Shown piece by piece: positions 1 through 64,000 of a DNA stretch of 64,000 nt. The translations under genes and the position numbers were made by a program. The notes under the pieces are model-generated. The model was not told the origin of the DNA. It did no database searches and worked only from the letters and a program-made list of their open reading frames with translations. Positions within the stretch are counted from its first letter, which is position 1. Every line of letters begins with the position of its first letter. This DNA comes from Petrosia ficiformis. Lineage: Eukaryota > Porifera > Demospongiae > Haplosclerida > Petrosiidae. The DNA lies in assembly GCA_947044365.1 (NCBI GenBank), contig OX345643.1, positions 1,201,001-1,265,000 of the forward strand, read 5' to 3'.

Positions 1-78
1 TGATTAACAGATTTACTTTCAATTAACTTTGAGTCATATTTCCATTATGATTATGTGTGAAGTATTATAGGATTATCA

Positions 79-694
79 CACTGCAAAAATTAAATTATTA
101 AAATAACAAATTTATTGGTTAGTACAGCTGTAAGGAATATAGCTCAATGTAGTGGTCATACAGGTTATTGTGGCTATTTGCTATGACATTATGTGTACCA
201 AGTATAAAACATTACACTAGAATAAATTACCGTAATTCAGGAAAAATTCGTACTATGAAAAGTTTCGTATAACAGTATGCGTACGAAATTTAAAAATTCT
301 AAAATAAACGGGTATTTGGAAATAAACAGTAATCGTAAGTAATAACATACGCATGTACGAAAATTTATACATACGAAAAATAAAAATTCGAAATGTTTTA
401 GAGACAAAATATTCCCGATATACGGTAAATTATGTTTTTGCAGGTTTTAAACTCTTTTGTTAGCCAAAACTGCCCAATACAATCACTTTGAGTGGTACAT
501 TATTGGTATGAAATATGAGTAGACAGCACCTTAAAATTATAATACATCAACTAATTGATTTATAATTAGTACAAGGTAGCTATGGCATCAGCATGTGTGA
601 ATCCATATCAATCTGAATAACTGACTAATTGTTAAATCCTTGCAACTGTAATAATCAATAAAATAGTTATTTTAACAATTTTGTTTTTGCAGTG
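79..694. mobile_element. MITE-like element, CACTGCAAAAA family
   Basis: The element begins CACTGCAAAAA at 79 and ends with the inverse, TTTTTGCAGTG, at 694. The inner termini also match as inverted repeats (AAAATAAC near the left, GTTATTTTAAC near the right, and GTTAGTACAG against CAACTGTA). There is no coding capacity. Related copies occur at 10802, 35062, 56596 and, degenerate, 58644. It sits in the intron after the last visible exon of gene A and explains why no kinase exon is seen before the left edge. No clear target-site duplication was found. Confidence 0.65.
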
Positions 695-873
695 CACAAC
701 CACAATGTTGACAACTGTATGCATGAATTGGTTGTTATATACAAATATGTCTTTCAAAACTGATGCTTTTTAAATTGATCAATACTGAAAAGTGTGCTCA
801 TAGCACTAGTGTATTCTGGATCTGGATGGGTGTTCCTGATATCTGATAATAATACTTTTTTAAAGCTCTTTAC

Positions 874-3800
874 TTGCATATTCTGTAGATGTCCATATAT
901 GTTCTCCTGCATCTCATAATGACTTTCAATTTGTTGTCTTTGAGCCTATAATAACAAACATAAAGTTTGAATAAACTGTTTATAGATAGTGTTACAGACT
1001 GTTACTTATACATTACACATTTGTAAGAAAACATGCGTTACATGTCAATAAATGTAATTATACAGTATAATTATATACATGTTTCATTAACTCAGATTCA
1101 GTATTACAATACACAAATGGCATGTATGTATGTATGTATGCATGTATGTATGTGTACATGCAATTAAGCAAAACAACTCTAAAATTTATGATAAAATGGA
1201 GTACAGATGTAATAATATTGAATTGGCAAGTATATATAATTTGTTGATCTCATCCATAGGAACCAGGAGGGCACATGTTCTTGGTTCCTTCCCCATTCCT
1301 GTCATCTTCCCTATACTTATGTTATTTACTAACATACTATCATCAGAATCAGATTACAGTTCTTACACTTGTACCATATGTTAAACATGATTGTCTATAG
1401 ATGAGGTCAAACATTAATTCACTCATTTCTTATAACTATGCTTTATGTTATACAAAAAGCTATGTGTGTTCACTTATGTGTTTGATCTATGCGTGAATAT
1501 ATATATATATATTTCAACTTACAGTAGTAGGTACACATATTCCCCATTGTAATCTATTGTATGGATTTGGCTCTGCAATCACTTCCTATGAGTAATAGAT
1601 TATATAACAAAACAAACTGTTATAAGTATTCTATTATGTGTAGGTACATGTATGTTCATTTCTCTGAATTACTCAATGTAAACAGATTATATAGTAACAG
1701 GATATATAGTAAGATATGAGTATATATGGTAACATGATAACTTACATAGTTACTATTTGTTGATAGTTGATTGTTCATTCCATACATAGCATTAGTAACA
1801 GTATGTATATTCATGCCTGCCTCAGAATAGAAATCTGTTTGAGCATTATTTGCAGCTTTCCCAGCCTCCTCATAAATGACACAAGGTGTGTGTATAACTT
1901 CTTTATTCAATCCCACTGTCTCATATCCATTACTTACCTGAGCTAATTAAAGATGAGTCAATAAATGAAAATCAAGAAATGACTTCAAAAATTATGAAGG
2001 CGGTAAATACAGCAATAAACCAATACTGGAATTATGTTTATACTATTATATTACCTCCATATACTGGGTTAGTCAAAGGTATATCCAAACCCGGTTTTCC
2101 TTTAACTAATGTATCACTCTGATACACAGGATTACTCTGTCCAGTACTTAATAATAAGTTTACACTTCCTTTCCTTTTCTTTCTCATTGTGATGAATATC
2201 AACACACCAACTATCAAAATAAGTAGTATTATTACTATCACTGTTACTACAACACCAGATATTACTCCTGTTAAGTTCTCTTCTTCTGGATCACCTTTAG
2301 AACGTAGTTCAGTAGGGGATGAGGTGAATGTACTTGCAGAACTTGAAGTATCTCTTGTTAGCATGGTAGTAGGAGACATTTCATCTGTTTATCCAGTATA
2401 AATGAATAATAACATTATTATAATTTATTATAATAAGAGAAAGTCATGATAGAATTACAAAATATGGACATATAATTAGAATAAGTAGAACAGACAAATA
2501 GTAGTTAACTGGCTAATGGCTTTATAAAGTCAAGTCTATCTTCTATAAACGTTTGTTAATTAACCCTTAGAGGACTGATGTCACATATATGTGATATTTG
2601 ACCCCTATGCAGTTCGGAGTGTGTTTCTAGATTAATGAAGCACTCCAAATGTTTGTAATGGGGGGGGTGTCCCCTGTTAATGGGGGTTCAAAGGGGCTGT
2701 ATCCCCTCACTGCACATGCAATTTGGGGCTTTAGTGACCCCACCCACAAAATCTGGTGGGTTGTCGAGACATTAAAATTTTCTCTTGCTGTAAAACTGAT
2801 ATCGCGGGTGTAACTAGTGCCAACATGTAGCAGGATCATTTTGTTTTCCCCAGTTGCAGTCAAAAGAGGGAGAACATTGCATTTGAATCAGTCCTACTAA
2901 GTGCTTGAGTTCAATTCTAACTAATTATATATAAAAGTATTAGCTCACTTTCATTAGTGGAACTTATTGTAGAACTTCTAGAATCACCTGCAATATGTAT
3001 AGGAGAAGTATTAGTTTCAGAGATAAAACTTGTGGTAGAACTAGCAGTTTCAGAGATAAAACTTGTAGTAGACCTAGCAGTTTCAGAGATAAAACTTGTG
3101 GTAGAACTAGTAGTTTCAGAGATAACACTTGTGGTAGAACTAGTAGTTTCAGTAGTAGAAGTTATAGTAGAACTTGAAGATATAGATGTACTGGCCATGG
3201 GAGAGCCAGTAGTTTCAGAGGTGATAAAGCTAATCATAGAACTTGCAGATTCAGCTGTAGAAATCAAAGTATTAGATTCAGATGTAATAAAACTTAATGG
3301 AGTGCTAAGGCTCATTGTCACTGTTTATAATAAAATTAACAAATACAACACATTATACATTGTCAATTTGTAAGTCTTGAAATACTTACCAAATATTACA
3401 GACACAAGTGGATAGTCATTTTTATTATTTAGAATTCCATTGTTGTCATAATTTGGTGGTCCACTTTCCTTCTGATAATATATTGTCAAATCACTATTCA
3501 TTTTCATAGGCTGATATATACCTAATACATCTCCATTTTGAACCTGTATTGGTTGAGAGAGATTATACCATCTTAGGTTAGAAGGATCATTAGCATTATC
3601 ATATACAAATGAATAGGATGATCCTGTCTGTTCATATTTTCCTCCATCTAATGGTCTCCAGAAACAAATTTGTGGTAATTCTGTTCCATTTTGGTCTTTT
3701 GCTCCAATTATTATATGTGTGATATTACCATTACATGTGAAACCAATGTCTGGAAAGTATCTTATTTTGTTATTAAAACTTTCAACTTTTGCAATCTCTC

Positions 3801-4548
3801 TTGCTTGTATTTTGATGTCATTTGATGATATGAATCCACTGATACACTGAGAAGAATCTGAAAGCAATATATTAAAGATAACATAATACACTATTGTGAA
3901 ACATACTTGATTCAGCATGGATGAGAGGTCTCCTATTCATTTTTGGTGCACCAGAAAGTGTATACATATCATCATTGTTACTAATTTCATAAATCTTCTG
4001 ACCATTATAATCCTGATAATAAAATCTAACCACACTGGCTCCACCTGGCTGATATATTCCTAACACTTGATTAGCAGTGAATTGAAGAGGAGTTGATAAA
4101 CTGAATTGATAAACTCCATCAGTACTGAAATTAGATGGACCAAGTATAATTTCTACTGAACTATCATCAACACGAGTATAAGTTGTTTCATCAGTCTTAT
4201 TCCACAACCATATTGCAGGATATTGATCTTTATTAGTCCTAACATCCACACCTAAGAGAAAACCAGTAATGGTTCCAGAACAAGTGAACTCCAGACTAGG
4301 CATAATTGAAACTTTGTTATCTTTGAGTTTGTTTTTATCAAGATCACCTTTACCCATATTCTCTCCTATTTGTTCAGCCTTTTCTACTAGTAAATCATAA
4401 TCCATGAATCCTTTAGTACATGATTCACCTAGTGACAAAAACGTTTTAAATATTTACATGTTAATATGACAGTCATGTACTACTGACCTGATAGAATCCA
4501 TACCCAACCACTGATAGTAAGCCACAAAAACAAAATATATGCAGACAT
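874..4548 (-). CDS. Gene A: receptor tyrosine kinase, 5' part (kinase exons beyond left edge)
   Basis: Predicted single-pass receptor. Exons (minus strand): signal peptide 4488-4548 (starts MSAYILFLWL), D1 3907-4428, D2 3390-3857, Ser/Thr linker 2950-3321, transmembrane 2055-2384, juxtamembrane 1746-1942, a 21-residue exon 1523-1585 with [15 protein letters not shown], and a 24-residue exon 874-945 with [16 protein letters not shown]. All have GT-AG borders and compatible phases (1 up to the transmembrane exon, then 0). The transmembrane exon has a Val/Ile/Leu helix stopped by MRKKRKGS, then NPVYQS and NPVYGG, two NPxY motifs. The juxtamembrane exon adds VIYEE, DFYSEAG and AMYGMN. No frameshift is visible. 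The kinase exons should lie left of base 1 because the next intron carries a 0.6-kb MITE; truncation is the alternative. Confidence 0.82.
3013..3177 (-). repeat. 33-bp minisatellite inside the linker exon of gene A
   Basis: Five tandem 33-bp units, the last diverged, each encoding a variant of TSFISETASST (11 residues). The unit length is a multiple of three, so copy-number change alters stalk length without breaking the frame. The product is Ser/Thr-rich and could be O-glycosylated (inference). Long antisense open frames over this stretch are by-products of the repeat. Confidence 0.85.
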
Positions 4549-5404
4549 CCTTGTCTTGTGTGAACTCTGCAATGATTAAATCAATGTGGGAGTGGTCAAA
4601 TATCTTATCATCCATGTTGTCAGTTTGTGTTCTTTGAGCCTCAGTATCACAAACATTCATTACATGCATTGATATGTACATATACATGCACACGTGCTGT
4701 GCAGGCACATACATAATAAATAGTATACGACAGTAAATGTTTCGGTTATTCATGTTTAAATCAATGTTTGCATTACCTGTAAACGTATATATAAGTATAA
4801 TATATATATATATATAATTATATATCTATATATTATATTGCTAGTATATATCTTAGCATATTTACATGATTAAACTATACTCGAGCTCTAGCTCTATTAG
4901 CTCCAAGCAATTCTTTGTTCAATTTGTATACCAGTTATATTGTGTAACAAACAGTGATTTACGAAAATAAACAAATTCATTACAGCCATGAACAAATTAA
5001 AAATAAATATATACAACCACGTATATATATTATACCATGGTGCATGGGAGATCACCATAGTACCCTTTGATGTGCCATGTGCCCATAACCTACTTGCAGA
5101 CAGTGTTAAATTTCACAGTTTACACAATGAAATATTGAATGATAAATTATAATTTCACAATTTACACAACAGTACTCTTATTACATTTTTGTGGCTGTAC
5201 CAGTGTAAAAATTAGATATCTCCCTGTCTGGAGGTAGTTATGGGCGTATACCGCCCTTGAGATAATAGTCTCGGGCTATGCCTCGACCTATTATCTTGCA
5301 GGCAGTATATGCCCATAACCTACCTCCAGACAGGGAGATATCCATTACTTATCTAAAATCTCAATTAACAGTATAAAATAGTATAGTTAATTAGTAACAA
5401 TTAA
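4549..5404. other. Spacer upstream of gene A
   Basis: This should contain the gene A promoter and 5' leader. I see AT-rich simple sequence around 4800-4860 and the palindrome listed at 5215-5342, but no recognisable exon or confident promoter motif. Confidence 0.5.
5215..5342. repeat. Fold-back inverted repeat
   Basis: Arms of about 37 bases run from GATATCTCCCTGTCTGGAGG at the left to its complement ending GGGAGATATC at the right, with a one-base bulge. The loop of about 50 bases itself contains short inverted pieces (GATAATAG against CTATTATC). A related fragment (GCCCATAACCTACTTGCAGACAG) lies at 5080-5102, suggesting a dispersed fold-back element. Confidence 0.75.
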
Positions 5405-5814
5405 GTCATGGTCATGTATATGTTTTGTAGTTCAAGATACATGTTTTGGGCTGTATCAAGATGAGCTTCAAGACAAGTGTCTGTATCTGACTGGAGTAGT
5501 TTAAAATCGGGTTGAGAAAGATGAGAAACCAGATTAACAAATTTAGGACGAGATGATGTCTCTGGATGCCTAGTAAGGAAATAAACATGAAATATGATTG
5601 ACTAACTGTGATATAGTTTTTATCTCACCAGCATTGTATCATCATTTCATATACTGGTCTAGGACAACCAGGAGGAGGAAACAGATGATATCCTGATTCC
5701 ACAAGATGCCAGCTGTTCATATAAGACACTGGTATCTTCACTTCGTGTCCAGTATATCTTCTCTTCAGTAAAAAAAAAATCTTCATCTGATGTTTTCAGT
5801 GAAGAGTTCTGTGA
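5405..5814 (-). pseudogene. RTK relict with the kinase core deleted
   Basis: The exon before the kinase domain (5' part, motif FFTEEKIYW) runs directly into the penultimate kinase exon (RLVESGY region) near 5706. Everything from the glycine loop to subdomain X is missing. The join is out of frame and reaches a stop soon after (reading SCGIRISS). The last kinase exon survives at about 5405-5569 (HPETSSRP region in intact copies). The breakpoint sits in the shared sequence GGCA/TCTTG, so one deletion explains it. Together with 7513-8125 it forms the remains of the cytoplasmic half of an RTK downstream of gene B. Confidence 0.85.
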
Positions 5815-5876
5815 TAATGAAAGTAATACATCACCATTATTACTAGTGATTAACAGAATTACAGAAATTAACATAA

Positions 5877-6050
5877 TGTTTGTATGTATGTATGTATGTA
5901 TGTATGTATGTACATACATATGTAGTGTGTGCATGTGTGTATGTATGTATGTATATATGTATGTATGTATATATGTACTTATGGTATGTATGTACGTATT
6001 TATGTATGTAACTATATATGTATGAATGTATGTATGAATGCATGTATGTA
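5877..6050. repeat. (TATG)n microsatellite
   Basis: Imperfect TATG/TGTA tetranucleotide repeat. It produces long open frames of the [11 protein letters not shown] type on the minus strand that should not be read as genes. Confidence 0.9.
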
Positions 6051-6088
6051 TGTAAGTAGGTGGTAATGTAAACTTTGTAGTAATTATC

Positions 6089-7313
6089 AGAGAGTACGGT
6101 AGTACTCTCTATGTAGGGATGGCACGGAAAAAAAATGGCCGCCCATGCATTTCAATTGCAAGTGGTAAGCTGAAATCTCTGCTAATGTATACAGATAGGT
6201 TAAAATATACATATAACTTATAATACTGAGTAATTTTATGACTAACAATACCTTATAGATGTCCAGAGATCTTCGTTAATGTAGAGATCATACTATTAGG
6301 AAAACTGGCAAATCTTCACTATTATTCCCTATTATTCACTATTATTATTCCTCTTTTTCATAAAAATAGATTTCTACGTTTCTGGAGTTATTAAAGCAGT
6401 TGTAGCACAAATACAAATATATTTTAAGTTAAATTCGGGGGAACTAACTTCGTGCTGTTCTGTTTCTTGACCTAGACAACGAATACTTTCAGCCACTACA
6501 GCAACCTACTTATGATAGGACGCCATTTGTAATAAACCACACCTATAAACACACCCATTAAATATAATATGGAAGTGCCCTGGATAACCACGTGTTATTG
6601 AGAGTTCAGAAGTTACTTTTATTGAAGATTATACCTCAGTACTCCTGTGAACTGTAGGTGGAGTTCTGATTTTAGGGATCCTTGCGAAGTACTTCTTCGG
6701 TGAACTGTCAGTTGAGTTCTCATTTTGAGGGATCCTTGAGATAAGTTTCATTATTATATAATAATATCATATAAACTATCAAGTTTATATCTTAGTTACA
6801 CACTATAGCTATAATAATATTCTGTAAACTATTCATTGTATATGAAAATAATAAAAAACATTATAAAAAATGAAAGAGTACGTAGGGATATATATTATGA
6901 GTCATTTAAAAAGAATCGAAACAAGAATAATATAGAAAGTTAGAAACATGTTCAAAAATGAATGAGGATGTAGTAAGTGAAACAGAATAGTCATCACGTA
7001 TTTGATCACAAATTTACCTGAATTCTTTAAAAATAGAATCGAAACAAGAATAATAAAAAACATTTTTAAAAATGAAAGAGTATGTAGGGATCAAAACCGA
7101 AAAAGCACAGGAACAAGATTGCTTTGGCAACAAAATGAAATACCACTTCCACATAACAACCCTACATCAGTATACACAACATAAGTAAAGGCAAAACACA
7201 AAGAAGTGATACTTATGTACGGTTGTTTAGTGGAAGTGCAATCTTGTTCCTGTGCTTTTTCGGGTTTGATCCCTACATATTCTTTCATTTTTTAAAATGT
7301 TTTTTATTATTCT
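6089..7313 (+). mobile_element. Non-coding DNA transposon, copy 1
   Basis: About 1.2 kb, present again in inverse orientation at 40735-42295. Shared pieces are the terminal AGAGAGTAC...TATGTAGGGATGG, a segment with GGATCCTTGAGATAAG and ACTGTCAGT, and a terminal fold-back (here 7066-7290) with arms reading GAAAGAGTATGTAGGGAT and its complement. No transposase is visible, so it is probably non-autonomous. It interrupts the RTK relict between its juxtamembrane and kinase parts. Confidence 0.7.
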
Positions 7314-7512
7314 TTACATATAGGTATAACTATAAAATGAAGTCCAGATGCTGAATTAGTGGCACATCGTTTTAAAAACAAACAAGTAGTCCATTATGAA
7401 GTGTATTTATACATATTTGACTTCATCGACTTTATTTATATAAAAAGCTGTGAGTGTTCACTTATATATTTGATCCGTAAGTGAAATTGTGATTGTATAT
7501 ATATTTCAACTT

Positions 7513-8125
7513 ACAGTAGTAGGTACACATATTCCCCAATGTAGTATTGATTTGACTGTGCAATCATATAACATAACAAACTGTTATATAAGTAAACACT
7601 AAACTCTAATGAATAGAAAAGAGTACTGGGAATCAAACCCAGGGCCACTGACTTCAGCCATCAGTGCTCTCACCACTGAGCTATGACAACCAGACAACCA
7701 TCAGCACTTTCATAATACTCTATATATTCCACCAATGGTAGTGAATGCTTCATTCGCACACCACACATCCACTAAGTATGTGCTATTAGAACCTTCTTAG
7801 GAGTCGAGTGTAAACATTACTCCATCAGGAATAAAGCCTTACAAGTGGTTTTTAACAAAGCTATTAGCAATGCAGTAGTGTTACATAAGTGTATAGGTAT
7901 GTCTTTTATCTTAATCAATGAGTAACAGCAATATGAGCATATATTATGTAGTAAACAAATGGCTAAATATACTAACATGATAACTTACATTGTCATTATG
8001 TATATTGCTGACTGTTCATTTCATACATAGCATTAGTAACAGCATGTGTAGTTATGCCTGCCTCAGAATAGAATCTAATTGATTATAACTTTTCCAGGCT
8101 CCTCATAAATGACACCAGTAATGTA
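7513..8125 (-). pseudogene. Relict juxtamembrane exons of an RTK
   Basis: About 8000-8125 matches the Tyr-rich juxtamembrane exon of the RTK genes (AMYEM and SEAG regions recognisable) but carries small deletions. About 7513-7562 matches the short exon that normally encodes [15 protein letters not shown], with an internal deletion that shifts the frame. Both lie just downstream of the stop codon of gene B, in the order expected for an RTK, and continue into the kinase relict at 5405-5814. Confidence 0.75.
7621..7692 (-). other. tRNA-like sequence, probably a SINE head
   Basis: On the minus strand there is an A-box-like TAGCTCAGTGGTGAGAGCA and a B-box-like GGGTTTGATTCCC at tRNA spacing, with foldable D, anticodon (CTGAT/GTCAG) and T (CTGGG/CCCAG) stems. 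The acceptor stem does not pair and position 33 is not T, so a working tRNA is unlikely. A tRNA-derived SINE or tRNA pseudogene fits better. Confidence 0.55.
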
Positions 8126-8313
8126 TAATGTTAATTGTGTGTAGGTGTTTTAAGTTGTGAGCATGCTTAGAAGGGCTATAGCCTCATGTTGTGACAATTG
8201 TAATGACTGTTAGTATTGAAACTCTATTATATTCTCTTGTTGAGTTGATTATTCCGATAAGATATTACAACTGTGAGTAACTAATTAAGGTATACAAACA
8301 CAATAATTATACA

Positions 8314-9070
8314 TTAAATAAGATGATATGAGTATAATATATAATCGTCGTCAACTAAAGGTTCATCCAAAACATGTACATATGTGTATGTTGAATATTC
8401 TCCTGTTATATTGAAACAAATCATATTAAATTTCATTTATATTATCCAGTTAATACCTGTTGTTGTGTGTATATTATAGGATGGATTATCATCAGCAACC
8501 ACACGTTCGTCTGTGAGATAAAGAATTAATTATATTACAGTTTCATCAACTGTACTTTTTCCCTCTACCTGATATCATGTGTATATTATAAAATGGATTA
8601 TCATCAATATTCATATGTTCATCTGTGCATGGGATTAAGTATTTTTAAGCAAAATTATGCCATGTATGTTGTTTATACCTGATACTGTGTGTACATTATA
8701 AGATGGATTTTCGTCACTGATTATATGTTCACTTTCTATATAGAAAATATAATATAATTATATTCTAAGTTTGTATAATTAGATGTATGAATTTATAATG
8801 AAACTCTCATTTCCTTTTGTTGATATTAATACATGTTCAAGTTAATTGTCATAATAAGCCCTATAATTGCTGTTATTATAATAGTGTCAATACATTACCT
8901 GATACTGAATCATAAACTGGATTTTCAGTAGTAGTCACTTGTTTATCTGTAGAATATAAATTTATTCATGCACATTATTATAACAATTGATAGATTACTA
9001 TTGCATGTACTTGTGTTATCCATATTTGGTACATCATAGACACGATAATCATCAACAGTTTTATGTTTAT
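8314..9070 (-). other. Tyrosine-motif microexon array of gene B
   Basis: Five short phase-1/phase-1 exons (60, 48, 57, 54, 54 nt) plus the terminal exon. Core motifs in order: DDYRVYDVP, TENPVYDSVS, DENPSYNVHTVS, DDNPFYNIHMIS, DDNPSYNIHTTT, then the terminal YTYVHVLDEP. Four of the five contain NPxY, the consensus recognised by PTB domains and some endocytic adaptors (family knowledge). Confidence 0.8.
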
Positions 9071-12000
9071 CTATAAAATGTGATAACTTATTCAATACTA
9101 GATGTCATGTATATTACTATTTCAAATCTGATACTGTGTGTAAATTAAAGGTTTGATTATCATTAATAATTACAAGTTCATGAGATTTAAAAAATCAGAA
9201 AGTGTGTAATAATAAATTTGTATACACTACAAAAGGTAATGGGTTATTTTAACCTTCAGTTGGTTACATGAGTTATTCTATTTTCCTCAATGCTAATTTG
9301 TTTTTCCTGCTAGGTAGCTAATATTTACAAGTACTAGTTTCATTTGATTTTTGACTTCTGTATAAAGTACACATATATATAAATGTAATGTCATAATAAA
9401 ACAAAGTATATAACACAAATAATATTATTATAATGTATAGGAGTATAGTATTATGTAGGTATAACCTGTGGTGTATTACTATCATTCTCATAATAACATC
9501 TGTGAACACAATATATGGTTACACCAGCATAGTTATGTACATGAATGTGTACTTATAATAGCTACATGATGTACAGATATTTGAGAAGTGTAGAATAACT
9601 AGCGTAATCATGTACATAAATGTGTACTTATAATAGCAAATAATGTATAGAATGATTAATTACTATGGCATTTAAATTTACATATTTGAGTACATTGTAT
9701 TATTTTTCTTACCATTCTTTGTTATAGCATGTATTTATATACTGTCAATATAGATCAAGAGCAAAAGCAATAAATTACTACTTGTAAATATTACTTAGCC
9801 CAAAAGGAAATCATAGCATACTATTATTATTGTATTGAAACTCATGTAACCTAAAATAACCTATGTTTACAGTGTATTCACAATTTTCACATTGTGTACC
9901 TTTCAACTTGAAATTTGCTTGTTTTGCTCTTTGGAGTTTCACTAGTAATATTATCATCAATATACTAGTGAATATAATAATAAACAGTAGAGGTAGACCT
10001 GTTCCCACTCCTATTAATAGTACTGGAAAAGGTTTGTAAATTATAACATATTACATAATAATTATTTTAATTTGGTTCAGTGTTCTAGTTGTTACTGATA
10101 ATGAAAGGCCAATACAAGTAAATGTTTTGGTGAAACTCTTGTGCACTTTAACTCAAACCTATATGACTTTGTAGTCTCTTGATATTCATTTACCATACAC
10201 TGGAATATTTACATGCATTATTTACTGAACATGTACTAAAAGGTACATATACACGAAACCCATAGTTTCCCCACTGGTAAATTATTCGGCCATGAACAAT
10301 GTTTTGCATTATTAACTGATTCGTAAATGTACTACATCATTCACACAGAACAATCATTTAGCTTATTAACTAATAGTGTGGGAAACCATTTGTAGCTGAA
10401 GAGCAATTTTATGTCAATAATAATTATGAGCAGCTAATCAATGCAGTGTGCTATAAACAAATATTGAGTTCAACAACAGAATTTAAATCATATAATTAAT
10501 TTCTTATGATACTGTTTTGTCCCAATGAAATTAGTTAAAACAGCAACTCATTTTTTTAAAGGGCATGGTCAAGTTTTTTTTGATTTTTCAAAGACAGAAA
10601 CATAGTACTAGTAATATAATAGGGTTGGGTATACATGTATCCTATGCTATCATAGTTCAAAATGTACGTACAAATATACAACCCTACATAGATTAATACA
10701 TTATATACAAACATATACATACACACAGACATACACATACATACCTTCATACATACATAACTATGTATACTTAGATTGTACCTATACATCATGCAGACAA
10801 ACATTGCAAAAACAGAATTGTTAAAAAAACAACAGTATTGGTTAGTAAAATTGCAAGGATATAAATAATAATTTAAATGGTCATACAGGTTGTTACTATT
10901 ACTGCATGATATAAGATCCTATCAATTATCATAACCAATATCTCATATTAGATGCACAAAGAAGGTCTGAAAACAAAATTAAATTGTTATTCTGCTTCTT
11001 TGTATATCTAATAGATAGTATAAGGATAACTAAAATTACAATTATTAGATTATAATTACATGTATGTCACCATGCAGTCATAACAACCTATGTGCACAAC
11101 TAATTAAATTACAATTTCCACTATTCCTTGCAAATTTAATAACCAATAAATTAGCTATTTTAACAATTTTATATTTGCAGTGTACACATAGTATCATACT
11201 TTACCATTTAGTTGTTCTAATGTAGGATTCATAATAATAATTGCTGAACTCATTATTGAACTCATCATTGTTTCAGATTCTGTCAATGAGAAAAGGAATA
11301 ACATAATTATCATAATAGAACTATTGATTTTATAATTACACCAATGATTATAACAAGCAAACACTAATTGAGCAAATGAACTGTTGCCAACTGGCCATGA
11401 TTTAATGAAAATTGTGATGTCAGTTCATTGAGTCTATTATTGTTTGCATTAACTCTATACTGAACAGATAGTATTGAGGAAAGAACTCACCTTCAATAGT
11501 AGAACTAATGGTTGAGCTCACTGCTTCAGATGTAATACTCATGGTAAAACTAGTAGTTGTAGATATACTAATACTCAAAGAGCCAGTAGTTTTAGAAATG
11601 ATAGAACTCATGACTTCAAATGTAGCATTTATGGTAAAACAAGATGTACTAATACTGAAAGAGTCAGTAGTTTCAGAAATGATAGAACTCATGACTTCAG
11701 ATGTAATACTTGTAGTAGAACTAGCAGATTCTAATGTAGAATTCATAATAACACTCATATATTCAAAAACAATTTAAAATAGCTATTCTATAAACACAAA
11801 AATACATGGTAAATCTGTAAGCCATGAAAATACTTACCAAATATTACAGACACAAGTGGATAATCATTAAAATTAGTTAGAGTTCCATCGTTGTCATAAT
11901 TTGGTGGTCCACTTTCCTTCTGATAATATAATATCAAATCCCTATTCATCTTCTTAGGCTGATATATACCTAATACATCTCCATTTTGAACTTGTATTGG

Positions 12001-13011
12001 TTGAGAGAGATTATACCACCTTAGGTTAGTAGTTGAAGGATCATTAGCATCACTATATACAAATGAATAGAATGATCCTGTCTGTTCATATTCTCCTTCA
12101 TCTAATAGTCTCCAGAAGCGAATTTGTGGTAATTGTGTTCCATCTTGATCTTGTGCTCCAATTATTATGTGTGATACTACCATTACATGTGAAACCAATG
12201 TCTGGAAAGTATTCTTCGTTGTTATTATATCCACTCACTCTTGTGATCTCTCTTGCTTGTATTTTGATTTCATCTGAAGATATAAATCCACTGATACACT
12301 GAGGAGAACCTAAAAGATATATAAAATGATAAAATGTTAAATATCTTAATTATCATTATACTTGTTTCTGGATAGATGAGAGGTCTTCTATTTGTTTGTA
12401 TGTCTTCATCATCAAGTGTATACTCGTTTTCATTAAAAGCTTCATAAATATCCTGCCCATCATAATCCTGATAATAAAATCTAACCACACTATCTCCATG
12501 CATTGGCTGATATATTCCCAACACTTGATTAGCAGTGAATTGAAGAGGAGTTGATAAACTGAATTGATAAACTCCATCAGTACTGAAATTAGATGGACCA
12601 AGTATAATTTCTACTGAACTTTCATCAACACGAGTATAAGTTGTTTCATCAGTCTTACTCCATAACATTATTGTAGGATATTCAACTCTATCACCACCTC
12701 CAGTCCTAACATCCACACCTAAGAGAAAACCAGTAATAGTTCCAGAACAATTGAACTCCAGACTAGGCATTATTGAAACTGTATCACTTTCTAGTTGTTT
12801 ATTATCCAGATCACCTGTACCATCTCTTTCTATTTGTTTAGCTTTTTCTACTAGTAAATCGTAATTCATGAATCCTTTAGTACATGATTCACCTGGTGAC
12901 AAAAACGTTTTTAATACTACATGTTAATATGACAGTCATGTACTACTGACCTGATATAATCCATACCCAACAACCGATAGTAAGCCACAAAAACAAAATA
13001 AATGCAGACAT
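8314..13011 (-). CDS. Gene B: kinase-less receptor with NPxY microexon tail (probably disrupted)
   Basis: Exons: signal peptide 12951-13011 (MSAFILFLWL), D1 12362-12892, D2 11838-12309, linkers 11491-about 11758 and 11205-11279, transmembrane 9900-10022 (helix then KLQRAKQANFK), tyrosine exons 9011-9070, 8899-8946, 8679-8735, 8569-8622, 8457-8510, and a last exon 8314-8402 (YTYVHVLDEPLVDDDYI plus a short extension). The ectodomain is the RTK one, but no kinase follows before the stop. Damage: D2 is 472 nt, two bases short near 12165-12171 relative to all paralogs, which shifts the frame to an early stop, and the first linker has no phase-compatible acceptor. Either this is a young pseudogene or the two-base gap is a sequence error. 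A further decayed microexon at about 9127-9180 has lost its donor. Confidence 0.62.
9071..9899. other. Intron of gene B
   Basis: Contains one decayed microexon (about 9127-9180) and otherwise AT-rich sequence. The stretch near 9710-9800 resembles 45590-45690 upstream of gene F. An open frame at 9318-9509 has no recognisable features. Confidence 0.5.
10802..11182. mobile_element. MITE-like element, CACTGC family
   Basis: The left end CATTGCAAAAACAGAATTG and right end CAATTTTATATTTGCAGTG form imperfect terminal inverted repeats with the same subterminal GTTAGTAAAATTGCAAGGA as the copy at 79. It lies in the intron between the second linker and the transmembrane exon of gene B. Confidence 0.6.
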
Positions 13012-14329
13012 CCTTGTCTCTGCAATGATTAATACAGTGTGGGAGTGGTCAAATATCTGCTGCAATGTACAGTAACCCTCTAAAGAGGACATCATTGGGA
13101 TGGCGGGGTTAACACGTGAAAACACGTGGCATGCGCATGCGCAGTTCACACTCATGTACTGGCTATAAAACTGACTCATAAAGGGGTATGACTAGGTAGC
13201 TGGAAAACACAGACTGCAGATCACGAATCAAATGAACTATGAATTTTGTTATAATAAGTACATGATAAATGTCATTAGCTTTAGTGGATTGTTACAATTA
13301 AGGCGATAGAGTTGAGTGTGCAGTGCTAGCCCTCCATAAAGGTGGCTAAAGCCCTCTACCTACTGAGCGCAGTGAGGCAGTATTTTTATCATTTTTAGGG
13401 TTCAATCACTATGTGGTGAACCTGTATTTCCTCGTTTTCCGTTTCTCCATGTCTTATTCCTCTTTATAACCACCCAAGGTCCCACGTAAGTGTCACATGA
13501 TGCTCAGCAGTGTTACATGACATCTGTCTGTAATTCGTGATTTGCAGTCCATGCTTTCTCTCCACCAGGTACGACTGGCGTCCTTTGTACGGAGTAGTGG
13601 GTGTATTATGTGAGGAGTATTGAGTTCAACAACAGTAGGGACTGTGGCAGCTCAAACTTAACTTTCATTAATTAAGAAAGTTAACATATGAAAGTTTTAC
13701 TTGGGGGAGGGGTAGATGAAATTCCAATGATTTTCTAGTCTTGTTCAATGTGGTACCATGCAACTACTGATAGTAAGCCACAAAAACAAAATAATTGCAG
13801 TCATTGTTCTCGTGTGTAAAGTGTCGACCTTAATAATATATAGAAGTGGTTAAATATCAATCACATGTACAGTTATTTAGTGTGTCACAGATTTCATATG
13901 TTGTGCATGACAATAATTCCACAACTCATGATTTGAATTTGACTATTTGGCATGAAAATGTTTCACTGAAAGCTGTACATTTCACCATTAATTTGGTGAG
14001 ATTGCAGGTTTGGTTGTGAAAGAGAAAACTACTGGATATTGACATCTTCCCACTGCTCTCAGAACTCCAAAAGCTCAATCCTCAGTTGATGAATAGACCT
14101 CTCTTGGGTACTTTCATCTTATGCAAATTTAGTTTGTTTGCACTTCACGAAATATTATTCTCACCTGTGTTATATCATGCAGTTGTCCATAAAGTTGTAT
14201 TGTCCATATACATGTATATGTGAAATAATAAAACAAAGTGCACTTTAAATAAAAATTATTAAATACTCTGTCAAAAATTGATTTAAAGTTAATATTAACT
14301 AGAAATGTAATCTGCTTGTGTTGTTAAAC
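13012..14329. other. Spacer between genes B and C
   Basis: Holds the presumed promoter of gene B. A decayed signal-peptide exon, recognisable by CAACTACTGATAGTAAGCCA on the plus strand, lies at about 13759-13806. An imperfect inverted pair (CAGATCACGAATC near 13217, TTCGTGATTTGCAG near 13533) suggests an old fold-back element. Nothing else is recognised. Confidence 0.5.
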
Positions 14330-17300
14330 TCATATATATACTTTTTGTAGTTCAGAGTACAGTTTGTGAGCTGTATCTAGTTGAGCTCCAAGACAAGTGT
14401 TTGCCTCTGTCTGGAGTAGTTTAAAATCAGCTTGAGAAAGATCAGAAACCAGATCATCAAATGTAGGACGAGATGATGTCTCTGGATGCCTGTGAATGAG
14501 GTTAATACGATTATGTATTATAGTTATATTTAGTTTGATCTCACCAGCATTGAATCATCATTTCATATACTGGTCTAGGACAACCAGGAGGAGGAGGAAG
14601 ACGATATCCTGATTCCACAAGACGCATGCACTACAGACCAAAAAATTCTTTAAAATATTAATAAATTAAAAGATCTACCTCTTGATTACTCTTATCTTCA
14701 AATGGTTTATGTCCCAAACTCCATATCTCATACAGTACAGCTCCAAAACTCCACACATCACTTGAAGTTGAATACTTCTTAAAGTTTAGAGCCTTGTAAA
14801 AAGAATGCAGCGAAACGTAAAGGATAGAATTTATATTATCACTGTCACATCACATCCATTAGCTCAGCGTGCAAATTACACTACTGGCTAACTTGATAAA
14901 TGCATTACCATTGAGACTGTTGATTGAACATGTGGCATGTCACCCAAACTTCAATAAATATAATTCATTACATTGACAACACAGTTATATTTTCCTAACT
15001 GCAATTATATTAAGACCAAGAGTATACAAAAGGAAGAATGCGCTCTAGAATTGGTTGTAGGAGGTACCGAATCCATTATTCTAAGAAACCTTTATTAATA
15101 GTATATAAAAAAACAGTCATAGTAAAGGATAATTAATTAATTTAATAGGCTTCGAATTCCTGTGTGATTACTCTTTGCACTGCCTACAACAACCCAATGA
15201 ATACTCCTAATACTCCTACTTGAAAAAATACCTACCTCAGGAGCTGTCCATTTAATTGGTATCTTCTTTGCATGAGATATGTAATAGTTCCCATCTTGTA
15301 AATCTCTTGACATTCCAAAATCAGAAATCTGTGATAAAATAATGATGTGGCTTATAATATTTGTTTAAAAAATGTCTTTACCTTACATATCCCTTCATTA
15401 GCCACTAATATATTCCTAGCAGCTAGATCTCTGTGTACAAAATGTTTTTTAGACAGGTATTGCATACCAGAAGCAATCTGACGACAGAAACTGAGTAGAA
15501 TTCTGGGAACTGTAGTGTCTACAAGTTCTCCTGGACTGATAGATGAATTAGTACATTATTAATAGTATGGTTAAAAAGACATTCAAACACCAACAATTAT
15601 TCCTGATACCAGTAAATATACTTACATTGGTCTCATTTTTTGTAGATATCCTCTCATATCTCCATGTGATACATGTTCTAGAACAATCATTGTCTGAGTA
15701 AAATTGTAATAATGTAAAATGCAAGGTTATGCATTATTAATACGTTCACTCACTGGTTCTCCAACAGTCACTACTCCATATAGTTTTACAACATTAGGAT
15801 GATGAAACTGACCATTAATGGCTGCTTCTTGTAAGAATTTTACTTTCTCTTCTTCTGCAGCAGAGCCTTTCAATGTTTTGATAGCTACATGTTTTGGTCC
15901 ACTAGGAGAATTCCACACACCTTTGTCAACAGTACCGAACTGACCTGATCCAAGATGTCCAGTAATTCTATGGTAGGTAGAGACAATACACTAACATACA
16001 CACAAACAACTCACTAACCATCTGTTCTTAATGCATGATACAAACAGTCTACAAACATTCACTGAAGTCAAAGTATATAACAAAAGTATATAAGAGAAAC
16101 AAGCTCTTCATGCCAGCACTAGATTTTTATCATTTAAAGACTTAAGTAGCATAAATTATACTAACCGAATCTGTTGACGTAGTATTTCTCTGTATTTCTT
16201 TTGTGCCAGCTGTTCATATAACACACTGGTATCTTCACTTGGTGTCCAGTATATCTTCTCTTCAGTAAAGAAAAAATTGTCATCTGATGTTTCCAGTGAA
16301 GAGTCCTGTGATAGTAAAAGTATACATAACCATTATTACCGCCGATAATCATTTATACACAAAATACTGGGACTCTTAAAGCGTGTGTACTCTTATTGAC
16401 ACCATGCAGGCATTGCATGTTCATAAACATCCCTCTTCAAACTATTGTTTACCTGAATATTCTGTAGATGTCCATATATGTTCTCCTGCATCTCATAATG
16501 ACTTTCAAATTGCTGTCTTTGAGCCTGTAATAACAAATATGGAGTAATGATTATTTCAGTATACTATATGATATATCACCAGCATGTTGTATATATTTGT
16601 ACTAACACACTTAAGACAGTATAAACATTTATAGTAATTACACTTTTATATATCTATAATTATATGTATTTTATACACATAAACTGTGAAAACAAGGAGC
16701 ATGCAGTTATTGGTTACCTCTCGATAATTAATTATGCATAGTCTCTTCCTCATATCAATTTTTTTGTAGTTTTCAATTTGGGAATTGATAGTGTGATATG
16801 ACATGATATCTGACAGTTTTGATAATCAGGATTCTATAATATTCACAGTTTACATGTCATTACCTCTCCCACAATTAATTTGCTTAAGAACAAATTCATG
16901 TTGTTACGATACATGTGTGATGTAGTTGGTTACATAAGTTATATATAAAATGTTTTTTATGGCCCATAGGCCCATCCCTATGATTTTATTTGATAGAGTT
17001 TAATGTTTATTCATGTTTGTGTCATGATGTTGTAAATGTAGTTGAGAACATTATGCTATTCTGTACTGGCTCTGAGTTTTAGTTTCTTACTAGTTGTTTT
17101 CTTCTTTAGATTGAATAAAGTATTCAAGAAAGTAAACTTTAATTGTAATATAGTAGAACTCATTTATGGTAATAGTATATGCATAATTAGGCCAAGGTTA
17201 AAACTTTATTCCTTATTTCCTGTGTGAGGTAAATAACGTATAATAGAGTAATTTTATTGAGCCTTAATAACACGGTAGAGTTTTTTTAATTATCAATAAC

Positions 17301-19569
17301 AATAATAAAATTATTATTAATAAAAACTGAACGTTTCGACCCGAAGGTCTGAAACGTTCAGTTTTTATTAATAATAATTTTATTATTGTTATTGATAATT
17401 AAAAAAACTCTACCGTGTTATTAAGGCTCAATAAAATTACTCTATTATATATTACAACATGGTAATGAATATCTATAACATTGTAAATAACGTAGTTGCC
17501 ACTTAGATGAACTGTACTTCTCAGTTAGCCTGTTCATTCTTATCTTTGCGTATATGCGATCTTATCACCTGTATGCAAGCAGGCCTTATTTATGACCTTT
17601 ATTATAATATATATGTCCATGTTTTTGTCTTTCAGATGTGTCATTGGAATTTTAATAAGATATTAATTTTAAGGTGAAGTTGAATCATCTAGGATCTAAC
17701 AATAAGTTCTTGGATTTCTGTATGAATCAGGCTGCTTTGTGCACATTTATATTATTTAGAGATATTCGTAAATGTTTAATTTTTACAGAGATATAATTAT
17801 ACTTGCAAGCATGTATCAATCTTGACAACAAGCTTTGATTTTGTTTCCTCAAAAAAGTGATCATGAACATAGCAGAGAAATACAATTTTGAATCCAAAAA
17901 AGTCAAAGACCTTATACGAAAGCCATATATACCAAAATCATGCTTTGTTAGTAGCAGGAAAGCAGCAATGTGAGTGATTGAAAGTTCAGATACTCATGCA
18001 CACTTACTGTATTTTATCTTTATTTAATCCCATTCCTAATAATTGTGGATATACATCTTCATACTTTTGTATAGCATATCATTAATTTCATAACCTTTAG
18101 CTTCAGCTGTAACCACCACTTTCTTTATTAGCTATATATTTTTTGGTTTCAAGAAAACAACATCTTTGCTTTGTGGGTGTATTCTGATTTGTAAATGTAG
18201 CTATGTATAAGGTCTTCTGTTTATGATATTAGTTGTTATACAGAGCCCTCACATATCCTGACCTGAAGACCTACTATTGCTTTGGTTACTTTATGCAGAT
18301 GTAAAAATTAGTCAGTATTATGGATTCGTGCCATAGCTACATCATATTTCATACCAAGAATTTACTTAATTTACCATTTAAAGTGATTGCATGTATCTGG
18401 CAGTTTTCAGTGTCATGCAAGCAAAGTGCTATCTGTGGTGTCTTTCCAAGTATTTAGTCATAGCATGTATATGTAAATACATATAATACATTACTGTTAT
18501 ATACTCTTTTATCCACTTCAACTCACAGTAGTAGGTACACATATTCCCCATTGTAATGTATTATATGGATTTGACTGTGTAATTATTTCCTATCAGAAAG
18601 AGATGATAACTATATATAATGTATGTGTGTATGCATGCTGTTCTCAGAATGAGTCAACATAAACAGATTACATAGCAACAATGCAGTAAATGTCTATGAT
18701 AACTTACATATTCGTTATTTGTAGATTGTTGACTGTTCATTCCATACATAGCATTAGTAATAGTATGTATAGTAATTCCAGCCTCAGAGTACAAATCTGA
18801 TTGAGCATTATTTATGGTTAATCCAGGCTCCTCATAAATAATAGGAGGTGTATTTACAACTCTGATTGTCTGTTCTTCATTCAATACTTCTATTTCGTAG
18901 CAATTACTTGACTCTGGAGCTAAAGATGAGATGCAAAAATTTGAAAACATTACAAACGACTTCAAACATTATATATTAAAATTAACAATACATTAATAAT
19001 CAATATTACCTCCATATATTGGATTAGTCAAAACTACATCCAGATCTGGTTCTCCTTTAATCACAGGACCGCTCTGATACACAGGATTATTATGTGCAGT
19101 ACCATTAGTATCTAAATGTAAATTTACACTTCCTTTCCTTTTCTTTCTCAGAATTAATAGTGTCATCACACCAACTATCAAAATAAGTACCAGTACTATC
19201 ACTGCTCCTATGACACCAGATATTATACCAATCAAATTATTTTCTTCATCCCCTCTAACAGGTAGCAAAGAAGAGGATGAGGTGACTGAATCTGAAGTAT
19301 CTCCTGTGGATGGTCTCAAGGAAACGGATGAAGTAGTTATTTGTATTTGTATGATAGTAGACTTTTGTTCTGTTTAACAAGCAGAAATAAACAATAAGAT
19401 ATTATTACAACGTGCAAAGTCATGACAGTACAATACAAGACTATGACTATCATAATTACAAAAAGGCAAATAAACATTGTATATTTGGTATAGATAGTCA
19501 GTCATTAAACTATTATTTGTTGATTATACTAAAGACGTCATTAGCCTCACTATAATACTTGTGTACGAG

Positions 19570-19607
<38 letters not shown>

Positions 19608-22045
19608 TGTTTGTAAATTATGCAATAAAATCTAAATGAATGGTATTATTAGCTGTAGAACTAACCATCAGCTGTAGAATATATCATAGAACGCATAGAG
19701 TCTGATATAGAACTCATAAGAGAAGTGGTAGATATAGAACTCCTCATGTTATTAGATTCACGGAAGCCAATAGTGATCATACTCAAGGTAAAAATATTAG
19801 TTTCGGTTGTAATGATACTTGAAGGAGAGCCAGTAGTTTCAGATAGAATAGAACTCATTGTAGGACTGGTAAATTCAGATGTAGAACCCATTGTAAGAAT
19901 GGTAAATTCAGATGTAAAGCTCATTATAAGATTAGTAAATTCAGACGTAGAACTCATTATAGGATTAGTAGATTCAGATGTAGAACCCATTGTAGGATTA
20001 GAAAATTCAGAATATATCATGGAATGCATAGAGTCTGATATAGAACTCATAAGAGAAGTGGTAGATATAGAACTCATCACATTATTAGATTCAGGAAAGC
20101 CAATAGTGATCATACTCGTGGTAAAAATATTAGTTTTGGATGTAATGATACTCAAAGAAGAGCCAGTAGTTTCAGAAATAATAGAACTCCTTGTAAGACT
20201 CGTAAATTCAGATGTAAAACCCATTGTAGGATTAGGAAATTCAGACGTAGGACTCATTATAGGATTAGTAAATTCAGACGTAGAACTCATTATAGGATTA
20301 GTAAATTCAGAGATGACACTCGTGGTACTAAAACTCATAGCCATTGTTTCTATACAAATACAATTAACATTATGCATTGTGAATATATATAGTCTGCTAC
20401 AAAACGTGATTTGTTATTTCATTGGATATACAATCATTTCAAATTTCATTTCATAAATTCGAGGGTAGTTTAGTTTGTTGCTTAGTAAGTTGATAACTAA
20501 TATTAATTCTCAGCCATTTTTAGTTTATCTTCTCTATATGCACGAGGAACCTTATTGTACTTTCAGTTTGTGTACAAATAATTATTTCTATTGTGAATAT
20601 AAAAGTTCCTAACATGCAGGAATGCAACAACAAATTATCTTTTTGAAAGTAAACATAATATTTGTGACCATAACCTGGTCTATTTTTCAGGATTAAAATA
20701 CATGTCAATTAATAATATGTGAGCTAAACCAACAGCTAAAATAATAATGTTAAACGAATGATACCTAAGCTACATAATTATATAATAAATGTTTATAGGA
20801 ATAAACTTGTATAATTAATATAATTATTTGAATTAACAAATCACTTTTAGTATAACACTAACCAATTACTACAGACACAAGTGGATAGTGATTTTGATTT
20901 TCATTCAATATTCCATTCCTATTGTAATTTGGTGGTCCACTGTTCACTTGAAAATATAATCTCAAGTCACTGTCCATCACTCTAGGCTGAAATATACCTA
21001 AAACATCACCATTTTGAACTTGTATTGGTTGAGAGAGATTATACCATCTTAGGTTAGTAGTTGAAGTATCATTACTATCATTATATACAAGTGCATAAGA
21101 TGATCCTGTCTGTTCATATTCTCCTCCATCTGATATTCTCCAGAAACGAATTTCTGGTGATTGTGTTTCATTTTGGTCTTCTGCTCCAATTATTATATGT
21201 GTGATACTACTATTACATGTGAAACCAATATCTGGAAAGAACCTTTGCATGTTATTATATCCACTCACTCTTGTGATCTCTCTTGCTTGTTTTTTGATTT
21301 CATCTGAAGATATAAATCCACTGATACACTGAGGAGAATCTAAAAGGAGTGTGATACTCTAAAGACAAGTAATATCATAAGTATATAACATACTTGATTC
21401 TGGATGAATGAGTGGTCTCCTATTTATTCTTATTGGAGTAGAAAGTGTATACTCATTTTCATCAGTAGTATCGTAAATACTCTGATTATTAAAATTGTGA
21501 TGATAAAATCTAACCACACTATCTCCACCTGCTGGCTGATATATTCCCAACACTTGATTAGCAGTGAATTGAAGAGGAGTTGATAAACTGAATTGATAAA
21601 CTCCATCAGTATTGAAATTAGATGGACCAAGTATAATTTCTACTGAACTATCAACAACACGAGTATAAGTTGTTTCATCAGTCTTATTCCACAACCAGAT
21701 AGTAGGATATTCATCTCTATTATCAGTTTTAGTCCTAACATCCACACCTAAGAGCAAACCAGTAATAGTTCCAGTACAAGTGAACTCCAGACTAGGCATA
21801 ATTGAATGTCTATCATTTCTTAGTCGCATATTATGAAGATCACCTCTACCATCATTTATTTCTATTTGTTCAGCCTTTTGTACCAGTAAATCATAATCCA
21901 TGAATCCTTTAGTACATGATTCTACTACAATATAACATAGAAATTAAACATGTTCAAATGTTAAACTAGTCATGTACTACCGACCTGACAGAATCCGTGA
22001 CCAGCCACTGATAGTAAACCACAAAAAGAAATCGAATCCGTTCAT
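14330..22045 (-). CDS. Gene C: complete receptor tyrosine kinase (reference copy)
   Basis: Sixteen exons join into one 1162-residue frame. Signal peptide 21985-22045 ([10 protein letters not shown]), D1 21394-21924, D2 20863-21339, long linker 19666-20349, transmembrane 19010-19369, juxtamembrane 18708-18919, NPYN exon 18527-18589, [12 protein letters not shown] exon 16453-16524, FFTEEKIYW exon 16166-16305, kinase 15754-15967, 15626-15693, 15382-15535, 15236-15328, 14679-14792, 14545-14630, 14330-14489. The kinase shows LGSGQFGTV (glycine loop), VAIKTL (ATP lysine), FLQEA (helix C glutamate), HRDLAARN (catalytic loop with the tyrosine-kinase signature), [26 protein letters not shown] (twin activation-loop tyrosines, APE) and [14 protein letters not shown]. 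It should be an active membrane tyrosine kinase. The ligand is unknown. Juxtamembrane tyrosines (NPVYQS, NPIYGG, IYEEPG, LYSEAG, AMYGMN, NPYN) are likely docking sites. Confidence 0.9.
17239..17449. repeat. Near-perfect 99-bp-arm palindrome
   Basis: The left arm 17239-17337 and right arm 17351-17449 are exact reverse complements by eye over about 99 bases. The 13-base centre (GACCCGAAGGTCT) can itself pair GACC with GGTC around CGAA. It lies in the intron of gene C between the NPYN exon and the next exon. It contains no open frame. Likely a very young fold-back element; a transcribed copy would form a long hairpin RNA. Confidence 0.92.
17450..18526. other. Remainder of the long intron of gene C
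   Basis: AT-rich, no exon, repeat or RNA recognised. A small plus-strand frame at 17042-17227, left of the palindrome, has no supporting features. Confidence 0.4.
19571..19606. repeat. (TA)n microsatellite
   Basis: Pure dinucleotide run in the intron between the linker and transmembrane exons of gene C. Confidence 0.9.
19678..20343 (-). repeat. 333-bp tandem duplication in the linker exon of gene C
   Basis: The segment starting AATATATCAT at 19678 recurs at 20011, an offset of exactly 333 bases (111 codons), and similarity continues through the following [20 protein letters not shown] repeats. The duplication keeps the frame and makes this stalk (228 codons) far longer than those of genes H (54) or I (36 plus 19). 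Smaller 33- to 36-bp Ser/Thr repeats are nested inside. Confidence 0.85.
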
Positions 22046-22103
22046 CTCTTCATCTGCATACGTATGTGCAAGGTGTTGTGGGAGTGGTCAATGTAGACCT
22101 GTA

Positions 22104-22861
22104 GGTGAATTCATAGATTATATAGACTACGTATAAGGGATTGGAAACGGCGCACGTGATCCCATAGCATCAATGCATAAGTCTGTGACGCACTCCGTGT
22201 CCCCAGAAATCAATTAAATTTTATTACTTAGTAGTGAGGACTGATCATAGAAAAAACACTATTCCTTGCTGAAACTGGACAATTAAGGTGTTTTTTCTTG
22301 ATACACATGTTGCTATTGTATCGTTTTAACATCTCAACTGCTAAAACATTAGCAACAAATCATGTACGATGTTAAAAACCATTGTTTTTTAGTACATATC
22401 ATAACGAAAACGGGTTTTGGGACTCTTACTTCTTTTAATAACAGTTCTATTGCAATATTCCCATGTAAGTTTTGTTACTCAATAAAAATACATGGGTTTA
22501 AAACAAATATAGAGAAAAAAGTTACCGTTTAGATGTAGAAAATCCAGTTGAAACGGTTACGAGGTACTTACATTTTGGGGACTCTAAGCAGTGTGGTAGG
22601 TCATATAGTTCAACACTCCAGTTTTCTAGCTGAAGGTATAGCACTCCTATGTTGGTTGGTGATATTATCAATTAGTTTAACAAAAGTGTTCTTTAATTAT
22701 ACACGATTTAAAACAAGTTCTTTACCAGTCTTGCATGCATAGCGCATTGTATTTAGAGGGGAGGGGCTGGCTAAAAAAGATAGGGTGGGGCAACGGAGTG
22801 TACGGAAATGCGTGGGCGTTTCCAATCCCTTATACGTAGTCTATATAATCTATGGTGAATT
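22104..22861. mobile_element. MITE with 38-bp terminal inverted repeats
   Basis: Terminal inverted repeats run from CATAGATTATATAGACTACG at 22112 to its complement ending at 22854, continuing through TATAAGGGATTGGAAACG. They are flanked by a direct repeat GTGAATT (22105-22111 and 22855-22861), which may be 8 bp with the preceding G. No transposase. It sits about 60 bp upstream of the gene C start codon and could affect its promoter. Confidence 0.85.
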
Positions 22862-23693
22862 TACCTCTTAATTAATAGGCACGACTCTTCCCAAACTTTG
22901 TATTCATTATGCTCATCTAGTGCTTTTATGACTACTAACAGCTTCTAGATGGCTAAACAATGTCGCTAAGATAGAGAACCGGCGAGTGAAAAAACTGGCA
23001 AAATCTAACTAAAATCTGGCTTCATATTAGGCCTGTTCAGTTGAAAATGAAAATTAATCTATCTATTATCAGGTATCAAGTTATCATGTTTTCCCAAATC
23101 TTTTTTTTTGGTTTGTTTGTTGAACTATCACTGTGATTCTAGCACAATTCCAGTCGTATTCTCTGGTCTACAAGTTATTAAGATGAGGTACTACGGAGGA
23201 AGAGGATTTTATTAACCCTCACCCGTGTAGGCGAGGGTTAATAAATAAATATATATATATATATATATATGAACAGGTTGCCAATGGTCATTGTGGTGTT
23301 GTTATTGTCTACTGTTTGATAATAAATAATAAAAGGTATATATAATTGTTATTGAGGTACATTATAATGATTTAATAGTGCTGTATACTGTTTAACATAA
23401 GGTGCTAACGACTCTTCAAGATAATGAGGGATAAAATTGTTTTGCAATTCTAATGTAGTTGATGTACAAACATGTTAACATCATATACAGGTGAATGTAT
23501 ACAATCTAATTTATTAATTTGTAACATGAAGAAATTATCATTAGTTCATTGAGAAAAAACTACAAAAATTACATCATATAATGAAGATACATACATTGTG
23601 TACATGCATAACAGCAGATAAAACAATTTACAAATTAAACAAAAATCTACAATAAGATATTAACAATATTTAGTAATTTAGTAATAACCATTG
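22862..23693. other. Spacer between gene C and the LINE
   Basis: The part from about 23580 matches 62420-62515 downstream of gene J, so it is the original 3' flank of gene D. A (TA)n run lies at 23247-23270. A short hairpin CCCTC...GAGGG at 23215-23238 resembles one at 63813. No gene seen. Confidence 0.5.
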
Positions 23694-23705
23694 CTGCACT
23701 ATACT

Positions 23706-26700
23706 TTTTTTTTTTTTTTTTTTTTTTTAAAAGTAAAAATTAAAATAAAATAAAATAAAAGTAGAAAGAAATTCAAAATAAAGTTAGAACAGAATTTAAA
23801 TATAAGAATTGGTGTTGATAAGGTCCATCAGTACGGTGTGATCTGGGAGATGGAATGAAGATCTAGCCCCACGAATACACTGAATAGCTGAGCGTAGCAA
23901 AGAGAAAGATAGGCGGCATCTCAACCAATTTAACATTTGACTATATGATTGTTCATCTCTTTTAATAGCTAACAGAGAAGCTAGCCTTTTATAAAAAATA
24001 GTAGCTTGCTTTGCCATACCCCCTGTTGCAGACATTACTATAGGTGTAAAGGTTGCAAACTCAATCTCTCGCACACGATTTTCATATGATCTTTTCTTGT
24101 TTTTCTCATGTTTCAAATATGATGCAGAGATACTTTCCTTTTTATTTGAAGGAGCATGAGGATTAAAAATTCTCACATCTATGAAAGACTTTTCAAATCT
24201 TCCACCCCAGAAACCATTCATGGCAATATCCAGGCGAGCACCTTCAGTAGTTATCGTTGACGCTGGAAAAGAAACTCCTTCAGGAATAGGTTGTAACTCA
24301 GGCTCTATCTTCACGTCATGACACACTTCAGTTAAAAGATGCGCAGTCAAATCTCTAACTTCGTTGTGCCTGATAGAAGGGTATGCACCTCGAGGACAGG
24401 AAAGTGCATGACTAACATTGAAACTTTGCCCACAGGCACAGTGAAGAGGAACATCCTTTGGCATCCAGCCATATCTCAATGCAAGTGCATCTGAAAAAGC
24501 TCTTTTGTGGAGGCAAAAGCCATACTCCTTAATTGGAAGGCACGTCAACCCTGCAGAAGAACCTCTCTCACTAGCAAGGTCCATACTTCGACATAGGTCT
24601 TCTGATAACGTTTCTCTTATCTCTGTAACTCGCTCAGAGTACCAGGTCTTCCTTTCTTGTACTAGATCACGTTTAAGAAGAATTTGTTCATAGGCTATTA
24701 CTGAGTATGGTGTGTCAAAATTCATCCTTTTACCTAATATCAAACAAATGAGAGGATCACATACTTTACGAGAAGAGGAATATTCTAGATCAGCCATTTT
24801 TGTTGGATTTAAGATACCTAAGCCACCAGCTCGAGCTGGAATTGAAAACAAGGATCTTAGATCATCACTAGGAGGTGGTTTTCTTGTAAGAGATGGAATA
24901 AACATGGAACGAATAGTTTCTTCCAATGGTGCAAAAAGCTCACTAATATCAGGCGTTGTTCTTGAAATAAAGGACCATTTATGCCTAAAACCATGTATGT
25001 AGGCAGCATAGGCGGCATGTGGTTGACACTGGGCTATTGATGATAGAGTGACAAGCTCACTCTTCCAAACTGCAATCTTCTCAATAATAAACTTATCAAC
25101 ATAAGATTTCGAACCAATGGGTGCACCCAAATGAGGTCTCCCTTCATATGTAATATTAACCCCTGTTCCATAGAAAACAGATACAGCTGAAGAGTAATGT
25201 TCTTCTTTTACCACCAACCACGTCTTAGAGGCATTGACAAAATATCCAAAGCCACTCCCATAAGTGACAATATCATTCCACCATTTCCTTATATCATTTA
25301 TCTTACCAACCGCAGCAGCATCATCTGCATACCAAACATTCTTAGCTAAAGGTAACTTGTTGATTAAAGGCACAGTAGACAATGCATAAAAAGGCATGGC
25401 CAAAGGGTCCCCCTGAGTAGTACCTTCTTCTGAGAACAATAGTTTTCCACCAATAAACAACTCAGACGAATTTCTGTAGGTATTAATAATGACGGTAGCT
25501 AAGGGAGGACAGATGAATTGAATATTATTTAGTGCAACCAAACGATTCAGACAATTAAAAGCATTACTAGCGTCTACAAGTAGAACAGCTTCAGTTTCGA
25601 CATCTTTGTAGGCATCTCTTATAGCATGTGCAGCTGCTTCCACACCAGCAATCTGACCAGCACAAAGTTGTGAGCTACCAACAGCCTCCTGAATGTCATC
25701 TCTCACCACAGAAAGAATGGCCTTAGCAATGATACGCCTAGGTACCTCCCCAATGCCAATCGGCCTCACCCCTGGACATTTGTCCAAGGCTATGAGACGA
25801 CAACAAAGTAGAGAAGAGATACCAGCAGGGTCAACAAATTCAACAGCAATACGTTTTGCAGTAAGAGCAAGGCTATGGCACAGATTCAGTGATGCTTTTT
25901 TATAAGATGTACATAACTTCCTCCAAGCCCAAGCATCAACACCAGACGGACCAGCAGCACCTGAGGTGTGTAGAGAGACTGATCTAACCAAGGCAGCGTC
26001 TATACTATCAAAAATAACTGGATGGGAATCCGGAGGAGAACCACGAATAATAGAATCTTCATTCAATGGTGCAGCGGCTGGATGTTTATCCTTAAGAATA
26101 TCATAAATCGATCTCCCATTATCTGTGACATCACTAGGGTGTAACAATGAGCTACGTCCACACTCTGATAATAAACTAATTGCAGCACCAGTTTTTCCCT
26201 CAAACATCAACTTAGTAAAAGACTTAGATATATATTGATTAAACTCACTAATTTGCGATTTATTTCTAGCATGTTGTCGTGTAAGGCGATCCTTGATCAC
26301 CCTACCTTCCTTAACCAATTCATTCAAATCTCCACCTAACCATAGTGCCATTCTCCGCTCAAGACAATCACAATGTTCTCTAGATTTAGAACTTCTTCTT
26401 GGTTTCTGTAAAACAAGAATAGGCATAACAATAGCAGCTTTCAAAGCAATAGATTCCAGTGGAGAACGTGTAGCAAATGCTTCAAAAAGTCTCGCAAGCT
26501 CGGAAACAAAGTGTTTTCCTTGCATTCCTTGTGGTAGTTTAAAACAGTTATTCTTCCATTCAGTTACTTCCTCATATGCTCTATTGACATCATCTATGAA
26601 TGTACCACCATCAACAGAACCCCACCTAAATGTAGCAGAAGACATTGGACGATAAGATGGCAGAGTAACAGATAAAGATGGCGGATCGGGCACCAATTGG

Positions 26701-27031
26701 AATGATGAATCACTAGGCGCTTCTGAGTCATCTGAAATCGAAGTTTGTGAAGTAGATGAATCCTGAATATTAACACAGTTTCCATATCGATAAGGAGCAC
26801 AGTTTTGACAAGAAATACCCACTTTCACGCATGAGCATTTTCTACACTTTCCTTTCGAATTACAAGAACAGCATGCGGGCATCTCGCTGTAAAGACACCA
26901 GTAGATAGACGATCAATATACCACTCTAAACTCAAAAACTACAACAACAGACTAACCACGAACAAAAGCCAACTTGAGAAACGATACACCGATCAACAAG
27001 CAGCAACCATTTTATTCAGGGCTAGTCAGTA
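23706..27031 (-). mobile_element. Full-length LINE with poly(A) tail and target-site duplication
   Basis: The 3.3-kb non-LTR retrotransposon is flanked by a perfect 12-bp duplication, CTGCACTATACT, at 23694-23705 and 27032-27043. The 3' poly(A) appears as the T run from 23705 to 23728 on the plus strand. The 5' untranslated part is about 26883-27031. The uninterrupted frame and intact duplication mean a recent insertion. The target is the terminal exon/3' flank of gene D. Confidence 0.93.
23796..26882 (-). CDS. LINE polyprotein: cysteine-rich N-terminus, reverse transcriptase, restriction-like endonuclease
   Basis: Intact 1028-codon frame starting MPACCSCNSKGKCRKCSC, followed by more cysteines to about residue 36, a dense cluster resembling CXC-type or zinc-binding repeats. 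The reverse transcriptase lies in the middle (about residues 340-620) with LVDASNAFN, GTTQGDPLAMPFY and the catalytic NVWYADDAAAV. The C-terminus has a Cys-Cys-His-His-like knuckle, CACGQSFNVSHALSCPRG, then ARLDIAMNG and SFIDVRIFNPHAP, which fit the (P/L)D...D core of a restriction-like endonuclease. This single-frame layout matches R2/NeSL-like LINEs and not the apurinic-endonuclease LINEs. I cannot fix the clade. The protein would nick the target and prime reverse transcription there. Confidence 0.9.
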   Translation of the reverse strand: MPACCSCNSKGKCRKCSCVKVGISCQNCAPYRYGNCVNIQDSSTSQTSISDDSEAPSDSSFQLVPDPPSLSVTLPSYRPMSSATFRWGSVDGGTFIDDVNRAYEEVTEWKNNCFKLPQGMQGKHFVSELARLFEAFATRSPLESIALKAAIVMPILVLQKPRRSSKSREHCDCLERRMALWLGGDLNELVKEGRVIKDRLTRQHARNKSQISEFNQYISKSFTKLMFEGKTGAAISLLSECGRSSLLHPSDVTDNGRSIYDILKDKHPAAAPLNEDSIIRGSPPDSHPVIFDSIDAALVRSVSLHTSGAAGPSGVDAWAWRKLCTSYKKASLNLCHSLALTAKRIAVEFVDPAGISSLLCCRLIALDKCPGVRPIGIGEVPRRIIAKAILSVVRDDIQEAVGSSQLCAGQIAGVEAAAHAIRDAYKDVETEAVLLVDASNAFNCLNRLVALNNIQFICPPLATVIINTYRNSSELFIGGKLLFSEEGTTQGDPLAMPFYALSTVPLINKLPLAKNVWYADDAAAVGKINDIRKWWNDIVTYGSGFGYFVNASKTWLVVKEEHYSSAVSVFYGTGVNITYEGRPHLGAPIGSKSYVDKFIIEKIAVWKSELVTLSSIAQCQPHAAYAAYIHGFRHKWSFISRTTPDISELFAPLEETIRSMFIPSLTRKPPPSDDLRSLFSIPARAGGLGILNPTKMADLEYSSSRKVCDPLICLILGKRMNFDTPYSVIAYEQILLKRDLVQERKTWYSERVTEIRETLSEDLCRSMDLASERGSSAGLTCLPIKEYGFCLHKRAFSDALALRYGWMPKDVPLHCACGQSFNVSHALSCPRGAYPSIRHNEVRDLTAHLLTEVCHDVKIEPELQPIPEGVSFPASTITTEGARLDIAMNGFWGGRFEKSFIDVRIFNPHAPSNKKESISASYLKHEKNKKRSYENRVREIEFATFTPIVMSATGGMAKQATIFYKRLASLLAIKRDEQSYSQMLNWLRCRLSFSLLRSAIQCIRGARSSFHLPDHTVLMDLINTNSYI

Positions 27032-27041
27032 CTGCACTATA

Positions 27042-28800
27042 CTAAACAAAGAGCAAGTAGAGTAACTTATTCGATATATATATATCATCATTCTCAACAA
27101 CAGGTTCATCCAAAACATGTACATATGAGTATGTATTATCATCATCAGTAGTCAAATGTTCACCTGTATGTAAATATTATAAAAATTATGATGAATTTCA
27201 AGTTAAATTAAAAATTAGAATAATCTAATGTTCACCTGATGCTGTGTGTATATTATAAGATGGATTGTCATCAGTAATCACATGTTTATCTGTGAAGATC
27301 ATCACTGAGAGTAATTATCAAAACATTATGTATACCTGATACTGATTAATTGACCATGATATAATTACTCATCAGTTTAATTATCCATATGGATCAAATT
27401 ATATATACTGTCTATACCTGATACTGTCTGTACATCATAGGATGGATAATCATCTGTAAGCATTTGTTCATCTGTGAGATTACAAGAACTGAATCATCAC
27501 TGAGACTATATATTACTTTTTTATTATCATTATTATTATGTATGCTATACCTGATACTGTTGGTATATTAGTAGATGGAGTATCATAAATAATCCCATGT
27601 TTATCTGTGAAATTAAGAAATGATTATCAATGAGATTAATTATAAATTGTCCTGTATACCTGATATGGTGTATGTATTATAAAATGGATTATCTTCAGTA
27701 GTCACATGTTCATCTGTAAAATTTAAGACAGATTATGTAACATTTTCAAGCTGATGTGTCATACAATATTGTACCTGATACTGTGTGTATAATATCATAT
27801 GATGGATAATCATAAGTGAGCATATGCTCATCTGTGAGTGTATAAAAATGGATCATCTTTGACGCTAATTATCAATACATTATGTATGTTTCTATACCTG
27901 ATACTGTGTGTATATTATAAGATTGATTATCCTCAATAACCACATGTTCATCTGTGGGAAGTTAGAAATAGTTATAATAATAGTAATTTCTGACATGATA
28001 TAGCACAAAACTATTTGTGTCAGTAAAAAACTGTTCATCATCAGAAAATTAACCTAATGATTATACTGTTAGTAAATGTGTACATTTTGCAGTATACTGT
28101 TTTAAGTGTTTATAATTGTTAATTATACTGATGTTTATATATATATACATGTAAGATTATTATGTATGTGTGTGTGCATGTATGTGGGTATATTCTATTC
28201 ATACTTAATACTGCTTGTAACTGATAAGCTGGATTGGCATTAACGAGAACATTTTCATCTGTATGTATGAAAATTCAATGAGAAGAAAATAACGTTATCT
28301 GTTTTGTGTATAATCTAGTGGTGTTATTAATCTATTATACATTTATACCTTTACTAGAGTTCATATTTGTTGTTCTCTTTCTATGTTTCACTATTAATAT
28401 TATTATCATTATAATAATAAATATAATAATAGACAACAGAAGAAGACCTGTTCCAACTCCAGCTATTACTTTCAACTGTACAGGAAATCCTTTATAAGAA
28501 TTAATCAAATTTGATGATAAAATACAAAATTATAATAATTATACATTTAATTTGCATATATCTTGTTTTATAACGACACATGATATGCTTGAATTGTATT
28601 TAGTCAAAAATACTTATTTTAATGTAATAACACTTTATGAATTCAGTTTTAGCAGCATGTTTGTCAATGAGCATGGAGAGCTACATTTCATGAGGAAATA
28701 TTTGTAAAACACAAGTACATACCTTTCAATGTTTGTGATGTAGAGTTCATTGAACTTGTGATGTTTGATATAGACCTGGTAGGAAGACTCATGGATGAGA
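27042..28800 (-). CDS. Gene D: NPxY-tail receptor, 3' part; no usable ectodomain
   Basis: Exons: linker 28723-28800, transmembrane 28349-28468 (VIAGVGTGLL then Ile-rich helix, stop-transfer KHRKRTT), eight tyrosine microexons (28205-28258, 27898-27951, 27775-27831, 27660-27713, 27551-27604, 27418-27471, 27236-27289, and a decayed one near 27337), and a terminal exon from 27163 to a stop at 27042. The last exon reads TYSYVHVLDEPVVEND, then loses the DDYI end seen in gene J and runs on to a new stop that falls in the LINE target duplication. D1 is absent and only fragments of D2 and the signal peptide exist upstream, inside an inverted-repeat element. It is a pseudogene unless it is spliced to the ectodomain of gene E, whose donors have the right phase. 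Confidence 0.65.
27236..28258 (-). other. Tyrosine-motif microexon array of gene D
   Basis: Seven well-formed microexons, six of exactly 54 nt and one of 57, all phase 1/1. Core motifs from 5' to 3': NANPAYQLQAVL, EDNQSYNIHTVS, DYPSYDIIHTVS, EDNPFYNTYTIS, IIYDTPSTNIPTVS (type B, Tyr shifted towards the N-terminus), DDYPSYDVQTVS, DDNPSYNIHTAS. A donor-only remnant at 27337 marks a lost copy. Confidence 0.85.
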
Positions 28801-29295
28801 CTGAAGAGAGGAATACAATTACAGGTTAGTAGCAATTATACATGCTAGATCAAGTAGAAGTATATATTCAGGAAAAATAAAACTCACTGAGAGTTAAAAT
28901 AACCCTTTACTTTTTACAGTAGTGATACATATATAATTATACTGAACTACACTGTAAAAATGAATTTGTTATTTTAACAAACCACTTGTTACCTCAGTTG
29001 CACTTACATTTTCAATATATAGTCAGAAACATGAAATACGAGGATAATTAGCATTTTGTCTGGTTATAATATAGCTATATGGTAAAAAGGAATGTTATGA
29101 CTACAGTCATAAATGCATATACCAAATTACACCCTACTACCATATAAAGAGGCTATTTTTGATAACCTCAAAATGAGATAATCTGCATAGGAAGAAACGG
29201 TTTGTTTCAAATTATTGGTTATAGTAAAAACTACATTGACTAGTCATGCAATCATGAATGTACATACCCTACTACCACATGTAGAATGTACAATC

Positions 29296-29557
29296 ATTGG
29301 TCCATCACTCTAGGCTGGGATATACCTAATGCATCTCCATTCTGAACTTGTATATGTTTACCATTACATGTGAAACCAATGTCTGGAAAGGATCTATTAT
29401 TGCTATTATTATATCCTTGCACTCTTGTACTACAATATAACATAGAAATTAAAGTTAAACACATGTTCAAATATTAAACTAGTCATGTAATACTGACCTG
29501 AAATAATCCATGGTAAACTAAGCCATAAAAACAAAATAAAACCATTCGTCTCTTCAT
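29296..29557 (-). pseudogene. Relict signal-peptide and D2 exons inside the inverted-repeat element
   Basis: 29487-29557 is a signal-peptide exon (MKRRMVLFCFYGL) with an intact donor. 29296-29436 is a D2 exon reduced by two internal deletions: one removes the middle, the other fuses the D2 start to the intron next to the D1 acceptor, so D1 is gone. The order matches the 5' end expected for gene D. Confidence 0.75.
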
Positions 29558-29944
29558 CTGCAGGGAATGTTAAGGGAATGCTTAATGTAAAATTTTCCCT
29601 GGGAGGCTACTAAAATTTACAATAGTGTTTCCCACCTAGTATAAAATATTTGCACTACTATTTTCCTCTGCCAGGGTAAATATTAATTGGTTATGTATGT
29701 ATCTAATCAAAGCATTCCTCATCTAACTTATTGCTAGCCTGGTGATTTGACTATGTATGAATGTACTCAATGTATATTTGTATATAGCTAGCTGGCAACA
29801 TAGTATTTTATTCTATAGTAATTATGAAATGTATTAGAGATATATGTAAGAATAGTAATATGAAATGTATTGGAGATGTATGTAAAACTGCAGGAATGTA
29901 CTTAGTATGTATATATGTATATATTCCTTGTGTACATAGTATTA

Positions 29945-30500
29945 TTACCAATGTACATTCATAATTGCATGACTATATTTTTATATAGTCATGGTAGTTT
30001 TTATTATAACTAATAATTTGAAACAAATTGTTCCTTCCTATGTATATTATCTCATTTTGAAGTTATCAATAACAGCCTTTTTATAACTATAGTAGTAGGG
30101 TGTATATTTGTATGTACATTCCTGATTGCATGATTAGTGATAACAATTGTTTTTACTATAACCAATAATTTGAAACAAATTGTTCCTTCCTATGCATATT
30201 ATCTCATTTTGAAGTTATCAATAACATTATGATAGTAGGGTGTATATTGGTATGTACATTCCTGATTGCATGATTAGTGATAACAATTGTTTTTACTATA
30301 ACCAATAATTTGAAACAAATTGTTCCTTCCTATGCATATTATCTCATTTTGAAGTTATCAATAACATTATGATAGTAGGGTGTATATTGGTATGTACATT
30401 CCTGATTGCAAGACAATTGTTTTTACTATAACCAATAATTTGAAACAAATCGTCTCTCTCTATGCATTTTACCTCATTTTCAAGTTATCAATAACGGACT
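29945..30500. repeat. About 139-bp tandem repeats
   Basis: Three near-identical units beginning TAGTAGGGTGTATATT near 30092, 30231 and 30370, with a diverged unit before them and an inverted partner at 29140-29280. Units contain CAATAATTTGAAACAAATTG. All lie inside the 28950-30663 element. Confidence 0.8.
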
Positions 30501-30663
30501 GTAGTGATAACATTCCTTTTTACCATATAGCTATATATATAACCAGACAAAATGCTAATTAATTATCCTTGTGTTTCATGTTTCTAATTATATATTGAAA
30601 ATGTAAGTCCAACTGAGGTATATACAAGTGGTTTATTAAAATAACAAATTCATTTTTACAGTG

Positions 30664-30800
30664 AATTACATTATAATGTACGAACCACCCTTGATTCTCT
30701 GGTATAATAAAACAGTGTATTACAATTGTTTAAAATGCATGATCATTACTGAATCCAACTACATCATATAGCTATTATAATATACACAGAAACAAAATTA
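30664..30800 (-). pseudogene. Relict 5' receptor exons downstream of gene E
   Basis: A fragment of the start of a D1 exon (near 30664-30700) and a decayed signal-peptide exon (near 30745-30800) are recognisable by comparison with 39440-39560, where the same relict follows gene F. Both copies belong to the duplicated E/F block. Confidence 0.55.
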
Positions 30801-30975
30801 ATTGCTGAAATGATTAATCTCTGCTTTGGAGAGATTTTGTGTGAAAAATAAGCGCATTTGTTACAAAATAATGAATATACACGTACTCTGTCTAAAATGA
30901 CATTCTATTTTACAACATATTTGCGATAATAATTATGTATATTGAAACAAGAACTGCTTAGACTAAGTATATTCT

Positions 30976-33900
30976 TTATCCCATGTATACATTTTGCAGT
31001 TCAGAGTACAGTTTGTGAGCTGTATCAAGTTGAGCTCCAAGACAAGTGTCTGTCTCCGTTTGGAGTAGTTTAAAATCAGCTTGAGAAAGATCAGAAACCA
31101 GATCAACAAATGTAGGACGAGATAATGTCTCTGGATGCCTGTGAATGAGGTTAATACGATTATATATTATAGTTATATTTAGTTTGATCTCACCAGCATT
31201 GAATCATCATTTCATATACTGGTCTAGGACACCCAGGAGGAGGAGGAAGACGATATCCTGATTCCACAAGACGCATGCACTACAAAAACATTATTCTCTA
31301 AAATAGAAGCTTATTAATGAATTACAGGGTGTACCTCTTGGTTACACTTCTCTTCAAATGGTTTATGTCCCAAACTCCATATCTCATACAGTACTACTCC
31401 AAAACTCCACACATCACTTGAAGTTGAATACTTCTTGAAGTTTAAGGCCTTGTAAAAAAAATAGTGAAAATAATAATATGTATGGTAGAGGAAAATTTGT
31501 ATTCAATTTTGCTAGTATAATAATTATTTCACTACTCACTAAACAAATACTTATGTCATATAGCAATTCACTTGAACACAAGGTATATCACCCCTGACAA
31601 TAAAAAAATCAGCTATATCTTCATGCAGAACAGAATAATTAATGTACTCTAGAGTTGCTTTTGAAGGATATTTATTGCATTATAATATATATTATTATAT
31701 TATTATATTATTATACTACTGATAGTGAATTTAACAGATTGCTTCACATTTGATTAAGTTTGATGTGATTTACAAATGGAAGCTTGCCATATCTTTTCTC
31801 AAAAACCAAACACAGTTGCAATACTTCCTTACAAAATTACCTACCTCAGGAGCAGTCCACTTAATTGGTATCTTTTTTGCACGGGACATGTAGTAATTCT
31901 CATTTTGTAAACCTCTTGACATTCCAAAATCTGCTATCTTTGAAAAACATAGTAAAGTAACTTATATTTTACTTTAGAAGCCATATACATCAAAGTCACT
32001 ACTTTAGCGATATATCATTAATAAGGTTTAGATAATATCAATAACCTAATGGTATTGTGGATATTGAGGCAGTCACTCTTTTCTATATAGTATATACAAA
32101 ATCACTTATAGCATTGGCATGCTTGTGTTGTCATAGTATACATACTCAATTATATTCATATGATCTAGGACATTTTTTGCATAAGTAAAATATGAATGCT
32201 ATAATTACATCATAATTATTATTTAAAAATTGTTATCTTACTTTACATATCTCATTATCAGCTACTAGTATATTCCTAGCAGCCAGATCTCTGTGTATAA
32301 AATGTTTTTGAGACAAGTATTCCATACCAGAAGCAATCTGACGACAGAAACTGAGTAGAATACTGGGAACTTTAGTGTCTACAAGTTCTCCTGGACTAAT
32401 AGATGAATTATGACAATGAGAGTGTTGTTTACTAACATTATAAACACACTGATATTCATGGTACCAGTACTAGCAGTTATACTCACATTGGCATCATTTT
32501 TTGTAGATATCCTCTCAAATCTCCATTTGATATAAGTTCTAGAACAATCATAGTCTGAGTAGAATTGTAAAATATATATAAGGGCTATGCAATTTAATAA
32601 CTTCACTTACTGGTTCTCCAACAGTTACTACTCCATATAGTTTCACAACATTAGGATGATGAAACTGACCATTAATGGCTGCCTCTTGTAAGAATTTAAC
32701 TTTCTTTTCTTCTGCAGCAGAGTCTTTCAATGTTTTGATAGCTACATCTCTAGTTCCACTAGGAGAATTCCACACACCTGCATTAACTGTACCAAACTCA
32801 CCTGATCCAAGATGTCCAGCGATTCTATGGTAGGTAGACACAATACATTACCATATAGTATTACACAACATGTAGTTCATTAGCTTAAAATACTCAATTC
32901 TAATGTAAGAATATACAAACAATCCTCTCAAATGCAACAGAAAGTATAATAAAAATAAACAGATGTACTGTTTATACTAGAGATAAAGTTAGAAATGCAT
33001 TTGTCATCTAAGTAGTAGGTTGAGCCCAAGAAATAAATTTACTAACTGAATCTGTTGACGTATTATTTCTCGGTATTTCTTCTTGGTGTCCAGTACATTT
33101 TCTCTTCTGTAAAGAAATAATCATCATCTGGGTTTTCTTGTGAAACATACTGTGATAATGAAAGAAATACATAATGATAATCATCAAGAGTCAAATTTGA
33201 AAGTGCAACTTTGACACTTGAGTTTTCATTGACGTGCGTAAATATTGGGAAGTGACTCTTCATATTATTTCACCTGCATATCAAACAGATGTCCATACAT
33301 ATTCTCTTGCATCTCATAATGACTTTCAATTTGTTGTCTTTGAGCCTGTAATAACAAACATGGAGTAATGATGTGTTTATCACCGAGCTATAATATACTA
33401 AAGGAAACTTAGCTTTCATGTCTGTATGTATGTACTATCAGTATTCTATCTAGTTAAACTTACACTAGTAGGTACACATATTCCCCATTGTATAATATTA
33501 TAATTACTTGACTGTGAAATAGTTTCCTATAAGAATATAACATTAACAAATCATTGTGCTATGATATGCATGTGTGATATTTCAGTAACATAAGCTTATT
33601 TCTGTGCATTCTATAATAATTCAAGGACTAACAAACCCACAAAACAGTAATATACCAAGGCTAACATGAAACACTCTCAAAATGTGTTTCAGGAGCAGAT
33701 TCAAATTACAGAAATGAAACATATTTCATGTTTAGTAGTGGAGTAAGTTGATTTTTAATTAGTCCGCTATGGTTTCCCATGTGATTTACAGCCTCCAAGA
33801 TTCCTCAGACACTGTAGCTATTGTGATAGAGCTAGGTGTTGTTGAAATGTATCACATTTCAGATATTGGAAGTTATAGACTGGTAACTTCCCAGATTTCT

Positions 33901-36900
33901 GGTGTAGTGATAAATGCTGTAACTATATATGATAATACAGTTAGCGTGCATGCACAATAAATGGTACACTATAAGCCAGTCTATAACTTCCAATATAACC
34001 ATGAAATATAATGCCAAAACAAAGGAAAATGTTACAAAATAATTGTATAATATAGTGTGTAGGAGGTATATATATGTTAGGATGTAACACAGTATTGTAG
34101 CTATATTACCCTAACAAACTAGTAAATAATTATACAAACCACAGAATACTCATGCTTTGAGTAAGTAACTGGAAACAATTTGTAACATGAAGATGATGAG
34201 TATAAGTTTACTAAATAAGGAATTGATAACTTACATAGTCATTATCTGTTAATTGTTGACTGTTTCCTGCAGTAGCTATAGTAACAGCATGCATAGTCAT
34301 GTCTCTCTGAACATGTACACCAACATCTGAGTGAGCATTATTTGTAGCTATTCCAGGCTCATTATAAATGACACCAGGTGTGTGTAAAACTCTTACTATG
34401 TGTTCATTCAACCCAACTGCCTCAGAGTCATTATTTATATTTTGAACTAAAGAGGGACACACAAAAATACACTACAAATGACTTCATATATATCAGTGTA
34501 GGTACTTTAGTAAACACCAAAATACAAAGTATAATTATATACATCTATATAATTATTATACTTATGGTAGTTTGTGATAAGTTACTATCCCAAACTACTT
34601 TTCTGGCTATTTATAACTCTATCAGCATTATGAACATTATTACCTTCATATGCTGGATTGATCAAAGGTATATCCAAAACTGGTTTTTTTTCAAGAGGTG
34701 ATGTATTAATACTCTGATACAAAGGATTACTATTTCCAGTACTGTTAACATCTAATGATGATTCTACAATAGCATTATCTTTCTTTCTCTTTCTCATTTT
34801 CATAACTAAGTACACACCAATCATCAAAATAATCAATATTATCACTATAACAACAAATGCTATCACACCAGATATTATATATGTTGGCATTACGCCACCT
34901 TCTTCAGCTTGATTTGTGCCTGTTATGAATAATAAAAATATAACTATTACTCAAATGATAGAATGGTATATAATTAATTAATAATAATAATGAAAGGATA
35001 AAATATGCGATATTAGCAAACTTTGTATTCCTTACATAAATGGATGGTATTAGAACTTTTACACTGCAAAAACAAAATAGTTAAAATAACTATTAATTAT
35101 TGGTTGGCAAGGATTTATCAATTAGTTGGTTATGCAGTATACATACATCTAATGCCAACTAATTTGTACCAACTATATTCCAATTATGATTGAAGCACAA
35201 AGCATTTAGGGTGCTGTCTACTCGTATTTCATGTCAAAGATTTAGTATAATTTATACTAAAGTACATGTTATCACTGCAAAAACAAAATAGTTAAAATAA
35301 CTAATTTAATGGTTAGTACAGTTGCAAGGATTTAACAATTAGTTTGTTACTCATGATAAATACATATAATACCATAGATACTTTGTACTAATTATAATCA
35401 ACAACAATTGAAGCTATACAATTTTAAGGTGCTGTCTACTCGTATTTCATGTCAAAGATTTAGTATAATTTATACTAAAGTACATGTAAATGTATCTGGG
35501 CATGAAAAGGATTTGTAAACCTGTAAACACATAATTTAATTTATATCTTTCAATACATGGTACACACTATGTTGTAGTAACATACATGAATGAAGCCACA
35601 ACATCCTCTATGACAATTGACAATCTAAATTTAAACTCATGCTATTCCTTGCAACTGTATTAACCAATAAAATGGTTATTTTAACGATTTAGTTTTTGCA
35701 GTGATTGTATTGGGCCATCTGAAGGGTTTGTAAACCCACAAACACATAATCTTATTTAATACTTTTTGCACATTATGTCGTAGTAACACCATGCATGTAG
35801 CCACAACATCCTCTATGACAATTGACAATTGACAAACTAAATTGAAACTCATGCTATTCCTTGCAACTGTAACCAATAAAATGGTTATTTTAACGATTTA
35901 ATTTTTGCAGTGATACTACTTGTGTACGAGCACTATATATACATGTATATATATATATATAATTATATACTGTTTATAAATTATGCATTAGAATCTCCAA
36001 AACATGATTTGGTTATACAATCATTTCAAATTTCATTTTATAAATTTGAGGGTAGTTTAGTTTGTTGCTTAGTAAGCTGATAACTAATATTAATTGTCAG
36101 CCATTTTTAGTTTATCTTCTCTATATGTACGGAGAACGCTATTGTACTTTCAGTTTGTGTACAAATAATTCTTTCTATTGTAAATACAAAAGTTCCTAAC
36201 ATACAGGAATGCAATAAAATATTATCTTTTGAAAGTATTTATTATCATAACCTGGTCTACATTTCAGGATTAAAATACATCAGTAAAATAACGAATGATA
36301 CATAAGCTACATAATTATATATAAAATTATAGGAATAAAACTTGTATAACCAAAATAATTATTTGAATTAACAAATCACTTTGAGTTATATATGTATAAG
36401 ACTAACCAATTACTACAGACACAAGTGGATAGCGATTTCGATTATTCAACCTTCCATTCGCGTTGTAATTTGGTGGTCCACTGAACTCTTGAAAATACAA
36501 TCTCAAGTCACTGTCCATCACAACAGGCTGAAATATACCTAACGCATCTCCATTTTGAACTTGTATTGGTTGAGAGAGATTATACCACCTTAGGTTAGCA
36601 GTTGAAGGATCATTAGCATCATTATATACAAGTGAATAGGATGTTTGTTCATATTCTCCTTTATCTGATAGTCTCCAGAAACGAATTTCTGGTAATTTTG
36701 TTCCGTTATGGTCTTCAGCTCCAATTAATATATGTGTGATATTACCATTACATGTGAAACCAATGTCTGGAAAGGATCCATTATTGCTATCATTATATCC
36801 TCCCACTATTGTGATCTCTCTTGCTTGTATTGTGATTTCATCTGAAGATATAAATCCACTGATACACTGAGGAGAATCTAAAAGGAGTGTGATACTCTAA

Positions 36901-37587
36901 AGACAAGTAATATCATAAGTATATAACATACTTGATTCTGGATGAATGAGTGGTCTCCTATCCATTCTTCTTGTGGGTTGTGGAAGTGAAAACATATTGT
37001 CATTGTCATCAATTTTATAAATATCCTGACCACTATAATCCTGATAATAAATTCTAACTACACTCTCATTGTTGTTTGGCTGATATATTCCCAACACTTG
37101 ATCAGCAGTGAATTGAAGAGGAGTTGATAAAGTAAATTGATAAACTCCATCAGTACTGAAATTAGACGGACCAAGTATAATTTCTACTGAACTATCAACA
37201 ACACGAGTATAAGTTGTTTCACTAGTCTTACTCCATAACCAGATAGTAGGATATTCAACTCTACTATCAGTTTCAGTCCTAACATCCACACCTAAGAGAA
37301 AACCAGTAATAGTTCCAGAACAAGTGAACTCCAGACTAGGCATAATTGAATGTCTGTCCATTCGAAGTCGACTATGATCGCCTTTACCATCTCCTCCTAT
37401 TTGTTGAGCTTTTTGTACCAGTAAATCATAATCCATGAATCCTTTGGTACATGATTCTACTACAATATAACATAAAAATTAAAGTTAAACATTGTTCAAA
37501 TGTTAAACTAGTCATGTGCTACTGACCTGACAGAATCCATGACCAGCCACTGATAGTAAACCACAAAAAGAAAACGAATCCGTTCAT
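30976..37587 (-). CDS. Gene E: receptor tyrosine kinase with a frameshifting deletion
   Basis: Exons: signal peptide 37527-37587 ([10 protein letters not shown]), D1 36932-37459, D2 36407-36877, transmembrane 34644-34919, juxtamembrane 34235-34446, short exons 33464-33526 and 33274-33345, pre-kinase exon 33047-33149, kinase 32611-32824, 32487-32554, 32242-32395, 31845-31937, 31335-31448, 31194-31279, 30976-31138. No linker exon: where gene C has one, E has a deletion and CACTGC-type elements. The pre-kinase exon is 103 nt instead of 140; the missing 37 nt, bounded by AAG microhomology, shift the frame and give a stop right after WTPRRNTEK. The kinase exons are otherwise clean ([20 protein letters not shown]), so the break is recent or a sequence error. 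If real, the product is a membrane receptor without kinase. Confidence 0.75.
35062..35912. mobile_element. Nested/tandem CACTGC MITEs
   Basis: Two left ends (CACTGCAAAAACAAAATAG at 35062 and 35273) are followed by two right ends (TTTTTGCAGTG ending 35703 and 35912). About 210 bp are duplicated at each side, including CTGTCTACTCGTATTTCATG twice and CCACAACATCCTCTATGACA twice. They occupy the position of the missing linker exon of gene E. Confidence 0.75.
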
Positions 37588-37831
37588 CTCTTCATCTGCA
37601 TATGTTGCACCCAGGGCATACACTGCCAAAATTGTGATTTGAGTTTCTGTATATTGCTCTAAAAATAAACCATATATAGCAACAATTGTCCAGCAAACAA
37701 CTTTGTATGGTTTCAGTATTCCGTTGTTATGGGATGACCAATCAGATCATTACAGACACATGGTTGTATGAATACTGCCCACTGAAGAAGTGTAGTAAGT
37801 TTTGGTATTTGGTGAGCTGTTACATGCTATT

Positions 37832-39234
37832 ATGCCTCCTAAAACAAAAGGAAAGCTTCAATTAGAAGTTGCTAGGTCTGCAAAGAAGGTTAAACAGGAT
37901 GAATGTTCTGAAACTAAAGAGAAAGATCATGATGAGAGAATGGATGTGAGTGAAGAGAGAAGTGAGGAGTACTCCAGTGATGATCCCATTTTTGACCCTG
38001 ATGCATCCTTGACAGGAGAAGATAGAGCTCTCACAGGGCAAATCATTGAGGAATAGGTTAGTTTGCTCCCTCGAGATGACTTGATGTCACTTTCACTAAC
38101 TCTTCACCATGTTATTGTTGACATCTATGGAGTAAAGAAGATTACAGCTGCAGACACAATTGCAAAGGTGATTGGGAAATGTGACTGCGCTGTACATAAG
38201 TGGAGAAAAGTGTTTTACGAAAATGCTGGCAGTTTTCCTGACAGTGAACAGGGTCATTATCAGAGGGAAGGAGTTCTTTGGTGTGATGAGAAACTAGCTC
38301 ATAATTATGTAAGAAGAAATGCTGTTGTGAAGGGTAAACCGAACATGACATCATTAAGCTTCACACGTTGGGTGAATAATGAACTCCTTCCAAACAACAT
38401 TTTGGAACCAGGATTTCCACGACACATTGGTGTTGAGACGGGATGTAAATTCTTGCATGAACTTGGTTTTGAAGTTCTAGATAAGAAAAAAGATGGCCAT
38501 GAAAGAGAAGATGTTGTGGAATACTGAGGGAAGTGTTTATGTTTTCTTATTGCTGGTGGATTTCTTTCAAAAGATGATGCACCTACTGATGAGGCGAAGA
38601 AAGCCTTTCCTAACAATATTCAATTTCCTCCTCCCGAGTGTCAGTCCAAACATTTTTTCATTCTCCATGATGAATTCACTTTCATAAAAATGATGATGAA
38701 TCTTTACAATGGGGGACCAATGAGTCTCAATTAATCAAAGAGTCAAGGATCTGGCATAATGGTGTCTGATTTATTTAGGCGTATCAGGCTGCAAAGCTAA
38801 ATAATGCTAATGTTTGAATGGGAGCACGACAACTGCTGGAGTATGGTGAAGCAAAGGACGGTTGCTGGACATCTGCAAAGTTTATGAAGCAAATAAAATT
38901 GGTAGTCCAGGTTGCAGAAGCTAAGTACCCAAGTTGAATACTGGGAACTGTAGTGTCTACAAGAGAGAACGACTATAGACTGTTCTGGATGTTTGATCAA
39001 AGCAGTTGTCATGCAGCTTTTAGTGATGACTCACCAAATTTATCAAGGATGCATATGAATGCTAAGCCAGGTGGTAAACAGCTTTTGATGCAGGACAATG
39101 TGTGGAATGGACATCCACAATCTCTGAAGAAGCGCATTATAGTGCATGCACATGAGCAATGGATTCCCAAAGGTTTGATTGAAGTTTTAACAGAAAGAGG
39201 TCATTATAATCCCAAAATGGAACTAACAGTTTAA
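37832..39234 (+). pseudogene. Broken DDE-type transposase
   Basis: The only clear plus-strand gene remnant besides small frames. It starts MPPKTKGKLQ with an acidic/basic N-terminus (to about 38053), has an in-frame stop, resumes at 38063-38524 ending GHEREDVVEY, then shifts frame several times, with FEWEHDNCWS near 38815 and a late block FWMFDQSSCHAAFSDD at about 38980-39030 followed by MNAKPGGKQLLMQDNVWNG. Blocks of this kind (GHER-DVVEYR, FDQSS-H, PGGKQ) occur in a family of eukaryotic DDE transposases, so the FD and following acidic positions are candidate catalytic residues. I do not name the superfamily. It is non-functional here. A 27-bp receptor fragment interrupts it at 38936-38962. 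Confidence 0.75.
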
Positions 39235-39294
39235 TACTACTACTTATAGTTTCACTGAAACTATATAGTAGTAGAATTGTACATACTGTTAGTT

Positions 39295-39560
39295 CTAACA
39301 TCTATAATTATAATATCTAAGAGAAAACCAGTAATAGTTCCAGAACAAGTAAACTCTAAGAGACATGCAGTCGTTCCTTAGTTGCTTAACACAAGGTAAC
39401 CATGTGCTTTATGACATCAGAATCAGTAGGATTGTGTGTACCAGTACATTATAATCTATGAACCCTTTGATTCTCTGGTCAGTATAAAACTGTTTGTGCA
39501 TGATCATTACTGACTTGATAAAATCCAACTACATCATAGCTATTATAATGTACACAAAAA
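39295..39560 (-). pseudogene. Relict D1 and signal-peptide exons downstream of gene F
   Basis: 39295-39365 matches the D1 segment around CTAAGAGAAAACCAGTAATA; 39440-39480 matches the D1 start; about 39505-39560 matches a signal-peptide exon including ACAAAATTAATTGC. Together they are the 5' end of a lost receptor gene. Confidence 0.6.
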
Positions 39561-39703
39561 ACAAAATTAATTGCTGAAATGATAATTCTCTGCTTTGGAG
39601 AAAATAAGTGCAAAATAATGAAAATACACATGCTCTGTCTAAAATGACATTCTATTTTACAACACATAATTGCAATGATTATTAGAACTGCTTGGTATAT
39701 TGT

Positions 39704-42700
39704 TTATCCCATGTATACTGTTTGTAGTTCAGAGTACAGTTTGTGAGCTGTATCAAGTTGAGCTCCAAGACAAGTGTCTGTCTCCGTTTGGAGTAGTTTA
39801 AAATCAGCTTGAGAAAGATCAGAAACCAGATCAACAAATGTAGGACGAGATAATGTCTCTGGATGCCTGTGAATGAGGTTGATTATGTATTATAATTATA
39901 TGTAGTTTAATCTCACCAGCATTGTATCATCATTTCATATACTGGTCGAGGACAACCAGGAGGAGGAGGAAGACGATATCCTGATTCCACAAGACGCATG
40001 CACTACAAAAACATTATTCTCTAAAATAGAATCTGAATTACAGGGTGTACCTCTTGATTGCTCTTTTCTTCAAATGGTTTATGTCCCAAACTCCATATCT
40101 CATACAGTACTACTCCAAAACTCCACACATCACTTGAAGTTGAATACTTCTTAAAGTTTAAGGCCTTGTAAAAAAAAAAAGTCTAAATAATAATATGTAT
40201 GGTAGAGGAAAATGTTTATTCAGTATGATAATTATTTCACTACTCACTAAACAAATGCATTATGATGTTTATGTCATATAGCTGAACACATGGTATATCA
40301 CCCCTGACACTAAAAAAAATCAGCTATATCTTCGTGCAGAACAGAATAACTAATGTACTCTAGAGTTGCTTTTGAAGGATAATTATTGCATTGAATATAA
40401 TAATAAAATTATATTATTATATACTACCGATAGTGAATTTAACAGGTTGCTTCATATCTGTTGATGTGATTTACAAATGGAAGCTTGCCATATATCTTTT
40501 CTCAAAAACCAAACACAGTTGCAATACTTCCTTACAAAATTACCTACCTCTAGAGCAGTCCACTTAATTGGTATCTTTTTTGCACGGGACATGTAGTAAT
40601 TCTCATTTTGTAAATCTCTTGACATTCCAAAATCTGCTATCTTTGAAAAACATAATTATATTATACTTTAGAAGCCATATAGATCAAAGTTACCACTTTA
40701 ACAATATATCATTACATAATTACATTAGGTTTAAAGAATAAAAAAAAATATTTTAAAAATGAAAGAGTATGTAGGGATATATATCAAAACCGAAAAAGCA
40801 CAGAAATAAGATGGCTTTGGCAACAAAATAAAATACAACTTCCACATAACAACCGTACATAAGTATCGCTTCTTTGTGTTTTGCCTTTACTCTAGCTGTG
40901 TATACTTATGTAGGGTTGTTAACTTGTTATGTGGAAGTGGTATTTCATTTTGTTGCTAAAGCCATCTTGTTCCTGTGCTTTTTTGGTTTAGATATATATC
41001 ACTATATACTCTTTCATTTTTAAAAATGTTTTTATTATGGCCCGTAGGGCCATCCCTATGATTGCTTTCCCACGGGTTCGAACTATATATATATATATAT
41101 ATTTATTTTTTTTTCTAGTGTCCACTTGAGTGAGTATGCGTTGTATACGTTGTATACGTAGTTAAGGAAGTTGCGTCATTCCCGGGGGCTCGATCAATTA
41201 ATGGGTGTGGCACGTAAAAGAACGCGCGCTCGAGCTCTACACGAGTCTACAGACCAGCAGAAAGAAAGCTGCCTGTAGCTAAGTAGAAACTGGAACTAGT
41301 AGCTAGCTATTCTGCCTGAAATATATTCCTAAAGCTCTATAAGGTCCTTTGAAAGGTCAGGAGAGTAGATAATCAAAATAATAACTATAATAAGCTGATG
41401 TGTTTTAGGCATGATAATTTAGCCATGATTACTGAATGCTGGACACCACAAAGCAGTCATAGGGATACTTTTGTCTTCACTTAAATTTGTAAAGCGGGAT
41501 GTTTTTTTTTCTCTATATACACTTGTTATTCTTGTTTCAATTCTATTTTTAAATAATTCAGGTACATTTTTTATCAAATACGTGATGACTATTCTGTTTT
41601 ATTTACAGTATTGATATTTTCTGCAGGAATGGTGTCCAGGAGACAGTACTCGAAATTTACTGAACTATAGGATATTATTATAGTTATAGTTTGTGTATAT
41701 TATAGTAATAAAACTTATCTCAAGGATCCCTTAAAATCAGAACTCCACTGACAGTTCACCGAGGGAGTACTGAGTTATATCCTTCAATAACAGTAGCTTC
41801 TCAGCAGCTCTCAATAACACGTGGTTATCTACCGGAATTGATCTATTTATAGCCATTGCAGTTATTACAGAAAACATTATTAATGTACTATTATGGGGTT
41901 ACAAATGGCGTCAAATAGAGTGGTTGCTGTAGTGGCTGAAAGTATTCGTTGTCTAGGTCAAGAAACAGAACAGTACGAATTTAACTTTGTATTTGTGCTA
42001 AAACTACTTTAATACCGCGAGAAACGTAGAAATCTATTTTTATGAAAAAGAAAGTTAATAATTATTCAGTCAGTATGAAGATTTTGCCAGTTTTGCTACT
42101 ACTTTAACGAAGATCTCTGGGCATCTAAAAGGTATTGGTAGTGATAAAAATACTCAGTATTATAAGTTACATGTATACTTTAACTTATATGTATATATTA
42201 CCAGAGATTTCAGCTTACCACTTGCAATTGAAATGTATATGGTGGCCATTTTTTTAGGACCATCCCTACATAGAGAGTACTACTGTACTCTCTGATATAA
42301 TATCAATAACCTAATGGCATTGTGGATATCGAGGCAGTCACTTTTTTCTATGTAGTGTATACAAATCATAGCATAGGCATGCTTGTGTTGTCATAGTACA
42401 CATACTTAATTATACTCATATGACCTAGGACATTTTTTGCATATGTAATATACGCATGCTATAATTACATCATAATTGTTATTTAAAAATTTTTATCTTA
42501 CTTTACATATCTCATTATCTGCTACTAGTATATTTCTAGCAGCCAGATCTCTGTGTATAAAATTTTTCTGAGACAAGTATTCCATACCAGAAGCAATCTG
42601 ACGACAGAAACTGAGTAGAATACTGGGAACTGTAGTGTCTACAAGTTCTCCTGGACTAATAGATGAATTATGGCAATGAGAGTGTTGTTTACTAACATTA

Positions 42701-45357
42701 TAAACACACTGATATTCATGGTACCAGTAATAGCAGTTATACTCACATTGGCATCATTTTTTGTAGATATCCTCTCAAATCTCCATTTGATATAAGTTCT
42801 AGAACAATCATTGTCTGAGTGAAATTGTAAAATATAAGGGCTATGCAATTTTAATAACTTCACTCACTGGTTCTCCAACAGTTACTACTCCATATAGTTT
42901 CACAACATTAGGATGATGAAACTGACCATTAATGGCTGCCTCTTGTAAGAATTTAACTTTCTCTTCTTCTACAGCAGAGTCTTTCAATGTTTTGATAGCT
43001 ACATCTCTAGTTCCACTAGGAGAATTCCACACACCTGCATTAACTGTACCAAACTCACCTGATCCAAGATGTCCAGCGATTCTATGGTAGGTATAGACAC
43101 AATACATTACCATATAGTATTACACAACATGTAGTTCATTAGCCTAAAATACTCAATTCTAATGTAAGAATATACAAACAATCCTCTCAAATGCAACAGA
43201 AAGTATAATAAAAATAAACAAATGTGCTCTTTATACTAGAGATAAAGTTAGAAATGCACTTGTCATCTAAGTAGTAGGTTGAGCCCAAGAAATAAATTTA
43301 CTAACTGAATCTGTTGACGTAGTATTTCTCGGTATTTCTTTTGTGCCAGCTGCTGATATAAGACAGTGGTATCTTCACTTGGTGTCCAGTACATTTTCTC
43401 TTCTGTAAAGAAATAATCATCATCTGGTTTTTCTTGTGAAACATACTGTGATAATGAAAGAAATACATCATGATAATCATCAATGAGTCAAATTTGAAAA
43501 TGCAACTTTGACACTTGAGTTTTCATTGACGTGCATAAATATTGGCAAATGACTCTTCATATTGTTTCACCTGCATATCAAACAGATGTCCATACATATT
43601 CTCCTGCATCTCATAATGACTTTCAATCTGTTGTCTTTGAGCCTGTAATAACAAACATGCAGTCAAGCTCTGTGTTTATCACAGAGCTATAATATGCTTT
43701 CATGTGTGTATGTATGTATACATGTATGTATTACTATCAGCATTCTATCTAGTTCAACTTACACTAGTAGGTACACATATTCCCCATTGTATAATATTAT
43801 AATTACTCGACTGCGCAATTGTTTCCTATAAGAATATAACATTAACAAATCATTGAGCTATGTTATGCATGTGTGATCTGTTGTTGAAATAATCCTTGGA
43901 ATAAAGTGGGAAGACCAAATTTATGGTATCATATTTCAGTAACATATATCTGTGCATTCTATAATAATTCAAGGACTGACAAACCCACAAAACAGTAATA
44001 TACCAAGGCTAACATGAAACACTCTCAAAATGTGTTTCAGGAGCAGATACAAATTACAGAAATGAAACATATTTCATGTTTAGTAGTGGAGTATGCCCAA
44101 TTTTTAATGCATTCTCATATATTAACAATTTCAGTTGATTTTCGATTAGTCCACTATGGTTGTTTAAGTGATTTACAGCCTCCAAGATTCCTCAGACACT
44201 GCAACTATTGCGATAGAGCTAGGTGTTGACTGTCATATTTCAGACATTGGAAGTTATAGGAGGTATATATATAGGAGGTATATATATGTCAGGATATAAG
44301 GACAGTATTGTAGCTATATTACCCTAACAAACTAGTATAATACTTATACAAACCACAGAATACTCATGTTTTGAGTAGGTTAACTGGAAACAATTTGTAA
44401 CATGAATAATTATGATGAGTAAAGTTTACTAAATAAGGAAATGATAACTTACATAGTCATTATTTGTTGATTGTTGACCGTTTCCTGCAGTAGCTATAGT
44501 AACAACATGCATAGTCATGTCTCCCTGAACAGGTACACCAACATCTGAGTGAGTAGCTATTCCAGGCTCATTATAAATGACACCAGGCGTGTGTAAAACT
44601 CTTACTATGTGTCTATTCAACACAACTGCCTCAGAGTCATTATTTTTATTGTGAACTAAAGAGGGACACACAAAAATATACTACAAATGATTTTATATAT
44701 ACCAGTGTAGGTACTTTAGTAAACACCAAAATACAAAGTATAATTATATACATCTATATAAATATTATACTTATGGTAGTTTGTTGATAAGTTACTATCC
44801 CAAACGTGTTTGGTTATTTTTCTGGCTATTTGTTAACTCTATCAGCATTATGAACATTATTACCTTCATATGCTGGATTGATCAAAGGTATATCCAAAAC
44901 TGGTTTTTTTTCAAGAGGTGATGTATTAATACTCTGATACATAGGATTACTATTTCCAGTACCGTTAACATCTAATGATGATTCTACAATAGCACTATCT
45001 TTCTTTCTCTTTCTCATTTTCATTACTAAGTACACACCAATCATCAATATACTTATCAATATGACTAGGATCACAAATGATATCACACCAGATATTATAT
45101 CCGTGGGCATTACACCATCTTTATCTGTATTATCTGTTATGAATAATAAAAATACAACTATTACTCAAATGATAGAAAGACAATATGGGTATATAATAAT
45201 GAAAGGATAAAATATGCGATATTAGCATTCCTTATGTAAATGGTGGTAATAACACTTTTACCTGTTGTTGAATTTGTGGAAACATTCATAGCGTCAGCTG
45301 CAGAACTCTCGTTATAGATAGAAGTCGTGCTACTAGAACTCGATTCTGCGGCTTCGC
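39704..45357 (-). CDS. Gene F: receptor tyrosine kinase lacking signal peptide and ectodomain
   Basis: Exons: linker 45262-45357, transmembrane 44864-45133, juxtamembrane 44453-44655, short exons 43763-43825 and 43571-43642, pre-kinase 43306-43445, kinase 42868-43081, 42747-42814, 42502-42655, 40548-40640, 40051-40164, 39917-40002, 39704-39866. They join into an open 578-codon frame, so everything present is intact. No D1, D2 or signal peptide was found between here and gene H. The linker acceptor is phase 1 and could receive an ectodomain from H. Glycine loop [17 protein letters not shown] and DFGMSRD are kept, but the APE motif reads ALE (WTALE), losing the conserved proline. The third kinase intron (42502 to 40640) carries a transposon. 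Introns are nearly identical to those of gene E, so E and F are recent duplicates. Confidence 0.78.
40735..42295 (-). mobile_element. Non-coding DNA transposon, copy 2
   Basis: Inverse-orientation relative of 6089-7313, lying in a kinase intron of gene F. The fold-back at 40755-41028 has arms with TATGTAGGGAT, AAAGCACAG and CAACAAAAT. The other terminus reads CCATCCCTACATAGAGAGTA. An unrelated piece (41038-41340, with a (TA)n run and CGTTGTATACGTTGTATACG) may be nested inside; GGCCCATAGGCCCATCCC-like sequence also occurs at 16960. Confidence 0.68.
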
Positions 45358-46963
45358 CTATATAGTATATAGATCCACTCCTACTTTTAAAAAATTATGG
45401 GGTCTATCGTAATAAATTTGCTATACTAAATCTACCGGATCATCATCATAATTATGTCATAGTAACGGAAACAGCAATACAGTGTACCAGTGGTGTAATA
45501 TTATCATTGTAGTTCCTGTAAAAAGACAAGATGTTATTTACTCATTTCAGAGTAATACAATAACATCTATTGTACCTAAATTACTAGGGATTTTCCATTC
45601 TTTATTTTGGCATGTACTTTATAAACTAGTCAATATAGATCAATATCAAAAGAAGAAATAAATTACTATACTTGTAAACATTACCTAGCAATGAGTAATT
45701 GATTGATATAGTCTCAGGAGCATGTTATTACATTGAAACTAACACAATCAAATCAGGGTTAAAATAACTCATTGATTTTTACAGTGATAGAATTGCCTGC
45801 ACAAATAATTATTGAAAGTATTTTCCTCATTTGGAAGTTCTCATACCAGTCTTGCTCCTTAAAATGCAGTTAAAAGTTTGATTAATATTGGCTATAACAG
45901 TGGCAGGGGCTCCAGCCCACCCCCACCCCCCATTTTTGCAAACATATACATTGTCACTAATGTGGCTTGCAGGGCAAGTTGTGCAACAATTTAACACATT
46001 TCTCTTGTGTCAATTATGTAAATAGAGCTTCTCTGGGGAACGTTTGTGAGGATTACTTTTTAGATTCTGTGCTTCGCAAAAGAGGGGCACATCCCCCTGG
46101 TAGCTGCGATGTAGCTGCCATTGTCATACCCCCAATCTTTGTCAGCCCCTCAGTTTGAATGTGTGGTCTCTGCCTCTTATAATTAGTCTCAAAAGGAAGA
46201 GCTTCTACTTTTCATCCACACATGCCTTTTCACATAAAGCTGATATGTTAAAGTGTCGACAACACCAATAATATTTTCTGCTTGTGTTGCGAAATGCATG
46301 TGATTTAATACCTACATTTTGAGGGTCAAATTTAGCTCTGTCCTCAGTGCCCATGCTAAATATACCTGATATGTTGAGAAGTTGCCACAGTAGTAATTAT
46401 ACACATATATAATTGTGCAATGATAATTATATGAAGCTCATACAAACCCACTATAACCTCTTATATAATTGGGGGCGGCAGTCTCCTAAATTCAAAATGA
46501 AATGTACATTCCTGCAGAGGTTGGGTAGCAATTAATACATTCTCCCCCCTTCTCTCTCTCTCAGGAGCCGTGGGTATTCAAAATAATCAATATTTGTACA
46601 CAAAGGCTTTATTACAGCATCATAGTAGCATATAGTTGGAACATAATGTGTATAGGTCAGTACTGATTGTAAGATCACTATCGCCTATATGCCATCATAG
46701 TAAATTTTTGTACAAATTAATACATGAACACTTTTAATACATGATTCTGAAGTGAAATAAACAAAGTATAGTGGTTTTATCAATAATTGAATTAGGTTTT
46801 CCATGGATAGACTACGTGTATAAAAAATAAGCACACTTATTTGTCATTGCATATAATATGAGTACATTCTGTCCACAATTAAAGAAGTTTTCTTATAGCT
46901 AATAATGTTATATATAGTTAACATTTATGTATGATAAAGCAATAACTGCTTGTGCTGTTAATC
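45358..46963. other. Spacer between genes H and F
   Basis: No ectodomain exon for gene F is found here. 45590-45690 resembles an intron of gene B (9710-9800), and 45730-45790 contains a CACTG-type MITE end, so the block is rearranged. The GC-richer stretch 45900-46150 (CCCACCCCCACCCCCC) holds a plus-strand frame at 45967-46158 without recognisable features. Confidence 0.45.
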
Positions 46964-49900
46964 TCATATGTATAGCTTTTGTAGTTCAGGATATAGGCTG
47001 TGAGCTGTATCAAGTTGAGCTCCCAGACAAGTGTCTGTCTCTGTCTGGAGTAGTTTAAAATCAGGTTGAGAAAGATCAGAAACCAGATCAACAAATGTAG
47101 GACGAGATGATGTCTCTGGATGCCTGTGTGGTTAAACAAATAGATCACAAATTATATATGAGTTTAGACAGTTTAATCTCACCAGCATTGTATCATCATT
47201 TCATATACTGGTCTAGGACAACCAGGAGGAGGAGGAAGACGATATCCTGAATCAACAAGTTGCATGCACTACAAAAGATTACTGCAAATTGACTCTCATT
47301 AATGAATTACAGGGTTTACCTCTTGATTGCTCTTTTCTTCAAATGGTTTATGTCCCAAACTCCATATCTCATAAAGTACAGCTCCAAAACTCCACACATC
47401 ACTTGAAGTTGAATACTTCTTGAAGTTTAGGGCCTGGTTAATGCAATTAATGTATGGTGCATAAAATGTTTATGAATTATACTCTGCTGTAAATCACAAA
47501 CTCTGAATGTATCTTATATTTTAATTTAGAAATTAGAAAGACAAGTGCAATAAGATAGACATGCATTACAATTATATATTGAGGAACTTAACAATTACTC
47601 TACAGATACTGGAAAATTATATTTTCTATGTGTCAATATTGAGTGATATTATATCACTTTTGATTCCGTGAAATTTATTTGACATTCTATGTGTGCTAAT
47701 GGATGGATGCATGGGATTCTGACCACAACAGAATGCACTCTGTTTGCATTTTGGAGGCATTGAATTTTGCTATAAACATCAACATATGTTGTAACAGTTC
47801 AGGTTACATTCATGTATACATATTATTCTTTATATACCACCCGGTATAGTTTGAGAAAAGCCTGTTGGCCTGATACCACCTCAAAGCATGCTCTTCTTAC
47901 TTGAGGAGTGAAAAGTAACATACCTCAGGAGCAGTCCATTTAATTGGGATTTTTTTTGCATGAGATACGTAGTAACTCTCATCTAGTAAATCTCTTGACA
48001 TTCCAAAATCTGCAATCTTTAATGACAATAATGCAGTGACTTACAATAAAGTAATTTAAATTAAGAATAAATTTGTTATCTTACTTTACATATCCCATCA
48101 TCAGCCACTAGTATATTCCTAGCAGCCAGATCTCTGTGTATAAAATGTTTCTTAGACAGGTATTCCATACCAGAAGCAATCTGACGACAGAAACTGAGTA
48201 GAATACTGGGAACTGTAGTGTCTACAAGTTCTCCTGGACTAATGGGATGAAGTATGACAATCAGAGAGTAATTAACAATACTATGATTTACAAATACAGA
48301 AAGAAAACTATGAGCAGTTGTAGCGATATGAAATAAATGTATAATCAGGAGCTTATGAGCAGCAAGCTTGTATAATTACTCTCCGAGGTAGAATTTGCTA
48401 TATAGTTGCCTGTAATGTGTAATATATATTTCATAAGTACATCCACTAAACTTCCTAATAACACTAGGATTCTGAGTTGGACACTCCTATGCAGCTTCAT
48501 CACTTGTAAGATGATGATATTATTACTTACGCTGGCCTCATTTTTTGTACATGTCCTCTCAAATCTCCATGTGATACAAGTTCTAGAACAATCATTGTCT
48601 GCATGAGTGAAATTGTTATGATAACAAACAGATGTGAGTTTCATTACATTTAGCTATGCAATTTTAATAACTTCACTCACTGGTTCTCCAATAGTCACTA
48701 CTCCATATAGTTTCACAACATTAGGATGATGAAACTGACCATTAATGGCTGCCTCCTGTATGAATTTAACTTTCTCTTCTTCTGCAGCAGAGTCTTTCAA
48801 TGTCTTGATAGATACATCTTTTGGTCCACTAGGAGTATTCCACACACCTGCATCAACAGTACCAAACTGACCTGATCCAAGATGTCCAGTGATTCTATTG
48901 TAGGTAGAGGCATTACACTAAGAAATACACAAATACGAGGGCCTCACTGAATGCACAAATAGTTCTCTCAAATGTAACCGAGAAAATAATAACAACGTAT
49001 ATGAATGAAATTTGCTCTTCATATCAAATACACTTAAATAGTATATATATAGGTTGAGTACAAACATTAACTGTGCTAACTGAATCTGTTGACGTAGTAT
49101 TTCTCTGTATTTGTTTTGTGCCAGCTGTTCATATAAGACACTGGTATCTTCACCTGGTGTCCAGTATATCTTGTCTTCAGTAAAGTAAACATTTTCATCA
49201 AATGTTTCCGGTGAAAAATGCTGTGAGAACAAAAGAAATACATCAAAATTATCAATGTTTATGGTTAAAAACAATAATGTAATTTCATCTTTGAATCACA
49301 CATGTGGTATGCTTTCTACAATACACCAAGACATTATGCTGTTGATGACTGGGTTGTTATTATTGGCAAGTGAGATATACCTGCATATCCTGTAGATGTC
49401 CACATATGTTCTCCTGCATCTCATAATGACTTTGAATTTGTTGTCTTTGAGCCTATGATAACAAAAGTGCAGTCAGTGGACTGTTTATGCATAGTGCTGC
49501 TAAAGGATGTTTATGCATAGTGCTGCTAAAGGAAAAACGAAACTTATATATTACACATTTAGAATTGAAAAAACATGTGTATGTCAATACATATAATTAT
49601 ACATACTGTATGTATGTTTTTAACTGCATGTTTATAATTATAAGTTGCATTCTCAAAAAAATATAAACTCAAACTGATTAAGATTAGAATACACAAACAG
49701 ATTCAACTTATATTATGAATGTATATGCATATATATGTGTATGTATATGCCTATACTTCAATGTTTTTTTGTGTATGGATGTATGTATGAATGTATGTAT
49801 GTATATATATATATGCATGTATGTAAGTTCGTACGTAGGTACATAGTACATACATGCATGTATGCACGTACGTGTGTATTTATTTATGTGTACCTTTGTA

Positions 49901-52778
49901 TCATTGTATGTATGAATGAATGTATATATATATGTATGTATGTATATATGTATATATGTATGTATTATATGTATGTATGTATGTATGCATTTATGTAGTA
50001 TGCATATATGTATGCATGTATGCATGTTCGTATGTATGTATGAATGTAATTATGTACATATTTTATCTAGTTCAACTTACAGTAGTAGGTACACATATAC
50101 TCCTTTGTAATGTATTGTATGGACTTGTATCATTTGAAATTATTTCCTATAAGAAGTAGATTGCTATATTAAGTATATCTAGTGTAGACATGCACTTTTC
50201 TCAATAGAGTATATAGTAAATAAGCACATAAGACATACATAGTCATTGTTTGTTAGCTGCTGACTGTTCCCTGCATTAGTAACAGCATGTATAGTCATGC
50301 CTGTCTCAAAATAGAAATCTGATTTAATAGGATTTCCAGGTCTTTGTAAAACTGTGACTGTGCGTTCTTCATTCGATCCAGCTATATGACATCCATTATT
50401 TATCTTCTGAGCTAAGGATTAAGACATAACATTAAAAATGACTTCTAAAATTAGCAAAGGTATTAACACAGCAATACTGAACATGTTCATATTATTATAA
50501 TTATTACCTCCATATACTGGGTTCGTCAAAGGTATATTTCGAACCTGTTCTCCTTCAACTAATGTATAAGTCTGATACACAGGTTTACTATGTACAGTAC
50601 TATTAACATCTAACAATGATTCTTTCTTTTTCTTTCGTAGTGTGATCAGTATCAACATACCCACTATCAGAATAAATACCAGTAGTAATATTACTATCAA
50701 TGGTACCGCAACAAAAAAAACTAATGCTCCTATGTCTTTTTCTGGATCACCTTTAGCTGAGGCTGAAGAAGGAGAAGAGGAAGTAAAAAATAATTTTAAA
50801 ACCATTATTCTAAAAGTCACATGACAGAATCAGAGTTGATAGATATTATGCACTATCACCTTTGCACCGAGAGAGATGTTATTATTTACATGATAATACA
50901 CAAAGTTAAATGGTGTAGATGTCAGTGTCACATCCCGGCACCATTCTGTGTGGCAAATACTATACAAAAAAATAACAGTAGCATCTGTTATACTTGCTAT
51001 GTTCTCCCTACTGCAAGGAAAATGTTTGTAAAACCCTTTAGTCTGGTAATTTCTAAAAGTATTTAAATAACATGCTAGGTGCACATGATTGCAGCTGCTC
51101 TGTTTCTGGAGAACGCAAAAAAAGCAACTATGATACGGAAAACTTCTGAAAAGTATCGGAGTATTAAATATTGCGACATCATTTCAAATAACTTCAATTG
51201 TCATCAAAGGTGACGAAAGATATCGTATAAACAATGAATGTGGAAAACAATTATTCTAATATATCACAAAACATAATGAACAGGAATTAGAACTTAAATT
51301 AAGCTATAACTTACTGGTTGCAGTCATGCTAGTCGAGTTTACTGTTTGTGAAACCCTAGAACTGATTGTGTCAGTATATGTAGAACTGATAGTAGAACGT
51401 ATAGTAGAATGCATAGTAAAACTTATAGTAGAACTCATAGAGATAGAGCTAGAAATTTCAGTTATAGAGCTCATAACTATGGAAATAATGAAACAGATAT
51501 GGTTCTGAAAATGCATAATTAACAAATAATATTATAAATTATGTGGATAGCATAAGTAATGGAAATACTTACAAAACATTACAGACACAAGTGGATAATC
51601 ATTTTCACCATCACTTATATTTCCATTGCTCTCATAATTTGGTGGTCCATTGTTCTCTTGATAATACAGTATCAAGACACTGTTCATTTCCATAGGCTGA
51701 TATATACCTAATACATCTCCATTTTGAACTTGTATTGGTTGAGAGAGATTATACCACCTTAGGTTAGTAGTTGAAGGATCATAAGTATAATCATGTACTA
51801 GTGAATAGTTTGTTCCTGTCTGTTTATATAGTGTTCCATTTGATTTTCTCCAGAAACGAATTTGTGGTGATTCTGTTCCATTTTGGTCTTCTGCTCCAAT
51901 TATTATATGTGTGATATTACCATTACATGTGAAACCAATGTCTGGAAAGAATCTTTCTGTGTTATTATATCCACTCACTCTTGTGATCTCTCTTGCTTGT
52001 ATTTTGATTTCATCTGAAGATATGAATCCACTGATACACTGAGGAGAATCTAAAAGGAGTGTAATACTCTAAAGACACGTAATATCGTAAGTATATAACA
52101 TACTTGATTGTGGATGAATGAGTGGTCTCCAATTCATTCTTATTGGAGTAGAAAGTGTAAAGTTACTGGCATTGTCAGGAGTTTCATAAATATCCTGACA
52201 ACTATAATCCTGATAATAAAATCTAACTACACTCTCTGTGTTGTTTGGCTGATATATTCCCAACACTTGATCAGCAGTGAATTGAAGAGGAGTTGATAAA
52301 CTGAATTGATAAACTCCATCAGTGCTGAAATTAGATGGTCCAAGTATAATTTCCACTGAACTATTATCAACACGAGTATATGTTGTTTCACCAGTCTTAT
52401 TCCATAACCAGATAGTAGGATATTCATCTCTGCTATTAGTTTTAGTCCTAACATCCACACCTAAGAGAAAACCAGTAATAGTTCCAGAACAATTGAACTC
52501 CAGACTAGGCATTATCGACTTCACTGCCATATTCTCCATAGGTTTAAGTTTATTATCAGAAAGATTACCTTCACTCATATTCTCTCCTATTTGTTTAACC
52601 TTTTCTACTAGTAAATCATAATTCATGAAACCTTTAGTACATGATTCACCTGGAATAGTAACATGGAAATGAATTACTATAACATTTTTTTTAAATGTTA
52701 ACCTGTCTACTGCTGACCTAATAAAATCCATAGCCAGCCACTGGTAGAAAGCCAGAAAAACAAAATAAATGAATTCAT
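46964..52778 (-). CDS. Gene H: complete receptor tyrosine kinase
   Basis: Exons join into a 946-residue frame: signal peptide 52718-52778 ([10 protein letters not shown]), D1 52104-52649, D2 51573-52049, linker 51315-51476, transmembrane 50508-50762, juxtamembrane 50239-50411, short exons 50081-50146 ([15 protein letters not shown]) and 49381-49452, pre-kinase 49081-49220, kinase 48681-48894, 48531-48598, 48085-48238, 47924-48016, 47320-47433, 47183-47268, 46964-47123. I placed the transmembrane acceptor at the pyrimidine tract ending TTCTTCAG because only it gives phase 1. Kinase motifs are complete (VSIKTL lysine, [26 protein letters not shown]). The β3 motif is VSIK rather than VAIK, and the tryptophan of LQWGICVP is replaced. 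Confidence 0.87.
49735..50050. repeat. (TATG)n microsatellite
   Basis: Imperfect TATG/TGTA repeat in the intron of gene H before the SPYN exon. It generates long spurious frames on both strands. Confidence 0.9.
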
Positions 52779-52904
52779 ACCTGACTCTTCTTGTAGTATA
52801 TGCACTCTACATATGAGTGATGGTATTTATATAGATCTTGGTTATTGTGGGGGTGTCTTTGTGTTATGACAGCCTGCAAGTTAAACAAATAGATTATGTC
52901 CAAA

Positions 52905-52957
52905 TTCAAAAACTCCACACATCATTTGAAGTTGAATAATTCTTGAACTTTAGGACC
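52905..52957 (-). pseudogene. Fragment of a kinase exon
   Basis: About 50 bases matching the exon that encodes the [16 protein letters not shown] region, lying between gene H and the 3' end of gene I with no other kinase exon nearby. It is a leftover of a lost gene copy or of unequal recombination. Confidence 0.7.
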
Positions 52958-53403
52958 CATCTACTGTATATCACAGTTATACAGAAATTGGAAGCTGCTA
53001 AATGGACAAGTCACAGCCTTCTAAAAAACAGCTCAGATGATTTAATATTCATGTGGTTCACTGCCACTGTACAGATGTCTTGTCAGTCTTTCTTCCTTGG
53101 AAATGCTGGTCTATTCGAGTTATTGATGAAACTAGACTAATTTCCTAGCCAGAATGGTTATTATAAAATACATAACTTTTTGTACAAATTGTACCATATT
53201 ATTCTCAAAAAAATTAAAACAAATAAAAGTTTATCATTAACTCAATATAGGAGAGGCCATCTGTGAAAACAAAATTTATTACAATAATTATTATCATGTA
53301 GCTATAATGAGTACACTGTCTACAAAGAACGAAATATTACTTATAGCTAATGATGTTATAGTTAACATTTATGTATATAATGAAGTAACAACTGCTTGTG
53401 CTG

Positions 53404-61108
<7,705 letters not shown>

Positions 61109-61572
61109 CTCTGACTAGTGACTGCCTTTACTCTGAAGATAGGATGGATCACGGCTAGCTCATTTTGTAATTATAGGGTTTCCAACTGACTTAGTACTAG
61201 CCCCTCCTCTTTTTTCACAAACTGGTTTTAGAGTTAGTCAAGTGAGCTTCAACTATAACTACAACCTATCATACTAAAATATATAATGATATAATTATAA
61301 TAAATATGTAGCTATATAATATAATTATAGATACGTATCTATATGTATATATAAATATAAGCCATATGACATTCTGGCTTTTAAACCCAATGTTGTCACT
61401 GTGTTGTCAGTATATAAATTACACAAATCTTTTGTGTAATAATAATAAACTAGTCTATGTGTATAACAAAAAAAATATTAACATTCAAATGAAAGAAATA
61501 AAGTCCACATACAGAAATAGAACCAAATCAATACATAATAACTAACTTTACATACACATTTTTTCTTTACAG
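61109..61572. other. Spacer upstream of gene I
   Basis: Presumed promoter region of gene I. AT-rich, with no confident motif or exon. Confidence 0.4.
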
Positions 61573-61842
61573 TCCGGGATACAGATTGTGGGCTGTATCA
61601 AGACTAGTTCCAAGACAAGTATCTATTTCTGATTTAAAATTAGGTTGATAAAGATCAGAAACCAGATCAACAAATGTAGGACGAGATGATTTTTCTGGAT
61701 GCCTAGTAAGAAACATATGAATTTTATCTCACAGTCATTGATAATATGCCTTGTCTCACCAACATTGTATCATCATTTCGTATACTGGTGTAGGACAACC
61801 AGGAGGAGGAAGACAATAACCTGATTCCACAATACGATTGCA
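61573..61842 (-). pseudogene. Relict of the last two kinase exons, downstream of gene J
   Basis: 61760-61842 is the penultimate kinase exon (in frame, one codon shorter, IVESGYCLPPPPG-like). About 61573-61702 is the last exon with a deletion of several bases that shifts the frame. No other kinase exon lies between it and gene J. The arrangement repeats that downstream of gene B: NPxY tail, stop, then decayed RTK cytoplasmic exons. Confidence 0.75.
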
Positions 61843-62526
61843 CTACAGAATAAACCTGCTCAACATTTGAACCAAACATCTTTCCCACATATTATTGGCA
61901 CCTCGATCAGAACTCTAACATTTATAGTTTTGCTATTTGTCTGGTAATAGACAGACAGACCACCAAACTATTGTATCCCTCTGCCTATGTCAGGCAAGGG
62001 CTTAATAAGTAAAAAGAACTATGATCACTTCACTTACAATAATAGTATAGTAGCTAATACTCTATTTTTTGAAGCCATTAGATACCGACCAGTTCTATAT
62101 AGAATAATCATTCTCTGAATTAATGGGTCACAGCGGTGAGTATACACATAAGAACACATAAGACTGGGTGGGGTCATGCTCCCTCTGATTTTATCATCAC
62201 TGTACCCTCATTCTAGTGATGCTAATTTGGCTAGGGGTACTCTAAAACATGCTCTGCTGTGTTACATACTATTCACTGGGATAGGGGATTGGAATGGCCC
62301 TTCTGATATTACTAACCTCTTTTTCGGACTACAAGTTGTACTTGTAGCCGGAAAACTCAGCTCTGCTTGTTATATATCCAATCCCCAAATCATTGAAGTC
62401 AACATAGTTAAATTTGTATGTACAAAACAGCAGATATAAAATGTATAGAATGAACAAAATCTATAATAAAATATTAATAATATTTAGTAATAATCAAAGA
62501 GTAAGCAGAGTAACTTAATCCATATT
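61843..62526. other. Spacer between the kinase relict and gene J
   Basis: A plus-strand frame at 62176-62439 (starts MLPLILSSLY) has no recognisable domain and I do not call it a gene. 62420-62515 is homologous to the flank of gene D split by the LINE. Confidence 0.45.
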
Positions 62527-63396
62527 TTATATATAATCATCCTCCACAACAGGTTCATCCAATACATGTACATATGAGTATGTATTATCATCATCAGTAG
62601 TAAAATGTTCACCTGTAACAGTTTAATAATCATGTCAACTCTAGAAAATAGAATCATATCATTTATACCTGATACTGTGTGTACATTATAGGATGGATTC
62701 TTCTCAGTAGTCACAGGTTCTTCTGTGAGTTTAACAGTTTATCATCATTGAGACTAATTATCAATACATTATGTATATTGTCTATACCTGATACTGTAGG
62801 TATATTATTAATTGGAGTATCATAAATAATCACATGTTCTTCTGTGAGGTTAACAACTGATCATCACTGAGACTAATTATCAATACATTATCTATACCTG
62901 ATACTGTGTGTATATTATATGATGGATTCTCCTCAGGAGTCACATGTTCATCTGTGAGATGATCAATTGAGACTAACTATCAATACATTCTGTATTATTG
63001 TCTATACCTGATACTGTGTGTATATTAAAAAATGGAGTATCATAAATAATCACATGTTCTTCTGTGAAGTTAACTGATCATCACTGATATTAATTATCAA
63101 TACATTATGTATATTGTCTATACCTGATACTGTAGGTATATTATTAATTGGAGTATCATAAATAATCACACGTTCTTCTGTGAGGTTAACAACTGATCAT
63201 CACTGAGATTAATTACCAATACATTATCTATACCTGATACTGTGTGTATATTATAAGATGGATTGACCTCAGCAGTCACTTGTTCATCTGTGCATGTGAA
63301 ATGAATAATTGATTACATTTATGTATATAGTACTGTTTATACCTGGTACTGTATGCATATTATAAGATGGATTATCATCAGTAGTCAGATATTTGC
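62527..63396 (-). CDS. Gene J: NPxY-tail receptor, 3' end only (continues beyond right edge)
   Basis: Seven tyrosine microexons, each exactly 54 nt (63343-63396, 63234-63287, 63124-63177, 63008-63061, 62898-62951, 62788-62841, 62669-62722), and a terminal exon 62527-62612 ending YVHVLDEPVVEDDYI and stop. All are phase 1/1 with clean GT-AG borders. Introns are only about 55-65 nt, giving a period near 110 bp. Every frame is open, so this is the best-preserved NPxY tail in the window. The transmembrane exon and ectodomain must lie to the right. The family role is unknown; repeated NPxY motifs suggest PTB-domain adaptor binding when phosphorylated, or clathrin-adaptor sorting (inference). Confidence 0.85.
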
Positions 63397-63489
63397 CTGT
63401 AGTAAGTTAGGTATAGTTATAGTAATAATAATGTTTTATAGACATCATGACATAGCATCAAAAAAGGTGTTCTTCATAACTGTTGATTT

Positions 63490-63808
63490 TTATGTTAGTA
63501 AATATGTACATATTGTTATTATGTTAGTAAATATGTACACACTGTTATTATGTTAGTAAATATGTACATACTGGTATTATGTTAGTAAATATGTACATAC
63601 TGTTATTATGTTAGTAAATATGTACATACTGTTATTATGTTAGTAAATATGTACATACTGTTATTATGTTAGTAAATATGTACATACTGTTATTATGTTA
63701 GTAAATATGTACATACTGTTATTATGTTAGTAAATATGTACATACTGTTATTATGTTAGTAAATTTGTACATACTGGTATTATGTTAGTAAATATGTACA
63801 TACTGGTA
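63490..63808. repeat. 29-bp minisatellite, 11 copies
   Basis: Unit TTATTATGTTAGTAAATATG plus TACATACTG, eleven near-identical copies in an intron of gene J. One diverged unit (TGTTAGTAAATGTGTACAT) is present at the matching place in gene D near 28071, so the array grew from a pre-existing single copy. Confidence 0.92.
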
Positions 63809-63900
63809 TTACCCTCGCCGCGTAGCGTAGGCGGAAGGGTACGGTAATTGTTTTGTCTGTGTGTGTGTGTCTGTCTGTCTGTCTGTCTGTCTGTTAGCAA
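63809..63900. repeat. End of a dispersed repeat with (TCTG)n
   Basis: The GC-richer hairpin-like CCCTCGCCGCGTAGCGTAGG followed by a (TG)n/(TCTG)n run. The CCCTC...GAGGG motif also occurs at 23215. It is cut by the window edge, so its nature stays open. Confidence 0.5.
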
Positions 63901-64000
63901 TTTTTATGGAAAAATAAAAACATTGACATTTCAAATGGGTGGGTACTGGTAGACTTCAAATTATACAAGGAAACAAATAATGTAGGAAGTCTTCTAAAAC

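Follow-up and report, generated by a model that had tools for sequence, protein, structure and literature searches.

A kinase-less gene from a sponge receptor tyrosine kinase family, with a predicted cytoplasmic tail of tandem 54-nt tyrosine-motif exons in Petrosia ficiformis

Introduction

Receptor tails in which a tyrosine-bearing unit is repeated have been described from choanoflagellates. RTKB2 of Monosiga brevicollis is described with six RM2 repeats, each with a conserved tyrosine, and an isolated RM2 unit was phosphorylated by the receptor kinase and subsequently bound by an SH2 domain (PMC3584944). The gene considered here, gene E of the sponge Petrosia ficiformis, likewise has a tail of repeated tyrosine units, but the RM2 unit is about 80 residues long and stands in the tail of a receptor with its own kinase, whereas the gene E unit has 18 codons, occupies one exon and belongs to a kinase-less product; the words 'exon' and 'NPXY' are absent from the text of the RM2 paper (PMC3584944). 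Choanoflagellate YxxP-repeat transmembrane proteins and BCAR1/p130Cas are reported to have, like gene E, multiple YxxP motifs in a cytosolic part. Three of the choanoflagellate proteins have SH2-like domains, and neither an NPxY array nor an ectodomain shared with a neighbouring receptor tyrosine kinase (RTK) is mentioned in the passages on them; the source also states that pYDVP peptides were bound by the SH2 domain of Monosiga crka1 and that Amphimedon has crka (PMC5043372).

Relatives of gene E are also predicted in the sponge Amphimedon queenslandica, namely P0005 (LOC109590107, with a kinase) and P0012 (LOC105312809, without one). These are like gene E in their homologous ectodomain, transmembrane (TM) segment and NPxY motifs, in the YDEP of P0012 and in the presence of both kinase-bearing and kinase-less members; they differ in that the Amphimedon kinase-less tails, known from protein sequences, have one to three NPxY each, versus four in gene E. 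More distant parallels are found in the allorecognition complex of Hydractinia, a tandem cluster of cell-surface receptors with tyrosine-motif tails and immunoglobulin-type ectodomains, and in fibrillar collagen, with tandem 54-bp exons that arose from exon duplication. The former resembles the gene E cluster in its clustering and tyrosine tails, but the ectodomains differ and no link connects the two; the latter has the same 54-nt exon length but is unrelated and forms an extracellular triple helix.

The earlier note on this DNA knew of no described receptor family built in this way. That statement holds insofar as the literature search yielded no paper recognised as describing a cassette-built receptor family, but it has to be narrowed, given the predicted Amphimedon relatives and the repeat-tyrosine tails of choanoflagellates. 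By analogy with the RM2 and YxxP-repeat tails already known, the gene E arrangement may be regarded as a variant on them.

Exon Structure and Predicted Product of Gene E

The window is the whole stretch of 64,000 nucleotides that was analysed (C8:1201001-1265000, C8 being its contig), and the genome searched comprised 191 Mb in 29 contigs. Gene E denotes the array-bearing gene and gene D its downstream neighbour, both on the minus strand; most of gene E lies past the window end and was read in the sequence L009. Seven consecutive 54-nt exons in phase 1/1, separated by introns of about 55–65 nt and each encoding one NPxY motif, had been proposed. The exons were borne out in the DNA on the minus strand, with ag/gt flanks and open frames, and the spacers measured 55, 56, 62, 56, 56 and 65 nt. 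The motif assignment was correct for four of the seven cassettes, which carry NPSY, but in the other three the motif is IIYDTP, and N or F replaces Y at the NPxY place. The paralogous arrays expected elsewhere in the window are present, with six and four cassettes (Table 1).

Table 1. Features of gene E, gene D and neighbouring sequence. Positions are those of the window unless L009 is given (window = L009 + 62000).
Feature	Position	Strand	Description
Gene E signal-peptide exon	L009 7432-7492		61 nt
Gene E ecto1 exon			531 nt
Gene E ecto2 exon			471 nt
Gene E stalk exon			108 nt
Gene E TM exon	L009 2867-3007		141 nt
Gene E cassette 1	63343-63396	-	54 nt, phase 1/1, ag/gt; KYLTTDDNPSYNMHTVP; NPSY
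Gene E cassette 2	63234-63287	-	54 nt; EQVTAEVNPSYNIHTVS; NPSY
Gene E cassette 3	63124-63177	-	54 nt; ERVIIYDTPINNIPTVS; YDTP, without NPxY
Gene E cassette 4	63008-63061	-	54 nt; EHVIIYDTPFFNIHTVS; YDTP, without NPxY
Gene E cassette 5	62898-62951	-	54 nt; EHVTPEENPSYNIHTVS; NPSY
Gene E cassette 6	62788-62841	-	54 nt; EHVIIYDTPINNIPTVS; YDTP, without NPxY
Gene E cassette 7	62669-62722	-	54 nt; EPVTTEKNPSYNVHTVS; NPSY
Gene E terminal exon	62527-62612	-	86 nt, ends in stop; GEHFTTDDDNTYSYVHVLDEPVVEDDYI
Kinase C-lobe relic, between gene E stop and gene D start	61552-61842	-	tblastn with Amphimedon P0005, E 7e-14; internal stops
Gene D start codon region and two ectodomain frames	59854-61108	-	
Gene D two open frames, TM and juxtamembrane	57529-58293	-	NPVY and NPMY
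Gene D tyrosine kinase exons	53416-55196	-	
Array-type TM region upstream of second array	28262-28557	-	
Second array	27236-27951	-	six cassettes: 54, 57, 54, 54, 54, 54 nt
Third array	8457-8946	-	four cassettes: 48, 57, 54, 54 nt
Kinase C-lobe relic behind the 8k array	5416-5775	-	

The gene E array repeats with a period of 110 nt and a higher-order period of 336 nt, which fits tandem duplication of exon together with intron. The first cassettes of the arrays A1315, A1331, A1346 and A1361 resemble cassette 1 of gene E and also start with GC. By eye, an end like that of the terminal exon was readable in L019 and partly in L017. These ends read ..DEPVVEDDYI in gene E, ..DEPVVENDYV in L019 and ..DEPLLDNDYI in L017, so that distant arrays are alike at this place; the conserved end may be a motif of its own, e.g., a C-terminal PDZ ligand. 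A 29-nt minisatellite (11 copies, 97% match, window 63490-63811) lies in the intron between the TM exon and cassette 1.

The predicted gene E product of 591 residues comprises a signal peptide, two ectodomains, a stalk, a TM segment, the seven cassettes and the terminal exon. Phase 1 was found at all 12 introns of the model, those after exons 1 and 2 also being short (66 and 49 nt), and the TM exon is conserved in the five genes read (gene E and four paralogues). The two tandem ectodomains aligned with Amphimedon P0005 at 34% identity over 371 columns (E 2e-45), and gene E also has the TM segment and the cytoplasmic NPxY motifs of the LOC109590107 sponge RTK family. A kinase is absent from the 591-residue model, and a family-kinase tblastn of L009 from signal peptide to stop was empty. 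With only the relic downstream, gene E is not itself an RTK but a paralogue without a kinase within a sponge RTK family.

No Pfam match was obtained for the gene E ectodomains, and their fold matches lie only within the range of common arrangements. Eph receptors carry FN3 and SAM domains; neither was matched when Pfam was run on gene E, the one member scanned whole (E up to 0.1). Similarly, at the same threshold the 591-residue model had no Pfam match to the N-terminal SH3 and FAT-like domains of BCAR1/Cas, and no ITIM or ITAM pattern ([SIVL]xYxx[IVL], Yxx[IL]) occurs in the gene E tail.

Coding Evidence across the Arrays

A profile built from 13 cassettes of the window, including the seven of gene E, was used to scan nine sequences and found 52 places, 44 of them with AG/GT at exactly 54 nt, versus one weak place in the reversed sequences. 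Twelve arrays were additionally read by motif, the motif codons being found first and a donor of CAG or CGG before GT, together with certain codons, then being demanded; owing to these demands damaged cassettes (two in L019) were passed over and a 51-nt cassette in L015 was missed. This reading gave 64 cassettes, of which 56 have 54 nt, three have 57, three 48 and one 45, the remaining one being without a usable acceptor, and their number varies from 1 to 8 per array. All 63 usable acceptors are in phase 1, and every one of these 63 cassettes is open in the phase-1 frame, compared with 10 and 1 for the other two frames. Each of the 63 holds a tyrosine, in NPxY (44), in YD[TI]P (9, among them the YDTPSY cassette of L017, which retains a second tyrosine) or in neither motif (10). 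The picture of self-contained tyrosine-motif exons forming the tail of a membrane receptor is thus supported, with a cassette number that varies between paralogues, but an array is not confined to a single motif type: there are two main classes, NPxY and YDTP, and variants such as DDYPSYD.

Among 52 distinct 54-mers, codon position 2 varied least (mean entropy 0.50 vs. 0.76 and 0.57 for the other positions). Four recent paralogues gave a pN/pS of 0.61, i.e., weak purifying selection, with introns conserved at 94% vs. 95% for exons. Between gene E's own cassettes pN/pS was about 2, which mostly reflects the difference between NPSY and YDTP in pairs that are not independent. The order and class of the cassettes agree in A1315, A1331 and A1361, and A1346 agrees with one cassette missing, which indicates that positions keep their identity. 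At two places in L018 (488-541, KHVITLNDNPSYNIHTT, and 998-1051, KHVITINDNPSYNIHTT) one codon was gained and another lost, the cassette still having 54 nt.

The Receptor Cluster and Gene D

Co-oriented paralogues with a common ectodomain, ending either in a tyrosine kinase or in a cassette array, form a cluster that spans about 1 Mb of a single contig and contains dozens of copies. A 177-residue ecto1 query matched 137 places (129 on C8), the low-identity rows being partly ecto2, and the array-type TM exon gave 47 matches (46 on C8), 17 of them strong, with at least 63 bits, and the other 30 weaker. The exact NPSYN pattern was found at 97 places, 92 on C8 and five on C1, versus one for the reversed pattern; the places on C8 group into 50 clusters. 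Such a cluster follows at most 4.5 kb behind 37 of the 46 TM matches on C8, on the same strand, and nine have no exact-pattern cassette behind them within that distance. The YDTP pattern occurred at eight places, all on C8. Of 47 matches to the family kinase exon, 34 fall in C8 1.049-1.401 Mb. The array clusters at 0.93-0.99 and 1.56-1.80 Mb of C8 contain no such match, which means that some arrays have no kinase partner next to them.

When rows were picked by hand from the ecto1, TM-exon and kinase-exon matches, the order of tails from 1361.9 to 1287 kb was found to be array, kinase, repeated five times; below 1287 kb there follow one more kinase tail, gene E (array) and gene D (kinase), and farther down the order is mixed. 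Tandem duplication of a two-gene unit would be a simple cause of this alternation. Gene D has an intact set of kinase motifs, with APE kept, and no YDTP was seen in its juxtamembrane frames, whereas the gene E tail has it. In DNA, genes E and D are 99.4% identical in ecto1 and 99.6% in ecto2, with a runner-up of 92.7% for ecto1 (15 other ecto1 compared; ecto2 for 12 genes only), and a homology block at L009 4778-7874 has 92% identity over 3148 columns. The ectodomains of other array/kinase pairs show no clear grouping by pair, E and D being the clear case.

Kinase C-lobe relics lie behind two arrays of the window (Table 1). L011, L012/L014 and L016 also contain degenerate pieces of kinase, not always behind an array. 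These relics beside arrays make the array receptors look derived from kinase receptors, and we infer that the change ran in this direction. The ecto1 of two array paralogues contains a stop. Upstream of the second array is an array-type TM region, and no ectodomain frame was found between it and the upstream kinase gene (kinase near 33-31k). This array (27236-28557 with its TM region) is either a relic that lacks its head or serves the 37k ectodomain as an alternative tail; given its place after a kinase gene, splicing might join one ectodomain to either of two tails.

Other elements were observed in the window. An open frame of 1038 residues (23796-26912, minus strand) resembles, by eye, the reverse transcriptase of a non-LTR retrotransposon. 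At 19676-20311, the Ser/Thr-rich frame of a nearby receptor contains a 333-bp repeat unit that itself has a 33-nt period, which suggests a stalk of variable length there. A tRNA match (7625-7684, minus strand) scored 34.5 bits, above the Rfam gathering score.

Relatives in Amphimedon queenslandica

With the first 480 residues of P0005 as query, 20 proteins were found, 19 of them named Amphimedon, among the candidates scored, i.e., those sharing most words; the tail alone as query found no relative. Six distinct, apparently kinase-less tails were recognised (P0008, P0010, P0011, P0012, P0017 and P0018). P0014 repeats P0012 and was hence not counted as distinct, P0020 (a TM segment and a short tail without NPxY) was left out of the tail counts, and P0011 was kept among the six with a weak match to P0019 (36% over 33 residues). 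NPxY occurs in all six tails, nine in total against 0.13 expected, and YDxP in four of six against 0.07 expected, neither count being reached in 5000 shuffles. The tail of P0012 has NPAY, NPAY and YDEP, and that of P0010 three NPAY, spaced 17 and 14 residues apart, and then YDEP. The juxtamembrane regions of four kinase-bearing proteins compared have NPxY and lack YDxP. NPxY is thus family-wide, and YDxP goes with the kinase-less tail.

P0015, P0016, P0021, P0023 and P0024 were rejected as kinase-less tails, as they align with the juxtamembrane region of the kinase-bearing P0019 or P0009; judged from sequence they may be kinase genes cut short, and P0024 runs into a kinase start. The five RTK-like Amphimedon tails have eight NPxY and no YDxP. 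In the models P0014, P0013 and P0022, the end of a kinase runs into the start of the next receptor (that of P0012 in P0014), and P0009 continues from an ectodomain and kinase into another ectodomain. Such fused models would be expected if genes of this kind lie next to each other in Amphimedon too.

Discussion

In a type I membrane receptor, the gene E segment would serve as the cytoplasmic tail, to which every 54-nt exon would contribute 18 codons and one docking motif, either a PTB-type NPSY or a Crk-type YDTP. A common ligand or a contact between ectodomains would join this receptor with a kinase paralogue, above all the adjacent gene D, whose kinase would phosphorylate the cassettes in trans; the phosphorylated tail would then recruit several PTB and SH2 adaptors, the number and order of cassettes determining the valency and type of output. 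In the IRS-type PTB consensus, position -8 relative to NPxY is hydrophobic. Of the 43 NPxY cassettes that reach back that far, 42 have V, I, M or L at this position, and none of the 44 NPxY cassettes has a hydrophobic residue at -5, so the IRS type fits better than the Shc or clathrin types, and the cassettes agree with a predicted IRS-type PTB ligand pattern. Eight IRS-type and 10 other PTB matches were found in the genome, and YDxP, by analogy, would fit a Crk-type SH2 domain. In the Amphimedon tails inspected the hydrophobic residue before NPAY has no regular -8 place, and the IRS-type reading may not carry over there. The -8 pattern, the PTB matches and the YDxP/Crk and RM2 precedents point to a trans-phosphorylated scaffold co-receptor. 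We consider it moderately probable that gene E encodes a co-receptor without a kinase, that a paired receptor kinase phosphorylates its cassettes in trans and that these recruit PTB/SH2 adaptors; for this gene itself we infer expression, splicing, phosphorylation, pairing and the identity of the adaptors. Arguing against this reading are the weak selection and the near-equal conservation of introns and exons in four recent paralogues, the poor grouping of ectodomains by pair outside E and D, the array clusters with no family kinase exon, the nine TM exons with no exact-pattern cassette behind them and the failure of a search with the tail alone to retrieve a relative.

The same lack of a kinase, the ectodomain shared with gene D and the repetition of NPxY would also suit a decoy or endocytic receptor, the tail of which binds phosphorylation-independent PTB adaptors, clears ligand and damps the paired kinase, with tyrosine phosphorylation not being central. 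This is unlikely, as no FxNPxY occurs in the tail, the -5 position is never hydrophobic, YDTP is to our knowledge not an endocytic motif and YDxP is found in Amphimedon kinase-less tails as well. A quite improbable reading is that the arrays are mostly relics, decaying by-products of tandem kinase-receptor duplication in which the array expands neutrally. The kinase relics adjoining arrays, the splice sites lost in some cassettes, the ecto1 stop in two array paralogues and the weak selection among paralogues are in its favour; nevertheless, a phase-1 frame open throughout, a motif-class order kept in A1315, A1331, A1361 and A1346, the last of which lacks one cassette, and a motif content in common with Amphimedon argue against it.

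Two other proposals are compatible with the co-receptor. Alternative splicing of single cassettes could tune the number of docking sites within one gene, a suggestion that may be entertained tentatively: all cassettes are symmetric, the 63 usable ones in 12 arrays all being in phase 1 with lengths that are multiples of three, and Amphimedon P0012 is named isoform X2 by its source, which shows only that more than one form is predicted. However, tandem duplication of exon and intron in a phase-1 gene gives symmetric cassettes anyway, so that symmetry, a property of the whole gene, is by itself no argument for skipping, and the splice sites are canonical at all seven cassettes of gene E. Rather more doubtful is an immune or allorecognition role, in which an expanding, exchange-prone cluster would supply paired kinase and kinase-less forms for recognition of self or microbes. 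The extent and copy number of the cluster, the near-identical ectodomains of neighbours and the mixed ectodomain relationships would be in keeping with it, but the ectodomain has no Pfam match and only common-range fold matches, an ITIM-like pattern occurs in just one of the 63 cassettes of the family, and expansion does not in itself show immunity.

Significance

Taken further, the co-receptor reading leads to a broader and speculative proposal: one ectodomain may be kept with two tails side by side, a kinase and a multi-site docking scaffold, in pairs spread by tandem duplication, the valency and the PTB/SH2 mix being set by the counting and ordering of 54-nt cassettes, possibly with skipping, and maybe in the service of demosponge recognition. 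If this is true, an early-branching animal lineage would divide RTK signalling between an enzyme and a modular docking scaffold that have the same recognition domain, and would multiply its docking sites one exon at a time. Such cassettes would permit a direct test of how the number and type of sites affect the signal, and the relatives in Amphimedon make the two-part system testable in a second sponge. The cluster would also be a candidate for sponge recognition genes.
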